Positions 1 to 64,000 of a DNA stretch of 64,000 bases are shown here, in pieces. The notes below the pieces were generated by a model, which did not search any database, was not told where the DNA came from, and saw nothing but the letters and a program-made list of their open reading frames with translations. Every line of letters starts with the position of its first letter. Within the stretch, counting starts at the first letter, position 1. Made by a program: the position numbers and the translations under genes. Origin of the DNA: Fervidobacterium changbaicum (GTDB lineage: Bacteria > Thermotogota > Thermotogae > Thermotogales > Fervidobacteriaceae); contig NZ_CP026721.1 of the NCBI RefSeq assembly GCF_004117075.1, positions 1,550,001 to 1,614,000 on the forward strand, given 5' to 3'.

Positions 1-651
1 ATTTCGTTTTATTTGTTGATGTTCCTGGAAACGAAAAAGGGAACTGTGCTTCTTCCAAATTTCATAGGTACCGATGTCCGAACGGCAGAACAAAAACTGA
101 GGAGTATGGGTTTCAAAATTGAAAAAGTGGGCGATTCTGGAAAGGTTATCAACATGGATCCTCCCGGCAATACGGTCGTGAAGAAGGGTAGAAAAGTAAA
201 GCTGTTTGCTGAGAATGCAGTTCAGAAATCTCTGCTAATTCCTGATTTTAAGGGAACGTGGTATAAGAGCGTTCAACAACTTTTCAACCTGATGGAAATA
301 CATTCCGTAATCAAAAAAGTGCCTGAGGGTGGGTTGGAGGGTACAGTTATCCAAACATCACCTACTCCCGGCAGTAAAGTTTTCACAGGAGACATTGTTA
401 CATTGTTTGTAAGTACGGGCACGGGCTCTGCAGGTACAAATTCTTCCGAGAACGAGGATCGTCCAATGGAAAGACTCGATAGCACTATAAGCGAGCCACA
501 GCCGGGAGGGACGGAAAGTGCGCTGGAAGTTATTCCACCGTCAATTCCGGTTGAATCTCGGAGTTCCCAGGAAACTAAAACTGAGCAAGAAACAAACGAA
601 AGTTATCCTTTGAGCGAAGGCACTCCGCTTAATCAAGGGGGTCAGTTCTGA
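1..651 (+). CDS. PASTA-domain protein, 3' part (start lies left of the window)
   Basis: The reading frame is open to the left edge, and the first visible residues are hydrophobic, so the window probably begins at the end of a membrane segment. Two PASTA-like repeats follow, about residues 10-70 and 75-140 of the visible part. They show the PASTA pattern: a V/I-P-x-F/F-K-G start, a hydrophobic helix, and PxPGxxV-type turns such as MDPPGNTVVKKG and SPTPGSKVFTGD. A Ser/Glu/Pro-rich tail of about 65 residues follows and is likely disordered. PASTA domains bind peptidoglycan or muropeptides outside the cell, so a membrane-anchored envelope protein is inferred. The stop is 3 bases before rsgA, so the two genes are probably cotranscribed. 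Whether the missing N-terminus holds a kinase or only an anchor cannot be seen. Confidence 0.75.
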   Translation: MSFYLLMFLETKKGTVLLPNFIGTDVRTAEQKLRSMGFKIEKVGDSGKVINMDPPGNTVVKKGRKVKLFAENAVQKSLLIPDFKGTWYKSVQQLFNLMEIHSVIKKVPEGGLEGTVIQTSPTPGSKVFTGDIVTLFVSTGTGSAGTNSSENEDRPMERLDSTISEPQPGGTESALEVIPPSIPVESRSSQETKTEQETNESYPLSEGTPLNQGGQF

Positions 652-654
652 GAG

Positions 655-1548
655 ATGAAGCAAGAAAGGAAATTGGGCAGGGTTATTAAGTTTTACTCTA
701 ATCTTCTCGTGGTTCAGGACCTCGAAAGTGGTGAAAGGTTTTTATGTAAGTTGCGAGGTAAGTTTAAGAAGCAAGGGATAAGACCCATCGTTGGTGATGT
801 GGTTGAATACGTCAAAGTTGTTGGCAACGAAGGGGTAGTGGAGAATATTCTGAATAGGAACAACGAATTAAAAAAGCCGAGCGTTGCAAATGTGGATCAG
901 GTTATAATCGTTACTACTCTTGAGAAACCACAAGTGCCTTACGATATTCTTGATAGGTTCATTGTTTTGGTAGAGTATGAAAAGTTGCCCATAGTCATCG
1001 CATTAAACAAAGTAGATTTACTTTCAGAGAAACAGATCAAGCAATTTGAATCCATATACGGAAAACTTTACCCGATAGTTAAAACAAGTGCCGTCGAAAA
1101 GGTTGGTTTAGAGGAGCTAAAAAGACACCTGATGGGAAAGGTATCTGTCTTTGCAGGTATGTCGGGTGTCGGTAAGAGCAGCCTGTTGAACGCTATAGAA
1201 AGTACACTTAAATTAAGAACCGGTGAGATTTCTGAAAAGTTGGAACGCGGTAAGCACACAACCACAGCTGCTGAACTGCTTTCGCTTTCGTTCGGAGGAT
1301 GGGTAGTTGATACGCCAGGGTTTGCAAGTCTTGAGATTTCACACATCAAGCCTTTGGAGCTACGAGAGCTTTTCATCGAGTTCGAAAACGATAATTGCTT
1401 CTTCCCGGATTGTTTACATCTGAATGAACCCGAATGCTTTGTAAAAAAGTCTGTTGAGAAAGGGAAGATAAGTCCTTCAAGATACGACAGTTATGTGAAG
1501 TTCTTGAACGAACTGATTGAGAATCAAGAAATGCGAGCAAAGGAATAA
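655..1548 (+). CDS. rsgA: Ribosome small-subunit-dependent GTPase A
   Basis: Circularly permuted GTPase of 297 residues, a normal length for RsgA/YjeQ. It helps 30S subunits mature late in assembly and is stimulated by the ribosome. An N-terminal OB-fold occupies about residues 1-70. The G motifs come in permuted order: G4 NKVD at 118-121, G1 GMSGVGKSS at 168-176, G3 DTPG at 219-222. A zinc knuckle near the C-terminus uses Cys248, Cys253, His255 and Cys261. It starts 3 bases after the PASTA gene stop and ends just before a strong hairpin terminator. Identification is firm because the permuted motif order with the CxxxxCxHxxxxxC knuckle is unique to this family. Confidence 0.97.
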   Translation: MKQERKLGRVIKFYSNLLVVQDLESGERFLCKLRGKFKKQGIRPIVGDVVEYVKVVGNEGVVENILNRNNELKKPSVANVDQVIIVTTLEKPQVPYDILDRFIVLVEYEKLPIVIALNKVDLLSEKQIKQFESIYGKLYPIVKTSAVEKVGLEELKRHLMGKVSVFAGMSGVGKSSLLNAIESTLKLRTGEISEKLERGKHTTTAAELLSLSFGGWVVDTPGFASLEISHIKPLELRELFIEFENDNCFFPDCLHLNEPECFVKKSVEKGKISPSRYDSYVKFLNELIENQEMRAKE

Positions 1549-1550
1549 AA

Positions 1551-1584
1551 AAGCGCTCCGTTTGTTTTTAAGGAGCGCTTTTTG
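1551..1584. terminator. Bidirectional hairpin terminator between rsgA and the glycosyltransferase gene
   Basis: AAGCGCTCC at 1551-1559 pairs perfectly with GGAGCGCTT at 1572-1580. The loop is 12 bases, with a T-run after it and an A-run before it. It can end transcription of rsgA on + and of the glycosyltransferase operon on -, whose genes converge here. Confidence 0.85.
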
Positions 1585-1585
1585 T

Positions 1586-2803
1586 TTATTCAAACAGTTC
1601 TATGAGCCTTTTAAATATGGCGTTGAGTTTCAGTTGCAAGGAAGTGTTTATTATGGATGGCATATGGAAGTCTATAAACCCTTCTTTCAAAGCCCTTTGA
1701 TAGATCACCTCTAACCTGTCAGCCATGGTGTTCATTGACCAGTGCTTTTCGACATATTCTATGCCTCTTTTTCGTAGTTCATCCTTCTTTTCAAGGGCAG
1801 TGATTATCGCATTGTAGAACTCTTCTTCATCGATACCCGTGGTTATGGCTCCTTCGCCATTTACAAGCACGTTTGCAATGCCTTTGTAAGCTATTGCGAC
1901 GACGGGTATACCGCTTGCCAAAGCTTCTAAAACGACCAGACCTTGTGTTTCTGTAAGTGATGCAAATACGAATAGATCAGCGGCTTTGTAGTAATCTTTT
2001 ATTTCCTTATGTGGAACGTATCCGGCAAAGACAACCCTTTCTGATAGCCCTTCGTCTTGGAAGAAGTTCTCAAGCTCTTTCCGTTCAGGTCCATCTCCAA
2101 CGATTAAGAACCAAACATTGGGTTCATTGTGCATGTAGCGTGAAACCACTTTTGAAAGAAATCCCAGATTCTTTTCTTTTGCGAGCCTTCCTGCGTACAT
2201 TAACAGTACAGCGTCCTGTGGTATGCTGTATCCTCTACGGATGTCCTTTTCAGGTGGCTTGGAAAACTCTATTGTATCGATGCCTGTCGGTACAACCTCG
2301 ATAGGCCTTTGCACGCCGTACGATATGAGTTCACGTTTTATTTCTTCCGTTGGTGCTATAACGGTGTTGACCTTGTTGCAAAACCACTTAGAGAATTCCT
2401 CAACTGTCCGTCTGTCCGGTGTAAACGGCGGTGGTACGTAATGCCTATATTCGGTCAATAGTGTATGATAGGTATGAACATGGGGCAATTTCAAGTCTTT
2501 TTGCACTTTTAAAGCTCGCATACCGAGTGCCATAGGATCATGGCTGTGGATTATCTCTATCTTGTTCGCAAGCGCGAATTCTATTATCTTTATGTGGTTT
2601 GCAAAGACGACTTTGTGCTGCTTTTCTAGAAGAAAAGGAATACCTGGTACAACGAGGGCCTTGTCTTCTCCTTCCGGTTTAACGGGTGCTACAATGTAGA
2701 CCTCATGCCCCCGCATTTCCAAATATTTTTTTGATAAATAAATCGAAGTCGCTACACCGTTAATTTGTGGTAGGTATGTGTCTGAAATCATAAGTATTCT
2801 CAT
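1586..2803 (-). CDS. GT4-family glycosyltransferase, probably of membrane lipids
   Basis: 405 residues with the GT-B fold. The N-terminus (MRILMISDTYLPQINGVATS) has the GT4 donor/acceptor loop typical of diacylglycerol glucosyltransferases and phosphatidylinositol mannosyltransferases. HSHDPMALG and HTYHTLL follow near residues 88-115. The C-terminal half has the YAGRLAKEKN signature and the nucleotide-sugar site E-T-Q-G-L-V-x-L-E-A (E-x7-E motif) near residue 305. The family transfers glucose or mannose from a nucleotide sugar to lipid acceptors at the cytoplasmic face. Its ATG overlaps the stop of the upstream MMPL exporter by 4 bases, so the two are translationally coupled and may act on the same lipid; that link is inferred. 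The exact sugar and acceptor cannot be read from sequence. Confidence 0.85.
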   Translation of the reverse strand: MRILMISDTYLPQINGVATSIYLSKKYLEMRGHEVYIVAPVKPEGEDKALVVPGIPFLLEKQHKVVFANHIKIIEFALANKIEIIHSHDPMALGMRALKVQKDLKLPHVHTYHTLLTEYRHYVPPPFTPDRRTVEEFSKWFCNKVNTVIAPTEEIKRELISYGVQRPIEVVPTGIDTIEFSKPPEKDIRRGYSIPQDAVLLMYAGRLAKEKNLGFLSKVVSRYMHNEPNVWFLIVGDGPERKELENFFQDEGLSERVVFAGYVPHKEIKDYYKAADLFVFASLTETQGLVVLEALASGIPVVAIAYKGIANVLVNGEGAITTGIDEEEFYNAIITALEKKDELRKRGIEYVEKHWSMNTMADRLEVIYQRALKEGFIDFHMPSIINTSLQLKLNAIFKRLIELFE

Positions 2804-5187
2804 TGTTTATCCCCCTGCTCATCATTAGAAGTTGATAGTTTACTCCTAGCTGCTTTCTGGTAAGACTTTTCTGCAGAATTTAGGTACCAGAAGAATGAAA
2901 TAAGCAGGGCACCTATAAGACCTGCGGATGTGACAAAACCAAATTCCCTCAGCAGTTGCCCTTGCGCAAATATGAAGCTGCCAAAAGACGCAACAGTCGT
3001 GAGCACACTCATTATAATCGCTTTTTCCGTTTTTATAACACTCTCTTTTCCATACCGAATACTGTGGTCTAATTCTACAAAGCTATCAACACCTATCCCA
3101 AGAAAAATCGGCAAGACGATAAACGTGATGAAAGTTGTTTTTATACCCATAAGGTAAGAAATACCAAAGGCAGCAAGTGTGTTCAATATTGTCAGTGTCA
3201 ATATACGTGATGCCTTCAAAGTGCTTCTAAAATCTATGTAAAGCACTATAAATTCTATCAAAAAAACTATGCCAAATACCCATACAGTGGACCTTAACAG
3301 CTCTTCGATGATACCATAAAAAAGGGCGGTGTAGCCGTACACCCTTATATCTCCAAGAACCTTAACTGACTCAAAGAACTTTTTGATATTATTGTTACTC
3401 CAGATGTCCATTGCAGGTGTTATGTGCGCAAGTAGATACTTCTTGCCTTGGATATCTTGGTAGAAAAGACTCGGGATGTCCTTTTCCATTAATTTGAAGA
3501 GGTCTTCGGTTGTGGTGATATTTTTTATCACATCCACTGTTGAAACGAAGCTTTCGTATAAGCCGTATTTTCTGAACAAAATCTCTAAAAATGGCGTGTT
3601 GGTTATCTCAAGTACCTGGACGTAGATATTCGATTTTTCCTCAGCTATTTTTTCTGGGTTTTGGATGAATGTTAATATAGAAAAGTCGGATGTTATCAAA
3701 CCTGCGTCTTTGAGCTTTTGAATCGCGCTGTGCAGCTTTTCCGAAGTTTCTTCTGCTATTGCTATGTCACTTGAAGCAATGCTACCGAATTTTTTAGCTA
3801 TAAGCTCGCTTGTGATATTTGTTTCTGACTTCTTAGGTATCAAGCTTGAAGTTGTGTATGAAAAGTTCAAAATGGAAAATACACCTATAGCTGCCAAGAT
3901 AACAGTGAGAACCATGGTTGATACCATGAGTATCCGATTTTTTCTTATTATATCAACTATCCTCACGTACGTTTCCCTCTGTCTTCCCTTGAATTTCGAG
4001 ATGAATCTATCATGGGCTATGGGGACCAGCGTGCTAAAGACGAAGAAATAAACTACTACGCCAAGAGCGATCGAAAAACCCATCTGTTTAATAGCATCGG
4101 AAGGACTTAAAAGCATTCCGAGAAATGCTAGTGCTGTTGTTATCATAGATATAAAAGACGGCCTAAAGTTCTCAATAAAGGCAGCAATAATACTCTGGCG
4201 TGAGATACCTTCAATGTTGAATCGTTCTTGTATTCTTGTAACGATATACATCGCGTAGTCTATACCCATTCCAAGTAACATGGCGTTGACAAAAGTGGTT
4301 ACTATGTTCAGTTCTTTCAAAAACAAGGCTATAAGGCCAAGGGCTATACCCATTGCCATGAGAAGGCCTGTTGAGAGAATCAAAAGTTCGAGTAAGTTGC
4401 CAAAGCCAATGATTATTATAGCCACTATGGCCCCCAACGATATGAAAGTTGTTAGTGTGAAATCTTTCGAAGCTTGAACGTTTGCCTCGTAAGTAGACAT
4501 GACTCCGCCGGTGAAATAAACCTTGACCTTGTTCTGAGCTTCGAAATTCTTGGACAATTTTTTCAACTCTTGTATAGCTCCTGTGACAAATTTTACATCG
4601 GACATTGGTTTTGTCATAGAGAAGTTCATAACCAACAGCTCTTTATCGGGAGAGATTAAGTAGTACTTTTTTATACCACTTTTTTGAACTATGTTTTCTA
4701 TATAATTGTTCAAATCGTATAGGGCAGAACCAATGTTTCTCCAAAATCTGAAATCTACGAGTGTCTTTGGTTCCACATTGGTAAGGGAACGGTAGTACCT
4801 AACAGTGTCGCTTATTGTTCCTTCACCTAAAGAGAGCAGTCCATATTTTACCAAGGTTTCTGGGTTATCAAAAGGCTCTGCTTGGTTTATGTATGAAGTC
4901 TTTTCGAAAAGGTCTTTGAGTTTTTGTGCGACATCATCTGGATTGTGCTCTTTTAGACCATCGACAGCCACAATAAGGGTATTAGAAGTCAACTTTTCAG
5001 AAGTGTATTTCACAAGGTCTTGAAACCTTGGATCTTCTTTAGGTGCTAATCCCGTGATGTCCGCGTTTATTCTAAGACCGAGAACAGCGTACAGTCCGAG
5101 CGAAACCGAAATAATGAACAATGTGATTATGACTTGTTTTTGCTTATTTAGAATGGTTTCGATATACCACTTGGCAAACCTTTCCAA
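2800..5187 (-). CDS. MMPL/RND-family exporter (HAE3-like)
   Basis: 795 residues built as a tandem repeat. Each half has one membrane helix, a large extracytoplasmic loop and a block of about five helices. Each block carries the RND helix-4 type acidic site: GMGIDYAMYIVTRIQER in the first half and GIGVDSFVELDHSIRYG in the second. This is the layout of MMPL/HAE3 proteins, which use the proton gradient to move lipids or other hydrophobic compounds. The TTG start at 5185-5187 is supported by a GGAGGGCGAG site. It starts 1 base after the preceding 136-residue membrane protein and overlaps the glycosyltransferase gene by 4 bases. Substrate unknown; a glycolipid is a reasonable guess from the neighbour. 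Confidence 0.85.
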   Translation of the reverse strand: MERFAKWYIETILNKQKQVIITLFIISVSLGLYAVLGLRINADITGLAPKEDPRFQDLVKYTSEKLTSNTLIVAVDGLKEHNPDDVAQKLKDLFEKTSYINQAEPFDNPETLVKYGLLSLGEGTISDTVRYYRSLTNVEPKTLVDFRFWRNIGSALYDLNNYIENIVQKSGIKKYYLISPDKELLVMNFSMTKPMSDVKFVTGAIQELKKLSKNFEAQNKVKVYFTGGVMSTYEANVQASKDFTLTTFISLGAIVAIIIIGFGNLLELLILSTGLLMAMGIALGLIALFLKELNIVTTFVNAMLLGMGIDYAMYIVTRIQERFNIEGISRQSIIAAFIENFRPSFISMITTALAFLGMLLSPSDAIKQMGFSIALGVVVYFFVFSTLVPIAHDRFISKFKGRQRETYVRIVDIIRKNRILMVSTMVLTVILAAIGVFSILNFSYTTSSLIPKKSETNITSELIAKKFGSIASSDIAIAEETSEKLHSAIQKLKDAGLITSDFSILTFIQNPEKIAEEKSNIYVQVLEITNTPFLEILFRKYGLYESFVSTVDVIKNITTTEDLFKLMEKDIPSLFYQDIQGKKYLLAHITPAMDIWSNNNIKKFFESVKVLGDIRVYGYTALFYGIIEELLRSTVWVFGIVFLIEFIVLYIDFRSTLKASRILTLTILNTLAAFGISYLMGIKTTFITFIVLPIFLGIGVDSFVELDHSIRYGKESVIKTEKAIIMSVLTTVASFGSFIFAQGQLLREFGFVTSAGLIGALLISFFWYLNSAEKSYQKAARSKLSTSNDEQGDKQ

Positions 5188-5188
5188 T

Positions 5189-5599
5189 TCAGCTCGCCCT
5201 CCATGTTAACAGTAATAACAACGCTAATCCGTTGAATATAATTATGGGAAATCGTTTTTGGAATTTCGGTTTTACAAAATTACTAATGATGTAACATACC
5301 ACATAACCATAATGGAATGAAAGTCCGTACCAACCAAGCCTGAACGCAAAGATGGGAGCGAAGGCGTATACAACCAGTCTTTGAACTTCCTGAAAAGTTT
5401 CCTCTAAGTTCAAAAACAAACTGGAAAAGAACACAAGTGTTGGAAGATATAAAAGAAAGAAGTTAAAGACCTCAGGGTCTAAGAGAAAGACTCCAAGGTG
5501 CAAATACTCGGCAGACCATGGGTAAAGGACGATTAAGAAAAAAAGAGCTACGAGAGACTTTATCATTTCTACAGTAGCTTTCGACTTCAACTTTGCCAT
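5189..5599 (-). CDS. Small multi-pass membrane protein, function unknown
   Basis: 136 residues with about four predicted membrane helices: residues ~15-30, ~45-63, ~78-105 and ~120-133. Basic residues lie at the N-terminus (MAKLKSK). The ATG at 5599 has GGGGAG about 9 bases upstream. It sits immediately before the MMPL exporter and is almost certainly in the same transcript. I do not recognise the family. It could be an accessory subunit of the exporter/glycosyltransferase operon, but nothing in the sequence proves this. Confidence 0.7.
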   Translation of the reverse strand: MAKLKSKATVEMIKSLVALFFLIVLYPWSAEYLHLGVFLLDPEVFNFFLLYLPTLVFFSSLFLNLEETFQEVQRLVVYAFAPIFAFRLGWYGLSFHYGYVVCYIISNFVKPKFQKRFPIIIFNGLALLLLLTWRAS

Positions 5600-5633
5600 T
5601 CAGAGTTTCTCCCCTTATCGTTAAGGCTTCAAT

Positions 5634-6170
5634 TTACTTATCAGCAACGAATTCAACGTTGTATTTTTCTGTTATCAATCTTGCTATCTCTTCATCTGAT
5701 TTTCCCAGACAAAAAGATGTATTCAAACCGTTAAGTGCGCTCCAAAGTGCATCTCCAAAGGTTTTGTTGGCACAGTACTTGCTGTAAATTAAGTAAACTC
5801 TTGGATACCAGACTAAGTTAATATGTTTGATTTTGTACCTTATCCACTCGACGCCATACCCCCACCAGTAGTGCCAAACCTTTTTTGTAACATATCTTGC
5901 TGCACGTATATCTTGTACCATGAATATCTCGCGTTCAAGTACACGCGAATCATCGTATATATGAATCCTTCTGTTGTATTCTATGAAAAACAGTTGTTGG
6001 TTAACCTCGTTAGTCTTTCTCAAAATCGTGTATTTGTATGGATTTTTCAAAAAAAGAGACGGAGAAGGCAGAACCTCCTCCATCGTTACAGGCTTTTTTC
6101 CTGTGGTCAGAAAAGTAAACGTGATGACCGTGAATGCGAAGAAAACTAACGCATAAAATTCTACCCTCAT
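5634..6170 (-). CDS. Membrane-anchored protein, function unknown
   Basis: About 178 residues from the ATG at 6170; an upstream in-frame GTG at 6185 is also possible. One N-terminal membrane segment (FYALVFFAFTVITFTFL) is followed by a soluble, likely extracytoplasmic part rich in Tyr and Trp (a WHYWWGYGVEWIRYK stretch). Two cysteines, in YSKYCANKTFG and TSFCLGKSD, could pair. No known domain recognised. It lies between ctpA and the small membrane protein on the same strand, with short gaps, so it is likely part of the same envelope-related operon. Confidence 0.6.
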   Translation of the reverse strand: MRVEFYALVFFAFTVITFTFLTTGKKPVTMEEVLPSPSLFLKNPYKYTILRKTNEVNQQLFFIEYNRRIHIYDDSRVLEREIFMVQDIRAARYVTKKVWHYWWGYGVEWIRYKIKHINLVWYPRVYLIYSKYCANKTFGDALWSALNGLNTSFCLGKSDEEIARLITEKYNVEFVADK

Positions 6171-6222
6171 CTTTTCATACTTCACTTTCTAAAGTGCGTG
6201 TATTCTGATTTAACGAATATCT

Positions 6223-7458
6223 TCATTGTTCATTTTTTATCTGTTTTACAAGGTAATCAAGTGCAACTTTGACAACGGGGTCATTTTGGTCTACTTCTAT
6301 TTCGGTTAACGTGTATGTTTTCGCATCCATCTTTCTGACGGTCGTGTTTGTAGCTCCTTGAGTTTCTTCGACTTTGAGATTTGGTTCGATGCCAACTTTG
6401 TGTATATCCTTGCCGGATGGTGTTAAATAGTGAGCGATCGTCAAAAAGACGGTCCCACCATTACTCAGAGGGAATCCTCTTTGCACGGAACCTTTTCCAA
6501 ACGTCTTTTGACCGATAAGTACCGCCCTGTTGTTCTCTTTCAGAGCGCCAGCTACAATTTCTGAAGCGGAAGCAGAACCGTTATTTACAAGAACGGCCAT
6601 CGGTACCTTTGGATAGTTGTTGCCTTCACTGATGTAACGCTCGGTGATTTTTCCATCCCTGTCTTTTACAGATACGATAATTTTACCTGCATCCAAAAAT
6701 TGATTGGCCACGTTGATTGCTACGTCGAGTAATCCACCAGGGTTGTTGCGCAGGTCCAAAATCAAAGCATCGATCTTTTGATCGTAGAGTTTCCTGAGTG
6801 CTTTTTGAAGTTCTGAAGGGACAGGCTCGTTGAATTTAGTTATAAGTACGTAACCTATCTTGGTTTTGTTATACTCGGTTATACCGGATTTGACAGGGAT
6901 TATCTGAATGATTTCACGAACTATAGTAACTTCAATAATGTTGTTTCCACGTTTTATGGTAAGTTTTACAGAAGTACCGGGTTTTCCTCTCATCTTATTT
7001 ACAGCTTCCATGTATTCCATTTCACTCACAGGTTGGTCATCGATGCCTATGATAAGGTCTCCCGCCTGCAATCCCGCTCTCCAAGCCGGGGTTCCGTACA
7101 TTGGGCTTACAACCTTAACAGCTCTGTTCTCACTGTCGTACGTAACTTCAATACCAAGTCCACCGTACTGACCTTCCATCTCTATCTGCTGCTCAGTCAT
7201 CTGAGATGGAGGATAGTAGTAACTGAAGTCATCTCCGAGTCCTTTTACCATACCGTCTATTGCAGAATCGATGAGCTTGTCGAATTTTACATTCTTAATG
7301 TCGTAGTAAAAGTAATTAATTCTGTAAAGCGTCTCGTAGAGTGGAGAAATGTAATTGAGTAGTTCCTTGTCCGATGCTCCTGATAGTATCAAGCTCGATG
7401 CGATAACCACAACAGCCAAGAAAACGTAAGAAAGAAAACCCTTAAAAACGCTTTTCAT
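6223..7458 (-). CDS. ctpA: Carboxyl-terminal processing protease (S41 family)
   Basis: 411 residues from the ATG at 7458, chosen over the longer frame (7485) because GGAAGGTGA lies about 5 bases upstream. A signal-anchor (SYVFLAVVVIASSLILSG) leads to an exported protease. A PDZ domain with GGLGIEV and the carboxylate-binding region follows at about residues 95-180. The catalytic core has NNGSASASEI (Ser nucleophile) and TFGKGSVQ (general-base Lys), the Ser-Lys dyad of CtpA/CtpB/Tsp proteases. These cleave C-terminal tails of envelope proteins and can activate regulated proteolysis. The iscB element sits directly upstream on the same strand, so ctpA may be read from within or through that element. 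Confidence 0.93.
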   Translation of the reverse strand: MKSVFKGFLSYVFLAVVVIASSLILSGASDKELLNYISPLYETLYRINYFYYDIKNVKFDKLIDSAIDGMVKGLGDDFSYYYPPSQMTEQQIEMEGQYGGLGIEVTYDSENRAVKVVSPMYGTPAWRAGLQAGDLIIGIDDQPVSEMEYMEAVNKMRGKPGTSVKLTIKRGNNIIEVTIVREIIQIIPVKSGITEYNKTKIGYVLITKFNEPVPSELQKALRKLYDQKIDALILDLRNNPGGLLDVAINVANQFLDAGKIIVSVKDRDGKITERYISEGNNYPKVPMAVLVNNGSASASEIVAGALKENNRAVLIGQKTFGKGSVQRGFPLSNGGTVFLTIAHYLTPSGKDIHKVGIEPNLKVEETQGATNTTVRKMDAKTYTLTEIEVDQNDPVVKVALDYLVKQIKNEQ

Positions 7459-7490
7459 ACTTTTCACCTTCCTTTTCAACCACATTTTGA

Positions 7491-8792
7491 TTAGGAACTC
7501 GCAATATCGTTTGTGTGTTCATGAAACCGGGCTACGGATACACGTGGCTTTAGCCATGAACAAGTAGCCCTTTCCCTCCTTTCGAACATCAACGTTTTAG
7601 CTCTCTCAATTAGCCTTAATTTTGTATACTTTACACTGTCACTTATCTTTTCTCCACTAAGACTACTTATCGAAAAATATCCGCTGCTTCTTAAACCTGT
7701 TATTATCCCTTTCTCACCTTCACACTCAACTTTATCAAACCTTCTAAACCCTCTCACTTGCTTAACTGTGTTAATTGGTCTTTTCCCGCCCTTAATCGGA
7801 TTGGCTTTGTGAAGCGACCTGTTTTGTCGCCTGAAGAATTTACCGAAGTACCATTCGCTTGCTCTTTCTTGAATATTCCCACCAGCTATTACTAACGCGT
7901 CATCTCTGTGAGACTTCTCAAGTCCATACAGAATCCGTTTTTCTTTCGTAATACTACCATACGTGATTTCGACATGGTAGTTTTGCCTGAGTTTGTTGAC
8001 TATGTGCCACCCAATCGTTGAAACGTGAGCTACGTGCTTAAACACCTTTATTTGCTCTAATCTTGATTTAGGTATCTTTATCTTGCCTTCGTGCAACATC
8101 TTGTGTTCTTGTGTTGTTAGCACTATTAAATTGTTCGGTGCATCTGTACCACCTTCGCTTCTTGGAATAATGTGGTGGATTTCCAGTATTCCAGTTTTAC
8201 CAGACAGTTCAGACTTGTATCCAGCTCTCCAAAGGCAGTAATCTCTTACATCGCTAAATCCTTTCTGCGGACCATTTTGGTAGTCTTTTGCTTCTATGTC
8301 TGGATTTTGTACTTTCTGGATATCAAACGGTGCAACTTCCACAACGACTTTTGTTATCGGTATTATTTTGCTGAGCTTGTTTACTATCCTGACGTGCGCG
8401 TCTACTTTCCACTGCAAACTTGGAGGCAACCAACCATCTTCCTTTCGTCTGTTTAGAAATCTGGGTTTGCGATATCTTGTTTTTCTGTATCTTCTGAACC
8501 TTCTATGTTGCCTGCGCTCAAGTAGTAACTTTTTGATATCTTGTCTAAGCTGGACTTCTGCAGAGAATATCTCTTCTTTGTCAGTGACGGCAGATACACC
8601 TACAACCTTAGAGCCTGTGTCTATTCCAACGGTAACAGGTTGTGTGTAGTTTGTTGTTTCGTACAAAAGCTGGATGGTAAATGGTTCTCTGTTCACTACC
8701 TTCGCCAGTCCTTGTTTCAAGAGCCTTCTAACCTTTCCAAGCCTTTTTGTTGGCATTAGTGGTTTTCCATCTTTTGAAATCACGAATACCAT
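7491..8792 (-). CDS. iscB: IscB RNA-guided HNH/RuvC DNA endonuclease
   Basis: 433 residues with the full IscB architecture. The N-terminal PLMP motif is at 11-14. RuvC-I GIDTGS carries Asp58. An arginine-rich bridge helix spans about 93-117. RuvC-II VVEVAPFD carries Glu152. The HNH domain spans about 183-236, with EIHHIIPRSEGG (His206-His207), NNL near 220 and QEH at 230. RuvC-III SHRDDALVIA carries His295 and Asp298. IscB, the ancestor of Cas9, cleaves double-stranded DNA guided by an omega RNA encoded just upstream; such an RNA-like region lies at 8793-9019. All visible catalytic positions are intact, so it is probably active. The C-terminus after about residue 400 runs through the right-end hairpin of the element. 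Confidence 0.95.
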   Translation of the reverse strand: MVFVISKDGKPLMPTKRLGKVRRLLKQGLAKVVNREPFTIQLLYETTNYTQPVTVGIDTGSKVVGVSAVTDKEEIFSAEVQLRQDIKKLLLERRQHRRFRRYRKTRYRKPRFLNRRKEDGWLPPSLQWKVDAHVRIVNKLSKIIPITKVVVEVAPFDIQKVQNPDIEAKDYQNGPQKGFSDVRDYCLWRAGYKSELSGKTGILEIHHIIPRSEGGTDAPNNLIVLTTQEHKMLHEGKIKIPKSRLEQIKVFKHVAHVSTIGWHIVNKLRQNYHVEITYGSITKEKRILYGLEKSHRDDALVIAGGNIQERASEWYFGKFFRRQNRSLHKANPIKGGKRPINTVKQVRGFRRFDKVECEGEKGIITGLRSSGYFSISSLSGEKISDSVKYTKLRLIERAKTLMFERRERATCSWLKPRVSVARFHEHTNDIASS

Positions 8793-9019
8793 GCGGTAAG
8801 CCTCCTATCGGAGTTAGGTGCTCATCCCCAAAGTTAGGCTGGCTTGTCGTGTCTGCCACACTGTCCCTACCCATTAGGACTGTTTAGTGGCAGACGGCAG
8901 GGCATGGAACTTGAGCAGTATTCCATGGTGCCGTGACCAGCCTAACGTAGCCGAAAAGGCTGAGGGTAGTCAACCAGGGCTTTTTCCAAGCCCGCCACTT
9001 AAGTGGTGGGTGGTTGACC
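8793..9019 (-). ncRNA. Omega RNA (HEARO-type) of IscB
   Basis: This 227-base stretch directly upstream of iscB has no ORF of its own and shows nested perfect complementarity. 9011-9018 pairs with 8969-8976 (8 bp, left-end stem). 8937-8946 pairs with 8833-8842 (10 bp, long-range). 8851-8859 pairs with 8887-8895 (9 bp). 8903-8909 pairs with 8921-8927 (7 bp hairpin). AGCC-GAAA-type hairpin at 8949-8961. Position, length and fold match known omega RNAs, which carry a guide of about 16 bases at the 5' end taken from DNA flanking the element. Here that guide would come from the 3' end of trmI (above 9019). Exact RNA ends are not visible. Confidence 0.82.
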
Positions 9020-9811
9020 TTTTGTTTCTGCTTTACCTTTTGCAAGTGCGTTCACCTTTCTGGCAAAGATCATATAAGTTGTGTGTGCGACCATCCTGTC
9101 GACTGGTCTTAATCTATTTGGATATGGTTTGAATTGTCTCATCAACGATTCCCACACTTCTACATCGATAAACGGTAGTTCGTACATCTTCTCAAGTACC
9201 ATGGAGACCTGATTGACCGTTGGACAGATTACACCTATTCGACCACCGCCGGCAAGTGCCTCCCAGCACACCTGAATGTAGTTCTCTGGATCTGGTACGT
9301 CCAAAAGTAGAGCATCCACATTTGTTTCGTCAAATCCGAATGCGATATCACGGAGTTTCAATTCAACTCTGTTTACAAGTCCCCATTCTGTAAGGTTCTG
9401 GGTTGCGAGTTTGTAGAAGTCTTCGCGTCTTTCGTACGCGTAGACCTTCCCTTCTTCTCCAACAAGCCTTGCCATTGCAGCGCACATTGCACCGCTTCCA
9501 ACGCCAGTATCAATAACCCTACTGCCTGGTTTGATATCTAATTTCATAACAATGTAGCTTGAATCCTTTGGATAAACTATTTGAGTCTTCCTTTTCATCG
9601 AGAATATGTCGTCGATATAGGTAGGTTGCAGGAGGTAGTAAGATTTGCTTGTCTTACCAATCGTAATTATATCGCCGTAATTTTTCCCGATTATCTTATC
9701 AAATTCAACAACACCAAGGTGCGTACCTTTTTTCTTCCCTGCTTCTACTCTCACAAGGAATTTTGTCCCATCTTCTCCATAGAGTAAGACTCTATCTCCG
9801 TCTTTTATCAA
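8999..9811 (-). CDS. trmI: tRNA (adenine-N1)-methyltransferase TrmI
   Basis: 270 residues, normal for bacterial and archaeal TrmI, which methylates N1 of adenosine 58 (and 57 in some species) in the tRNA T-loop and supports growth at high temperature. A small N-terminal beta domain is followed by a Rossmann methyltransferase core. IDTGVGSGAMCAA near residue 94 is the SAM-binding loop. LLLDVPDPENY near 170 is the TrmI-specific motif IV (DxPxP). ICPTVNQV near 197 is conserved. The last residues (GQPPTT) and the stop codon are encoded by the left end of the iscB element, so the native C-terminus was slightly altered by the insertion; this should not touch the catalytic core. Confidence 0.93.
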   Translation of the reverse strand: MIKDGDRVLLYGEDGTKFLVRVEAGKKKGTHLGVVEFDKIIGKNYGDIITIGKTSKSYYLLQPTYIDDIFSMKRKTQIVYPKDSSYIVMKLDIKPGSRVIDTGVGSGAMCAAMARLVGEEGKVYAYERREDFYKLATQNLTEWGLVNRVELKLRDIAFGFDETNVDALLLDVPDPENYIQVCWEALAGGGRIGVICPTVNQVSMVLEKMYELPFIDVEVWESLMRQFKPYPNRLRPVDRMVAHTTYMIFARKVNALAKGKAETKGQPPTT

Positions 9812-9834
9812 TTCATCTACACCTACCTTCTTTT

Positions 9835-11142
9835 TTATTGTTGCTTATTTTCAATTTTAGCACGAGTGCTTGAAAGTTCAACAATCAGTGAAATCACAAG
9901 TAATAGTCCTAAGATGTAACTGGCCACAGCTGTTCCAAATATATCCATCAGAATTCCAGACAAAATGATGCTTGCGTAGACTGAAAAGGTCTCCCAAGGT
10001 CTTACTTCATTTATCTTCTGCACACTATCTTTGTAGATTTCTGGCAGGAATCTTTCCAAACCCAAGCAAATGGAACCAAGTGGCTTTTGTATTCGCGAGT
10101 AGATAAAGAAGCCGATTAAGAATGCAGATGTTAACATCCATCCTTTTATTGCAAGTAAGAAAGTCGTTGCGTAGATAAATAGCGCAAGCGCTGTATTAAC
10201 GTGCCCTAAAAGACGGACCTTCTCTCCATAACTTTTGAAAAAAGCGCTTGAAAGAGCGTTTAGCGTAGCACCCAGAACGAAAAGCAACAGCATCTTAGGT
10301 GCTTCTAATTCAGGTGCGGTTTTGCGCGTAGTGAATGAGTACCATGCGTGTAAAGGTAGCAAGAATTCGATTTGATAAAAGAGTACGGTTTTTACAACGT
10401 CTAAGGATAGGTTGACTCTTTGAGCTTTGTTTTGGACTCCAGCCTTTGGAGTTTTCCCTATTTGGAATTTATCGTATATTTCAGCTTTCTCAGTTGTGCT
10501 CAGTTTGATTTTGTACTTCTTATCCTCAACTATCAAGAAAGCAACAGCAAAAACGGAGAAGAAAAACAAAAGACTCACGTGAGACACTATTTCACTGCAC
10601 GTGTCGGTTTTGAATACTTTCAGAGAGTAAGTGTACGACCAGAGTGCTCCAAAGATACTCCAAAACACCGACTGAAAGTTTAAAAGCTTTTGGTTGAAAT
10701 AAGTTTTCTTATCTTGCGCAAGTCCTATTAATGACAACGAGTAGACGAACAACGAGAAGTTAAAAGAGAGTAAAACAAGAAAAAGACTGAAGAGATTTGT
10801 CTCAGCTGTCATTAAATTTGGAATCGTTGAGAGTAAGAAAGCTGAGGTGGTTCCAAAGACGAGTATATAAGGAGTTCTTCGACCTATGGCACTCCTTGTC
10901 ATTTCAAATAGGAAAAGTATTTTGTTCTTTAGTAAAGCAACAAAAAGCAACTCTGAGTAGAAAAGTGCAAGTGTAAGTGTCCTTGAAATTGTTGATTTCA
11001 ATAAGAAGTTCAATGTTAGGTAAATGTAAGTTGGAACCACAAAACCAAGCCCAAAGAAACCAAAGGAAAGTACAATTATGTCTTTTATATCCTCTGTTCT
11101 TAACTTACCAAAGTTCATACCTTCGTTTCCCACCATTTTCAC
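9835..11142 (-). CDS. MFS-type transporter (GPH-like)
   Basis: 435 residues and about 12 hydrophobic segments. Near residue 80 the loop after helix 2 reads EMTRSAIGRRTPYIL, resembling the D-x-T-R-x-R-W-G-R-R-x-P motif of glycoside-pentoside-hexuronide:cation symporters. The rest is divergent, so substrate cannot be assigned. The GTG start at 11142 follows AGAGGTGG by about 7 bases. It lies 23 bases upstream of trmI on the same strand. A sugar or organic-acid carrier is the most cautious call. Confidence 0.65.
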   Translation of the reverse strand: MKMVGNEGMNFGKLRTEDIKDIIVLSFGFFGLGFVVPTYIYLTLNFLLKSTISRTLTLALFYSELLFVALLKNKILFLFEMTRSAIGRRTPYILVFGTTSAFLLSTIPNLMTAETNLFSLFLVLLSFNFSLFVYSLSLIGLAQDKKTYFNQKLLNFQSVFWSIFGALWSYTYSLKVFKTDTCSEIVSHVSLLFFFSVFAVAFLIVEDKKYKIKLSTTEKAEIYDKFQIGKTPKAGVQNKAQRVNLSLDVVKTVLFYQIEFLLPLHAWYSFTTRKTAPELEAPKMLLLFVLGATLNALSSAFFKSYGEKVRLLGHVNTALALFIYATTFLLAIKGWMLTSAFLIGFFIYSRIQKPLGSICLGLERFLPEIYKDSVQKINEVRPWETFSVYASIILSGILMDIFGTAVASYILGLLLVISLIVELSSTRAKIENKQQ

Positions 11143-11205
11143 GCATAGACCACCTCTCTAAATTATGAAAACCAGGGAATTCTTTGAACACGATTATGGT
11201 TTATA

Positions 11206-11724
11206 TCATCGGTATCTTTCGACTGTGAATTTGTATATTTCGAAATCATCATCGAATATCCCAGCTTTGAGTTTGGCTATTCGGATTTGCTCTTCAACTG
11301 TGTCTACGCCTTCTATGTCCGGTAAAAGTAGCCCTCTTCTCCATCCTTTTTGGACGATTATCCCGTATTTTTTTGGATCAAGCTCTGAGATGCTTTCCAC
11401 AGGTTCGTATGGGTTTAGAACATCAACATTGACTACGATGTTGTCTAATTCATAAGGTTGCACAGGCGGAAACCTCGGATCTCTTGTCGCAGCTGCTATT
11501 GCATTGTCACGTATTTCGTACGCGAGGTTTTCACGCACAGGAACAAAAGTTCCTATACATCCCCTCAATGAACCATCCAAGTTATGCAATGTTACAAAAC
11601 AACCTGCCCTTCTTTCGAAAAGTTCCTTTGGAAGTCCTTCGTGTGGTTCGATAGCTCTTTTGTGTTTAACGTAATTTTCAATGACTTCAATTGCCCACTT
11701 TACATAAGGATGTTCTCCAATCAC
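11206..11724 (-). CDS. AMMECR1-family protein
   Basis: 172 residues matching the AMMECR1 family. [18 protein letters not shown] near residue 45 contains the invariant LRGCIGT core. DPRFPPV and [11 protein letters not shown] follow, then the K-G-x-R-x-G-L-L-L-P block near 127 ([17 protein letters not shown]). Biochemical function is not established; the fold suggests ligand or nucleic-acid binding, and several bacteria carry it near radical-SAM/MEMO genes. The GTG start at 11724 follows a GGGGGG ribosome site. IS6-like copy 1 is inserted only 23 bases upstream of the start, so the original promoter has been separated from the gene. Confidence 0.92.
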
Positions 11725-11747
11725 GCTAATCCCCCCTTGCTTGCATA

Positions 11748-12788
11748 GATGCTGTTAACTAAAAGTATTGAAAATTTCCAAAAACCGTATTATCTTCTTA
11801 TTAGTGGAACACCCCCCACCATCAATTCTCACAAAAAGGAGGTACTCCACTATGCAAAATTCTGTAGTCTCTTGCCCCAAATGCGGCTCTACCAACATCT
11901 ACAAAAACGGTCATGATAAGTACGGTAACCAACAATACTTTTGCAAAGACTGTAAGCGCACTTTCAGACTTGTTCATTCAAAAAAACACAAGCTCTTCTC
12001 TTTCCCTTATCCTAAATGCCCTGTCTGTGGAAAAACTATGCAAATCCACAAAATCAAAAAAGCCTTCGTTAAGTTCCGTTGCCGTTCTTGCCATACCAGA
12101 GACGAAATCCCAACTAACTTACCTCAATTTGTCCCTCTTCCTTTCGACTCTTTCAAGTTCTTCCGTTTCCCTATCTTTATTGTCCTTAAAGCCTTCGTCC
12201 TTTATTTCAAAGCTGTGTCCTTGCGTTCCATCAGAGACTCACTTAATATCAAAGTCTCTCATGTCGCTATCTACAAGTGGATCCTTAAGTTGTCTTGTTT
12301 CTTTTCCATCCTCGTTCCTGTAGATGCTTTCAAAGTCCATGGTGATGAAACTGTCGTTTTGTTTAAATCCAAAAAGTACTATGTTTGGTTCTTAGTTGAC
12401 CATGAGACGAATCTCATTGTTGCTTGGCATGTATCCAAATATCGCGATATGGGTCAAGTGAAGATATTGTTAGAGAAGTTCTTTGGTAACAACGAAAGAA
12501 CAATCGAACTAATTACAGATGGACTTGGTGCATATGGTGCAGTGAAGATACTATACAAGAATATCAATCATATTGTTGTGAGACTTGGGCAAAACAATCA
12601 ATGTGAATCGAAGTTTTCGTTATTCCAAGACTTTGTACGAGCCAAGCGTGGATTTAAGAATATTGACAATCTTCCAATGTACGTAAACAGTTTTTGTGTA
12701 GTGAGAAATCTCTTGAAACTGAACGGGAATGATATTGCGCGTGTTATGAGTGTTCTATTGTCTTCCATCACTACAAGTTAACAGCATC
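11748..12788 (+). mobile_element. IS6-like insertion sequence, copy 1 (1041 bp)
   Basis: Terminal inverted repeats are GATGCTGTTAACT (11748-11760) and AGTTAACAGCATC (12776-12788), a perfect 13 bp. A perfect 8-bp target duplication, CTTGCATA, flanks it at 11740-11747 and 12789-12796. Eight-base duplications and a CTGTT core in the repeats fit the IS6 group. The transposase-promoter end faces the start of the AMMECR1 gene. Reading outward on the minus strand from the element edge there are 11 bases, then GGGGGG, then the GTG start. Near-identity with the copies at 30610 and 47289 indicates recent activity. Confidence 0.93.
11852..12781 (+). CDS. Transposase of IS6-like element, copy 1
   Basis: 309 residues from the ATG at 11852, which has AAAAGGAGG 9 bases upstream; the longer frame starting at 11768 lacks a ribosome site and would begin inside the element's end. 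Two zinc ribbons come first: CPKC...CKDC at residues ~8-30 and CPVC...CRSC at ~50-72. A DDE-type core follows, with HGDET (Asp, ~178), ITDGLGAYG (Asp, ~222) and QCESKF (Glu, ~251). The stop (TAA) lies within the terminal repeat. It differs from copies 2 and 3 by a few residues (VDHETN against VEHDSN). IS6 assignment rests on end structure plus DDE spacing and is fairly, not fully, certain. Confidence 0.9.
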   Translation: MQNSVVSCPKCGSTNIYKNGHDKYGNQQYFCKDCKRTFRLVHSKKHKLFSFPYPKCPVCGKTMQIHKIKKAFVKFRCRSCHTRDEIPTNLPQFVPLPFDSFKFFRFPIFIVLKAFVLYFKAVSLRSIRDSLNIKVSHVAIYKWILKLSCFFSILVPVDAFKVHGDETVVLFKSKKYYVWFLVDHETNLIVAWHVSKYRDMGQVKILLEKFFGNNERTIELITDGLGAYGAVKILYKNINHIVVRLGQNNQCESKFSLFQDFVRAKRGFKNIDNLPMYVNSFCVVRNLLKLNGNDIARVMSVLLSSITTS

Positions 12789-12829
12789 CTTGCATATACC
12801 GGAGATTCCAAAAACTCTAAACTGAAAGT

Positions 12830-13507
12830 TCAAGGTCTTTGCCTCTTCATGAGGTCGATTATTAGTTGAACTTCTCCCACACCCATCTTCATCTTTTTGG
12901 CAATTTCCACGGGCTCTAAGCCACTGAGATACATGTCAAATATGAGCACTTCTTTCTTGTTTTGTTCTGGTTCATCAACTCCATCGACATCTTGTATTCC
13001 CTCGTAATCTGAGTACTCATCTTCTTTTTTTGAGCTCTCTTTCCTCGATGATGGTTGTGCTGAGTTGGATGGAACGTTTTTGAAGATATATCCTTGAATT
13101 AACGCCTTTTCGTCTGGAGATATCTCAACATCGGAACCGGAGGATTTTCCGCTTCTTTCTTCCCTCAGCCCGCCAGTTTTTGAACTTGAGAATTCCGTAT
13201 TTACATCAGTGCTGGTTAAGTTTTGTAACTGATTTTGAAGCTGAACAGCCAAAGTAGCTAAGGATACGTATTGTTCGTTCAGTTCCTTTATCAGATTCTT
13301 TGCTTCCTCCATTTTCTTTTCAAGTTGTTCCAATTTTGAATCTACGAATATTCTTACCTTTCCTATCAGTTCTACAAGCTTTTCTTCCTCTTCATCTATT
13401 TCGCTCTTTTCAGTTCTCTTCTTGAAGCTTTCCAATATATACGTAGCCCAGGCAAATATTAGTGAACTTATTGAGGCTAAAACTACAAACCAGTGGAAAG
13501 CTGACAT
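12830..13507 (-). CDS. Membrane-anchored coiled-coil protein with C-terminal HTH-like segment
   Basis: 225 residues. An N-terminal membrane helix (FHWFVVLASISSLIFAWATYIL) leads into a charged coiled coil at about residues 33-95. A Ser/Glu-rich, probably disordered linker follows, then a C-terminal helix-turn-helix-like segment (LSGLEPVEIAKKMKMGVGEVQLI, split here by function: residues ~193-216). This layout resembles DUF6115/SwrB-like proteins; recognition is tentative. ATG at 13507 with GGGGATGAG upstream; 3 bases after the preceding gene. It is the last gene of the potassium-uptake operon. Confidence 0.7.
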   Translation of the reverse strand: MSAFHWFVVLASISSLIFAWATYILESFKKRTEKSEIDEEEEKLVELIGKVRIFVDSKLEQLEKKMEEAKNLIKELNEQYVSLATLAVQLQNQLQNLTSTDVNTEFSSSKTGGLREERSGKSSGSDVEISPDEKALIQGYIFKNVPSNSAQPSSRKESSKKEDEYSDYEGIQDVDGVDEPEQNKKEVLIFDMYLSGLEPVEIAKKMKMGVGEVQLIIDLMKRQRP

Positions 13508-13510
13508 GTT

Positions 13511-14104
13511 TTACTCATCCCCTTCCCGATGAGTTGAACTTTTGTAAACAACTTTTGGGAAAGTCTTTATGTCCTCTCCGCTCCATACAAGCAGTGTTCC
13601 CAAGTTTTTGGTTGGTGTGGGTTCGACAGTTTCAATTTCTGCATCTTCGGGTAGATGAACTTTCAGTGTGGAATTTGCTACCGAATTCATCCGGATTTGT
13701 CCCATGTCAAGAATGTAACTAGAATCGCTTTTCTGCACAATACCGCTTAATACAACAGTTTCGGTAATTTCCAAAATGCTTTCTTTGTCATCCATTGTCG
13801 ATTTGAAATCTATTACCTCGATCTTTTTTCCTATCTCGTCTGAAACTTCACTGAAGTACTTTTTGAATGTGTCAAGAGAAGTCTGCTTGTATGTTTTGAT
13901 GTATTCTTCCTTTTTCTTGTCACTCTTGAACTTCAATCCACTTACGGTAGTTATCGTGGCGTTGTCTTCATAGCCGGCGATAATATCGGAATTGTAGTAC
14001 TCGACGGTGAAGTTCGGAGACCTGAACATCAATGTTAAAATGTCGGTGATTAGAAAGAACAGAACGATCAACATAAGTAGGTAAATCATCGTCTTATTTC
14101 CCAT
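13511..14104 (-). CDS. Single-pass membrane protein, function unknown
   Basis: 197 residues from the ATG at 14104; the longer frame from 14113 puts the purine-rich site directly against the start. One N-terminal helix (MIYLLMLIVLFFLITDIL) anchors a soluble domain of about 165 residues with mixed beta/alpha character and a conserved-looking IDFKSTMDDKESILEITETV stretch around 100-120. I recognise no family. It lies between trkH and the coiled-coil protein with short gaps, so it is cotranscribed with potassium uptake genes, but a functional link is only positional. Confidence 0.65.
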   Translation of the reverse strand: MGNKTMIYLLMLIVLFFLITDILTLMFRSPNFTVEYYNSDIIAGYEDNATITTVSGLKFKSDKKKEEYIKTYKQTSLDTFKKYFSEVSDEIGKKIEVIDFKSTMDDKESILEITETVVLSGIVQKSDSSYILDMGQIRMNSVANSTLKVHLPEDAEIETVEPTPTKNLGTLLVWSGEDIKTFPKVVYKSSTHREGDE

Positions 14105-14132
14105 TTCTAACATCCTTTCTTCTTATTCTTTG

Positions 14133-15647
14133 CTACCGAAGTTTTGAGTTCATTACCTTCGTGAGTCTTAATTCATCGACCTTCTTATTTATATCATTTA
14201 CCAACTTTGCTATTGCGTATATAACTATCAGAAATTCAAACCTTCCTGTGAACATTCCTATGATTAATGTCCACATGGCCGTCAATGGCATGTTTGGAGA
14301 TGTAATACCACAGCTGAGACCTACACCATCCATTGCCGACGCGAATTCAAACATCGAGTTCAGAGCTCCGTATCCATGTAGCATAAGTATGAAAGAACCA
14401 ATAACGAACGAAGTCAAATAGAGCGATATAACGACTAAAGCTTCGCGAATATTCTCATCACCGAGAATGATTTGCTGTTCACCCTTAAATATTATTCTTT
14501 TTTTCACAGTGTTTCTTGGTAAAAGGAAGCTTTTCACGCTATCGTAAAGTGTATTTATTACGACCCAGAGACGAAACTGCTTAATACCACTCGATGTCGA
14601 GTCCATCATACCACCGGAAATCATTAAGATTATTAAAACGAACATAAAGGGTGAAAAAGCTATCCATTTTGTTTCGTTCAATGGCAGAGTCTGGAATCCA
14701 GTTCCGCTTATAGCTGAGACGGTCTGGAAAAGTACATATCTTAAGGCCTCTTTGAAGTCTTTGAAATATTTCCCCACCGAATAAACCGATAAAATAATCG
14801 CCGTACCAAATGAGGAACTTATCAACAACCATGGCTCACCGTTTCTCAAAACAGCTTTGAAGTTCCCTTTCCAAAACGCATAGTGAACTCCGAATCCGGT
14901 TGCACCTATGATCATCAGGAATATTGTAACTATCTCTATCGATAAGCTATTGAATTCTCCTATACTGCCGTTACGTGTAGAAAATCCTCCAGTTCCCAGT
15001 GCAGTCATCGTGTGGTTGAGTGCTTCAAACCAATTCATTCCGGCTATCCTTAGTGCTACTGTACCGGCAACGGTATAAGCAAGGTAGATTTCAATTATCA
15101 GTTGCGCTGATCTTCTTATATTCGGCACCAAATTATCGGATCTACCTTCTGATTTGTAAAATCCCAGAGCTCTTGGACCTAAGACCATTCCGAGCATCAA
15201 AACTGCGAAGCCTGCACTCCCAACGTACTGGGTAAACGACCTCCAAAAGAGCAAGAGTTTCGAAAGCTTCGTCACATCCGTGAATATGGTCAAACCTGTG
15301 CCCGTAAGTCCGCTTACCGATTCGAAAACCGCTTGAGAAAACGTAAGATTACCCAACAATTTATGCGGAATGGCAGATAGCAGTGAGATGATTATCCAGG
15401 TAAAGACTGTTAGCACTGCACCCTCTCTGTAATATATCGTTTCAACATCCTCAACTCTAACAAGAAAGCCTGATAAATATATGATAAAAGAGATCATCGA
15501 TGTGAGCAGAAAAGGATACGTGTTCTTAACTTCTTCTGGGTAGAAGATACAAAACACTACAGGAACTAACACAAGTAACGCATACTGAAACATAACAAGG
15601 GTAAACACTTTATATACTTTGAGATAGCTTCTCAACATCTGTAGCAA
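14133..15647 (-). CDS. trkH: TrkH/KtrB-type potassium uptake channel subunit
   Basis: 504 residues, the usual length for TrkH/KtrB. Four MPM repeats show the selectivity-filter glycines in order: SGLTGTGL near 110, ALGTGGF near 215, ISGTGFQT near 312 and DGVGLSCG near 437. It forms a membrane K+ channel gated by a cytoplasmic ring of TrkA/KtrA-type RCK proteins, which are encoded just upstream (trkA1, and the interrupted trkA2). The ATG at 15647 is preceded by TTGGAGG. Part of a minus-strand operon starting at the response regulator. Confidence 0.94.
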   Translation of the reverse strand: MLQMLRSYLKVYKVFTLVMFQYALLVLVPVVFCIFYPEEVKNTYPFLLTSMISFIIYLSGFLVRVEDVETIYYREGAVLTVFTWIIISLLSAIPHKLLGNLTFSQAVFESVSGLTGTGLTIFTDVTKLSKLLLFWRSFTQYVGSAGFAVLMLGMVLGPRALGFYKSEGRSDNLVPNIRRSAQLIIEIYLAYTVAGTVALRIAGMNWFEALNHTMTALGTGGFSTRNGSIGEFNSLSIEIVTIFLMIIGATGFGVHYAFWKGNFKAVLRNGEPWLLISSSFGTAIILSVYSVGKYFKDFKEALRYVLFQTVSAISGTGFQTLPLNETKWIAFSPFMFVLIILMISGGMMDSTSSGIKQFRLWVVINTLYDSVKSFLLPRNTVKKRIIFKGEQQIILGDENIREALVVISLYLTSFVIGSFILMLHGYGALNSMFEFASAMDGVGLSCGITSPNMPLTAMWTLIIGMFTGRFEFLIVIYAIAKLVNDINKKVDELRLTKVMNSKLR

Positions 15648-15719
15648 CCTCCAAAAAGAACGATGTTTTCAACACATTATTTAGTTTCTGACCTAAACAA
15701 AGTCAAACCTATTTTATTT

Positions 15720-16379
15720 TCATGAACTAAAGAACGACAGAACTTCCATGCGCTTTTCTTCTGGGCAAACAAGGATAACCTCGTCTCCTGGTTGAAGCGT
15801 AGTCTCACCCCGCGGGATAATGAAACCATCTTCTCTTTTTATACCAACGATCACAACATCTTCCGGTATATTCAGTTCTTTGAGCTTTTTTCGTGCAATG
15901 TTTGAGTCCCAACTTAAAGAAACTTCTATAACAGATACTCCCTTTAGAGCAGTTTTCTCCTCGAGTTCTTGTGTTAGCTGGCTTCCAAAAAGCAGTGGCT
16001 CCAAGTTTCTCATAATCAGATCAGTAACGCCAAGCGTCCTGATTCCAAAACGCTCGAACAAATCGAGATTTTCCGAGTTATTCAACAACGTAACAACATT
16101 TTTCACTCCGTAGTATTCCTGCACCAAGCGTGCAACGAAGAAATTCTTTCTATCTCTTTCCATGAGCAGAACAACGATATCGCTTGGTTCAATTTCTAAC
16201 TGATCGAGCACTTTTTTTGAAGTGGCATCTCCGTTAACGATGGTGGCGTTCAGCGTTTTTGAATACTCCTCACACAGCTCTTTGTCCCTGTTAACGAAAT
16301 ACACGTCGTAGCCTTGGGCTATCAATCTTTTGGCCAAAAAGTACGGTACCCTTTCGCCACCGATAATAACTATTTTCAT
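15720..16379 (-). CDS. trkA: TrkA-family regulatory subunit (TrkA-N plus TrkA-C)
   Basis: 219 residues, a two-domain RCK protein. TrkA-N spans about 1-130 (VNGDAT, then FVARLVQEYYGVKNVV) and TrkA-C about 140-219 (IPRGETTLQPGDEVILVCPE). The usual dinucleotide loop GxGxxG is replaced by IIGGERVPYFLA, so NAD(H)/ATP binding may differ from classic members. The ATG overlaps the stop of trkA2 by 4 bases (ATGA), and trkH follows 72 bases downstream, so all three were made as a set. It likely forms the gating ring of TrkH, originally with trkA2. Confidence 0.9.
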   Translation of the reverse strand: MKIVIIGGERVPYFLAKRLIAQGYDVYFVNRDKELCEEYSKTLNATIVNGDATSKKVLDQLEIEPSDIVVLLMERDRKNFFVARLVQEYYGVKNVVTLLNNSENLDLFERFGIRTLGVTDLIMRNLEPLLFGSQLTQELEEKTALKGVSVIEVSLSWDSNIARKKLKELNIPEDVVIVGIKREDGFIIPRGETTLQPGDEVILVCPEEKRMEVLSFFSS

Positions 16380-17965
16380 CTCTTTTCACCAACCTTTGGT
16401 TCGATGTGTTCAAGAATATTGTTCTGGAATGAATCGACTGTTAATTCAGTTGGTGAAATAACATCAATTCCACTTTTTATGAAAAGTGGAATACAGATTG
16501 TTGACAAACCCCACTTTTCGATAAACGAAAGGTGGGGTTTTATTATCGCCAATACAACTTTTGAGAAAAATTCTAATAAAACTTCCAAATTTTTGCCCTT
16601 CCCTGGACCTCCCTTCCCCTTTTTCCATATCCAATTCGCTAATTTTTTCATGTTAAAACATGTGCAAGTCAATAACACTTGCATGTGCACCTTTTCTATC
16701 CCCCTCAGCATCGTCACCCTCATACCGTGCTTCTCCTTCAAGTCCGCAAATACCCTCTCTATCGTCTTGCTTCTTTCTTTGTACAACTCTTTACATTCTT
16801 TCGTGTGCCTTAAATACTCTACTTCTTCCATGTATTCTTCCCATACATGTCGGGTGATTATCTTCGTGTGATTCTTACTGCTTGTACATCTACCTAAATC
16901 TTCACATTTCTCACATACCTTCGGATCCGATTTGTATTCTTTGTACCCTTTTCTGTTTGTTGTTGAGTATTCTAATATCTGCCCTTGTGGACATATGTAG
17001 CAATCGTAATATTCATCGTATACGAATTGTCTTTTTTTGAAATACCCTTCTTTGTGTTGTGCACGTGTGTATGGCATGCACGGGACTATACCTTCGTCCA
17101 TCAATAGCTTACATATCGGTGGAGTCTTGTATCCTGCATCCAAAGCTGCCCTTTTCGATTTGCCAGCGTTCTTTTTTGTTTTATTGAATAAGTTCTCAAA
17201 CACCATGCTGTCGTGGACATTTGCTGGTGTTGTTATACAGCTTAGTATTATCCCGTTCTTATCGCATGCTATGTGTGCAGAATATCCGAACTGGTGTTCT
17301 TTTTCATTTTTGTTTATCATCCCGCTATCTGGGTCTGTCGTGCTTATTTTTATTTCCTTCAGTTTTACTTTCTCATGTGTGAAATCCAAAGGCTTCAATC
17401 CGTGTTTTTGCCTATCTTTGTTTATTTCTTCTTCTAAAGCTTGTTTGTATGTCTTGGTTTGCTCCTCTACAAATACCTTCTCGTACTTTTTCTTGTTCGC
17501 ACTTGCTTTGATGTGTGTTGAATCCATGAACACGGCATCCATATTTACCAAGCCATGCTCGATTGCTTGCTGCAGTATTTTGTTGAAGATTTGCTCAAAC
17601 AAATCGGTTCCTTTGAACCTACGTTCGTAGTTTTTACTGAACGTGCTGAAATGAGGGATGGTATCAGAAAACCCGAATCCGAGAAACCATCTGTATGCGA
17701 CGTTTGTTTGTATTTCCTTTATGGTTTGACGCATGGATTTTATGCCGAACATATATTGGATAATGGTAATTTTAATTAACACAACGGGGTCAATACTAGG
17801 TCTGCCATTATTGAGGCAGTACTTGTCTTTGACAAGGTCGTAGATGAAATCGAAATTGATGGCGGATTCGATTTTTCTGACGAGGTGGTCATGAGGGACG
17901 AGTTGCTCGATGGAGACGGATTCGATTTGTTCTCTGCGTGATTTATCTTTGTTGATGGTCAGCAT
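16376..17965 (-). CDS. IS1182-type transposase, fused in frame to the tail of trkA2
   Basis: 529 residues. The N-terminus has the DUF772-like domain (VPHDHLVRKIE, GRPSIDPVVLIK). The DDE core follows: MDSTHIKA (Asp, ~150), ALDAGYKT (Asp, ~284) and SKTIERVFADLKEKHGMR (Glu, ~416), with a Cys-rich insert (YICPQG, CEKCEDLGRC). The element carries no stop for this frame. Translation crosses the left inverted repeat (GLSTI) into the disrupted trkA2 gene and adds its last ~38 residues, starting at IPLFIKSGI, ending at the native trkA2 stop. Transposase and host gene run in the same direction. The ATG at 17965 has GGAGGAATATAC upstream. Confidence 0.93.
   Translation of the reverse strand: MLTINKDKSRREQIESVSIEQLVPHDHLVRKIESAINFDFIYDLVKDKYCLNNGRPSIDPVVLIKITIIQYMFGIKSMRQTIKEIQTNVAYRWFLGFGFSDTIPHFSTFSKNYERRFKGTDLFEQIFNKILQQAIEHGLVNMDAVFMDSTHIKASANKKKYEKVFVEEQTKTYKQALEEEINKDRQKHGLKPLDFTHEKVKLKEIKISTTDPDSGMINKNEKEHQFGYSAHIACDKNGIILSCITTPANVHDSMVFENLFNKTKKNAGKSKRAALDAGYKTPPICKLLMDEGIVPCMPYTRAQHKEGYFKKRQFVYDEYYDCYICPQGQILEYSTTNRKGYKEYKSDPKVCEKCEDLGRCTSSKNHTKIITRHVWEEYMEEVEYLRHTKECKELYKERSKTIERVFADLKEKHGMRVTMLRGIEKVHMQVLLTCTCFNMKKLANWIWKKGKGGPGKGKNLEVLLEFFSKVVLAIIKPHLSFIEKWGLSTICIPLFIKSGIDVISPTELTVDSFQNNILEHIEPKVGEKR
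16466..16493. repeat. 28-bp target duplication, left copy (right copy 18070-18097)
   Basis: The two copies flank the IS1182-type element and are identical over 28 bases. The motif contains CCACTTTTTATGAAAAGTGG, a near-perfect inverted repeat, suggesting the element chose a hairpin-forming target. Pre-insertion sequence can be rebuilt by deleting 16494-18097, which restores the trkA2 frame. Confidence 0.9.
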
Positions 17966-18069
17966 GTATATTCCTCCTACTATTTGTGTAAAAAAAGAGG
18001 ATCCTGTTTGGAAAGGATCCTCTTTTGAAGAGATTATACTTGAACAAGTTATACTTTGTCAACAGTCTG
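16494..18069 (-). mobile_element. IS1182-type insertion sequence (1576 bp)
   Basis: Imperfect terminal inverted repeats are CAGATTGTTGACAAA (16494-16508) and, read inward from the other end, CAGACTGTTGACAAA (18069-18055), with one mismatch. The element is flanked by a 28-bp direct repeat, 16466-16493 and 18070-18097, taken from trkA2. That duplicated target is itself an inverted repeat (CCACTTTT / GAAAAGTGG). It carries one transposase gene. A strong hairpin (17995-18024) stands upstream of that gene and a second, CCCCACTTTTCG / CGAAAGGTGGGG at about 16509-16537, lies in its 3' end. Both could isolate the element from outside transcription. Confidence 0.92.
17995..18027. terminator. Hairpin inside the IS1182-type element, upstream of its transposase
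   Basis: AAGAGGATCC (17995-18004) pairs perfectly with GGATCCTCTT (18015-18024) around a 10-base loop, with A-runs before and T-runs after. It stands between the element edge and the transposase start and would stop transcripts entering from trkA2, limiting transposase expression. Confidence 0.75.
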
Positions 18070-18433
18070 AATTCCACTTTTTATGAAAAGTGGAATATTC
18101 TCTCTATCATTGACAAGCGAAATAATTCTTGGGATTCCGAATATCTTTGCTCCGACGAGTGAGATGAAGTAATTCGTCGAGTCGTCTTCAGTTGTTACGA
18201 CCAGCAAGTCAGCTTTTATTGCCTTTGCTCTTTCCATCGTTTCACGTTCAGTGGCATCCCCTATGATAACGAATCCCCCGTAATCTTCCGGCAATAAATC
18301 CAGTGTGTTTGGGTTTTTATCAACGACCGTGACGTTAAAGCCTATTCTTGAAAGTCTTGTTGCCACTTCCAGTCCAATCTTTCCGCAACCTACTACTATT
18401 ACGTAAAGCCTCAGGTCGGCGGATATGTTTATA

Positions 18434-19066
18434 TTAATCGGACTCAATTTCATCACCCTTTCGATACCCTTTCATATTCGCATCCAAAGCCTTAGCAGCG
18501 CCTCTGTGCCTCTCTGCCAGTTCTGAATTCCCACGTTTCTCTAGTATCTCCGCCATCAGATAGTGCGGGATAGGCGATGACGGCATGATTGAGAACATTG
18601 TCCTGACGAGCTGTTCCGCTTTGTCCAGATCACCTGGGAAGTTCGAATGGATTAATCCTTCCGCTTCCCTCAGGTACCTTTCGAACGAATCCTTTGTGTG
18701 CTCAAGTAAACCCTTAATCTTTCTTCTTAGTTCGTCTTGAGTGAACGGCTTAGAAAGGTAATCTATCGGGCTGTACTTACAAGCTTGTGCAATATCTTCG
18801 GGTGTAGCATAGGCGGAAATAATCAAGACGGGAGTGAAAATCCCCCTCAGTCTAAGGCGTTTTATAAACTCGATCCCGTCAAGGTTTTCATCGTTTTCAA
18901 ACTTTATATCTGTCGTTATCAAATCAAACTTGTATTTATCGCAAAGCTGAAGGGCTTCTTCTACACTACCAACTTCTATTGGGTTGCATTCATACGCATT
19001 TGAAATCATACGAACCAATAAATTTCTAACATGTTTTTCGTCGTCAACCACCAAAACGTCTATCAT
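18434..19066 (-). CDS. Response regulator with receiver domain and helical, TPR-like tail
   Basis: 210 residues from the ATG at 19066, which is preceded by AAGGAGGCG. The receiver domain fills about 1-120: acidic pocket VVDDE near 6-9, phospho-acceptor Asp in TTDIKFEN near 56, Thr/Ser switch IISAYA near 87, and Lys in YLSKPF near 108. No DNA-binding output domain follows; instead about 90 residues of helices (YLREAEGLIHSNFPGDLDKAEQLVRTM...) resemble a TPR-like repeat. It heads the trkA2-trkA1-trkH operon, so it may control K+ uptake through protein contacts. No histidine kinase is nearby. Confidence 0.88.
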   Translation of the reverse strand: MIDVLVVDDEKHVRNLLVRMISNAYECNPIEVGSVEEALQLCDKYKFDLITTDIKFENDENLDGIEFIKRLRLRGIFTPVLIISAYATPEDIAQACKYSPIDYLSKPFTQDELRRKIKGLLEHTKDSFERYLREAEGLIHSNFPGDLDKAEQLVRTMFSIMPSSPIPHYLMAEILEKRGNSELAERHRGAAKALDANMKGYRKGDEIESD

Positions 19067-19090
19067 CTTCAATCGCCTCCTTCTTTGGAA

Positions 19091-19098
19091 ATTATACC
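19091..19098 (-). promoter_or_regulatory. Extended -10 promoter element for the response regulator/trk operon
   Basis: On the minus strand TGGTATAAT (TG-n-TATAAT) lies about 20 bases before the ribosome site of the response regulator gene. No convincing -35 was seen at 16-18 bases. The opposite strand has a similar TGGTACAAT at about 19125-19133 that could serve the amylase gene, so this is a compact divergent promoter region. Confidence 0.5.
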
Positions 19099-19176
19099 AC
19101 ACTTTTTTTGATATGCACATTCCGTGGTACAATAACAATAGTTCTTAGTCTTTCTTCAAATATGGAGGTGGAGAAG

Positions 19177-21738
19177 ATGGGAGAAAAACTGGTACGTCAG
19201 TTAGAACAGAGGCGCTTTACCTTCAGTTTCGCGTCAGTTTTAGCTTTGTTAAGTGTTGCTTTTTCAGTCGTTTTTTCTGTTTTGGGTTTCTCAGATGTGC
19301 TCAGCCAATACAAAGGTGGTTGGGCGGATAAGGTTTTGTACATGATAATGATCGACCGATTTAACGATGGGGAACCATCAAACAACAACCAAGGTAAAGG
19401 AGAGTACGATCCAAGGGACGGTGCGAAATATAGCGGTGGTGATTTGAAAGGTATCATCGACAAGATCGATTACATCAAAGGACTTGGTGTAGACGGCATA
19501 TGGATAACTCCTCCTGTTGCGAACCAGTGGTGGGACCCATGGGTGAGCTACGGAGGTTACCACGGGTACTGGGCTAGGGACTTTAAAAAGGTGGACGAAC
19601 ACTTTGGTACATTGGAAGATTACAAAGCCTTGGCTGAGAAACTGCACGAAAATGGGATGAAGTTGATACAGGATATCGTTGTGAATCATGTGGGTAATTA
19701 TTTCCGATTCAGAAACAACGTATTTGAGTTGAATACGGGAAGCATCCCTACGTCTGCTCCAACACAGTATCCGTTCAATTTGAACAATTACAACGATCCT
19801 AGCCAGCGAGAAAGGGCGATATACCACTGGACACCGGATATAACAAACTACTCTGACCCCTACCAGAAGCTGTATTACCAAATGAGTGGTCTTGACGACC
19901 TGAATACAGAAAATCCAGAAGTTGTTGAAGCACTAAAAGATTCTTATGCTTATTGGATCAAGGAAATTGGCGTCGATGGTTTTAGAGTAGATACGGCAAT
20001 GTACGTTCAAAAGTCGTTCTTCGATGAGTTCTTTAAAGGTAATAATGGGATGTTTTCATTAAAGCCAGATTTTATAGCTTTTGGAGAAACATGGCTATCT
20101 TCAAAGCCATATGAGAACACCTCAGACTTGGAAATAGCCTCTTATTTCGAACATGGATTTAACTCAATGCTGGATTTCACTTTGATGGAGGACATAAGGC
20201 GTGTGATTAAGGGTGGACAGCCCACGGATTTTCTTGCGTACAGGCTTACTACAAGAAATGAGATCTTGAAGAGAGGACTGTTGGTTACTTTTATCGACAA
20301 TCACGATATGGAAAGATTTGGCAAAGGGGTAACTCCGAACATCACGATGCAAGCTTTGGGGCTTCTTTTAACTCTACCAGGTATGCCTGTTATATACTAT
20401 GGAACTGAACAATACTTTGAAGAAACACGTGCCAGCATGTTTAACGGCGGATGGGGTTCTTTTGGAAAAAGTCACTTTAATCCAGACAGCGACATGTACA
20501 AATTCATAAAGAACGCTATAGAATTTAGAAAGTCGCATCCTGCAACAAGATACGGAGAAGTTGAGATTCTTTTGTCTGAAAAGAGAGGTTCTGGATTGCT
20601 CATTTATACACTGAAGTGTGAGGAAGAGGAACTGATGGTCGTTTTAAATACAGCGAACGATTCGCGAATAACGAACTTTAAGACAAAGTACGAACCAGGG
20701 ACAACCTTAGAGCCTATCTACAACGCCGTGGGTGGTTTTGGAACTCCCGTTGTTGTAAGAACTGATGGCTACATAACTCTGAGGGTTCCACCAAGAACAT
20801 TTACAGTCTTTGGTATCTCACAGGAAAAGTCAGAGGTCTATACTCCTACAACGACCGTGGGAATTGACTTGAAAGATGGTGATACTATAAAGGCACTACG
20901 AGAAGTTGTCGGTACAACGACTGGAAAAACCGTGTACGTGTATATTGATAGGAAGGCTGAAAATGAGATAAAAATAGAACCAAAAGAAGGAAAATTTACG
21001 TTCACCATTGATCCGTTCAAGCTCGACCCTGGAGAACATGTGCTGCTTGTCAGGGCTGTCGGGAGGAATGTTAGGGATACAGTTTACACAAGCGAAATAA
21101 GATTTGCAGTTGAGCTTGAAAAGAGGTTGCTTGCCGAGGTAAAAGACCCACTTGGTGATGATATAGGTCCAAATGGAACTTACGTGTACCCGACCGATGC
21201 GACGTTTAAACGCCAGATGGATATTGTGGAAGCAAAGGTGGAAAGCATAGGTAGCACACTCGTGATCTCAATCAAACCGAGGGATTTAACAAAGAGCTGG
21301 GGGCCTCCTAACGGATTTGACCACGTAACGTACCAGATTTTCATAGACAATCCAAACAGGAAGGGCACAGGTGTTTTACCGCTCCAGAACTATGAATTCG
21401 ACAACTGGGATTGGGACTGGGAAGTCTTTGCAACAGGATGGTCGAGTGCCATATATACTTCGCAAAGTGCTACAAAGGACAAATTCGGTACGCAGATAGG
21501 TTCACCTGAAGTATTTGTTGAAGATGAGTGGGTAAAGATAATAATCAAAGGTGAATGGCTCGGAAATCCTTCATCCTTCGCAGGCTGGACGATATACATA
21601 ACGAGTTGGGACTACGACGGGATAGAGAATAAATTCAGGCCACTTCAACAAGAGCCTAAAGCTTACATCATGGGTGGCGGTAATCCAACAGATCCGTTGA
21701 TTATGGACGACGTGTGGCTGGAAATCGAAGGAGAGTAG
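19177..21738 (+). CDS. Secreted GH13 alpha-amylase with C-terminal glucodextranase-type domain
   Basis: 853 residues from the ATG at 19177, which has TGGAGGTGGAG upstream. A long N-terminal signal (FASVLALLSVAFSVVFSVLG) points to export. The GH13 barrel spans about 45-480, with the four family motifs: DIVVNH near 165, GFRVDTA with nucleophile Asp272, FGETW with acid Glu304, and IDNHD with Asp377. After a beta-domain, residues ~640-853 resemble the C-terminal domain of glucodextranases (DPLGDDIGPNGTYVYPTD; FDHVTYQIFIDN; WDWDWEVF). This is a beta-sandwich thought to bind carbohydrate or surface layers with calcium. The likely role is starch or glycogen breakdown outside the cell. Exact specificity (amylase or pullulanase-like) is not decided by sequence. 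Confidence 0.9.
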   Translation: MGEKLVRQLEQRRFTFSFASVLALLSVAFSVVFSVLGFSDVLSQYKGGWADKVLYMIMIDRFNDGEPSNNNQGKGEYDPRDGAKYSGGDLKGIIDKIDYIKGLGVDGIWITPPVANQWWDPWVSYGGYHGYWARDFKKVDEHFGTLEDYKALAEKLHENGMKLIQDIVVNHVGNYFRFRNNVFELNTGSIPTSAPTQYPFNLNNYNDPSQRERAIYHWTPDITNYSDPYQKLYYQMSGLDDLNTENPEVVEALKDSYAYWIKEIGVDGFRVDTAMYVQKSFFDEFFKGNNGMFSLKPDFIAFGETWLSSKPYENTSDLEIASYFEHGFNSMLDFTLMEDIRRVIKGGQPTDFLAYRLTTRNEILKRGLLVTFIDNHDMERFGKGVTPNITMQALGLLLTLPGMPVIYYGTEQYFEETRASMFNGGWGSFGKSHFNPDSDMYKFIKNAIEFRKSHPATRYGEVEILLSEKRGSGLLIYTLKCEEEELMVVLNTANDSRITNFKTKYEPGTTLEPIYNAVGGFGTPVVVRTDGYITLRVPPRTFTVFGISQEKSEVYTPTTTVGIDLKDGDTIKALREVVGTTTGKTVYVYIDRKAENEIKIEPKEGKFTFTIDPFKLDPGEHVLLVRAVGRNVRDTVYTSEIRFAVELEKRLLAEVKDPLGDDIGPNGTYVYPTDATFKRQMDIVEAKVESIGSTLVISIKPRDLTKSWGPPNGFDHVTYQIFIDNPNRKGTGVLPLQNYEFDNWDWDWEVFATGWSSAIYTSQSATKDKFGTQIGSPEVFVEDEWVKIIIKGEWLGNPSSFAGWTIYITSWDYDGIENKFRPLQQEPKAYIMGGGNPTDPLIMDDVWLEIEGE

Positions 21739-21760
21739 TGGTTGAAGAACAATTAAAAAA

Positions 21761-21791
21761 GCCCGCCGATGGACCTATGGCGGGCTTTTTT
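21761..21791. terminator. Bidirectional terminator between amylase and PqaA-type hydrolase genes
   Basis: GCCCGCC (21761-21767) pairs with GGCGGGC (21779-21785). It is followed by TTTTTT on + and preceded by AAAAAA, so it also works for the converging minus-strand gene. Confidence 0.88.
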
Positions 21792-21798
21792 ATTACCT

Positions 21799-23136
21799 TT
21801 AGTTGCCTTTCGTTTTAAAGACCTTTGGGATGGTCGTTAGACTAAAGGAGTAGCCTTCCTTTAGAATTCTTAGTTCTACCAGCATCGCCAAGTTCTTGTC
21901 TGTGTTCTTTTCAAATTTGACTATCTTTTTACCGCATTCGTTTAACTGCACTTCCAAATCGATACTTTCCCACCGGGCTTTTCTGAAATCCAGCGTATCA
22001 GAAACAGCGTACCAGCCTTTTGCGTACTCTAACTCTTCAGGTGTTTCAACGATCATCCCACTTTCGTTTTCCTTCCACTGTATTTCTGGAAGGCTATTTG
22101 CTACAGCCAGCACAAAAAATGCCCTAAGTGTATTGAAAAATTCGGCTTGGTTAGTAATGTTATGTACTTCGTTTGGTATAACGTATGCGTACACTGGTGC
22201 TGGTAAATCGTAAAAGTACAGTTGAGAGGAGTCAACAACCCAGTAAGGATCGTTTGTACCTATCACTATGAGCTTTGGCATCGTTAAGCTTTCTTTGTAG
22301 TAGAAAGGATCGATGGCTTTAACGATTTCTGGGACTTCGTTGAGGTCGGTTTCGGCTATCATCTTTGTGAGACCGTACTTTGTGTAGTCTTTTATCTGCT
22401 CACTGAATGTTCCATAGTATTCGAGTTGTTTTTTCATCTGGAGTGGCATATTCAAGTTGTCGTACACAATGGGCGCAATTGCGAAAACCCTCGGGTCAAT
22501 GGCAGCTGTAAGGTACGTTGTCCATCCTCTTTTTGACGCCCCTGTGACCAGAAACTTTTCAATCCGAAAGTTCTGTTCCTTTTCCAGTAGGTTTTGCACA
22601 CAATCCATCGTTGAAATCACACCCTTAACCATGGGGAACAAGAGGGGCCAATCTTCTTCGCCGGTCTCAAGATATTTCGCCAAAGTGTAAGCTATCAGAG
22701 CGTCTTCTCTTAGGCCGAATATTGGCTGGTTAGGTATATCCCAGAGTATTATGAAAGGTGCACCGATACTTTCGATGACAAGAGCATAGTTGTTGATGTT
22801 GGACACCGGGTCTTTCGGCGCAGAACCTGTCACCATCAAAACGCCATGGTTTTTATAGACCAATCTTCTTGGTACGTATATCCCCACTTTGTGGTTCCAT
22901 TCGATACCACGCCACGTCTGGCTCTTTACATTCAATAAGTAAAACTTACCACCAAATATCGTATTTGCAGAACTTAAAACAGTGTAGGTCGGCTTTCCTG
23001 AGTTTAATATGTATTCACTTAAGGAAAGTGTCGCAATACTTGTCTGTGCTATCGCCAAAATAATGGCGATCGTGAAAAATAATAATAAACTCCGAGGTCT
23101 TAATCTTGACGATACCATTGAAATGGATACCTTCAC
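21799..23136 (-). CDS. PhoPQ-activated pathogenicity-related (PqaA-type) alpha/beta hydrolase
   Basis: 445 residues from the GTG at 23136, chosen because GAGGGGG lies 9 bases upstream; ATG codons at 23145 and 23118 are alternatives. A signal or anchor helix (RSLLLFFTIAIILAIAQTS) suggests an exported protein. The PqaA-family body has W-x-G-I-x-W-x-H (WRGIEWNH), GASKRGW with the nucleophile Ser near 200, IDPRVFAIAPIVYDNLN, and NDPYWVVDSS, which carries a likely acidic catalytic residue. NEVHNI gives the His. The family is annotated by homology only; hydrolase activity on an unknown substrate is inferred from the fold and triad. It converges on the amylase gene through a shared terminator. Confidence 0.88.
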   Translation of the reverse strand: MKVSISMVSSRLRPRSLLLFFTIAIILAIAQTSIATLSLSEYILNSGKPTYTVLSSANTIFGGKFYLLNVKSQTWRGIEWNHKVGIYVPRRLVYKNHGVLMVTGSAPKDPVSNINNYALVIESIGAPFIILWDIPNQPIFGLREDALIAYTLAKYLETGEEDWPLLFPMVKGVISTMDCVQNLLEKEQNFRIEKFLVTGASKRGWTTYLTAAIDPRVFAIAPIVYDNLNMPLQMKKQLEYYGTFSEQIKDYTKYGLTKMIAETDLNEVPEIVKAIDPFYYKESLTMPKLIVIGTNDPYWVVDSSQLYFYDLPAPVYAYVIPNEVHNITNQAEFFNTLRAFFVLAVANSLPEIQWKENESGMIVETPEELEYAKGWYAVSDTLDFRKARWESIDLEVQLNECGKKIVKFEKNTDKNLAMLVELRILKEGYSFSLTTIPKVFKTKGN

Positions 23137-23217
23137 AGTTATCATCCCCCTCAAGAATTGTAGACAAAGCTATTTTAACATATCTCAGCCTTTTTTCTGT
23201 TTTCGAAATGTACAATT

Positions 23218-23228
23218 TGTGATATAAT
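23218..23228 (+). promoter_or_regulatory. Extended -10 promoter for the alcohol dehydrogenase-transketolase unit
   Basis: TGATATAAT (TG-n-TATAAT) ends at 23228, about 64 bases before the dehydrogenase ATG. The -35 region is weak (TTTTCG/TTCGAA at about 17 bases). The call rests on the -10. Confidence 0.5.
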
Positions 23229-23291
23229 TTGAACAGCTAACATTGTGTGAGAGAAAGACTCTGCCAGGCTTGGGCAAAGGAGGTGGGTAGG

Positions 23292-24449
23292 ATGGAGAAT
23301 TTCGTTTTTCACAATCCAACAAAACTGGTCTTTGGGAAAGGAACGGTCGAACACATAGGTGAATATCTCAAGAAGGATGGTATAAAGAAGGTCCTCATGC
23401 TCTACGGTGGTGGCTCGATTAAAAAGAACGGCGTTTACGAAAAAGTTGTTAGGTCGCTCCATGAACATGGTATTGATAAGGTAGAAGTCTCAGGTGTAAG
23501 GCCGAATCCTGTTCTTTCGAAGGTCCATGAGGCTATCCACGTTGCACGCGAAAACAACGTAGAGGCAATTCTTGCAGTCGGTGGCGGGAGCGTTGTCGAT
23601 AGTGCAAAAGCGGTTGCAGCGGGTTTTTACTACGATGGTGATATTTGGGATGCCTTTGTAGGTAAGTACAATGTGAAGAAAGCACTTCCTTTGTACGTAA
23701 TCCTCACGATGTCTGCAACTGGCACAGAGATGAACGGGAATGCCGTGGTGACGAACGAAAAGACACAAGAGAAATTCTACTTTGGCTCAAAACACGTGTA
23801 CCCTGTTGTTTCGATAGTCGACCCGACAACTCAGTACAGCTTGCCTGCCAACCAAGTAGTCTACGGTGCTATCGATGCTATAAGCCACGTGATGGAATAC
23901 TACTTTGACGTGGCTGGTAGCGACTTAATCGATAGAATAGACGAAGGGATAATCAGAACACTTATGGAAACCACAGAAGTTATACTCAAAGAGCCTGAAA
24001 ACTACGAAGCAAGGGCGAACTTCTGCCTTGCCACTACGTTAGCACTCAATGGATTGACCGGCATGGGAACATCGGGAGGGGATTGGTCTTCGCACGAGCT
24101 TGAACATGCGGTAAGCGCACTTAATCCTGATATCGCCCACGGTGCAGGCCTTGCCATAGTCTTCCCCGCTTGGATGACCTACGTCAAGGACAAAATCTCT
24201 GGCAAACTCATCAAATTCGGCAAAAACATCCTTGGCATGTCTGGTGAGTTCTCACCGGAGGATGTTATCGAGCAGCTGAAAAATTGGTACAGGAAAATCG
24301 GTGCGCCTGTAACGCTGAAAGAAGTTGGCTTCACCAAAGAAGATATTGAAAGACTGACGCAGTTGGCGAATAAACATGCACCGTTTGGTAGTGTCAAGGA
24401 ACTGAAAGTGGATGATATCAGGAAGATATACGAGATTGCTTTTGAATAA
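23292..24449 (+). CDS. Iron-containing alcohol dehydrogenase (NADH/NADPH-dependent butanol dehydrogenase type)
   Basis: 385 residues from the ATG at 23292, which has AAAGGAGGTG upstream; the longer frame has no ribosome site. Group III Fe-ADH. The N-terminus (FVFHNPTKLVFGKGTVEHIG) is typical of the YqhD/BdhA branch. Nucleotide loop GGGSVVDSAKAVA lies near 95. Metal ligands sit in GAIDAISHVMEYYF (Asp and His) and in HELEHAVSALNPDIAHGAG. It reduces aldehydes to alcohols to recycle NAD(P)H during fermentation. The transketolase gene follows 45 bases downstream and may be cotranscribed. Confidence 0.93.
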   Translation: MENFVFHNPTKLVFGKGTVEHIGEYLKKDGIKKVLMLYGGGSIKKNGVYEKVVRSLHEHGIDKVEVSGVRPNPVLSKVHEAIHVARENNVEAILAVGGGSVVDSAKAVAAGFYYDGDIWDAFVGKYNVKKALPLYVILTMSATGTEMNGNAVVTNEKTQEKFYFGSKHVYPVVSIVDPTTQYSLPANQVVYGAIDAISHVMEYYFDVAGSDLIDRIDEGIIRTLMETTEVILKEPENYEARANFCLATTLALNGLTGMGTSGGDWSSHELEHAVSALNPDIAHGAGLAIVFPAWMTYVKDKISGKLIKFGKNILGMSGEFSPEDVIEQLKNWYRKIGAPVTLKEVGFTKEDIERLTQLANKHAPFGSVKELKVDDIRKIYEIAFE

Positions 24450-24494
24450 AACATTTTCAAGATTTAAAGACAGCAGAGACAGGAGGTATTGAGA

Positions 24495-26360
24495 GTGCGC
24501 AAGACGCTTGAGGAGCTTAAAAAACTGAGTATCCAGTGTCGTGGAGATATACTGAAAATGACTTACGTAGCAAACTCAGGACATCCGGGTGGTTCGATGT
24601 CCTCTATCGATATGCTCTTGGCCCTCTACTCATTTGCCAACGTTGATCCAAAAGATCCTTGGAATGAAGATAGAGACAGGATTGTAGTAAGCCACGGTCA
24701 TATTTCACCTGGTGTGTATTCGACGCTGGCCGCGTATGGTTATGTTAATAGAGACGAAGTGATTGCCGGTTTCAGGCATCCTGCATCGATATTTGAGGGA
24801 CATATCACCCGCGGTATCCCCGGTGTCGAATGGACAACCGGTAACTTGGGTCAAGGACTGTCGGCTGGTGTTGGTTTTGCCCTTGCGGCAAAGTACAAAA
24901 AGAAGAATTACCACGTATACGTCGTCATGAGCGATGGTGAGAGTGCAAAGGGACAGGTTCAAGAGGCGAGAAGAACTGCCAGAAAGTACAAACTCGATAA
25001 CTTAACAGTGTTGGTGGACTACAACGATATTCAAATCAGTGGACACGCCCATGAAATCATGTATGTCGATATAAAATCGGAGTTTGAAGCAGCCGGTTGG
25101 AAGACGATAGAGATCAACGGTCATGATTTTGAACAGATACTTGCAGCGCTTAAAATCGCAAGAGACGACGGGTATCCAACGGCGATAATTGCACACACCG
25201 TCATTGGCAAAGGTGTGGATTTCATGGAAGACAAGCCCGATTACCATGGTAAAGCGTTAAGCAAAGAAGAGCTAGAAAGGGCATTGGCTCAACTTGGTGT
25301 GGAAAATGACGTTGAAAAATACATTGAGATGCGCAAGAAACTGCCCGTCAAAGCGCATGAGAAGGTAAAATTGACCTACGATGTACGTCTGGATACAGGC
25401 AAAGTCAGAGTATATGACAAGCCAACGGACAATAGAAGCGCACTCGGTAGGGCCATAGCAGACCTTGCTGTGGTAAACGACAACGTAGTCGCTGTCGATT
25501 GCGACCTCAAAGGCTCCGTGAAGTTGGATTTCTTAGATAAAGAAAGACCTGACAGGATAGTGGAAGTGGGTGTTCAGGAACACAACGCTGCGGCGTTAGC
25601 TGGTGCGATGTCGGCAGACGGTATTGTAACGTTCTTTGCAGATTTCGGAGTCTTCGGTGTCGATGAGACGTTCAATCAGCACAGATTAAATGCCATCAAC
25701 AACACTAACCTTAAAGTTGTTGTTACACACTGTGGAATCGATGTTGGTGAAGATGGAAAAACACACCACGCACTCAATTACATCGGTGCACCGCTTGCTT
25801 GGTACGGGTTTAAGGTTATCGTTCCAGCGGATCCGAATCAAACAGATAGGGTGGTTAGGTACATTGCCAAAGAGTACGGGAATTTCGTTGTAGCTGTTGG
25901 GAGAAGTAAATTGGAACCAATAAGAAAAGAAAATGGAAGCTTGTACTTTGATGAAAACTACGAATTTGAATACGGGAAAATGGATATCTTACGAGATGGG
26001 ACAGATGGTGCAATATATGCCATCGGTTCCGCGGTCCCGTACGCACTTAAAGCTTACGAGATACTGAAAAGCAAAGGTCTGAATTTCGCCGTGATCAACG
26101 TCAGCTGTCCGTACGCTTTGGATGAAGAAGTGCTCAAAAAGTACTCGAATTTCATTGTCACCGTCGAAGACCACAATGTTTTGAATGGTCTTGGGAGCCT
26201 CATAGCTCAAAAGCTCTTTGAAATGCGCATAATTCCAGCTCAATTTATCAAGCTTGGACTGAGTGAATTCCCAGTTTCTGGTGATGCAAAGTTGTTATTT
26301 GAAATCTACGGACTGAGCGGTGAAAAGATTGCTGAAACGATCCTGTCAAACCTTCGATAG
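24495..26360 (+). CDS. tkt: Transketolase (single chain)
   Basis: 621 residues from the GTG at 24495, 8 bases after AGGAGG; the TTG at 24489 would be too close. Thiamine-diphosphate domain: SGHPGGSMSS near 30, then GDGESAKGQVQEA near 150 (Mg-ThDP motif). The pyrimidine domain holds VGVQEHNAAALAGA near 360, with the conserved Glu for ThDP activation. A C-terminal transketolase domain follows. It moves two-carbon units between sugar phosphates in the non-oxidative pentose phosphate pathway. At about 620 residues it is shorter than the usual ~660 and is not split into two genes as in many archaea and clostridia. It ends at a strong terminator. Confidence 0.95.
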   Translation: MRKTLEELKKLSIQCRGDILKMTYVANSGHPGGSMSSIDMLLALYSFANVDPKDPWNEDRDRIVVSHGHISPGVYSTLAAYGYVNRDEVIAGFRHPASIFEGHITRGIPGVEWTTGNLGQGLSAGVGFALAAKYKKKNYHVYVVMSDGESAKGQVQEARRTARKYKLDNLTVLVDYNDIQISGHAHEIMYVDIKSEFEAAGWKTIEINGHDFEQILAALKIARDDGYPTAIIAHTVIGKGVDFMEDKPDYHGKALSKEELERALAQLGVENDVEKYIEMRKKLPVKAHEKVKLTYDVRLDTGKVRVYDKPTDNRSALGRAIADLAVVNDNVVAVDCDLKGSVKLDFLDKERPDRIVEVGVQEHNAAALAGAMSADGIVTFFADFGVFGVDETFNQHRLNAINNTNLKVVVTHCGIDVGEDGKTHHALNYIGAPLAWYGFKVIVPADPNQTDRVVRYIAKEYGNFVVAVGRSKLEPIRKENGSLYFDENYEFEYGKMDILRDGTDGAIYAIGSAVPYALKAYEILKSKGLNFAVINVSCPYALDEEVLKKYSNFIVTVEDHNVLNGLGSLIAQKLFEMRIIPAQFIKLGLSEFPVSGDAKLLFEIYGLSGEKIAETILSNLR

Positions 26361-26396
26361 GGGCTTAAAAACCTTGTTGTAAGACCGTGAAATATG

Positions 26397-26428
26397 GTGC
26401 GGGAAGCGGGCTTCCCGCACTTATTTTT
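26397..26428 (+). terminator. Rho-independent terminator after transketolase
   Basis: GTGCGGGAAGC (26397-26407) pairs perfectly with GCTTCCCGCAC (26410-26420), with a 2-base gap and a following TTATTTTTAATTTTT tract. Confidence 0.9.
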
Positions 26429-26445
26429 AATTTTTGGTGAAATAC

Positions 26446-26474
26446 TTGGAATTTTTGGAAATTTAATGTATAAT
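26446..26474 (+). promoter_or_regulatory. Sigma-A promoter of the yicC-remA-gmk-rpoZ operon
   Basis: -35 TTGGAA (26446-26451), 17-base spacer, -10 TATAAT (26469-26474). It lies 29 bases before the yicC ATG and directly after the transketolase terminator. Confidence 0.8.
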
Positions 26475-26503
26475 AATACCAGCAAGCTGTAGGAGTGGTT
26501 TAA

Positions 26504-27379
26504 ATGCCAAGAAGTATGACAGGTTACGCAAAGGTTCAAAAGATACTCGACGATTACAAAATCACCTGTGAAGTGAAGACGTTGAATTCAAAGGGGCTTA
26601 CAATCGACGTCTCGATGAACTATTTTCTCAACTCGAAAGAACTCGATGCGATGGCGAAGATAAAGGAGTACATATCCAGGGGAAAGGTCAGTGCAAGGAT
26701 CTGGGTTAAGTTCATGAAGCCCATACAAGTTTCCGTGGATTACTCCCTACTTAAAACCTATTACGACGCCTTATCCGACATCAGAGAGAACTTGAACATC
26801 CCAATCCCCGTTAGCTTGGAACACCTGCTTGCGTTTAGAGATGCGTTCCAGTTTGAGATCGGCAACGAAGAAATTGAAAATGCGTGGCAGTGTGCTAAAG
26901 CAGTCTTGGAAGAGGCACTTGCAGAAGTAGTGAGGGAGAGAAAAATAGAAGGTGAAAAGCTAACGAAGGATTTGGTAGAAATGGTTGAAATGATGCAATC
27001 AGTTGTGGATAGAATTAATGAGAAAGCTGAAGATATTCCGAAAGTTGTTGCACAAAGGATAAAGACGAACACTCGAGATCTGTTACCGGATGATATTGAA
27101 CTGAACAAAGAGCTTTTCGAGAGTGCGGTTGCACTTATCGCCGACAGGGCGGATATACGCGAAGAACTTGTCAGGCTGGATAGCCATTTGAAAAGGACCC
27201 GAGAATTACTTTCAAAAGACGAGCCCGTTGGAGATATGCTGAATTTCATATCGCAAGAAATCTTGAGAGAATTCAACACAATACTCTCAAAGAGCAGGTT
27301 TACCGATATAACGAACTTGGCGCTCGAAGGGAAATACCTTGTTTCGCAATTCAAAGAGCAGGTAATGAATATCGAGTAA
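26504..27379 (+). CDS. yicC: YicC-family endoribonuclease
   Basis: 291 residues with the YicC N-terminus (RSMTGYAK) and the DUF1732 C-terminal domain (FISQEILREFNTILSKS). Family members are endoribonucleases that affect RNA turnover. In many bacteria yicC is followed by remA, gmk and rpoZ, exactly as here. The ATG at 26504 is preceded by TAGGAGTGG. First gene after a good sigma-A promoter. Confidence 0.94.
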   Translation: MPRSMTGYAKVQKILDDYKITCEVKTLNSKGLTIDVSMNYFLNSKELDAMAKIKEYISRGKVSARIWVKFMKPIQVSVDYSLLKTYYDALSDIRENLNIPIPVSLEHLLAFRDAFQFEIGNEEIENAWQCAKAVLEEALAEVVRERKIEGEKLTKDLVEMVEMMQSVVDRINEKAEDIPKVVAQRIKTNTRDLLPDDIELNKELFESAVALIADRADIREELVRLDSHLKRTRELLSKDEPVGDMLNFISQEILREFNTILSKSRFTDITNLALEGKYLVSQFKEQVMNIE

Positions 27380-27431
27380 CTTTACTTTGAGCAATTGAAC
27401 AGAGGTTTTACCAATCTGGGAGGTGTAGATT

Positions 27432-27713
27432 ATGTTTGGATTGATCAACATCGGTTTCGGTAATGTTATTGCTGGTGACAGGGTTATCGCCATAGTTAAT
27501 CCTGAGAGCGCGCCACTTAAGAGGTTGAAAGAAGATGCAAAGAACGAAGGGAAACTCATAGATGCAACTTATGGAAGAAAGACCAGGTCGATTCTCATAA
27601 CCGACTCAAACCACATTATACTTAGTGCTATCCAGCCTGAAACGATTGCGCAAAGGTTCATAGAATCGATGGTCGAAATTGAGAAACAGCTCGAAAAGAT
27701 AAGAAAGGGCTAA
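27432..27713 (+). CDS. remA: RemA/DUF370 family DNA-binding regulator
   Basis: 93 residues, with the RemA core [26 protein letters not shown] (described here by its parts: GFGN near 8-11, IVNP near 21-24) and [23 protein letters not shown] (Gly-Arg-Lys-Thr near 48). In Bacillus RemA activates biofilm matrix genes as a ring-shaped DNA-binding protein. Thermotogae carry it in the yicC-gmk cluster, where the role is not established. Ribosome site GGGAGGTG upstream. Confidence 0.93.
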
Positions 27714-27720
27714 GATAGGA

Positions 27721-28377
27721 ATGGAGAGTAAGGAGAAAGACTTGGATTTAAAAAATGACCATGCTGAAGGTATACTATTTGTAATAAGTGGGCCGAGTGG
27801 TGTTGGTAAGACAAGCATCATCAGGTCTGTTCTTGAAAGAGTTGAACGAGTTGTATTCTCTGTCTCCTGCACAACTCGAAAGCAAAGACCTGGGGAGATA
27901 CATGGTATTGATTATTTTTTCATTACGCACGAAGAATTCGAAAGAATGATAAAAGAGAACAAGTTCATCGAATGGGCAAAAGTCCACGACAATTACTACG
28001 GAACACCAGCAGAGATGGTTTACGATAACATAAGAAAAGGTCTTGATGTTATACTTGATATAGATGTCCAAGGCGCTTTGACGGTTAAGAAGAATTTCCC
28101 CGGTGCCAAGTTTGTCTTTATCGCACCCCCAAGCTATGACGTTTTGAGAGAGAGACTCAAAAAAAGAGGTACAGAAACTGAAGATAAAATACAAAGAAGA
28201 TTAGAGACTGCAAAAAGAGAACTCACATTCATTCCTGAATTTGAATACTTGTTAATCAATGAAGATTTAGAAGAATCGATAAGGAACTTGATGTCGATAA
28301 TTTACGCAGAGAGACTGAAATTCGAAAGGGTTAAAAACACCACAAAGGTGAGACAGTTAATAGAGGAGGTGCAGTAA
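27721..28377 (+). CDS. gmk: Guanylate kinase
   Basis: 218 residues. P-loop GPSGVGKTS near 24-32. GMP-binding region SCTTRKQRPGEIHGIDYFF near 50-68. YGTPAEMV near 98. Lid with RLKKRGTE near 142. It makes GDP from GMP and ATP, between purine synthesis and nucleotide pools. The stop TAA is directly followed by the GTG of rpoZ. Confidence 0.97.
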   Translation: MESKEKDLDLKNDHAEGILFVISGPSGVGKTSIIRSVLERVERVVFSVSCTTRKQRPGEIHGIDYFFITHEEFERMIKENKFIEWAKVHDNYYGTPAEMVYDNIRKGLDVILDIDVQGALTVKKNFPGAKFVFIAPPSYDVLRERLKKRGTETEDKIQRRLETAKRELTFIPEFEYLLINEDLEESIRNLMSIIYAERLKFERVKNTTKVRQLIEEVQ

Positions 28378-28608
28378 GTGAGCAGACTTGTTATACAGTA
28401 CGACAAGTTGCTTGAGAAAATCCCCTACAAGTACGCAATACCAATAGTTATTGCAAAGAGGGCAGAGGCGATAAACGATTTTGCCAAACCGTTTGTCACG
28501 ACCCCGGATGGCTATTCTGTCAGCATCGCTTTTAAAGAACTCCAGGAAGGGTACATAAGAATAAAGAACGAAGATATCTTAAAAATACTCTTACCTGATG
28601 TGAAATAA
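28378..28608 (+). CDS. rpoZ: RNA polymerase omega subunit
   Basis: 76 residues beginning GTG at 28378, immediately after the gmk stop, with GGAGGTG inside the end of gmk. The omega motif of conserved helix [18 protein letters not shown] lies at about residues 19-36. It promotes RNA polymerase assembly and stability. The gmk-rpoZ pairing is common and supports the call. A terminator follows. Confidence 0.92.
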
Positions 28609-28620
28609 GGGATAAGTGTG

Positions 28621-28653
28621 CGCAGAGGAACCGGTTGGTTCCTCTGCGTATTT
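28621..28653 (+). terminator. Terminator after rpoZ
   Basis: CGCAGAGGAACC (28621-28632) pairs perfectly with GGTTCCTCTGCG (28637-28648), loop GGTT, followed by TATTTT. Confidence 0.9.
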
Positions 28654-28725
28654 TAAATAGAATGGAATAACAGAAAATGGGAAAATATAGAATGTGAAGA
28701 GTCAGTCTCACGTGGGGGGAAAAAG

Positions 28726-30033
28726 ATGTGTGGCATAGCCGGAGTATGGAACGTTGACGAGGCGTATAACGTCATACACGATGTTTTGCTCACACTCCAG
28801 CATAGAGGACAGCAGTCTGCTGGTGTGGTTGTGAACGGTTTTAAGTCGGTAAAAGGTGAAGGTTTGGTTGAAAACGTCCTAACCCCAGAACGCTACCTTC
28901 CTGGAAATAAAGGAATCGGTCACGTACGTTATTCCACTTACGGCTCACTCGATGAGATCCAGCCACTAACAGCTCACACACTCAAAGGAAGGATTTCCGT
29001 TGCCCACAACGGTAACATCATCGATGCGGACGAGAAAAGAAAGTTCATAATGGGGAGTGGAGGTATATTTGCTACCACACTTGACACGGAGATAATCATC
29101 CACTATTTTTCCATAGCACCATATACCAATCCTCGCGAATCTCTCCAGTGGGCATTTTCACGTATAAAAGCAGCCTATTCCGTTGTGGTGCTTCACGACA
29201 CCTTCCTTGCTGCCGCAAGAGACTCTTTCGGTATTCGACCACTTTTTTACGGTAAGTTCCAAAGTGGATACATTGTAGCATCGGAAGATGTGGCGTTGAG
29301 GGTTATAGGTTGCGAAGACATAGTAGAAATCGAGCCCGGAACGATCGTGTTCTTCACTGATAGGACTCCCCCAGAAGTTGTTAGATTCGCAAAGCGAAAC
29401 GACAGGTTCTGCTCGTTTGAATTCGTTTATTTTGCGCGACCGGATAGCAATTTCTACGGTGTGAACGTCCACGAAGTGAGAAAAGCACTCGGTATGAAAT
29501 TGTACGAAGAACACAAACTTGGAGCTGATGTGGTTGTCCCTGTACTGGATAGTGGATTTTCTGGTGCACTCGGATACAGTCAGGCGTCAGGAATACCGAT
29601 AGAGTACGGACTGATAAGGAACCATTACGTTGGCAGAAGCTTCATTATGCCAAAGAACAGACAAGATATCGTCCGAAGAAAATTGTCCGCTCTCTCTGCC
29701 GTACTGGAAGGGAAAGAAGTGATACTGATAGACGACTCGATTGTTCGTGGAACGACCATGAAGCTAATAGTTGAGATGGTTAAGGAAGCTGGCGTGAAAA
29801 AAGTCTACGTAGGTATCCATTCTCCACCTGTTATTGGTCCTTGTAACTACGGGATAGACACTTCAAGAAGAAGCGAGCTCATAGCGTCCGAAAACGATAT
29901 TAAAAGTTTGCAAGAATACATCGGTGCAGACAGGTTGGTTTATCTGTCCGTTGGAGCATACCGAGAAGTTTTCGAAAAATGTGGGGTGCATGGTGTATGC
30001 ATGGGCTGTTTCGATCTGAACTACCCAGCGTAA
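28726..30033 (+). CDS. purF: Amidophosphoribosyltransferase
   Basis: 435 residues; first committed step of purine synthesis, PRPP plus glutamine to phosphoribosylamine. Cys2 is exposed after Met removal (MCGIAGVWN), so no propeptide is visible, unlike the Bacillus enzyme. The glutaminase domain has HVRYSTYG near 66 and HNGNI near 90. The PRTase PRPP loop VILIDDSIVRGTT lies near 335. Four cysteines match Bacillus-type iron-sulfur ligands by position: RFCSFEFV, PCNYGID, and CMGC near the end. A 4Fe-4S cluster is therefore likely. The GGGGGG ribosome site is of the kind the IS6-like element targets elsewhere in the window. purN overlaps its 3' end. Confidence 0.95.
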   Translation: MCGIAGVWNVDEAYNVIHDVLLTLQHRGQQSAGVVVNGFKSVKGEGLVENVLTPERYLPGNKGIGHVRYSTYGSLDEIQPLTAHTLKGRISVAHNGNIIDADEKRKFIMGSGGIFATTLDTEIIIHYFSIAPYTNPRESLQWAFSRIKAAYSVVVLHDTFLAAARDSFGIRPLFYGKFQSGYIVASEDVALRVIGCEDIVEIEPGTIVFFTDRTPPEVVRFAKRNDRFCSFEFVYFARPDSNFYGVNVHEVRKALGMKLYEEHKLGADVVVPVLDSGFSGALGYSQASGIPIEYGLIRNHYVGRSFIMPKNRQDIVRRKLSALSAVLEGKEVILIDDSIVRGTTMKLIVEMVKEAGVKKVYVGIHSPPVIGPCNYGIDTSRRSELIASENDIKSLQEYIGADRLVYLSVGAYREVFEKCGVHGVCMGCFDLNYPA

Positions 30034-30620
30034 GTAAAGAACTACCAACTATCGTTGTTCTTGCTTCCGGAAACGGGAGCAATTTCCAAGTCTTGGCGGA
30101 AAAATCGATTTCTGGTGAATTGAGGGCTAATTTGAAAGCGCTTATTGTTGATAGACCGTGCGGCGCAGTTGAGCGGGCTAAGAAATTAGGAATAGAAGTA
30201 GAAATGCTTTCTAAACCCTGGCATGAAGACCTCGAGAGAGTTCTCGATACTTTGAAACCAGATTTGATCGTCTTGGCAGGTTTCATGAAAATCATACCGG
30301 AGCGCATTGTAAATAAGTACTTTCCAAGGATCGTTAACATCCACCCATCTTTGCTACCAGCGTTTCCTGGAAAAGACGCAATAAAGCAGGCATTTGATTA
30401 CGGTGTCAAGGTAACAGGAATTACGATACATTTTGTCGATGCGGGTGTCGATACGGGTCCGATAATCTTTCAAAAGGCTATAGAAATAGAGGAAGGTTGG
30501 GACTTAGAGACCTTAGAATCGAAAATCCACGAACTTGAGCATGAAAGCTACTGGAAAGTGGTAAGCAATTTGCTCTATAAAGCATACAAGATAGAAGGCA
30601 GAAAGGTCAGATCCTGTTAA
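29997..30620 (+). CDS. purN: Phosphoribosylglycinamide formyltransferase, C-terminus replaced by IS copy 2
   Basis: About 207 residues from the ATG at 29997, which overlaps purF by 37 bases; an in-frame ATG at 29979 is possible. Transfers formyl from 10-formyl-THF to GAR. Motifs: VVLASGNGSNFQ near 20-30, GFMKIIPERIV near 95, and HPSLLPAFPGKDA near 115 with catalytic His. IS copy 2 is inserted at its 3' end: the last codons now read ...RKVRSC-stop, with the stop inside the element. Deleting the element and one target duplication gives ...RKVTWGV-stop directly upstream of purH. Only about four residues changed, so activity is probably kept. Confidence 0.93.
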   Translation: MHGLFRSELPSVSKELPTIVVLASGNGSNFQVLAEKSISGELRANLKALIVDRPCGAVERAKKLGIEVEMLSKPWHEDLERVLDTLKPDLIVLAGFMKIIPERIVNKYFPRIVNIHPSLLPAFPGKDAIKQAFDYGVKVTGITIHFVDAGVDTGPIIFQKAIEIEEGWDLETLESKIHELEHESYWKVVSNLLYKAYKIEGRKVRSC

Positions 30621-31650
30621 CTTGTAGTGATGGAAGACAATAGAACACAGATAACACGCGCAATATCATTGTTGTTCAGTTTCAAGAGATTTCTCACTAC
30701 ACAAAAGCTGTTCACGTACATTGGAAGATTGTCAATATTCTTAAATCCACGCTTGGCTCGTACAAAGTCTTGGAATAACGAAAACTTCGATTCACATTGA
30801 TTGTTTTGCCCAAGTCTCACAACAATATGATTGATATTCTTGTATAGTATCTTCACTGCACCATATGCACCAAGTCCATCTGTAATTAGTTCGATTGTTC
30901 TTTCGTTGTTACCAAAGAACTTCTCTAACAATATCTTCACTTGACCCATATCGCGATATTTGGATACATGCCAAGCAACAATAAGATTCGAATCGTGCTC
31001 AACTAAGAACCAAACGTAGTACTTTTTGGATTTAAACAAAACGACAGTTTCATCACCATGGACTTTGAAAGCATCTACAGGAACGAGGATGGAAAAGAAA
31101 CAAGACAACTTAAGGATCCACTTGTAGATAGCGACATGAGAGACTTTGATATTAAGTGAGTCTCTGATGGAACGCAAGGACACAGCTTTGAAATAAAGGA
31201 CGAAGGCTTTAAGGACAATAAAGATAGGGAAACGGAAGAACTTGAAAGAGTCGAAAGGAAGAGGGACAAATTGAGGTAAGTTAGTTGGGATTTCGTCTCT
31301 GGTATGGCAAGAACGGCAACGGAACTTAACGAAGGCTTTTTTGATTTTGTGGATTTGCATAGTTTTTCCACAGACAGGGCATTTAGGATAAGGGAAAGAG
31401 AAGAGCTTGTGTTTTTTTGAATGAACAAGTCTGAAAGTGCGCTTACAGTCTTTGCAAAAGTATTGTTGGTTACCGTACTTATCATGACCGTTTTTGTAGA
31501 TGTTGGTAGAGCCGCATTTGGGGCAAGAGACTACAGAATTTTGCATAGTGGAGTACCTCCTTTTTGTGAGAATTGATGGTGGGGGGTGTTCCACTAATAA
31601 GAAGATAATACGGTTTTTGGAAATTTTCAATACTTTTAGTTAACAGCATC
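30610..31650 (-). mobile_element. IS6-like insertion sequence, copy 2 (1041 bp)
   Basis: The end at 31638-31650 is AGTTAACAGCATC; the other end at 30610 reads GATCCTGTTAACT, one mismatch to the GATGCTG of the other copies. The 8-bp target duplication AAAGGTCA lies at 30602-30609 and 31651-31658. It is inserted between purN and purH, changing the purN tail and splitting the purine operon. The transposase-promoter end faces purH: 11 bases, GGGGGG, then the purH start 25 bases from the element edge. Confidence 0.94.
30617..31546 (-). CDS. Transposase of IS6-like element, copy 2
   Basis: 309 residues from the ATG at 31546, with AAAAGGAGG upstream. Same two zinc ribbons and DDE core as copy 1, and nearly identical to copies 1 and 3. 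Visible differences are near the C-terminus (NNNDIARVICV against NGNDIARVMSV) and VEHDSN in place of VDHETN of copy 1. Transcribed against the purine operon. No frameshift, so it looks functional. Confidence 0.9.
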   Translation of the reverse strand: MQNSVVSCPKCGSTNIYKNGHDKYGNQQYFCKDCKRTFRLVHSKKHKLFSFPYPKCPVCGKTMQIHKIKKAFVKFRCRSCHTRDEIPTNLPQFVPLPFDSFKFFRFPIFIVLKAFVLYFKAVSLRSIRDSLNIKVSHVAIYKWILKLSCFFSILVPVDAFKVHGDETVVLFKSKKYYVWFLVEHDSNLIVAWHVSKYRDMGQVKILLEKFFGNNERTIELITDGLGAYGAVKILYKNINHIVVRLGQNNQCESKFSLFQDFVRAKRGFKNIDNLPMYVNSFCVVRNLLKLNNNDIARVICVLLSSITTS

Positions 31651-31675
31651 AAAGGTCACGTGGGGGGTGTAGTTC

Positions 31676-32599
31676 ATGGAGTTTTTGAGTGCGCAAAACG
31701 TGGAGAAACTTGAACTGAAAAAGTTTGACATCGAGCTGAGATATGGTGAGAACTCGCACGAGCAAGTTTACATCTTTGGAAAGCCTCAGTTTGAAGTATT
31801 GCACGAAGGAAAGCAACTTTCTTACAACAACATACTCGATGCGGAGGCTGCTTGGGTACTCGCAAGGAACTTGACAACCATCGGTGGTGGCGCAGCTGTA
31901 ATAAAGCACCAAACACCATGTGGAGTAGCGTACTTGAAAAATGAAAGTGAAGACGGAAAGATAGAAGCAATCAAATTGTCAATCCAAGCAGATAGCGAAT
32001 CGAGTTACGGTGGCATCCTTGCAACGAGCTTTCCGTTCACACTGGAGATGGCAAAAGTGTTAAATACATACCTTGAGGTTATCGTTGCTCCCGAATTTGA
32101 GCCACAGGCAGTGGAGTTCTTATCAAAGAAAAAAGTCAGGTTAATAAAGCCTAAAGAATACACACCATACGCAGGAAAAGTTGCATTTGGTAGTTTGGTT
32201 TTATCTGAAAGAAGATTCGAAGGTGAGCCCGAGCTGTTATTTGGCACACCTATCGATATTAAAGACGTGAAATTCGCTCTCATCGTTGTCGAAGCGGTAA
32301 AGTCAAATGCGATTGTGATCGTAAAAGACGGAGTTACCGTTGGAATTGGTGGCGGGCAGCCGTCAAGGAAGAGGTCTGCGTGGATCGCAACAACATTGGC
32401 AGGAAACAATGCGAAAGATGCAATAGCAGCATCGGATGCGTTCTTCCCATTTACCGATGGCTTGGAGATCCTCATAAATGCGGGTGTGAAATGCGTTGTT
32501 GCACCACTTGGTTCCATACGAGACGAGGAAGTCCTAAGCTTTGCTCGTGAAAAAGGCGTCACGTTCTACAAATCACCTATAAGACTCTTTAGACACTGA
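31676..32599 (+). CDS. purH: AICAR transformylase domain protein (PurH lacking the IMP cyclohydrolase domain)
   Basis: 307 residues that correspond only to the C-terminal part of bifunctional PurH. From RYGENSHEQ near 23, through LSYNNILDAEAAW and KHQTPCGVA near 80 (catalytic Lys-His), to GGGQPSRKRSAW near 224 and DAFFPF. It transfers formyl from 10-formyl-THF to AICAR. The N-terminal MGS-like IMP cyclohydrolase domain (about 150-190 residues) is absent. The IS copy 2 insertion did not remove it, since its target duplication is intact and the rebuilt purN stop lies 2 bases before the purH ATG. IMP ring closure must be done by another protein. ATG at 31676 follows GGGGGGTGTAGTTC. Confidence 0.9.
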   Translation: MEFLSAQNVEKLELKKFDIELRYGENSHEQVYIFGKPQFEVLHEGKQLSYNNILDAEAAWVLARNLTTIGGGAAVIKHQTPCGVAYLKNESEDGKIEAIKLSIQADSESSYGGILATSFPFTLEMAKVLNTYLEVIVAPEFEPQAVEFLSKKKVRLIKPKEYTPYAGKVAFGSLVLSERRFEGEPELLFGTPIDIKDVKFALIVVEAVKSNAIVIVKDGVTVGIGGGQPSRKRSAWIATTLAGNNAKDAIAASDAFFPFTDGLEILINAGVKCVVAPLGSIRDEEVLSFAREKGVTFYKSPIRLFRH

Positions 32600-32627
32600 A
32601 GATATCGGTATCTGGGGAGTGAATTTT

Positions 32628-33860
32628 ATGGAAAAAATCAGGAAAGTGCTGATTCTTGGAAATGGTGGTAGAGAGCACGCTATTGGCTGGGCTTTTAAAA
32701 ATGCGCACTTTGAAGTCTACTTTTTCCCTGGCAACGCGGGGACCAAGTTGATCGGTGAGAATTTAAATATCAGTGAGCAGGAAATTTTCAACACTGCTGT
32801 TCTGAACGATTTTGACTTGGTTATCCCCGGCTCAGAAGATTTTTTGGTGAAAGGTGTAGCCGACGGGAAAGAGAACGTCTTCGGACCTGACTCAGCTGGT
32901 GCACGGCTTGAAGGTTCAAAATGCTTTGCTAAGCTTTTTATGGAAAAATACAACATCCCAACAGCCAAATTCCAAATTGCTAAGAACAAAGTTCAGCTTG
33001 CAGATGCTCTCAAATTCTTTTCCCCACCTTACGTGATTAAGGCAGATGGCCTTGCGCAAGGCAAAGGTGTAATTATAGAGGACGACTTTTCAACAGCCTT
33101 AGAAAAAGGTTGTAAACTAATAAACGGAAGTTTGATTCCCAATGTCAGTGGTCCAGTTGTCATCGATGAGTTTTTAAATGGCTGGGAACTTTCCGCCATA
33201 GCTATCGTAAGTGGGCGAAAATTTGCCTTGCTGCCATTCACCCGAGATTACAAACGTGCATTCACAGGTAACAAGGGTCCAAACACAGGTGGAATGGGCG
33301 CGTACGGTCCAGTAGAGATAGATGAACGGCTGAAAGAAAAGATAAAAGAGATATTTGAGAAAACATTGTACGGTCTGGAAAAGGAAGGGATTTTTTACAA
33401 GGGATTCCTTTACATAGGGCTGATGGTTGTAGAAAACGAGCCGTACGTTCTTGAATACAATGTCCGACTCGGTGATCCCGAAACAGAGGTCATAGTCTCT
33501 ATGGAACCAAAGAGATTTGTTGAAAACGTCTTAAAAGCATTTAGCAAGAAAGACTTTGAAGAGTACGTACCTTCAAAGTACGCAGTTGATGTTGTCGTTG
33601 CATCTGAAGGTTATCCAGAAAATCCAAGGAAGGGGCAAAAGATAACGATTGGAACGACTGATAGTATCGAAAGCGAAGGAAGTTTAATATTCTTTGCAGG
33701 CGTTAAAGAAGTAAACGGCGAGTTATTTGTTTCTGGCGGTAGAGTTATACACTCAGTTGGAACCGATGTAGAACTGAAAAAAGCAAGAGAAAAGGCTTAT
33801 GGTAACATAAATAATATCCATTTCGAAGGTATGTTCTACAGAGAGGATATAGCTTTGTAA
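32628..33860 (+). CDS. purD: Phosphoribosylamine-glycine ligase
   Basis: 410 residues from the ATG at 32628, 8 bases after GGGGAG; the GTG at 32619 is too close to the site. ATP-grasp enzyme making GAR. N-terminal VLILGNGGREHAIGW near 7-21. ATP-grasp PPYVIKADGLAQGKGV near 127. GNKGPNTGGMGAYGP near 215. EYNVRLGDPETEV near 280 with metal ligands. Between purH and purM in the purine operon. Confidence 0.96.
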   Translation: MEKIRKVLILGNGGREHAIGWAFKNAHFEVYFFPGNAGTKLIGENLNISEQEIFNTAVLNDFDLVIPGSEDFLVKGVADGKENVFGPDSAGARLEGSKCFAKLFMEKYNIPTAKFQIAKNKVQLADALKFFSPPYVIKADGLAQGKGVIIEDDFSTALEKGCKLINGSLIPNVSGPVVIDEFLNGWELSAIAIVSGRKFALLPFTRDYKRAFTGNKGPNTGGMGAYGPVEIDERLKEKIKEIFEKTLYGLEKEGIFYKGFLYIGLMVVENEPYVLEYNVRLGDPETEVIVSMEPKRFVENVLKAFSKKDFEEYVPSKYAVDVVVASEGYPENPRKGQKITIGTTDSIESEGSLIFFAGVKEVNGELFVSGGRVIHSVGTDVELKKAREKAYGNINNIHFEGMFYREDIAL

Positions 33861-33891
33861 CGCACTGCTATTTACATTGTGAGGTGAAAGT

Positions 33892-34839
33892 ATGAAAGGT
33901 ATAAATGGTGAAAAGAAATATACGTACTCAGGTTCTGGCGTGGATGTTCTGAGGAACGATGAATTCACTGATTACATCAAAAACGTTGTGAAGGTCCCGG
34001 AATGGGCTGTTAAAGAACCAACCGGATACGCGACGATCTTGAATTTCACAAATCCACCGATAGTGTTGACAGCGGACGGAGTTGGTTCTAAGCTGCTACT
34101 ACACATCGAACACAACCGTTGGGATGATGCAGCCCAAGACCTAATTGCTATGAATTACAACGACATTGTTTGTGTTGGAGGGGTCCCGAAGGCATTTGTT
34201 GATTATCTGGGTGTGAATCACATCGATAAACAGCATTACGAATTCATAGAGGCGTTGGTGAAAAAACTTACCGAATACGAAATGGCACTTGTTGCTGGTG
34301 AAACTGCGGAAATACCATCCATTTACAGCGATAAAGATTGGGATGTTGCAGGTTTTTGCGTAGGAGTGCTCCAAAGACGGATGCCCATTGAAACGATATC
34401 TTACGGCGATATTATCGTAGGATTGTCAGCCAGTGGTTTTCATTCTAACGGATGGTCGCTGATAAGGAAGATACTGAAGGAAGAAAAAATAAGAATTGAA
34501 GAGTTGGATTTTGACCTTCTAAAGGGAACCAAGATATACAGCGAAGTTACTAATGTATTTGAATTGGTAAAAGGCATTGCGCATGTTACAGGTGGGGGAA
34601 TATTGAGAGCGTTAAAAAGAATTTTGAAGGACAAAGGATGGCATATAAGTATCAAATTGCCAGATTACATGCGTTGGGTTTTAAATTACGTTGAAATTGA
34701 AGAGGCTATGAAAACGTTCAATATGGGATACGGAATGATTTTGGTTGTCTCAAAAGAGCACTTAGAGAAAGTCATTGAACATGTCCAAGGTGAGATCATA
34801 GGCGTTGTTAGTACAAATACCGAAATTGTGGTAGAATAG
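33892..34839 (+). CDS. purM: Phosphoribosylformylglycinamidine cyclo-ligase (AIR synthetase)
   Basis: 315 residues, slightly shorter than the usual ~340. KYTYSGSGVDV at the start. LTADGVGSKLL near 62 with the ATP/metal Asp. AMNYNDIVCVGGVPKAFVDYL near 87. GETAEIPSIY near 136. GLSASGFHSNG near 180. HVTGGGILRALKR near 230. Converts FGAM to AIR with ATP. Follows purD by 31 bases; lemA follows 33 bases later and is probably in the same transcript. Confidence 0.95.
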   Translation: MKGINGEKKYTYSGSGVDVLRNDEFTDYIKNVVKVPEWAVKEPTGYATILNFTNPPIVLTADGVGSKLLLHIEHNRWDDAAQDLIAMNYNDIVCVGGVPKAFVDYLGVNHIDKQHYEFIEALVKKLTEYEMALVAGETAEIPSIYSDKDWDVAGFCVGVLQRRMPIETISYGDIIVGLSASGFHSNGWSLIRKILKEEKIRIEELDFDLLKGTKIYSEVTNVFELVKGIAHVTGGGILRALKRILKDKGWHISIKLPDYMRWVLNYVEIEEAMKTFNMGYGMILVVSKEHLEKVIEHVQGEIIGVVSTNTEIVVE

Positions 34840-34872
34840 TGTAGTAATTGAAAATTATAGGAGGTGAACAAC

Positions 34873-35442
34873 TTGAAGCTACATCCTGCGGTGATAGTGC
34901 TAATAGTTGTGCTCGTCGTTGTATTGATAAGTGTTTTCTGGGCAATAAGTATATACAACAGGATGGTCTCTTTAGAACAAAGGGTACAAGAGTCTTACAG
35001 TCAGATCCAAAACCAGCTTCAAAGAAGGGCGGATTTAATACCCAACCTTGTAGAAACTGTGAAAGGTTATGCTGCGCATGAAAAAGAGATTTTTGAAGCA
35101 CTTGCGAACGCGAGGGCAAAACTGGCAGGTGCTCAAACTCCGCAAGAACAAGCAACAGCTGATGCGGAACTGAGCAATGTACTTTCAAGATTGCTTGTCA
35201 TTGTTGAAAATTATCCAACGCTGAAGGCTGATGCCAACTTCCGCCAGCTCATGGACGAACTTGCCGGTACGGAAAACAGAATAGCAGTTGCAAGGAAAGA
35301 TTACAACGAGGCTGTTAGAGAGTACAACGCATTCATAAAAAGATTCCCGAACGTACTTATCGCAAATGCATATGGATTTAAAGAAAAGCAATATTTTGAG
35401 GCAAAGCCCGGAGCGGAAGAACCACCGAGTGTGAAATTTTAA
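34873..35442 (+). CDS. lemA: LemA family protein
   Basis: 189 residues from the TTG at 34873, 8 bases after AGGAGG. An N-terminal membrane helix (AVIVLIVVLVVVLISVFWAI) is followed by the LemA helical bundle. RVQESYSQIQNQLQRRADLIPNLVETVKGY (key residues RxxLIPNLV at ~47-55) and NARAKL near 75 are hallmarks. YNEAVREYNAFIKRFPN near 150 is also conserved. The biochemical role is unknown. LemA genes usually sit beside TPM-domain membrane proteins; none is here, and the gene ends the purine operon before a terminator. Confidence 0.93.
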   Translation: MKLHPAVIVLIVVLVVVLISVFWAISIYNRMVSLEQRVQESYSQIQNQLQRRADLIPNLVETVKGYAAHEKEIFEALANARAKLAGAQTPQEQATADAELSNVLSRLLVIVENYPTLKADANFRQLMDELAGTENRIAVARKDYNEAVREYNAFIKRFPNVLIANAYGFKEKQYFEAKPGAEEPPSVKF

Positions 35443-35490
35443 GGAGTTAAGTCGACAAATCTCTTTTTTACAACTGATAGCAACTTAAAT

Positions 35491-35517
35491 GCCCGGTAAA
35501 CTCTTCCGGGCTTTTTT
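35491..35517 (+). terminator. Terminator after lemA
   Basis: GCCCGG (35491-35496) pairs with CCGGGC (35506-35511), 9-base loop, followed by TTTTTT. Confidence 0.88.
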
Positions 35518-35567
35518 GTTGACTAATGCGGTTTGAACTCTTCTATTAAGTAGTGGGTTAAATGTAG

Positions 35568-35573
35568 TATAAT
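35568..35573 (+). promoter_or_regulatory. Possible -10 box for the MutL/GlmL-like gene
   Basis: TATAAT at 35568-35573, after the lemA terminator and 46 bases before the gene start. No good -35 was found at 16-18 bases, so this is a weak call. Confidence 0.35.
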
Positions 35574-35619
35574 AGTTTTGTAGTATCTTTGCAATATGTA
35601 CAGAAGGAGGCTGCGAAAT

Positions 35620-36975
35620 ATGAAAACCGACTTACTCTTTGCGGAAATAGGTTCTACAACTACTGTTTTAACGGCATTTCATTTTGGTTTTAAGCCAAGA
35701 GTAATTGCTCAAACGGAGCACTGGACAACGGTTAATGAGGGTGATGTGACAATTGGAATAGAGCTGGCCTTGAAAAAGATGGAAGAAGAGCTTGGTGAGA
35801 AGGTAGTTTGGGAGAAATTTGCAGCAACAAGCAGTGCAGCCGGTGGTTTAAAGATGACGGTCCATGGCCTTGTCTACGACATGACGGTACGGGCTGCCAA
35901 GGAAGCAGCACTTGGCGCTGGCGCGGTTATTAAGTACGTAACGGCTGGTAAGATGAATGAGTTCCATTTGAAGAAGATAGAATCTATACAACCAAAGTTG
36001 ATTCTTCTTGCCGGTGGTGTGGACTACGGTGAAAGTGAAACGGTTATCCATAACGCAAAGATGCTTGCCAAGTTGCCACTGGATGTGCCTATCGTATATG
36101 CAGGAAACGTAGCCGCAGCCGAGCATGTAGAGTTCATCCTCACAAACGCTGGAAAGAGGGTCTACGTAACAGAGAACGTTTATCCAAGGATCGATTATCT
36201 AAATGTCGAGCCGACAAGGAATGTGATAAAGGAAGTGTTCGCTGAGCACATAATAAAGGCTCCGGGTATGGACAAAATAAAAGGCATGGTCAACTACGAA
36301 ATTATTCCAACACCTGCCGCAGTCATGACAACAACAGAACTGGCGTACGAGCACTTTGGTGACTGCTTGACAATAGACATAGGCGGGGCGACAACCGATG
36401 TTGATTCTGTTACCGACGGTTCTCCAGAAGTCCAGGAATTGCTTATCTCTCCCGAGCCTTTCGCAAAAAGAACAGTAGAGGGTGATTTGGGACTGTATGT
36501 TAATGCTCATAACGTTATCGAAATGATCGGTGAGGAGAATCTGAGAAAGCAATTCGAAGATTACGACGAACTTGTCAAAAGGATCAGTCCGTATCCTGCA
36601 ACTGAGCGAGACGAATATTTCATAAGCAAACTTGCAACATTCTGCGCCCAGCAGGGGTTAAGAAGACATGCCGGAAGCAAAAAGCACCTCTACACCCCAA
36701 CTGGTAGGAAGACAATAGCCGAAGGTAAGGATTTGACTGCCGTTCGAGTTATCTTCGGAACAGGGGGATTTTTATCAAGATCAAAACACGCAAAGGAAGT
36801 TTTAGAGAGTTTGAGACATCTTTCGAAACTTCATCCGATGGAGCTGCTACCACCGGAAGAAGTCAGGTTGTTTAGAGATAAGCATTACATATTTGCTGCG
36901 ATAGGGCTTATCGCAAGTAAAATCGATAAGGATGTGGCGAAGCAATTGCTCGAGATGGATGTTGAACCATACTAA
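35620..36975 (+). CDS. MutL/GlmL-type reactivating ATPase for a B12-dependent mutase
   Basis: 451 residues from the ATG at 35620, with GAAGGAGG 9 bases upstream. ASKHA-fold ATPase of the GlmL/MutL family: phosphate-1 loop LLFAEIGSTTTVLTAF near 4-19, SSAAGGLKMTVHGLV near 72, LLAGGVDYGE near 128, and TIDIGGATTDVDSV near 248. Family members are chaperones or reactivating factors of adenosylcobalamin enzymes such as glutamate mutase and ornithine aminomutase. The window encodes an ornithine aminomutase (oraS/oraE at 60-63 kb), the most likely client; no glutamate mutase is visible. That pairing is inferred from content, since the genes are 25 kb apart. Confidence 0.85.
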   Translation: MKTDLLFAEIGSTTTVLTAFHFGFKPRVIAQTEHWTTVNEGDVTIGIELALKKMEEELGEKVVWEKFAATSSAAGGLKMTVHGLVYDMTVRAAKEAALGAGAVIKYVTAGKMNEFHLKKIESIQPKLILLAGGVDYGESETVIHNAKMLAKLPLDVPIVYAGNVAAAEHVEFILTNAGKRVYVTENVYPRIDYLNVEPTRNVIKEVFAEHIIKAPGMDKIKGMVNYEIIPTPAAVMTTTELAYEHFGDCLTIDIGGATTDVDSVTDGSPEVQELLISPEPFAKRTVEGDLGLYVNAHNVIEMIGEENLRKQFEDYDELVKRISPYPATERDEYFISKLATFCAQQGLRRHAGSKKHLYTPTGRKTIAEGKDLTAVRVIFGTGGFLSRSKHAKEVLESLRHLSKLHPMELLPPEEVRLFRDKHYIFAAIGLIASKIDKDVAKQLLEMDVEPY

Positions 36976-36998
36976 AAAATACAGGGGGAGAAATCATC

Positions 36999-37601
36999 AT
37001 GGGCATTAGTGAAAATAATGCGATGAAGGAAAAAGTACTCGTTGTGAAGACAGAGGAAATTGAACGGCTGTGCAAAGGGAAAACAGGTGTAGTTGAGGTC
37101 CCACAAGAGGAATTCTTTAGTGTGCTAAAAGATGGTTTCTTCGTTGAGCGCGAAAAGGCGGAATACGATGAATCAACGCGACAAGTGATTCCGTACATTG
37201 TTTTAAAAGAGGGTGATGAATACATATTCTTCAGAAGAACGGCCAACCAGACGGAAAAAAGGCTCCACAATCTCATTACTCTTGGGGTCGGAGGGCACCT
37301 GAATATCGAAGATTCGCAAGATCCTGTGGAATGCTTTGAGAATGGTTTGAAGCGAGAACTGGCAGAAGAGGTTGATGTTGAGCTGAAATCATTGAGATAC
37401 GTCGGCTTGATAAACGAAATTGAGAATCCCGTGAGTCGTGTCCATGTGGGAGTTCTTTACATTGCAGATGTGAAGTACAATGGAGTTGTTGAAAAGGAAA
37501 ACTTTGTTGAACTACGTTCTAAAAGACTACAGGATTACGTTGGGGAGATGGAAGGATGGGCAAAGGTGGTAGCGTTGTACTTAGAACATTCGCAAAGCTG
37601 A
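36999..37601 (+). CDS. Nudix hydrolase-like protein
   Basis: 200 residues. The Nudix box lies near residues 98-128: GGHLN, then a slightly long loop, ending in KRELAEEVDV, which carries the R-E-x-x-E-E metal ligands. An N-terminal segment of about 60 residues precedes it. The family cleaves nucleoside diphosphates linked to another group; substrate cannot be assigned. The gene starts 24 bases after the reactivase gene and overlaps the start of ispE by 46 bases. Confidence 0.8.
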   Translation: MGISENNAMKEKVLVVKTEEIERLCKGKTGVVEVPQEEFFSVLKDGFFVEREKAEYDESTRQVIPYIVLKEGDEYIFFRRTANQTEKRLHNLITLGVGGHLNIEDSQDPVECFENGLKRELAEEVDVELKSLRYVGLINEIENPVSRVHVGVLYIADVKYNGVVEKENFVELRSKRLQDYVGEMEGWAKVVALYLEHSQS

Positions 37602-38365
37602 ATCTTTGCTTGGATGTTTTAAGAAAAAGAGAAGATGGTTTTCACGAAATAGATTCGCTCTTCCAGACGATTTCCCTCTTTGATAGAATGATTGTCAAAG
37701 TTAGGCAAGGTAATGGAGATTTGAAAATAGAATCGAATGTGGATATTGAGAACAACATTATTGAGAAGATTTGGAGTTTAGTAGGAGTTCGGGACCGTGA
37801 TGTACACGTCTTGCTCGAAAAGAATATACCGATCGGTGCAGGACTTGGTGGCGGAAGTAGTAATGCTGCAGGTTTTTTAGTTGCTTTAAAGTTGTTCGGA
37901 CTGATATCTGAGCAAGAAGCCTTTGAATTGGCAAAAGCGGTGGGTAGCGATGTTCCGTTTTTCTTATACGGCGGCACCGCGATTGTTTCAGGCAAAGGTG
38001 AGGTTATCAAGGAGGTTGAACCTCTGGAAGGTTACGACGTCGATGTGTACTTTCCAGGTTTTTCGATATCAACAAAAGAAGCGTATGCAAAATTGAAACC
38101 GGAATGGTTTGGAAAAGCACCTTCGAAAGCTGCTGAGCTTTACGAAGCTTACCGTACAAGAGATTTCGAGAAGATAAAGTTAGGAACCTACAACATTTTT
38201 GAGAAGGTCATCCCTGATGAATTACTCGATAGGATTGAGGTGCTAAGAAGCGAAAATCCTGCAGCTCTCACCGGTTCAGGCAGTGCTTATTTCGTCTTGA
38301 CACCGCAGGGCAAGTACCACTTTACTAAGAAGGGAGTGGAGATCGATGCCTTTGAAGAAGATTAG
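37556..38365 (+). CDS. ispE: 4-diphosphocytidyl-2-C-methyl-D-erythritol kinase
   Basis: 269 residues, GHMP kinase fold, fourth step of the MEP isoprenoid pathway. Substrate region FAKLNLCLDVLRKREDGFH (start of the conserved K-L-N-L motif at ~14). The ATP loop PIGAGLGGGSSNAAGF lies near 91-106. VGSDVPFFLYGGTA near 128. C-terminal LTGSGSAYFVL near 240. It begins inside the Nudix gene (46-base overlap) and ends 20 bases inside the Lon-like gene, an unusually tight overlap on both sides. ATG at 37556 after GGAAGG. Confidence 0.95.
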   Translation: MGKGGSVVLRTFAKLNLCLDVLRKREDGFHEIDSLFQTISLFDRMIVKVRQGNGDLKIESNVDIENNIIEKIWSLVGVRDRDVHVLLEKNIPIGAGLGGGSSNAAGFLVALKLFGLISEQEAFELAKAVGSDVPFFLYGGTAIVSGKGEVIKEVEPLEGYDVDVYFPGFSISTKEAYAKLKPEWFGKAPSKAAELYEAYRTRDFEKIKLGTYNIFEKVIPDELLDRIEVLRSENPAALTGSGSAYFVLTPQGKYHFTKKGVEIDAFEED

Positions 38366-40727
38366 GGTGGAAGAGCTTGTTGTAGATAAAAGAATTATTC
38401 CGCCTATTGAATCTACGGAAGATGTTAGAAAAACTCAATCGTTTATCGGTCGACAGAGCGCTATAAAGGCTCTGCGCTTTGGTTTGGATATGGATAAAGA
38501 GGGATACAACATCTTTGTTGTAGGACTACCGGGCACCGGTAGGAAAACTTTTGTCAAACACTTTGTTAGCGAGTACGCACAAAAGAAACCTGTGCCTTCT
38601 GATGTTGCTTACGTGATGGATTTCGACGACCCGCAGAAGGCTAATACTCTCTTCTTACCTGCAGGGAAAGGTGTTGAGTTCAAAAAGGACATGGAGAAAC
38701 TCGTGGAGAACCTAACGGAGAAGATTTCAAAGGTGTTTGAAGGAGAAGATTACAAGGCGCGCAGAAAGGAGATAGACGAGGAATTCGAAAGTGAGCAGGA
38801 ACGGGTTGTGAACGATTTAGTTGGAAAAGCACAAGCACTGGGATTTTTGATAAAATTCACACAAACAGGTGTGAGCTATTATCCTTTCAAAGATGGAAAA
38901 CCACTGAAAGAAGAGGAATTTGCCGCATTGAGCGAGGAAGAAAAGAAGAGATTTGAAGAAAATGAAAAGAAGGTTCAGCTATTGATAGAGGCAGCCACCG
39001 AGAATGTGCGGAAATTGGAGAGCTTGTACAAAGAGCGGGTAAGAGATTTGAATCGGTACGCTTTATTATTTGCAACCGAAGAGTTCTTCTCTGTGATTGA
39101 GGAAAAGTACCCGTTCAGCGATGTGAGGGAATTTATTCACAAGATCAGAGAAGATATCATCGAAAAGGTGAGTTCAACAAAGAAATTAGCAGAGCTTGAA
39201 TACTATTTCAAAAGAGCTTACAGTATAAACCTTGTAGTTGATAACTCGGATTTGAACTGCGCGCCTGTGGTTTTTGAAGATACGCCGACTTATCACAACC
39301 TGTTCGGTAAGATCGAATATATTGAACGTGAGGGAATGTTGTACACAGATTTCAATATGATTCGACCCGGCGCTTTACACAAAGCAAATGGTGGGTATTT
39401 GATCGTTGACGCACGGGAATTGCTTATCCACCCATTTGTGTGGGATAGACTTAAAAAGATACTCTTTTCAAAGCAGCTTGAGGTCGAGAACGTCGATACA
39501 GCCTACGGATATTCCACGATAGCGACTTTGAAAACTGAACCTATCCCACTGAGGGTAAAAGTGATACTCGTAGGTACTCCTGAGATATACGAACTACTGC
39601 ACGAATACGATCCTGATTTTGAGAAACTTTTCAAAGTAAAGGTAGAAATGGATTGGGAACTTGATACCACTGTTGAGAACATTTCTGACTTGGTAGCATT
39701 TATCACGGATTATACGCGTGAAAGGGAGATATTGCCTGTTAAAAGAAGCGCTATAGAGAAGATTGTTTGGTACTCAACAAGATTGTCAGGTGATAGGACT
39801 AAGCTTTCGATGAAACTCGGGTCAATAATAGACCTTTTGGAAGAGGCAAACTTTTTTGCTGTAAAGAGAAATTCAAAATACGTTGAGTACGAAGATGTCT
39901 CTCGTGCTTTGAAAGAGCGGGAGGAACGACTGAAACTTGTTGTGGAAAAGTACGATGAGATGTTTAGAAGGGAAGACTTGATGATTGATGTAACGGGCAA
40001 GGTTGTTGGACAGGTGAACGGTTTGACTGTTATAAACTTCGGAGATTTCGAATTCGGTCTGCCTGTAAGAATAACGGCAAAGACGTACCTTGGTAGTTCC
40101 GGGATTCTCGATATCCAAAGGGAAGCGGACTTGAGTGGGCAGATACATAGCAAAGCAGTAATGATTTTAACCGGTTATCTTGGAAGTAAGTACGCAAGAA
40201 AAGTACCTTTTTCAATAGGAGTCTCGATTTCGTTTGAGCAAGTCTACGGTTACGTTGAAGGTGATAGTGCTTCTCTTGCCGAGGTACTCGCCATTATTTC
40301 CGCTATTTCGAAAATTCCAATTAAGCAAAATATAGCGGTCACGGGTTCGATAAACCAACATGGACACGTTCAACCAGTCGGCGGTGTTACCGAAAAGGTG
40401 GAAGGCTTTTATCGAATCTGCAAAATTAAAGGTCTGACAGGTAATCAAGGAGTTATCATACCAAAGGCGAACGTGAGAAATCTCGTACTCTCTGACGAGG
40501 TGCTTGATGCTGTTAGAAATGGCCTATTCCACATTTGGACTGTGGATGATGTAGATGAAGCCGTAGAATTGATGACTGACATGAAAGCGGGAATCATGAA
40601 CAAGAATTACGAATATCCACGCGGGACTGTTAATTACTACGTTGTTCAGGCTCTTAAACAGTCGCATGATATAGCTGAAGGGAAAGGTAAAGAGAAGAAG
40701 GCCAAGAAAAAGCGCGAAAAAATGTAA
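38346..40727 (+). CDS. Lon-like ATP-dependent protease (AAA_32 family)
   Basis: 793 residues. N-terminal AAA part with Walker A GLPGTGRKTF near 58. A long coiled insertion lies at about 120-230. Walker B-like AAA region GGYLIVDARELL near 345. The C-terminal Lon protease domain has GDSASLAEV with Ser643 and TEKVEGF with Lys684, the Ser-Lys dyad of Lon. The class lacks the substrate-binding N-domain of LonA and has no clear membrane anchor. Cytoplasmic protein quality control is inferred. The ATG overlaps ispE by 20 bases. Confidence 0.92.
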   Translation: MPLKKIRVEELVVDKRIIPPIESTEDVRKTQSFIGRQSAIKALRFGLDMDKEGYNIFVVGLPGTGRKTFVKHFVSEYAQKKPVPSDVAYVMDFDDPQKANTLFLPAGKGVEFKKDMEKLVENLTEKISKVFEGEDYKARRKEIDEEFESEQERVVNDLVGKAQALGFLIKFTQTGVSYYPFKDGKPLKEEEFAALSEEEKKRFEENEKKVQLLIEAATENVRKLESLYKERVRDLNRYALLFATEEFFSVIEEKYPFSDVREFIHKIREDIIEKVSSTKKLAELEYYFKRAYSINLVVDNSDLNCAPVVFEDTPTYHNLFGKIEYIEREGMLYTDFNMIRPGALHKANGGYLIVDARELLIHPFVWDRLKKILFSKQLEVENVDTAYGYSTIATLKTEPIPLRVKVILVGTPEIYELLHEYDPDFEKLFKVKVEMDWELDTTVENISDLVAFITDYTREREILPVKRSAIEKIVWYSTRLSGDRTKLSMKLGSIIDLLEEANFFAVKRNSKYVEYEDVSRALKEREERLKLVVEKYDEMFRREDLMIDVTGKVVGQVNGLTVINFGDFEFGLPVRITAKTYLGSSGILDIQREADLSGQIHSKAVMILTGYLGSKYARKVPFSIGVSISFEQVYGYVEGDSASLAEVLAIISAISKIPIKQNIAVTGSINQHGHVQPVGGVTEKVEGFYRICKIKGLTGNQGVIIPKANVRNLVLSDEVLDAVRNGLFHIWTVDDVDEAVELMTDMKAGIMNKNYEYPRGTVNYYVVQALKQSHDIAEGKGKEKKAKKKREKM

Positions 40728-40761
40728 AATAGTTTAAAAGAAACGCCGATAAAGGAATAAG

Positions 40762-40790
40762 TAGACTATTCCAAAAGTTTGTGGTATAAT
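40762..40790 (+). promoter_or_regulatory. Sigma-A promoter of pfkA
   Basis: -35 TAGACT (40762-40767), 17-base spacer ending in TGG (extended -10), -10 TATAAT (40785-40790). 51 bases before the pfkA start. Confidence 0.75.
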
Positions 40791-40841
40791 TCAGCTTGTC
40801 TTGAAACGACAATGTAAGACTTTTTTAGGGAGGCGATTAAG

Positions 40842-41801
40842 TTGAAGAGGATAGCTGTGATGACTAGTGGAGGAGACTCTCCTGGAATGAATGCCGCTAT
40901 AAGGGCTGTTGTTCGATACGGTATCAAGTCAGGACTGGAAGTTTACGGTATCAAGAGAGGTTATGCAGGACTTCTCGATGAAGACATAGAGCCTATGACT
41001 TTCGCTTCCGTTGGCGGTATCATGGAAAAAGGTGGTACAATCCTGAGAACGAGCAGATGTCCGGAGTTCGTTAGAAAAGAGACAAGAGCAGAAGCTGCGA
41101 AAATCCTCAAAAAACACGGAATCGAAGGACTTGTAGTTATTGGTGGAGAAGGAAGCCTGCACGGTGCGATGTTTTTGGAAGAAGAACAAAAAGTCCCTGT
41201 TGTGGGTCTGCCCGGTACGATAGACAACGATATTGCCATGACAGACATGAGTATCGGTGTGGACACGTGTCTTAATACAGTTGTCGATGCGATACAAAAG
41301 TTAAAGGACACGGCAAGCTCACATGAAAGGGCATTCATAGTCGAGGTTATGGGTAGGTCTTCAGGTTATATCGCCACTGTAAGCGGGCTTGTAACAGGCG
41401 CAGAGGCGGTTATTATCCCAGAGGTGCCCGTCAATTACGAAGAGTTGGCAAATAAATTGCTCGAAGAGAGGGAAAGAGGAAAGATAAATTGTATAGTGGT
41501 TGTTGCAGAAGGTGCCGCAAGTGCGTACACAGTTGCAAGACACTTAGAGCACAGAATTGGATACGAAACGAGAATCACTATACTTGGTCACATCCAACGC
41601 GGAGGTTCACCGACTGCGTTTGATAGACTACTTGCTTCGAGAATGGGTGTGGCAGCTGTTGATGCCTTGCTGCGCGGCGAAAGTGGAGTCATGACCGCAC
41701 TCCAGGGAGGAAAGATTGTAACCGTCAAGCTTGATGAGGTTTTGAAAGAAAAGAAGAGATTAGATATGGAATTGGTCAAGTTGGCTGGTATGCTTTCGTA
41801 A
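40842..41801 (+). CDS. pfkA: 6-phosphofructokinase
   Basis: 319 residues, the standard bacterial ATP-PFK length. ATP site [15 protein letters not shown] near 7-21. GGEGSLHGA near 103: the residue after GG-E-G is Ser, and the ATP-type Gly at the GGDGS/GGEGS position indicates ATP use. Catalytic PGTIDNDI near 124 with Asp. [11 protein letters not shown] near 167. [13 protein letters not shown] near 249. Glycolysis. TTG start after GGGAGGCG. The amidohydrolase gene follows 34 bases later. Confidence 0.96.
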
Positions 41802-41835
41802 TTTTGAAAAAAGTGAGTCGATAGAAGGTGTTAAT

Positions 41836-43158
41836 TTGGTTGTAAAAAATGGTTACGTTTGGAACGGAAGGATTTTTGAGAAGAAGGACCTTTACATTGA
41901 GAATGGTGGATTTGTGCCCCACTCAGACAACGGACCTGTGGTTGACGCCACAGGTCTATTTGTAATGCCCGGATGGGTAGATTCGCATGCTCACATCATC
42001 GGAACTGGAGTGAAGATTCTAACGCACGACCTGGCAAAAGAAAATTTGGCAGATGTGTTGACAAGCGCAAGTAATTCTTCTGAAAACTTTGTAATTGCTC
42101 GTGGCTGGGAGACGTTACCTGAAAAAGCTTTGCTTGATAAGGCAAACGCACTAAAAAGACCTGTGGTGCTGATAAGAAAGTGTGGACATGTTGCGTGGAT
42201 AAACAATTACATGAAAGAAAAGATTGGAAAGACGGGAAATAGTGCAAATAATGAGAACTTAATCTATGAGAATGAAATAGAAGAGATTTGGCATTCTTTA
42301 GGCGATGAGTTCTTTAAAAGGGCTTTTGAAATAGGTCAGCGGGTATTCTTAAAACACGGTGTCACGCAGGTGCATTCCGATGACTTTCATGGAGTCAGTT
42401 TTGATGTGCTAAAAGAATTGTTACAGAATAGCGAGCTTAGAGTGTTTGAAAAGCTTTACACTTACGAGCCTTGGAATTACGAATTTGGAGTGTATGGCAA
42501 TTCCAAAATCGGTGGTATTAAGTTGTTCGCCGATGGTTCGCTTGGTGGGAGGACTGCGTGGATGCACAATCCGTACAAAGATACTGGAAATTACGGAATG
42601 AATACCTTACCCGACAATTTTGACGAAATAGTGAAGTTTGCCGAAGCCAAAGGCATACAGTTGAACATCCATGTGATTGGAGATAGGGCGCTTTCGGAAG
42701 TTCTAGAAAGGCTTGAAAAAAATAGAACGAAGTTGAGACACAGGTTGATACATCTGCAATTTGTTTCAGAAAGAGATTTTCCAAAACTAAAAAGGTACTA
42801 CCTATCGGTTCAGCCACACTTCTTTTTCGAAGACATTCCCTTACTAGACAACGTATCTTTTGAGCTTGCTTATCCGTTTGTCAAAATGCACGAGGCTGGA
42901 TGTTTGATGGCATTTTCCACTGATTCCCCCGTTTCACCTGTCGATCCAAAGTACGTGCTTGAACATGCGTTGAAGATGGGATTTACAAGGGAGGATGCGA
43001 TCTATTACTATACAGAAGCAGGTTCTAAGATTGGTGGATACAAATGTGGAAAAATAGAAATAGGATACCATGCAGATTTTGCTTTATACGATGGTAACCC
43101 GTTGGAAAGAGATCCAGTTGCCGTCTTTGTTAACGGTAAGGAGGTAATGAGCAGATGA
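41836..43158 (+). CDS. Metal-dependent amidohydrolase (YtcJ-like)
   Basis: 440 residues from a TTG start. Amidohydrolase superfamily: [10 protein letters not shown] near 45 (HxH metal ligands), [16 protein letters not shown] near 170, [14 protein letters not shown] near 230, [13 protein letters not shown] near 275 with His, and [14 protein letters not shown] near 358 with the catalytic Asp. This set is typical of the YtcJ/exoenzyme regulatory protein AepA group. Natural substrate is unknown; an N-acyl or cyclic amide is likely. It overlaps mnmG by 4 bases. Confidence 0.87.
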
Positions 43159-45050
43159 AGATAGACTACGGTAGTTATTTTGAAAGGCCAGAGGACGATT
43201 ATTCGTTCGATATCATAGTCATAGGTGGAGGACATGCAGGAATCGAGGCTGCTTTGGCAAGTGCAAGGCTTGGGTTTAAAACGATGCTCATAACTGGCAA
43301 CCCAGACAACGTGGGATGGGCATCGTGTAATCCCGCTATCGGTGGATCTGCCAAAGGGATTGTTGTGCGTGAAATAGATGCACTTGGTGGGGAGATGGCG
43401 AAAACCACCGATGAAACGATGATAAATGTGAGAATGCTCAATACAAGTAAGGGACCTGCAGTTCAAGCTTTGAGGGCACAGATAGACAAGTACGGTTATT
43501 CAAGAACGATGAAGAGAAAATTGGAAAGTCAAGAAAATCTGCTGCTGCGCTATGGAATTGTAAGGGAAATCATCGTCGAGAACGGTAAAGTTTCAGGGGT
43601 TGTGGACTCATTCGGAATAGATTATCGCGCACGTGCGGTTATTGTTACTACAGGAACGTTTTTAAGGGGACGTATATTTATCGGCAGAGAGACGATGGAA
43701 GCTGGTCGAATGGGCGATTTTTCAGCGCATGGCTTGACGGACTCACTGATAAAATTGGGATTCAAGGTGGGAAGGTTTAAAACTGGAACTCCCGCTCGTG
43801 TTTTGAAAAGGAGCATAGACTTTTCGAAAATGGTAAGACAAGACACCGACGACGTGCCTTGGGCGTTCTCGCACTTTAACGAACCAAAAGTACTGCCGAA
43901 AGATTATCCGTGCTGGTTAACTCATACCGTTCCAGAGACTCACAAAATCATAAGAGATTACCTTATCTTCTCACCTCTTTACGGTGAAGTGAAACTCATC
44001 CAATCGAAAGGGCCAAGGTACTGCCCTTCGATAGAAGACAAAGTGGTAAAATTCGAGCGTGAAAGTCATCAAGTGTTCGTTGAGCCGGAAGGAAAGGATA
44101 CGGAAGAGTACTATCTTAATGGCTTATCGACCAGCCTGCCGTACGCTGCTCAAATCAAAATGCTTAGAACAATTCCCGGACTTGAAAATGTGGTCATCGT
44201 TAGACCGGCCTATGCGGTTGAATACGACTACATCGACCCAACACAGCTTTATCCCACATTAGAATCGAAACTTGTTGAGAATCTTTACTTCGCCGGACAG
44301 ATCAACGGAACGAGTGGTTATGAAGAAGCGGCGGGTCAGGGGATAATAGCGGGAATCAACGCAGCATTGAAGCTGCGCGAGGAAGAGCAGCTGATTTTGA
44401 GAAGGTCGGAAAGTTACATAGGTGTCATGATCGATGACCTTGTTACAAAGGGCGCAGATGAGCCCTACAGATTGTTGTCATCAAGAGCGGAGTACAGATT
44501 ACTTCTCAGGCACGATAACGCACATATCAGATTGGCAAAATACGGTTACAAAGTCGGGTTAATTCCAAAGAGTTTCTACGAAAGAGTTTTGGAAATTGAG
44601 CAAGAAGTGCAAAGGCAATTGGAAAGACTCGAAAATGTGAAAGTACCACCTTCAGGACAGGTCAATGACTTGTTAGTAAGAGTTGGTTCTACACCTTTAA
44701 CGGAAGGTACAAGACTTGCAAAGCTGCTCAGAAGACCTGAGGTTAAATACGAAGATATTCATATGTTGGATCCAGAACCGATTACCGATAAAGAGGTCCT
44801 GACACAAGTAGAGATACAGCTTAAATACGAAGGTTACATTAAATCAATGCTGGAGCAGGTCAGAGTGTTTGATGAGTACGAAAATTTACAAATTGGAAAC
44901 ATAAAATTTACAGAAGTACCAAACTTGTCGACAGAAGCGCGCGAAAAATTAGAAAAAATCAAGCCATTCTCAATTGGACAAGCTATGCGAATCCCAGGTG
45001 TGACTCCTGCAGACATTATGGCATTGTTGACGTATATTAGGAAAAAATGA
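43155..45050 (+). CDS. mnmG: tRNA uridine-34 carboxymethylaminomethyl-modifying enzyme MnmG
   Basis: 631 residues. FAD-binding [19 protein letters not shown] near 20-38. [10 protein letters not shown] near 60 and IDALGGEM are typical, as are [12 protein letters not shown] near 170, [14 protein letters not shown] near 325, [13 protein letters not shown] near 380, and the C-terminal [10 protein letters not shown]. Works with MnmE to modify U34 of certain tRNAs. mnmE is not in the window. The ATG overlaps the stop of the amidohydrolase gene. Confidence 0.97.
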
Positions 45051-45097
45051 GAATTTTTGGAACTTAATCGGTAAAAACAATTAAGCGCCACCCAATT

Positions 45098-45125
45098 TTG
45101 ACAAAACGAATTTTTATGGTAAAAT
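45098..45125 (+). promoter_or_regulatory. Sigma-A promoter of the LysM peptidase-prmA unit
   Basis: -35 TTGACA (45098-45103, perfect match), 16-base spacer, -10 TAAAAT (45120-45125), 45 bases before the GTG start. Confidence 0.75.
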
Positions 45126-45169
45126 ATAACAGGATTTTTTTGTTACAATCAGAATAAGGGGTGGTAGAA

Positions 45170-45970
45170 GTGCGAAAAATATTGGTGTTTTTGATATTAT
45201 CAATTGTTGGATTGACATTTGCATTTTATATAAACTACCAGGTTCAGTCGGGGGACACTCTTTACAGTATATCGAAGGGGTTTGGAATTCCTATTCCCGT
45301 TATTCTTGACTGGAATCCAGAGGTGTCACCATCAAGTTTAAAAGTTGGTCAAAAGTTGAAGATACCATTTGTACCTGGAGTGATGTATAAGCCTGTTAAA
45401 ACGTTAACCCTTTCTGATTTGGCGAAGATATTTTTTATTGATCCCGAAGAGATTTTAGCGATCAATCCTTCAATTGGTAGTAAAGTTACAGCAGGTAAAG
45501 AAGTGTTTGTACCGCTTGGTAAAGTGAACACTTCTTTTACACAGCTTGCAGATTACATCTGGCCTGCTTATGGGCGCATTTCTTCGGAGTTTGGATGGAG
45601 GATCCATCCCATATACAATAAAACAATGTTCCACACGGGGATTGACATAACTGCAGATACGGGAAATCCTGTTTTTGCATCAAGGTCGGGGGTAGTTAAA
45701 TTCGCTGGATGGAAGTCTGGATACGGAAATTTGATAATCATTGACCACGGCAGTGGAATAGAAACCTACTACGCACATTTATCGAAAATTAATGTTTTTG
45801 TTGGTTTAAGAGTAGAAAAGGGCGATTTGATCGGAAGAGTCGGAAGCACAGGTACGTCCACAGGCCCGCATGTACATTTCGAAGTTAGAATAGGCTCAGA
45901 AGCGAACGATCCTGTAGCCTATCTACCAAGAACGAACACTTATGTTATGAGGAGGGTGCTCTCTGAGTAA
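45170..45970 (+). CDS. LysM-domain M23 peptidase (cell-wall endopeptidase)
   Basis: 266 residues from the GTG at 45170, which is placed correctly behind AAGGGGTGG; an in-frame GTG at 45161 is too close. Signal peptide (ILVFLILSIVGLTFAF). First LysM at about 23-68 (YQVQSGDTLYSISKGFGI). A second, weaker LysM-like segment at about 73-115 (TLSDLAKIFFIDPEEILAINP). M23 domain at about 130-255 with FHTGIDI and GPHVHFEVR, the HxxxD and HxH zinc ligands. Probably cuts peptidoglycan cross-links or activates amidases during division. All zinc ligands present, so likely active. Confidence 0.93.
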   Translation: MRKILVFLILSIVGLTFAFYINYQVQSGDTLYSISKGFGIPIPVILDWNPEVSPSSLKVGQKLKIPFVPGVMYKPVKTLTLSDLAKIFFIDPEEILAINPSIGSKVTAGKEVFVPLGKVNTSFTQLADYIWPAYGRISSEFGWRIHPIYNKTMFHTGIDITADTGNPVFASRSGVVKFAGWKSGYGNLIIIDHGSGIETYYAHLSKINVFVGLRVEKGDLIGRVGSTGTSTGPHVHFEVRIGSEANDPVAYLPRTNTYVMRRVLSE

Positions 45971-45971
45971 T

Positions 45972-46781
45972 TTGAACAAAGATAGTAAGGTATTTAAAGA
46001 GGTTGTCTTTGTTTTTGATGAATTGAAGCAAGATGTTGTCGATGAAATACTTTACGGTGAATACGATTATTACGAGATAGAAAGCAGCGAGGGAAAATTC
46101 CTCGCTGTTGTTTCGCCATATGGGGAAAAATTGGAGGAAGTCAAGAAGACTTTAATGGACGCTGGCCTAACGTTTGTGGGTTACCGAGAGACGAGACCAG
46201 AAGACTGGTTTAAGAACATAATAACGGAGCCTTTTGAAATGATAGAAGGTGTTTGGGTTGACCCTGATGAGCACCATTTAGAAGAAAAGAATGGAATTGT
46301 TGTTTTGAAAATACCACAGGGGTTGGCTTTTGGAACAGGTCTGCATCAGACAACCAAGATGTCGGCTATGTACCTGAAAAAGTATTTGAAACCAGGTTTT
46401 GATGTTCTTGACCTTGGTTGTGGGAGTGGTATACTCGGCATACTTGCAAAAAAGCTTGGTGCTGGGAGAGTCTTGGCTGTCGACAACGACCCACTTGCCG
46501 TTGAGGTAGCTCAGGAAAATGCGATGAGAAATGACGTAGATATCGAAATAAGGTGGTCGGATCTATTCTCGAATGTTGATGGAAAGTTTGATATAATTGT
46601 TTCAAACATCATTGCAGAGATTCTCGTCGAAATGCTGAAAAATGCAAAGCACTATCTTAAAGATCACGGATTGCTTATACTATCAGGCATCATTGTTCAG
46701 AAAGCAAATCTTTTTGAAGGATACAATATTCTTGAAAAAATGGTGATGGACGAGTGGAACGCATTAGTGATAAAGATCTAA
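45972..46781 (+). CDS. prmA: Ribosomal protein L11 methyltransferase
   Basis: 269 residues. N-terminal substrate domain, then a SAM-dependent core. QGLAFGTGLHQTTKM near 114 and VLDLGCGSGILGI near 140 are PrmA signatures, as is IVSNIIAEIL near 205 (the N-I-x-A motif). Trimethylates ribosomal protein L11. The TTG start at 45972 lacks a well-spaced ribosome site: GGAGGG lies about 16 bases away, so initiation may depend on coupling to the peptidase gene, or a CTG at 45963 may be used. Confidence 0.93.
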   Translation: MNKDSKVFKEVVFVFDELKQDVVDEILYGEYDYYEIESSEGKFLAVVSPYGEKLEEVKKTLMDAGLTFVGYRETRPEDWFKNIITEPFEMIEGVWVDPDEHHLEEKNGIVVLKIPQGLAFGTGLHQTTKMSAMYLKKYLKPGFDVLDLGCGSGILGILAKKLGAGRVLAVDNDPLAVEVAQENAMRNDVDIEIRWSDLFSNVDGKFDIIVSNIIAEILVEMLKNAKHYLKDHGLLILSGIIVQKANLFEGYNILEKMVMDEWNALVIKI

Positions 46782-47269
46782 GAGTTATACACGCTCAGCT
46801 TGAAAGAAGCGTTGACAACGTTTTAGGAGTTGAAAAACGCTGCTCTTGTGGTTTCCCTCAGGTCATCCTCAGCTACCCCATCAGAGACGGTAAACCGTTC
46901 CCCACAATTCACTACCTTACATGCCCTCACCTAAGAAAAGAAGTTGCTAAGTTGGAGGAAAAAGGTTGGATCAAAAAATTCGAAGAGTTGCTTAGCAACA
47001 ACACAGAGCTATTCGGAAAACTTCAAAATGCCCACAAGCAGGTTATATCCAAACGACAGGCTCTTTTAAAACCCGAAGATTCAGACTGGTCATCGGTGCT
47101 CACTTCTGTTGGTACTGGTGGAATCAGGGATTGGAAGACGATAAAATGTCTGCATCTGCATCTTGCGGATTATCTTGCTGGAATCGATAATCCAATTGGG
47201 GAAATGGTGTATAATCTCATTGTAGAAAAAGAGTGTGCGGATTGTTTTTGCAAGACTTTTGAACTTTGA
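46754..47269 (+). CDS. DUF501 family protein
   Basis: 171 residues beginning GTG at 46754, overlapping prmA by 28 bases. The DUF501 pattern is clear: EKRCSCGFPQVILS near 27, FPTIHYLTCPHLRKEV near 48 with Cys and His, GTGGIRDWKTIKCLHLHLADYLAG near 120 (GGIRD and KCLHxHxAxxL), and CADCFCKTF at the end. The conserved Cys/His suggest metal binding. Function unknown. Found widely in Actinobacteria and thermophiles. Confidence 0.88.
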   Translation: MERISDKDLRVIHAQLERSVDNVLGVEKRCSCGFPQVILSYPIRDGKPFPTIHYLTCPHLRKEVAKLEEKGWIKKFEELLSNNTELFGKLQNAHKQVISKRQALLKPEDSDWSSVLTSVGTGGIRDWKTIKCLHLHLADYLAGIDNPIGEMVYNLIVEKECADCFCKTFEL

Positions 47270-47295
47270 GCTTCGTCTTTTCAGGGATGATGCTG

Positions 47296-48225
47296 TTAAC
47301 TTGTAGTGATGGAAGACAATAGAACACTCATAACACGCGCAATATCATTGCCATTCAGTTTCAAGAGATTTCTCACTACACAAAAACTGTTTACGTACAT
47401 TGGAAGATTGTCAATATTCTTAAATCCACGCTTGGCTCGTACAAAGTCTTGGAATAACGAAAACTTCGATTCACATTGATTGTTTTGCCCAAGTCTCACA
47501 ACAATATGATTGATATTCTTGTATAGTATCTTCACTGCACCATATGCACCAAGTCCATCTGTAATTAGTTCGATTGTTCTTTCGTTGTTACCAAAGAACT
47601 TCTCTAACAATATCTTCACTTGACCCATATCGCGATATTTGGATACATGCCAAGCAACAATAAGATTCGAATCGTGCTCAACTAAGAACCAAACATAGTA
47701 CTTTTTGGATTTAAACAAAACGACAGTTTCATCACCATGGACTTTGAAAGCATCTACAGGAACGAGGATGGAAAAGAAACAAGACAACTTAAGGATCCAC
47801 TTGTAGATAGCGACATGAGAGACTTTGATATTAAGTGAGTCTCTGATGGAACGCAAGGACACAGCTTTGAAATAAAGGACGAAGGCTTTAAGAACAATAA
47901 AGATAGGGAAACGGAAGAACTTGAAAGAGTCGAAAGGAAGAGGGACAAATTGAGGTAAGTTAGTTGGGATTTCGTCTCTGGTATGGCAAGAACGGCAACG
48001 GAACTTAACGAAGGCTTTTTTGATTTTGTGGATTTGCATAGTTTTTCCACAGACAGGGCATTTAGGATAAGGGAAAGAGAAGAGCTTGTGTTTTTTTGAA
48101 TGAACAAGTCTGAAAGTGCGCTTACAGTCTTTGCAAAAGTATTGTTGGTTACCGTACTTATCATGACCGTTTTTGTAGATGTTGGTAGAGCCGCATTTGG
48201 GGCAAGAGACTACAGAATTTTGCAT
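47296..48225 (-). CDS. Transposase of IS6-like element, copy 3
   Basis: 309 residues from the ATG at 48225, same ribosome site and domain content as copies 1 and 2. It shares VEHDSN with copy 2 and NGNDIARVMSV with copy 1. Intact, so possibly functional. The doubled upstream terminus could alter which end the enzyme uses. Confidence 0.9.
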   Translation of the reverse strand: MQNSVVSCPKCGSTNIYKNGHDKYGNQQYFCKDCKRTFRLVHSKKHKLFSFPYPKCPVCGKTMQIHKIKKAFVKFRCRSCHTRDEIPTNLPQFVPLPFDSFKFFRFPIFIVLKAFVLYFKAVSLRSIRDSLNIKVSHVAIYKWILKLSCFFSILVPVDAFKVHGDETVVLFKSKKYYVWFLVEHDSNLIVAWHVSKYRDMGQVKILLEKFFGNNERTIELITDGLGAYGAVKILYKNINHIVVRLGQNNQCESKFSLFQDFVRAKRGFKNIDNLPMYVNSFCVVRNLLKLNGNDIARVMSVLLSSITTS

Positions 48226-48247
48226 AGTGGAGTACCTCCTTTTTGTG

Positions 48248-48411
48248 AGAATTGATGGTGGGGGGTGTTCCACTAATAAGAAGATAATACGGTTTTTGGA
48301 AATTTTCAATACTTTTAGTTAACAGCATCAGAATTGATGGTGGGGGGTGTTCCACTAATAAGAAGATAATACGGTTTTTGGAAATTTTCAATACTTTTAG
48401 TTAACAGCATC
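48248..48411. repeat. 82-bp tandem duplication of the IS6-like terminus
   Basis: 48248-48329 and 48330-48411 are identical. Each unit starts AGAATTGATGGT, continues GGGGGG, and ends with the terminal AGTTAACAGCATC. The unit boundary falls exactly on the element terminus, which favours a nested insertion plus recombination over slippage. Confidence 0.95.
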
Positions 48412-48435
48412 TCAGGGATGAAGGGGGGCAAGGAT

Positions 48436-49731
48436 ATGGAGGGTTCAAGTTTTCTAAGCTCTTCTAATATCTTCCTGCTTTTTGATTTCCAAAATCAGCC
48501 CGTTGATGTCCAGCTTGTCTACAAAGAGGCTCAGAAATATGGAAGAATCGTAGGTGGAAAAGCATACGGTTCGTGGTCGAAAAACAAAATGGCTGCATTC
48601 GCTTTGTATAACTACGGCATCGAACTTGTCGAAGTGCCGGAGGCAGAGTTCTTGCCAAATAAAAAGGGGAACGATATAAGGCTTTCGGTGGACTGTATAG
48701 AACAGGCACTCAGAAATGAGGTTGTAGATACGTTCTTCCTTGTTACAGGAGATGCAGATTTTACCGCACTGGTGTATAAACTTAAATCGTATGGTAAACG
48801 TGTCATAGCACTTGCCAGAACCAAATCAACAAGTTACGAGTTAGTCTCCGCTGTCGATAAGTTCATACCTTACGAGGACCTTGTGAAGAGCGAAAATCTC
48901 ACCGATCCCGTTGATAGACTGGCTGAAGAAATGGAGATATTCCTGAAACGTTCCGGCAAAGAATTTACGCGTGACAACCTTTCTCGCTTCTTAACATCTT
49001 TTAACATCAATCCTTCAAAATACGGTTTCCAAACCATGCACGAACTTGTTGATGAAGTCTACGAAAGGAAGGTTCAGAAACCCGAAAGATTAAAGAACGT
49101 TAAATTGATGATTTTGAATGCGGTACTGTACGAATCGTTGAGTGAAAAGACACTACCAAAGTTCGCAGAAGAGAATAAGATTCCAATAAGCGATCTTAAA
49201 GCAGCGGTTGAAATTTTGGTAAACGACAACGTTTTGAAATTTTCAGAAGGTACATATGAAATAAACAGAAAAAAGGCGTTCTTTGCTACGTTGCTTGAAA
49301 AATATCCGGTGGTTCCCGAACACCTTTCGGAATTTGTAGAAAAGACTTACAAAGCGTTCGTTAACGGGCGTGTCAAGGCTTTAAATCAGCTCCTGCCAAG
49401 TGAATTTAAAGTCCCATCAAGCGAGTTTAAAAGCTACGTTGAAGCTATAAAAAGGAGCGGGTGTTTGAAAGGACTTGATGATAGTGACTACATATCGTAC
49501 TCCACACCTGCGAAGATTGTATGCGATATTGAAACATTCAAAATATCCACATTCGCCTACTTTGTCAAGCGTGTGTTGGCACAGACTTTCGTCTTTGAAG
49601 ATGAGTTGCACTACATAAGAGAGCTAATATTCTCAAATGACGAAACATTATTCACAAAGACTATGGATTACCTGCAGCAAACAGGGGAAGTAATAGAAGT
49701 GGGAGGTGTCTATTTCTACTCTCCGATATGA
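48436..49731 (+). CDS. NYN/LabA-type PIN-like nuclease domain protein
   Basis: 431 residues from the ATG at 48436; an in-frame ATG at 48418 overlaps the target duplication of IS copy 3 and precedes the ribosome site. The NYN domain covers about 10-155: LLFDFQNQP (first Asp), [12 protein letters not shown] near 78, and [23 protein letters not shown] near 100 with the conserved Asp pair. This matches LabA/DUF88 proteins with a PIN-like metal nuclease fold. Residues ~160-225 look like a LOTUS/OST-HTH RNA-binding repeat, and more helical repeats follow. RNA cleavage or binding is inferred. Overlaps rlmH by 4 bases. Confidence 0.85.
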
Positions 49732-50189
49732 AGATAGAGATAATTATTCCAGGTAAAATCTCCAAGCATCTTTTACCAGCTCAAGAGTTCTACGAAGAAA
49801 AGATCTCGCGTTTTACAAAATTAGACATAAGCTTTGTTCCACTCGGTGGGGATATTAACACCACAGACCCAAAGGTCATACTCTCAAAAGAGGCAGAGTA
49901 CATTTCAAGAAAACTAAGAGAGCGCAAATACACACTCATCGACCTTTGGGGAAAACAGATGAGTAGTGAAGAGTTTGCACAATATTTGGACAAAAGTTTT
50001 CTCAAAGATTCTGAATTAGTCTTTGTCATAGGTGGACCTCTTGGGATTGATGAAAGTCTAAGGAAAAAAGCCAATGAGAAGATTTCATTTTCGAAGATGA
50101 CGTTTACACATGAGATGTGTTTAATTCTTTTGTTAGAGCAGATATTCAGAGGTTTTAAAATTTTGAGGAACGAGAAGTACCATTACTGA
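49728..50189 (+). CDS. rlmH: 23S rRNA pseudouridine-1915 N3-methyltransferase
   Basis: 153 residues, SPOUT fold with the trefoil knot. EAEYISRKL near 62, [15 protein letters not shown] near 82, [12 protein letters not shown] near 104 and a C-terminal [14 protein letters not shown], the RlmH signature ending in HY. Methylates a pseudouridine in helix 69 of 23S rRNA. Overlaps the NYN gene by 4 bases. Confidence 0.95.
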
Positions 50190-50199
50190 GGACTGTGCT

Positions 50200-50226
50200 T
50201 AAGAAAGCTTCAAATGTATCCGATAA
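50200..50226 (+). promoter_or_regulatory. Sigma-28 (FliA) promoter of the flgM operon
   Basis: -35 TAAGAAAG (50200-50207), exactly 11 bases, -10 TCCGATAA (50219-50226). Bacterial flagellar sigma-28 consensus is TAAAGTTT-N11-GCCGATAA. The downstream CCGATAA is exact and the spacing is right. It lies 45 bases before the flgM ATG. Confidence 0.75.
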
Positions 50227-50271
50227 TTATCTCGGGAAGATTAATAACGTTTTGAAAAGGCGGTGACGTGT

Positions 50272-50559
50272 ATGATCGACAAAATCAACAAAGCGGGAAT
50301 GCAGAGTGCACAGAACGTTCCGGAGGTCAAAGGAAAAACCGAAAAGGGTGTAGAAAAATCTAAGGGGAAGGAAGTAAGAAAAGGTGCAAGTGATTCGATC
50401 GTAGTTGAGGAAGGAAGGAAAGTGGCCGAGTATATCGAGATGGCGAAGAGCTATCCTGAGATCAGAGTAGAACTCGTTAATAGTATCAAGCAGGCCATTG
50501 AAAACGGGACCTTTAAGGTTGATCCGGAAAAGATAGCTAAGAAGATATTGGAGGGGTAA
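50272..50559 (+). CDS. flgM: Anti-sigma-28 factor FlgM
   Basis: 95 residues from the ATG at 50272, after AAGGCGGTG. A Lys/Glu-rich, disordered N-terminal half is typical. The C-terminal sigma-28-binding region is KVAEYIEMAKSYPEIRVELVNSIKQAIENGTFKVDPEKIAKKIL, with key L-V-N-x-I-K-x-A-I-x-x-G-x-F at ~66-79. FlgM holds sigma-28 inactive until the hook is complete and FlgM is exported. The sigma-28 promoter upstream suggests feedback regulation. Confidence 0.92.
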   Translation: MIDKINKAGMQSAQNVPEVKGKTEKGVEKSKGKEVRKGASDSIVVEEGRKVAEYIEMAKSYPEIRVELVNSIKQAIENGTFKVDPEKIAKKILEG

Positions 50560-50560
50560 G

Positions 50561-51034
50561 ATGTTGCTAATGGAAAACTTGAAAAGCGAAGTCCGGGTTT
50601 TTGAAAGTATGATTCAAGCCTTTAGAGGGCTTGAAAGTGCTGTTTTAAACAGGCAGACAGATATGCTCTCAAAATATGCAGTTGCAATTGAGGAACTTTC
50701 CTTGGAAGTTTCGAGATTAGAAGACGAAAGGGATATTATTTTGAAAGAAATGGGGTACCACAATATAAAAGATTACATCAATAGGTCGACAGATGAAAAC
50801 ACTCCACAGGTAGCCTACCTTGCTGCTGAGATTGTTGAGAAACTCAACGAACTAACAATTGTTATCGAAAGCATAAGGCAAATATTCGAATTTGAGAATC
50901 ACTACTTCGAGTTTCTCAACAATCTTGTCAGAGGTATTAACCCTTCCCCAAATTATTCGTTTAACCAAAACAGACATGGGGTTTCTTCTTACAGTTCAAA
51001 CTACAACGCTCCCAGGTACGATAGTTTGAAGTAA
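50561..51034 (+). CDS. flgN: FlgN-like flagellar export chaperone
   Basis: 157 residues, mostly helical with heptad character (residues ~1-60 and ~85-125) and a polar, Asn/Ser/Tyr-rich tail. Its position between flgM and flgK matches FlgN, the export chaperone for FlgK and FlgL. Sequence similarity in this family is low, so the call rests on size, helix pattern and gene order. It starts 1 base after flgM, with GGAGGGG inside flgM. Confidence 0.78.
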   Translation: MLLMENLKSEVRVFESMIQAFRGLESAVLNRQTDMLSKYAVAIEELSLEVSRLEDERDIILKEMGYHNIKDYINRSTDENTPQVAYLAAEIVEKLNELTIVIESIRQIFEFENHYFEFLNNLVRGINPSPNYSFNQNRHGVSSYSSNYNAPRYDSLK

Positions 51035-51068
51035 CTGTTTCCTCAGCCAATAGAGGGAGTGATGAGAC

Positions 51069-53612
51069 TTGCCAGACATCAGCCTATTTGGGACACTGAA
51101 CACCGGATTGCTTGGTATTTATGCGAGTAAATTGGCAATGAACGTGGTTGCACACAATATAGCCAACGCAAATACGCCCGGCTTTTCAAGGCAAAGGCCG
51201 GAACTTCTCACTATGCCACCTATACCGGCGAGTTCGCTAACGCAACCATCAATACCCCTTCAAATCGGAACGGGCGTTTACGTTCGTGATATAAAGCGAG
51301 TAAGAGATGCTTTTCTTGATATACAGTTTCGTCAAACGAACAACAAATACAACTACTGGGACACAGTAACTTCAAACCTCCACTTCGTTGAACAACTCTT
51401 AGCAGAACCTTCCGAAGCCGGTATTAGGTATCTGTATGATTCACTTTGGTCAGGAATCGAAGAAGTTATCACTGATCCAACAAACACAGCAGCAAAGCGC
51501 GGACTTGTGAGCAGGGCAGAGCAATTAGTCCAGCACGTGCAAGACCTCTACATGCGTTTAGAACAACTGCGCGTTGATTTGGACAACGAAATAGCACAAC
51601 GCACTCAGCAGATAAACGCAATGGTTAAAAGGCTCGCTGATATAAACGCAAAGGTGAGAACAGCTGTAAGCTTGAGGTACACACCTAACGATCTACTCGA
51701 TGAGCGAGATAGAATCTTAGATGAGTTGTCTAACCTTTCCGATATTTATTACTACGAGGATAACGCAGGTCAGATTACTCTCAGAATTGGTAACCAGATA
51801 GTTTTGACTGGTCAAGATGTAGTTGAATTGCGTGCACTCGAAAGACCGTACGGAAAAGGTTTCAAGGAGGTATTCGCCGGAAATTCAAAATTGGTGTTTA
51901 ACGACGGAAAGCTGAAGAGCCTTTTCGATCTGCGTGATGAAATACTTGTAAAATACATGAACAGGCTTGACGAATTCGTGTTGTCACTTACGGATGAATT
52001 CAACCTGATACATCAAGATGGCTTCAACAGTGACGGGAGTGTAACTGGCTTAAAATTCTTCAACGATATTTCTGCAGAAAGGATAGAGGACTCCAAACTT
52101 TACCGGTTGGCTGGTGCCAAACGTGTTGAGAATGGACCTATCAATTTCATCTCTGGCATGAACGATAGAAAAGATTTCGCCGATATTACGACAAAACCGT
52201 TCATAGAAAAGGGTGCGATAGTGTTTTTTGATGGAACAGAGAAAATCTTTGCCGCGCGAGTTAACCCATACGACAAGGTCGAAGACTTTCAAAATACACT
52301 CTCGACAATTACCGATAGGTGGTTTGATTTGAAAGTTGGTGCCCACGGTGATGGGGGTTATAGGCTTTACTTTGAATCTTCGCAAAATCTTAGAAATACA
52401 CTTGCGCTTGACTTCAACGGTAATATGTTCAATACAATGGGATTTGCGACGAAAAACGTGGATGTCTTTGTTGTTGATAGAAAGGATTTCAAAGTCAAAG
52501 CAGGAAGTTATAAGATCGCTATCAATGGGAAGGAAGAGATTTTGAATGTCACCGAAACAACAACACTCGAGGACTTGGCAACCCAGCTTAACACTCACTT
52601 TGGAACAGATATAAAGGCCTTTGTTCACGATGATAAATTACTCGTAATTCCCACGAAGGTGAACGAATTCAACTTGAAGAACATAAAACTATCGGATTCT
52701 GGTGGATTATTCACACAGGCGAACATCCGTGTTGAAACGTATAAGGCACTCGATACAGGTCGCGAAACGCTTGAAAACATACTCGGTAGAAGTCAGGCAT
52801 TCTCTATTAGAATCGGTGCCACGGAGATAAGAATTGATCCCACGAAGACAACTTTGAGAGATTTAGCCAAGATGATAAATGATGCCAATACTGGTATCAT
52901 AGCTGAAGTCACACCGCACGGCAAGTTTGTTTTGCGTGGTTCAAGGTCGCTTGATTTCGAGCTTAAGAAAGTAATCCAAGGTCCAGAAGCTCTGTGGACT
53001 GCTCTTGGATTTATAGACCCAGACGGTAACCCTTTGAACGATTGGGATGAAGGATTTGTGTTCCTCAATCCTTTCGAGCCACCGAAAGACCAGAGGATGA
53101 GGTACATTAAAGCTGATGCATTATTCATAGACAAGGGAATTCCGAAAGACCCATATCGATTTGTTGAGAAATTCGCAGTCAACTCGACGATAAGAAGCAA
53201 TCCAGAAACGTTGGCTGTGGATATTGGATACACTGAGGAGAACCCGAACTGGGATGCAAAGGTCTTCAAACCATCCGGTCGTGCGAATACAGGCATAGTA
53301 GAGCTACTTTCGGCTTTGAGAAATAAAAAAGTCCTTAACGATGGACTTGAATCATTCAATGAATATCTTGGTAGTGTTGTGGCCGAACTCGGTGTTGAGA
53401 GTGAAACGGCGATGAAGATAAAAAGTAACACGGACTTGATGAAAAAAGAGATCGATGGAGAACGAGAAAGAGTGAAAGGTGTCTCTTTGGACGAGGAGAT
53501 GGCGAATATGATAAAATACCAGCAAGCTTTCAATGCAGCCGCAAGAGTAATGACCGCTGTAGATGACATGATCTCAAGAGTTATAGACAGATTGGGTATG
53601 GTGGGAAGATAG
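51069..53612 (+). CDS. flgK: Flagellar hook-associated protein 1
   Basis: 847 residues, longer than the ~550 of enteric FlgK because of an enlarged central region. The N-terminus (NTGLLGIYASKLAMNVVAHNIANANTPGFSRQRP, conserved core NIANANTPGFSR at ~29-40) and the C-terminus (SLDEEMANMIKYQQAFNAAARVMTAVDDM, conserved EEMANMIKYQQAF at ~805-817) are standard FlgK ends forming the D0 coiled coil. The TTG start at 51069 follows GGGAGTGATGAG. Joins hook and filament. Confidence 0.94.
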   Translation: MPDISLFGTLNTGLLGIYASKLAMNVVAHNIANANTPGFSRQRPELLTMPPIPASSLTQPSIPLQIGTGVYVRDIKRVRDAFLDIQFRQTNNKYNYWDTVTSNLHFVEQLLAEPSEAGIRYLYDSLWSGIEEVITDPTNTAAKRGLVSRAEQLVQHVQDLYMRLEQLRVDLDNEIAQRTQQINAMVKRLADINAKVRTAVSLRYTPNDLLDERDRILDELSNLSDIYYYEDNAGQITLRIGNQIVLTGQDVVELRALERPYGKGFKEVFAGNSKLVFNDGKLKSLFDLRDEILVKYMNRLDEFVLSLTDEFNLIHQDGFNSDGSVTGLKFFNDISAERIEDSKLYRLAGAKRVENGPINFISGMNDRKDFADITTKPFIEKGAIVFFDGTEKIFAARVNPYDKVEDFQNTLSTITDRWFDLKVGAHGDGGYRLYFESSQNLRNTLALDFNGNMFNTMGFATKNVDVFVVDRKDFKVKAGSYKIAINGKEEILNVTETTTLEDLATQLNTHFGTDIKAFVHDDKLLVIPTKVNEFNLKNIKLSDSGGLFTQANIRVETYKALDTGRETLENILGRSQAFSIRIGATEIRIDPTKTTLRDLAKMINDANTGIIAEVTPHGKFVLRGSRSLDFELKKVIQGPEALWTALGFIDPDGNPLNDWDEGFVFLNPFEPPKDQRMRYIKADALFIDKGIPKDPYRFVEKFAVNSTIRSNPETLAVDIGYTEENPNWDAKVFKPSGRANTGIVELLSALRNKKVLNDGLESFNEYLGSVVAELGVESETAMKIKSNTDLMKKEIDGERERVKGVSLDEEMANMIKYQQAFNAAARVMTAVDDMISRVIDRLGMVGR

Positions 53613-53651
53613 TCTAATTAGGAGTTTGAATAATCTAAGGGGTGATTTGTG

Positions 53652-54545
53652 ATGAGAATTACGAACAACATGATAAACGAAAGAACCCTTTTCAACATAC
53701 AGCAGAGTTTGTACAGAATTGCTAGAATGCACGACAAACTCTCTTCTGGAAAAGAAGTTCAGTATCCAAGTGATGACGCTGTCATCGCTACGAGGTCTTC
53801 TAACATATCAAGTAGGTTGAGAGAACTCGAGCAATTCAAAAGGAACGTTGACCATGTCAATAACTTCGTTCAATCGTACGATACCACGCTCCAGGAGCTC
53901 TCGGATTTGTACCACCGAGTTCGAGAATTGATGGTCCGTGGTGCAAATGGAACAAATACCGTTGATGAGAGGAATTCAATAGCTGCTGAACTTAAGGCAT
54001 TAAAGGAGCACCTTATTGAAATTGCAAATACTAAGGTCGGAGATGAATATATTTTCGGAGGTGCGAGATCAGAATTAAGACCTGTGGATGAAAACGGCAA
54101 CATACAGACACCAATGGAAGCTAACGTGAGAAGGAAAATCAACGCATTAGGTTACACCATCACTTACGGTGTTACCGTCTATGACGTTTTCACATTGGAA
54201 AATGGTAAAACGGTATTTTCAACAATTGATGATGCGATAAATGCACTGTACGAAGGAAATGAAAAGAAGCTCTCTGAAATATCGTTAAAAGAGATCGGGA
54301 TTTTGGAACGTTCCGTGATGGAGCACTTCGCATCTGTTGGTGCAACCTCTCGCATGGCAGAGATGGTTGCCTCAAGGATTGAAGATTTGAAACTCTTCAA
54401 CACAGAATACCTTTCAAAAGAGCAGGATGCAGATTTAACGAAAATTTTAACTGATTTGAGCATGCAGCAGGCGGTTCTTGAAGCTTCATTAAAATCGGCA
54501 GCCATGGCCATACAAAAATCACTTGTCGATTTTGTCGGTGGATGA
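53652..54545 (+). CDS. flgL: Flagellar hook-associated protein 3
   Basis: 298 residues. RITNNMINERTLFNIQQSL at the start with the KLSSGKEVQYPSDD motif near 32 is the flagellin/FlgL N-terminal coil. The C-terminus (LSMQQAVLEASLKSAAMAIQKSLVDFVG) completes the coiled coil. ATG at 53652; an adjacent GTG at 53649 is possible. Follows flgK by about 40 bases in the same unit. Confidence 0.94.
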   Translation: MRITNNMINERTLFNIQQSLYRIARMHDKLSSGKEVQYPSDDAVIATRSSNISSRLRELEQFKRNVDHVNNFVQSYDTTLQELSDLYHRVRELMVRGANGTNTVDERNSIAAELKALKEHLIEIANTKVGDEYIFGGARSELRPVDENGNIQTPMEANVRRKINALGYTITYGVTVYDVFTLENGKTVFSTIDDAINALYEGNEKKLSEISLKEIGILERSVMEHFASVGATSRMAEMVASRIEDLKLFNTEYLSKEQDADLTKILTDLSMQQAVLEASLKSAAMAIQKSLVDFVGG

Positions 54546-54578
54546 TATTCGCTGTTCGCACGAGAGGTAAGTGGTGAA

Positions 54579-55250
54579 ATGCATCTTGAAAGGTTTTCAC
54601 CTGACATTTTGAGAGTAATAAAAACAATCGATACACCATATCATAAGCCGACGCACGCGTCGGCTTTTTTAGTTTGGTATTCAAAACCAACGAGTGATAT
54701 AAGAACCGTTGCTGAACTTGGTAGTGGGACCGGTGTAGTTGCATTTGCATTAGCTAAATTGTATAATCTTAGTGTTGAAGGGATTGAAATCCAGAGTGAA
54801 CTTGTTGAACTTGCTCAGCAGGGGGCAAAGTTAAACGGGCTTGAAGACAAAGTGAGTTTCAAAAACTTGGACGTTAAAGACGTTAGAGACTATTATAAAC
54901 CAGAAACCTTCGATATGATTGTGTCAAACTTCCCGTTTCACGTTGCAGGCAGAGGGAAAGAAAGTCCATATCAAGTGCGTCGCTTGAGTAGGGCAGCGGA
55001 TTTAGAAACCATAAACTCTTTCATTCAAGGCGCTTCGTACTTGTTGAGAAACCGTGGGACATTTGTATTCGTTTTCTCACCGAGTATATTACTTACCGTC
55101 TTGGAGTACTTGGACAGTTCCAATCTTACTGTACAAAGAATGTGCTTTTTACACGGCACACCAGAAAAAGAGGCGAAATTGGTGGTTGTTAGAGGAAAGA
55201 AAAATGGTGGGCAGCAGTTGGTAGTTGATCCACCGCAGTGGGGGGTGTAG
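54579..55250 (+). CDS. TrmN6/YfiC-type N6-adenine methyltransferase
   Basis: 223 residues. N-terminal HKPTHASAFLVWYS near 22-35 and the SAM loop ELGSGTGVVAFALAK at 46-60. The motif expected to be NPP(Y/F) reads NFPF at 117-120 (SNFPFHV). The overall pattern resembles YfiC/TrmN6, which methylates A37 of tRNA-Val1. The changed second position is unusual and could change substrate or activity. The end overlaps the ribosome site of purB; the stop TAG is 5 bases before the purB ATG. Confidence 0.78.
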   Translation: MHLERFSPDILRVIKTIDTPYHKPTHASAFLVWYSKPTSDIRTVAELGSGTGVVAFALAKLYNLSVEGIEIQSELVELAQQGAKLNGLEDKVSFKNLDVKDVRDYYKPETFDMIVSNFPFHVAGRGKESPYQVRRLSRAADLETINSFIQGASYLLRNRGTFVFVFSPSILLTVLEYLDSSNLTVQRMCFLHGTPEKEAKLVVVRGKKNGGQQLVVDPPQWGV

Positions 55251-55255
55251 AAAAG

Positions 55256-56548
55256 ATGGTAGAAAGGTACGCACTTGAACCATTGAAAAGCCTTTGGACA
55301 CTCAAAGCACAGTACGAAAGATGGTTGGAAGTAGAACTTGCTGTAGTTGAGGCTTACGAAGAGGTCGGGATCGCACCAAGAGGGACAGCTGAGAAGATAA
55401 AAGATAAAGCCGTCATAGATGTTGACGATATCTTAGCTATTGAACAGATAGTTGATCATGATGTTATCGCTTTCATAAAGTCTGTAACAAAAAATATGGG
55501 TGATGAGGCAAGATACTTTCATTACGGTTTGACCTCTTCTGATGTGGTGGATACAGCCAATTCACTTGCCCTTGTGCGTGCAACGGATGTCATTATAGAA
55601 TCGATGCTCAGGCTAAGTGATGTTTTGTACGAAAAAGCTCTTCGATACAAATCACTTCCAACGATTGGCAGAACGCACGGGATACATGCCGAACCTACGT
55701 CATTTGGATTGAAATTTCTTTCTTGGTATGCAGAACTTCTAAGGAATATTGAGAGACTCAAAGCCGTGCGTGAGGAAATAGCCGTCGGTAAACTGAGCGG
55801 TGCGGTTGGTAATTACGCAAATATTTCACCAGAAGTTGAAAAAATAGCACTTCAAAAACTCGGACTAAAACCAACACCTGTTGCAACACAAGTCATATCG
55901 AGAGATTACATAGCACACCTGATTTCTATATTTGCTTTGATTGCAGGTTTGATAGAACGAATAGCAATAGAGATAAGGCACCTACAACGCACAGAGGTAC
56001 TTGAAGCAATGGAACCTTTTAAGGAAGGACAAAGAGGTTCCTCTGCAATGCCGCACAAGAAAAATCCCATTCTCTGCGAGCGACTAACCGGTATGGCAAG
56101 ACTCATGAGAAGCTACGCTCAGGTTGCATTCGAAAACATGGCGCTGTGGCATGAAAGGGACATATCGCATTCATCTGCCGAGCGGTACGTACTGCCAGAT
56201 TCGACGATGACGATGTATTACATGCTTGAGAAAACAAGATATTTGATTGAGAATTTGAAAGTCTTTGAAGAGAGGGTTAAGAAAAACATAGACCTGACAC
56301 ACGGTTTGGTTTATTCCCAAAGGGTTCTCCTTGCACTTGTAGAAGCAGGCATGAGCAGGGAGGAAGCTTACATCCTTGTCCAAAAGTACGCTTTGCAATG
56401 TTGGGAAACTGGGGAATCGTTCAAAGAAAAATTGCGTTCAGATACAAGGATCAATCAGCTCATCAGCGACGAGAAGTTTGAAGAACTGTTCAGACCGGAT
56501 TACTACCTTAGAAACGTCGAACAAATATACGAAAGATTCCAAAAGTAA
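55256..56548 (+). CDS. purB: Adenylosuccinate lyase
   Basis: 430 residues from the ATG at 55256, behind GGGGGG-TGTAGAAAAG. Fumarase/aspartase superfamily. HYGLTSSDVVDTA near 80-92, GRTHGIHAEPTSFG near 135 with catalytic His, and the signature GSSAMPHKKNPI near 260. Acts in two steps of purine synthesis: SAICAR to AICAR, and adenylosuccinate to AMP. It is outside the purF-purM cluster but shares a leader string with purH (GTGGGGGGTGTAG). Confidence 0.96.
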   Translation: MVERYALEPLKSLWTLKAQYERWLEVELAVVEAYEEVGIAPRGTAEKIKDKAVIDVDDILAIEQIVDHDVIAFIKSVTKNMGDEARYFHYGLTSSDVVDTANSLALVRATDVIIESMLRLSDVLYEKALRYKSLPTIGRTHGIHAEPTSFGLKFLSWYAELLRNIERLKAVREEIAVGKLSGAVGNYANISPEVEKIALQKLGLKPTPVATQVISRDYIAHLISIFALIAGLIERIAIEIRHLQRTEVLEAMEPFKEGQRGSSAMPHKKNPILCERLTGMARLMRSYAQVAFENMALWHERDISHSSAERYVLPDSTMTMYYMLEKTRYLIENLKVFEERVKKNIDLTHGLVYSQRVLLALVEAGMSREEAYILVQKYALQCWETGESFKEKLRSDTRINQLISDEKFEELFRPDYYLRNVEQIYERFQK

Positions 56549-56560
56549 ATAACAATATAA

Positions 56561-56585
56561 AAAGCGGGCTGAAAAGCCCGCTTTT
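56561..56585. terminator. Bidirectional terminator between purB and the Thr/Glu-rich gene
   Basis: AAAGCGGGC (56561-56569) pairs with GCCCGCTTT (56576-56584), 6-base loop, with T-rich tail on + and A-rich flank for -. It serves both converging genes. Confidence 0.87.
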
Positions 56586-56604
56586 AATTAACTTAAAATG
56601 TCCA

Positions 56605-56910
56605 TTAAAACGCTTGTTCGGTTGCCTCTTCAGTTGTTCCTTCCGTTGTTGTTGCTTCAGTTTCTGTTCCTTCCGTTGCTGTTGCTTCTTCTGTTGTTGT
56701 TTCTTCAGTTGTTACCTCTTCCGTTGTTGTTTCTTCCATTGCTGGTGCTTCTTCTGTTGTTGTTTCTTCCGTTGTTACTTCTTCAGTTGTTGTTGCTTCT
56801 TCTGTTGTTGCTGCTGCCTTGCTCTTGTTTGCTGCTACTGCCCAGATGATAGCGACTACGATGATGGCGATGACAATAAGTGTTACTGTCAAACCTTTCT
56901 TGGATGCCAT
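56605..56910 (-). CDS. Membrane-anchored Thr/Glu-repeat protein
   Basis: 101 residues. N-terminal basic MASKKG followed by one membrane helix (TVTLIVIAIIVVAIIWAVAA), then about 70 residues of imperfect TTEE/TTTEEV repeats rich in Thr, Glu and Ala with no aromatic or basic residue until the end. The ATG at 56910 follows AAAAGGAGG. It has its own sigma-A promoter, so it is a real gene and not a chance frame. The tail is probably disordered, very acidic and exposed on one side of the membrane. Function unknown; Thr-rich segments can be glycosylated. The same DNA on + gives a Leu-rich frame that is only a shadow. Confidence 0.8.
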   Translation of the reverse strand: MASKKGLTVTLIVIAIIVVAIIWAVAANKSKAAATTEEATTTEEVTTEETTTEEAPAMEETTTEEVTTEETTTEEATATEGTETEATTTEGTTEEATEQAF

Positions 56911-56964
56911 AGCTCCAACCTCCTTTTGATAAGTTATGAAAAAGCTTTCCTAACTTTCACGGTT

Positions 56965-56992
56965 ATTATACCATTCTGTATGTAACTTTCAA
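56965..56992 (-). promoter_or_regulatory. Sigma-A promoter of the Thr/Glu-repeat gene
   Basis: On the minus strand: -35 TTGAAA (56992-56987), 16-base spacer, -10 TATAAT (56970-56965), about 55 bases before the gene's ATG. Confidence 0.75.
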
Positions 56993-57051
56993 TGAGCAAT
57001 TAGTGAAAAAAGTATGTTAAATCCACATTAAGCAACTTGTTATACTGCATC

Positions 57052-57174
57052 GTGATTATATTTGTAGTAGTTTACGCATTCATAAAACTATGCTTTCTTC
57101 TTGTTTTATGTGTTGTTGCATACCAGCGCATAAACGAGCAAAAGAAAGAGAAAATGAGTATAAAGGGGCTATAA
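57052..57174 (+). CDS. Possible 40-residue single-helix membrane peptide
   Basis: A GTG-initiated frame in the otherwise empty 56911-57313 interval. It encodes a hydrophobic stretch (MIIFVVVYAFIKLCFLLVLC) then a charged tail (QRINEQKKEKMSIKGL). TATACT lies 5 bases before the GTG, so a transcript could begin at the start codon itself (leaderless); no Shine-Dalgarno is present. Composition is that of a small membrane protein, but chance cannot be excluded. No family recognised. Confidence 0.3.
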   Translation: MIIFVVVYAFIKLCFLLVLCVVAYQRINEQKKEKMSIKGL

Positions 57175-57218
57175 TTTCATCTCTTCGGTTTTAGCTACTA
57201 TCACACACTTAGGAACGT

Positions 57219-57248
57219 TTGAATTACGGTGGTGAAATTATGTAAAAT
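57219..57248 (+). promoter_or_regulatory. Candidate promoter of the ornithine degradation operon
   Basis: -35 TTGAAT (57219-57224), 18-base spacer, -10 TAAAAT (57243-57248), 66 bases before the ord GTG. Further upstream TATAAT at 57170-57175 is a second, weaker candidate. The rest of 57175-57313 shows no hairpin or known riboswitch that I can recognise. Confidence 0.5.
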
Positions 57249-57313
57249 AAATAACAGAGCACACTTTAGCCATGAAATTAACAGACAAAATCTACCAGTG
57301 GGAGGGGATTAGA

Positions 57314-58324
57314 GTGAGGATAGTAACATGGGGTTTTGGTGCTATGGGACGTGGTATTGCAAGAAACATCATCGAAAGCAAGTTCATGAAATTGGTTGGT
57401 GTTATCGATAAGAACCCTGAGTTTATTGGGAAAGATGTTGGTGAACTGCTTGGTGTTGGAACGTACGGTGTTCGCGTTAGGGATTCTATCGATGTAATCG
57501 AAGAGACAAATCCTGACCTTGTTGTTATTGCTACAAGCTCGTTTGTGAAGGATGTCCTGCCACAGATCGAGTACGCAGTCAAGAACCACGCAAATGTCAT
57601 CACCATTGCCGAGGAAATGGCTTTTCCGTTTGATTCCCATCCAGAAGAATCACTTTACATGGACAGTTTGGCCAAAAGATACGGGGTGACGATCCTTGGA
57701 ACAGGTGTCAACCCGGGATTTGTCCTTGATACGTTGATAATTGCACTCACGGGAGTGTGTACAAGAGTTGAGAGAATCGTTGCGAAGAGAATCAACGACC
57801 TGTCACCATTTGGAAAAACCGTCATGGAAACACAAGGTGTTGGAACAACACCAGAGCAGTTCGAAGAGGGACTGAAAAAAGGCACGATAGTTGGACACAT
57901 AGGATTTCCGCAGAGCATTGCGATGATAGCGCGGGCTTTGGGATGGAACATCACAAAGATAGAAGAGGAAAGAAAACCGATAATTTCGAACGTCCATAGA
58001 GAAACACCAGTTGTTAAAGTTGAACCCGGTATGGTTGCAGGATGCAATCATTCAGCAAGAGCATATGTCGGTGATAAATGCGTGATTGAACTGTACCACC
58101 CACAGCAAATTCACCCGCACCTTGAGGGTGTCGAAACTGGAGATTACATAGAAATATACGGCGACATAAACATAAATCTGTCGATAAAGCCTGAAATCCC
58201 AGGTGGTAAGGCAACGATCGCTATAGCAACAAATATGATACCGATAGTCATAGGGGCACAGCCTGGTTTGAAATGCATGGCCGACTTGCCAGTACCGAGG
58301 TCAATACTTTCTTTTACAAAATGA
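57314..58324 (+). CDS. ord: 2,4-diaminopentanoate dehydrogenase
   Basis: 336 residues from the GTG at 57314, chosen for GGAGGGG 6 bases upstream; the frame is open back to 57272 but lacks a ribosome site there. Rossmann NAD(P) loop [16 protein letters not shown] near 3-18. [13 protein letters not shown] near 95. [13 protein letters not shown] near 130. Dihydrodipicolinate reductase-like fold. In the oxidative ornithine pathway Ord deaminates 2,4-diaminopentanoate to 2-amino-4-oxopentanoate with NAD(P)+. Assignment is supported by the ortA-ortB-oraS-oraE genes that follow. Confidence 0.93.
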
Positions 58325-58361
58325 TTTTTTAGCTCTTTAAAAAATCGTGGAGGTGAGCTTA

Positions 58362-58685
58362 ATGCTCGCTAATCTTGCCAAGAAAGGCGATTGGGTGCAG
58401 GTTCAGGTGACGATACTCCAGCCGCACGAACGTGCACCGCAAGTACCTGAAGATACCAAAAAAGTTCCCCTTGAAATGAGAGTAAAAGGTTTTTTACAAG
58501 ACGAAGCTGCCGAAATAGGTGCAATGGTGACAATAAAAACAATGACTGGCAGATTGGTAACCGGGAAACTCGTTTCGGTTAATCCAAAATACGAACACGA
58601 CTTCGGTGAACCCGTACCAGAGCTCATCACGATAGGTATGGAACTACGGGAAATATTGGAATCATCGGATGGTGATGAGAAATGA
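58362..58685 (+). CDS. ortA: 2-amino-4-oxopentanoate thiolase, alpha subunit
   Basis: 107 residues from the ATG at 58362 with GTGGAGGTGAG upstream; GTG at 58347 is upstream of that site. Small beta-rich subunit of AKP thiolase (GDWVQVQVTILQPHERAPQVPEDT; the PEDTKKVPLEMRVKGFL region is typical). With OrtB it splits 2-amino-4-oxopentanoate with CoA to acetyl-CoA and alanine. Overlaps ortB by 4 bases. Confidence 0.92.
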   Translation: MLANLAKKGDWVQVQVTILQPHERAPQVPEDTKKVPLEMRVKGFLQDEAAEIGAMVTIKTMTGRLVTGKLVSVNPKYEHDFGEPVPELITIGMELREILESSDGDEK

Positions 58686-60103
58686 GCAAAGATAAATCAT
58701 ACACTGCAGTAATGGCAAGACGTGCTGAAATTATGCGCAAAGCTGTTGGAATAGACTACGAAAAGTTCATAATTGAAGGTATCGCTTTTGATTACGAAAA
58801 GATGATGAAAGAAGTTGGGTATTCGCTTGAAGAAGTACGAAAGATTCAAGCAGAAACATGTGTTGGCAACACTCCACTGGTCGAACTCAAGAACATCAAC
58901 AAACTCATCAAAAAGCTCGCCCCGAAAGGCAAAGGTGCGTGGATTTTCCTAAAAGATGAAGCTACAAACCCATCAGGTAGCTTCAAAGATAGAAGGGCAG
59001 CAATAAGCGTTTACCATGCTCAAAAACTTGGGTACAAAGGCGTGATAGCAGCCACAAGCGGTAACTACGGCGCTGCGGTTGCATCTCAAGCAGCCAAAAG
59101 AGGTCTAAAATGCATCATCGTCCAAGAATGTTACGACAGCCAATGGCGTGGCCAACCTGAAATTCTTGAAAAGGGTCGCTCTTGTGAAGCGTACGGTGCA
59201 GAAGTTGTCCAGCTAACAGTAGGACCGGAACTTTTCTATTACACGTTGGTACTGCTTGAAGAAACCGGATATTTCAACGCATCACTGTATTCTCCGTACG
59301 CAATTGCTGGGATAGAAACTCTTGGATATGAAATTGCAGAGCAGATGAAAGCACTAACCGGAAGATTTCCGGATGCCGTTATCGTTACGCATGCAGGTGG
59401 TGGTTTACTTACAGGTACTGCACGTGGCTTGAAAAAAGCCGGCGCGACGGAAACTAAAATAATCGGTGCAAGCGTAGATTTGAGAGGGCTACATATGGCT
59501 AGTGATACGGACTTCAACAGGAAATACTTCACAACAGGTCACACAGGGTTTGGGATACCATTTGCCGTGTTTCCAGATAGATCAGATGTACCGAAAAACG
59601 CGGCAAGACCTTTGAGATACATGGATAGATATGTACTCGTAACGCAAGGAGAAGTTTTCTACGTTACTGAAATGCTTGCACAACTTGAAGGCTTGCAAAG
59701 GGGACCAGCTGGGAACACATCACTAACGGCGGCAATCGCACTTGCGCTTGAAATGGACGAAGACCAGACGATAGTGGTGAACGAAACAGAGTACACGGGT
59801 GCTGGGAAACTGCCCTCAGCTCAGCTCACATTTGCAAAGAAGATGGGCATGATTGTAAAACGGGGGGATCCGATAAAAGAGGACGTCCCCGGGAAAGTCA
59901 TTGCAATCCCTGAACATCCTTCACAAATAGGAGTAATCGAATACCCAGTCGAAGAGATGAAAAAAAGTTACCTCAAAGAACTTATCAAACGCGAGGGCAG
60001 AAGTGAATTCACAGAGACTGAAATGAAATTCTTGGAAGAAGACCTGAGAGCAACAAGGAATGAAATAACACGCTGGATAGAAGAAGTTAAGAAAATCTTG
60101 TAG
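58682..60103 (+). CDS. ortB: 2-amino-4-oxopentanoate thiolase, beta subunit
   Basis: 473 residues, PLP fold type II (threonine synthase/TrpB-like). NPSGSFKDRRAAI near 99-111 carries the PLP Lys. ATSGNYGAAVA near 122 is the phosphate-cradle Asn loop. VTHAGGGLLTGTARG near 238 is the glycine-rich phosphate loop. Catalyses the CoA-dependent thiolysis with OrtA. The stop is 26 bases before oraS. Confidence 0.94.
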   Translation: MSKDKSYTAVMARRAEIMRKAVGIDYEKFIIEGIAFDYEKMMKEVGYSLEEVRKIQAETCVGNTPLVELKNINKLIKKLAPKGKGAWIFLKDEATNPSGSFKDRRAAISVYHAQKLGYKGVIAATSGNYGAAVASQAAKRGLKCIIVQECYDSQWRGQPEILEKGRSCEAYGAEVVQLTVGPELFYYTLVLLEETGYFNASLYSPYAIAGIETLGYEIAEQMKALTGRFPDAVIVTHAGGGLLTGTARGLKKAGATETKIIGASVDLRGLHMASDTDFNRKYFTTGHTGFGIPFAVFPDRSDVPKNAARPLRYMDRYVLVTQGEVFYVTEMLAQLEGLQRGPAGNTSLTAAIALALEMDEDQTIVVNETEYTGAGKLPSAQLTFAKKMGMIVKRGDPIKEDVPGKVIAIPEHPSQIGVIEYPVEEMKKSYLKELIKREGRSEFTETEMKFLEEDLRATRNEITRWIEEVKKIL

Positions 60104-60129
60104 AGAGAAGAGATTGAGGAGGGAAAGGG

Positions 60130-60501
60130 ATGAAGCCAAGACCAGATGATTTTGCAGAAAGGTCGAAACACCTTCAGAACATGACCGATGAAGAACTCAA
60201 CGCCTATTTTTGGCAACTTGTTGAAAAAGTTGTCGATCCTCTTGTTGAACTTGCAAAGACGCACACAAGCCCATCTATCGAAAGGTCCGTTCTACTGAGG
60301 ATGGGGTTCAACAGTCTGGAAGCGAAGAAACTTGTAGACATGATCTTTGAACGAGGCCTTCTTGGGAAAGGTGCTGGTCACATCGTCTTGAGGATTGCCA
60401 AGGAACACAACATAGATTACATAGAGGCAGGTAGAAGGATGATAAACGGCGAATATTGGGATGATGTGGACAGGATTTTCAAAGGGGTCAACCACCCCTG
60501 A
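60130..60501 (+). CDS. oraS: D-ornithine 4,5-aminomutase, small subunit
   Basis: 123 residues. RPDDFAERSKHLQNMTDEELNAYFW near 4-28 and ARTHTSPSIERSVLLRMGF-like region near 45-63 (KTHTSPSIERSVLLRMG) are OraS features. OraS forms the heterodimer with OraE that moves the terminal amino group of D-ornithine to C4. The last residues GVNHP and the stop TGA come from the left end of the relic IscB element, as at trmI, so the native tail was changed by insertion. This probably has little effect on the helical core. Confidence 0.92.
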   Translation: MKPRPDDFAERSKHLQNMTDEELNAYFWQLVEKVVDPLVELAKTHTSPSIERSVLLRMGFNSLEAKKLVDMIFERGLLGKGAGHIVLRIAKEHNIDYIEAGRRMINGEYWDDVDRIFKGVNHP

Positions 60502-60641
60502 CTGAAGTCGAGAGCTTGTAATAGCCCTGGTTGACCAGCCTGAGCACTGGACCCGAAGGACAAGGGGATGAAGGTGCTACGTTGGTAGTAGGCTCAAGAC
60601 CCACTCCGGGATGCTTCTCCAGTCTCTGACCCTGGAAGTGA
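60486..60641 (+). ncRNA. Omega-RNA-like segment of the relic element
   Basis: It shares the left-end stem and AGCCCTGGTTGAC with the intact omega RNA. Beyond that the sequence differs, with other pairings (AGCAC near 60544 with GTGCT near 60575; ACTGG near 60547 with CCAGT near 60617). It may be a different omega-RNA subtype, and could still be transcribed with the ora operon. Without an intact iscB in cis it would need the IscB at 7491 to act. Ends uncertain. Confidence 0.6.
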
Positions 60642-60809
60642 GTGAGAGGGAGCGGATTTTTCGACATTAAGGATACGAATGGCAAAAGGATTAGTCAGGG
60701 AATAAGATATAAGTACTGCAAGCTGATTCAAATATCTGACGGCTGGCAATATAGCAAGAGGAAAGCAAACTATTACAAGTCTCACACGCCTGAAGTCGCG
60801 TGTCTCTAA
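60642..60809 (+). pseudogene. 3' remnant of iscB (C-terminal ~55 codons)
   Basis: In frame from 60642 to a TAA at 60807-60809. The encoded segment SGFFDIKDTNGKRI...IRYKYCKL aligns without gaps to SGYFSISSLSGEKI...VKYTKLRL of the intact IscB (~residues 372-394). The tail SHTPEVACL lies over the right-end hairpin, as in the intact gene. A stop (TGA) precedes 60642 in frame, and no start or upstream domain remains. It is therefore a decayed end, not a gene. Confidence 0.85.
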
Positions 60810-60826
60810 GTCGGAGGTGAAGAAGA

Positions 60827-63025
60827 ATGGATAAACTCGACCCAAAAGTTCCAATCGATGTTGAAGAGATACTGAAAGACTTAGATAAATACCGTCCAAG
60901 AAGAAGGGGCTGGACTTGGCGAAAGAAACTTCCAGAAGGCACAAAAGTTGATAGGTACGAATACTACCAAATCAGCGAGCCATTGAAAAACAGCATCCCA
61001 CTACCAGCTGCGCATTATTTCAACAACATCGACCCGCAGCCAGATGTCGTAATCACAAGTGAAATCGCTTCCGGAAGGTTCGAAGATGACATCAGGAGAA
61101 TGCGCATGGCAGCATGGCACGGTGCGGATCATATAATGGTCATACGGACACTTGGGCAATCGCACTTCGACGGGCTCATCGAAGGAACCCCAGAAGGCGT
61201 CGGAGGGATACCAATCACGAGAAAGCAAGTTAGGGCAACCAGAAAAGCGCTTGATTTGATAGAAGACGAAGTTGGAAGACCTATAAACTTCCACAGCTAC
61301 GTTTCTGGTGTTGCAGGTCCTGAGATAGCTGTTCTCTTTGCAGAAGAAGGCGTCAACGGTGCTCACCAAGACCCGCAGTACAACATTCTTTACAGAGGTG
61401 TCAATCCTGTTAGATCGTTTGTCGACGCAGCCGTTGCAAAAAAGATAATGGCATGGGCGAACATGCTCCAAATAGATGGTGCACACAACGCAAACGCATC
61501 CGCAAAACTGGCGTGGACCGTAATGCCAGAACTACTCGTCCAGCACGGTATCAACTGTATGTTCTCCGTCAAGGTCGGAATGCCGAAGGAAAACATCGCA
61601 CTATCAACAGTTCCTCCGGTCATCGCACCACTGCCGGAAATGAGAATAGACCTACCATACGCGGTGGCGTTGCGAGAACTCTTCAAAGGTTTTAGATTCA
61701 GAGCGCAGATGAACACAAGATACATCGAATCAGACCTTTTCGATGCAACAAGGGTGCACGTTCTGAATGCCGTACTCTCAAGATTAACAAGTGCGGATTT
61801 ACAATCAACGATAACTCCCGATGAGGGAAGAAACGTGCCATGGCACATCAACTCGATAAGGGGAGTAGAAACGGCAAAACACACACTTCTTGCGATGGAC
61901 GGAATCAAAAAGTACGTCAAAATCGACCAAGAAGCGATTCGAGAAAAAGTCAGAGAACTGAAGATGAGGGCCATTTTGATGCTCGAAGAGATCCTCGAAA
62001 TGGGAGGCTACTTCGAGGCACTCGAAGCAGGTATGTTTGTTGACAATGGGTATTATCCTGAACGACTTGGCGATGGTATCGCAAGGAAGAAAGACGGAGA
62101 AATCGCCGCAGGAACGGTTGTTCCAAGGGAACCAGACTACATGGCACCAGTTTGCGAACACTTTGGATACAACAACTTGCCGGATGGGCTCGAAAAACCG
62201 TGTGATCTCATCGGTGGTTGTACGTTCCACAAACCTGAAAAGATACAGTTCATAGACGAGCTTGACGAAACGGATAATGTCAATCTTAGATTGCAACGCA
62301 TTAAAGACATGAAAGCAAGAAACGTCATCAAACCGGAAGTTGAATGGTATTCAGATGGCTGGATCCAGATTGATATGACGTTCGCACTGCCAGAAGAGTA
62401 CGCAGAAGCAGCGGCTCTTGCAGTATGTGAAAAGCTTGGGCTCGAGGATCCTACGGTAATTGCAAAAACTGTGCTCCATCCAGCTGAGGGAACGTACGTT
62501 GAAGTAAAAGCAAAAGTTCCATTCGAAATTAAGATAGATGAATTGAAACTTCCCAAAAAACCAGAAACACTCCCGGAAGAAGAAATATTCGAGTATGTAG
62601 CCAAACGTCCAATAAAAGTGGTGGCAGCAACCGTAGGAGAAGACGAACATTCGGTCGGCCTGCGTGAAATTCTTGACATCAAACACGGTGGTATCGAAAA
62701 ATACGGAATCAAATACGTCTACCTTGGTACAAGCGTTCCACCAGAAAAACTCATCGACGCAGCAATCGAAACGGGTGCGGATGCGATACTTGCTTCCATG
62801 ATCATCACGCACAACGATGTGCACATTAAGAACATGAGAAGACTCAACGAACTTGCAATTGAAAAAGGTATAAGGGACAAGGTATTGATAATCGTTGGTG
62901 GAACACAGATAAACAACGACATGGCAGTAGAAAACGGTGTTGATGCAGGATTCGGTAGAGGAACAAAGGGTATACACGTTGCCTCATTCATTGTAAAAAA
63001 GCTCAAAGAAAAGGAAGCAAATTAA
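60827..63025 (+). CDS. oraE: D-ornithine 4,5-aminomutase, large subunit (AdoCbl and PLP)
   Basis: 732 residues, full length for OraE. A TIM-barrel body (residues ~50-420) is followed by a B12-binding Rossmann domain. DEHSVG carries His608, the cobalamin axial ligand. Lys619 in DIKHGG stands 11 residues later, the same spacing as the PLP-binding Lys and axial His described for the clostridial enzyme. Converts D-ornithine to 2,4-diaminopentanoate by a radical 1,2-amino shift. ATG at 60827 follows TCGGAGGTGAAG. The relic IscB element now separates it from oraS, but its ribosome site is intact. Confidence 0.96.
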   Translation: MDKLDPKVPIDVEEILKDLDKYRPRRRGWTWRKKLPEGTKVDRYEYYQISEPLKNSIPLPAAHYFNNIDPQPDVVITSEIASGRFEDDIRRMRMAAWHGADHIMVIRTLGQSHFDGLIEGTPEGVGGIPITRKQVRATRKALDLIEDEVGRPINFHSYVSGVAGPEIAVLFAEEGVNGAHQDPQYNILYRGVNPVRSFVDAAVAKKIMAWANMLQIDGAHNANASAKLAWTVMPELLVQHGINCMFSVKVGMPKENIALSTVPPVIAPLPEMRIDLPYAVALRELFKGFRFRAQMNTRYIESDLFDATRVHVLNAVLSRLTSADLQSTITPDEGRNVPWHINSIRGVETAKHTLLAMDGIKKYVKIDQEAIREKVRELKMRAILMLEEILEMGGYFEALEAGMFVDNGYYPERLGDGIARKKDGEIAAGTVVPREPDYMAPVCEHFGYNNLPDGLEKPCDLIGGCTFHKPEKIQFIDELDETDNVNLRLQRIKDMKARNVIKPEVEWYSDGWIQIDMTFALPEEYAEAAALAVCEKLGLEDPTVIAKTVLHPAEGTYVEVKAKVPFEIKIDELKLPKKPETLPEEEIFEYVAKRPIKVVAATVGEDEHSVGLREILDIKHGGIEKYGIKYVYLGTSVPPEKLIDAAIETGADAILASMIITHNDVHIKNMRRLNELAIEKGIRDKVLIIVGGTQINNDMAVENGVDAGFGRGTKGIHVASFIVKKLKEKEAN

Positions 63026-63068
63026 GAATTTAAAGACAAAAGCCAAATCTATTCCAGGGGGGATTGGG

Positions 63069-64000
63069 ATGTACGAAGTAACGGATTGGACGATCATACC
63101 ACCTTTCAAAAATGAGCCTGTAGCCGACTTCTCAAAACCAGAAAACGAGCATAAGATGAGAGAGGCTCTTGAAAAAGTCTACAAAGAATTCGGGAAAGAG
63201 TACGATATTGTAATCGGAGGAAAAACGTACAAAACGGAGAAAAAGATCAGGTCCATCAACCCAAGCAAACCAGACGAAGTTGTTGGTGTTGTGAGCAGTG
63301 CAAACGAAGAACTTGCACAAAAAGCACTCGAAGCAGCCTGGGAAGCTTTCAAAACGTGGAGTAAAACACCTGCGCATGTAAGGGCAGAGTACTTACTAAA
63401 GGCTGCGAAAAAAATCAGAGAAAGGAAATTCGAATTTGATGCAGTAATGGTCTACGAAGTTGGTAAGAATTGGGTTGAAGCTGATGCAGATACATCTGAA
63501 GCTATAGACTTCTTAGAATTTTACGCACGCGAAATGCTTAGATATGCATCAGAACAACCAGTTGTCAGAATTCCTGGAGAGTACAACGAGCTGAGGTACA
63601 TACCACTCGGTGTTGGCATTATCATTCCACCATGGAACTTCCCACTCGCCATACTCGTTGGAATGACAAGCGCTGCTATAGTCACAGGCAACACCGTTGT
63701 GTTAAAACCAGCGAGCGATAGCCCGGTAATTGCAGCTAAATTCTTCGAAGTATTGCAAGAAATCGGACTTCCTGATGGAGTTGTCAACTTCTTGCCGGGC
63801 AGTGGTGCACTCGCTGGTGAATTCTTAGTGAAACATCCGAAAACAAGGTTCATAAGTTTCACAGGCTCAAAAGATGTAGGCTTACGCATACACGAACTTG
63901 CCGCAAAACCACAGCCCGGACAGATTTGGATTAAGAGAACTGTGCTCGAAATGGGCGGAAAAGACGCCGTTGTTGTCGATGAAACAGCGAATCTTGATTC
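63069..64000 (+). CDS. rocA: Aldehyde dehydrogenase, probably L-glutamate gamma-semialdehyde (P5C) dehydrogenase; cut by window edge
   Basis: Starts ATG at 63069 behind CAGGGGGGATTGGG and is open to the right edge (310 codons visible). ALDH fold: PPWNFPLAILVGMTSAAIVTGNTVVLKPAS near 180-209 (key P-W-N-F-P and K-P-A), FTGSKDVG near 264, and EMGGKDAVVV near 298, which matches the P5C dehydrogenase branch (MGGKD). The catalytic Cys lies beyond the window. Forms glutamate from gamma-semialdehyde, linking proline, arginine and ornithine breakdown. Position after oraE supports an amino-acid fermentation operon. Confidence 0.88.
   Translation, partial: MYEVTDWTIIPPFKNEPVADFSKPENEHKMREALEKVYKEFGKEYDIVIGGKTYKTEKKIRSINPSKPDEVVGVVSSANEELAQKALEAAWEAFKTWSKTPAHVRAEYLLKAAKKIRERKFEFDAVMVYEVGKNWVEADADTSEAIDFLEFYAREMLRYASEQPVVRIPGEYNELRYIPLGVGIIIPPWNFPLAILVGMTSAAIVTGNTVVLKPASDSPVIAAKFFEVLQEIGLPDGVVNFLPGSGALAGEFLVKHPKTRFISFTGSKDVGLRIHELAAKPQPGQIWIKRTVLEMGGKDAVVVDETANLD

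What the first reader, a model, noticed from the sequence alone, without database searches (positions are those of the whole stretch)
7491..9019. Complete IscB-omega RNA system in a thermophile
All catalytic motifs of IscB (RuvC Asp58, Glu152, Asp298; HNH His206/207, Asn, His230) are intact. The 227-base upstream RNA folds with 7-10 bp perfect nested stems. No Y1 transposase accompanies it, so it is either mobilised in trans or kept as a stand-alone nuclease. A thermostable IscB is of mechanistic interest as a Cas9 ancestor. The predicted guide derives from the trmI 3' end.
Basis: partly seen in the sequence, partly recalled or inferred. Interest (0 to 1): 0.68.

Follow-up and report, generated by a model that had tools for sequence, protein, structure and literature searches.

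The report
IscB element with portable ribosome-binding end
The window holds an intact RNA-guided DNA-cutting mobile element (IscB with its guide RNA), one of several in this genome, and comparison with related genomes suggests that such elements insert at the translation starts of genes and carry a substitute ribosome-binding site that keeps the downstream gene, even an essential one, expressed.

Summary
Window 8813-9018(-) is a full-length HEARO/omega RNA (Rfam, 162 bits) and 7491-8792(-) an intact IscB (NCBIfam guided_IscB, 354 bits). The unit is a mobile element, 7523-9018(-), 1,496 bp, with four paralogues at 87-94% identity in the same genome; dN/dS is about 0.1. It has no transposase of its own. 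The genome has one intact Y1 transposase, beside a tnpB, so movement was probably in trans. The element inserted ten codons before the trmI stop; the guide is the trmI 3' end and the inferred target-adjacent motif is ATGAA.

A wider pattern emerged. In other genomes of the phylum, related elements abut RTGA, and in about 15-19 of 28 loci this is the start codon or ribosome-binding site of a co-directional gene. Empty sites in congeners confirm several (mutL, rimO, purH, comM, rplC). The right end carries AAAGGAGG, a hairpin and 6-9 nt before the AUG; AAAGGAGG is conserved regardless of reading frame. At a rpoD-like gene the native Shine-Dalgarno is missing and only the element's copy remains. 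I infer that the right end is a portable ribosome-binding site. The nuclease system itself is a known kind.

The parts
7523..9018 (-). whole IscB/omega RNA element (1,496 bp), type A
   Evidence: boundaries where five paralogues stop aligning
8813..9018 (-). omega (HEARO) RNA scaffold; its 5' end is the left end of the element
   Evidence: RF02033, 162.1 bits
9019..9038 (-). predicted guide, AGGTAAAGCAGAAACAAAAG, 3' end of trmI (16-20 nt; exact length not determined)
   Evidence: flank directly 5' of the RNA; position follows known IscB biology (inference)
7491..8792 (-). IscB ORF, 433 aa, all RuvC and HNH catalytic residues intact; HNH lacks the zinc-binding cysteines; last about 10 codons are host trmI tail
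8801..8806 (-). AGGAGG, Shine-Dalgarno of iscB at the 3' end of the RNA region
   Evidence: read from sequence
7575..7582 (-). AAAGGAGG, conserved motif in the right end, proposed Shine-Dalgarno for a downstream gene in relatives
7529..7570 (-). right-end hairpin, outer stem GGGCTAC/GTAGCCC
7518..7522 (-). ATGAA in the right flank: inferred insertion-site and target-adjacent motif
   Evidence: RTGA at all nine copies of this genome
8999..9811 (-). trmI-like methyltransferase ORF, its last codons replaced by element sequence (...ETKGQPPTT*)
7491..7522 (-). original 3' tail of trmI (DEHTNDIASS*), now read by the IscB frame
   Evidence: frame restoration on joining the flanks

Best explanation
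The feature is a non-autonomous IS200/IS605-type element carrying an omega RNA and IscB. It was moved in trans by a Y1 transposase and inserted scarlessly next to RTGA, here ten codons before the trmI stop. Host sequence 5' of the element supplies the guide (trmI 3' end). IscB with this RNA should cut the element-free allele, where the guide-matching sequence is followed by ATGAA, and so favour retention or re-copying of the element; it spares the filled site, where the guide sequence is followed by GTCAAC. Shown: gene, RNA, ends, copy number, RTGA rule, purifying selection. Inferred: cleavage, TAM recognition, trans mobilisation. Further inference from relatives: because RTGA is often a start codon (ATGA) or part of a Shine-Dalgarno (GGTGA), these elements land on translation starts, and their right end (AAAGGAGG, hairpin, 6-9 nt, AUG) acts as a portable ribosome-binding site that keeps the displaced gene translated. 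In the window copy itself no start codon is displaced.
For: IscB and HEARO matches; nine HEARO loci with sharp ends and RTGA right flanks in this genome; dN/dS about 0.1; exact empty sites in congeners for related elements; one intact Y1 elsewhere; different IscB lineages share right ends in one genus, as expected for a common trans transposase. For the right end: start codon or ribosome-binding site at about 19 of 28 loci against 3.2% of ATGA sites; AGG at 31 of 34 codons against 118 of 580 elsewhere, p 2e-17; motif kept in other frames or non-coding; rpoD-like gene with native Shine-Dalgarno missing and gltX remnant.
Against: No activity or expression data. The exact trmI empty site is not seen in any relative (unrelated tails). 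The single Y1 gene lies in a tnpA-tnpB pair whose ends were not matched to the IscB ends. AAAGGAGG can pair with CCTC loops in some right ends, so it may be partly sequestered. Several copies, including the window copy, are not at gene starts. Right ends are related by descent, so conservation is less independent than counts suggest.
Confidence: 0.75

Rival explanations
1. Domesticated stand-alone IscB: a nuclease kept for a host role (for example defence) with a fixed guide, no longer mobile.
For: Intact, under purifying selection, no transposase nearby.
Against: Absent from the orthologous trmI locus of congeners, multi-copy with different guides and precise ends, deleted and frameshifted sister copies. 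The guide matches the host's own trmI.
Confidence: 0.1
2. AAAGGAGG in the right end is a DNA recognition or structural motif for the transposase, not a ribosome-binding site; insertion at start codons only reflects the RTGA preference.
For: It lies beside the right-end hairpin, which transposases of this family recognise (general knowledge); it can pair with CCTC loop segments in some ends.
Against: The highly amplified G056 family has a similar hairpin without AAAGGAGG. The rpoD-like gene has lost its native Shine-Dalgarno and has only this one, and a gltX remnant keeps it. Start-codon junctions exceed the share expected among non-genic ATGA sites (17 of 55; p 0.01 for 15 of 28, 6e-5 for 19 of 28).
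Confidence: 0.25
3. AAAGGAGG is conserved only because it encodes a conserved Glu-Arg-Arg near the IscB C terminus.
For: In most copies it reads ERR.
Against: Extreme AGG bias at these codons (p 2e-17); same motif read as RKEG in L154 and non-coding in L149, L152 and L155; kept in the L158 deletion derivative and in the gltX remnant.
Confidence: 0.04

Closest known systems
HEARO / IscB-omega RNA systems (OMEGA family; RF02033, NF040563)
   Same: RRXRR/PLMP start, split RuvC, HNH, RNA directly upstream, guide at its 5' end, usually without tnpA nearby (PMC9755519)
   Different: HNH without zinc cysteines; RTGA insertion at gene starts and an end resembling a ribosome-binding site in this clade
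DtIsrB from Desulfovirgula thermocuniculi (PMC9581776)
   Same: thermophilic relative with NTGA/TTGA TAM and its own Shine-Dalgarno in the terminal hairpin of the RNA
   Different: IsrB lacks HNH; the report concerns the Shine-Dalgarno of isrB itself, not one for the host gene downstream
OgeuIscB and other solved IscBs (PDB 7utn, 7xht, 11hr)
   Same: same domain order; closest solved structures, E 3e-51
   Different: those keep the zinc-binding HNH and use other TAMs (NWRRNA from memory; NWRGNA preferred by engineered forms, PMC13180657)
HEARO elements of Weinberg et al. 2009
   Same: I recall, but could not check, that integration next to ATGA or GTGA was noted there
   Different: I do not recall a ribosome-binding function; the paper is not in the library

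Membership tests
IscB-omega RNA (HEARO) | IscB protein with RRXRR/PLMP, RuvC and HNH | tested here: met
   NF040563 354 bits over cut-off 175; Pfam RRXRR and HNH over cut-off
IscB-omega RNA (HEARO) | catalytic residues of RuvC and HNH intact | tested here: met
   D58, E152, D298; H206/H207, N220/221, H230
IscB-omega RNA (HEARO) | HEARO/omega RNA upstream of iscB | tested here: met
   RF02033 full length, 162.1 bits, gathering 83
IscB-omega RNA (HEARO) | RNA-guided cleavage of DNA beside a TAM | not testable with these tools
   TAM only inferred from flanks
IS200/IS605-type mobile element | scarless insertion without target duplication, at a short fixed motif | tested here: met
   shown for sister elements at exact empty sites; for the window copy only frame restoration
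IS200/IS605-type mobile element | hairpin near each end | tested here: met
   left-end hairpin in the RNA, right-end hairpin 7529-7570
IS200/IS605-type mobile element | Y1 transposase acting on these ends | tested here: inconclusive
   One intact Y1 gene in the genome, beside tnpB at 2159697; ends not matched

The most novel reading that the evidence does not exclude
A large group of HEARO/IscB elements is specialised for translation starts: the target-adjacent motif is the start codon (ATGA) or Shine-Dalgarno (GTGA), the guide is the host gene's own ribosome-binding region or the end of the gene before it, and the right end is a ribosome-binding site split by the transposition hairpin. This lets the element sit in front of essential genes such as rplC, gltX and a rpoD-like gene without silencing them.
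Probability: 0.6. Interest if true: 0.8.

Novelty: new variant of a known kind. Interest (0 to 1): 0.6.

Why it matters
The IscB itself adds one more member to a well-studied family. The right end, if it works as inferred, would show how a guide-RNA transposon survives by targeting the most conserved signal of bacterial genes and paying back the lost ribosome-binding site. It would also be a natural example of a Shine-Dalgarno working across a structured spacer, at essential genes. Both are testable with a reporter.

Tried and rejected
Guide plus TAM against viral contigs: two exact 20-nt hits, close to chance for an A-rich pattern, not used. Exact trmI empty site: relatives have unrelated tails, only frame restoration shown. 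Matching the ends of the single tnpA-tnpB element to the IscB ends: boundary not definable with one copy. Lachnospiraceae copies: left flanks end in Shine-Dalgarno-like sequence, but contigs break before the right end of most. Protein-level conservation of ERR as the cause of AAAGGAGG: rejected. Literature searches for start-codon insertion or ribosome-binding ends of IscB elements found nothing relevant in the open library. Structure prediction was not run because sequence evidence was decisive for membership.

Full report
Observation. The ORF at 7491-8792(-) is an IscB (NF040563 354 bits, PF14239 233 bits, PF01844 28 bits) and all catalytic residues are present. Upstream, 8813-9018(-) matches the complete HEARO model at 162 bits and the region folds with z -5.4. 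The finding is real and correctly placed, except that the element ends at 7523 and the last ten residues and stop codon of the ORF come from host DNA.

Element and copies. The genome (2.27 Mb, one contig) holds five type-A copies of about 1,500 bp at 87-94% identity, three type-B copies of about 1,625 bp, and one internally deleted type-B copy that also lies in this window (60487-60816). Ends are sharp: GTCAAC on the left and, on the right, a hairpin followed by host DNA that starts ATGAA (four of five A copies; the fifth ATGAT) or GTGAA (all four B copies). Type-A IscBs evolve with dN/dS of about 0.1. One A copy is frameshifted and one has lost its start codon. No HEARO locus has a Y1 gene nearby; one intact Y1 gene sits beside a tnpB elsewhere.

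Insertion in the window. Joining the flanks at ATGAAC restores the trmI frame through ...KAETKDEHTNDIASS*. The guide is the 3' end of trmI (9019-9038). In the filled site the guide sequence is followed by GTCAAC instead of ATGAA, which would protect the element's own copy. Cleavage is inferred from known IscB biology, not shown. The reported NTGA/TTGA TAM of thermophilic DtIsrB (PMC9581776) is close to RTGA.

Zinc-less HNH. The type-A clade has lost the CxxC pairs (YKSELSGKTGILEIHHIIPRS...LTTQEHK). The loss is shared by other genomes of the phylum and by Thermoanaerobacter, so it is a clade feature, not decay; type-B copies keep the cysteines.

Relatives. HEARO was found in 24 of 103 genomes of the phylum, up to 17 copies. 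I fetched 54 further loci and defined right ends where possible. Orthologous empty sites in congeners confirm the junctions at nucleotide level for B copies L036 and L037, for comM/yifB, rimO and purH and for mutL. At rplC the empty site is GGAG|GTGAAAAAATG. So the right flank RTGA is either a start codon or part of a Shine-Dalgarno. In 28 loci with the type-A right end (27 in the phylum, one in the class of Thermoanaerobacter), the junction is the start codon of a co-directional gene in about 15 and lies in or beside its ribosome-binding site in about 4 more. In this window only 17 of 539 ATGA sites are start codons, 17 of 55 if sites inside genes are left out. Left flanks show the displaced host Shine-Dalgarno: a match of five or more in 9 of 28, against about 2 of 28 in control windows, p 3e-4.

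Right end as ribosome-binding site. The right ends share AAAGGAGG, a few nucleotides, a hairpin whose outer stem differs between families but stays complementary, and 6-9 nt before the AUG. With the hairpin skipped, the distance from AAAGGAGG to AUG is 8-15 nt, mean 11. AAAGGAGG mostly encodes ERR, but the Arg codons are AGG in 31 of 34 cases against 20% elsewhere in the same genes. It also occurs in another frame (L154) and as non-coding sequence (L149, L152, L155). At a rpoD-like gene the host sequence ATGGAGGTAAACTAATCG, present in congeners, is missing, so only the element's motif is left upstream of the start. gltX carries a full element beside its start in one genome and, in another, a remnant of about 165 nt that keeps AAAGGAGG before the start. 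The G056 family, which ends at a different motif and is highly amplified, lacks AAAGGAGG, so transposition does not seem to need it. In type B of this genome the right end is ...GTCGGAG|GTGA, which rebuilds GGAGGTGA. I infer that the right end supplies translation initiation to the displaced gene. No expression data exist here, and pairing of AAAGGAGG with CCTC loops in some ends is an open alternative.

Limits. Clade names other than those in record titles are my inference; the search tool does not name genomes. Loci share right ends by descent, so conservation counts are not fully independent; insertion sites are. Gene starts were called from ORFs, profile matches and empty-site alignments, not from experiment. 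Essentiality of rpoD, rplC and gltX is general knowledge and was not checked for these species. The open-access library lacks the original HEARO paper and the main IscB transposition papers.

Verdict. Ordinary as an IscB system, a new member with a zinc-less HNH. The association of the clade with translation starts and a right end resembling a ribosome-binding site appears undescribed in what I could search, and is directly testable.

Noticed in passing
window 60487-60816 (+): Internally deleted type-B HEARO element (154 nt of left end joined to about 180 nt of right end, iscB gone) in the ribosome-binding site between two genes that look like ornithine aminomutase subunits; the empty site is intact in eight congeners.
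   Followed up: partly
L125-L139 (genome G056): About 13 nearly identical (98-99%) 900-nt elements made of omega RNA plus a truncated IscB (RuvC III and C terminus only, 229 aa), ending at ATRATAAA: a nuclease-less omega RNA element that has amplified recently.
   Followed up: partly
L149-L155 and L167-L169: Different IscB lineages in one genus share nearly the same right end, as if one transposase or recombination spread it.
   Followed up: no
L149 (genome G068): Element beside a rpoD-like sigma factor gene, with 18 bp of host sequence including the native Shine-Dalgarno missing compared with congeners.
   Followed up: partly
window 11768-12781 (+): DDE transposase of the IS240/IS6 kind with zinc ribbons, near the IscB element.
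   Followed up: no
L026 (Thermoanaerobacter thermocopriae): Same clade of IscB with the same right end, inserted four bases into a gene (ATGG|ATGAAC), with iscB itself apparently frameshifted.
   Followed up: partly
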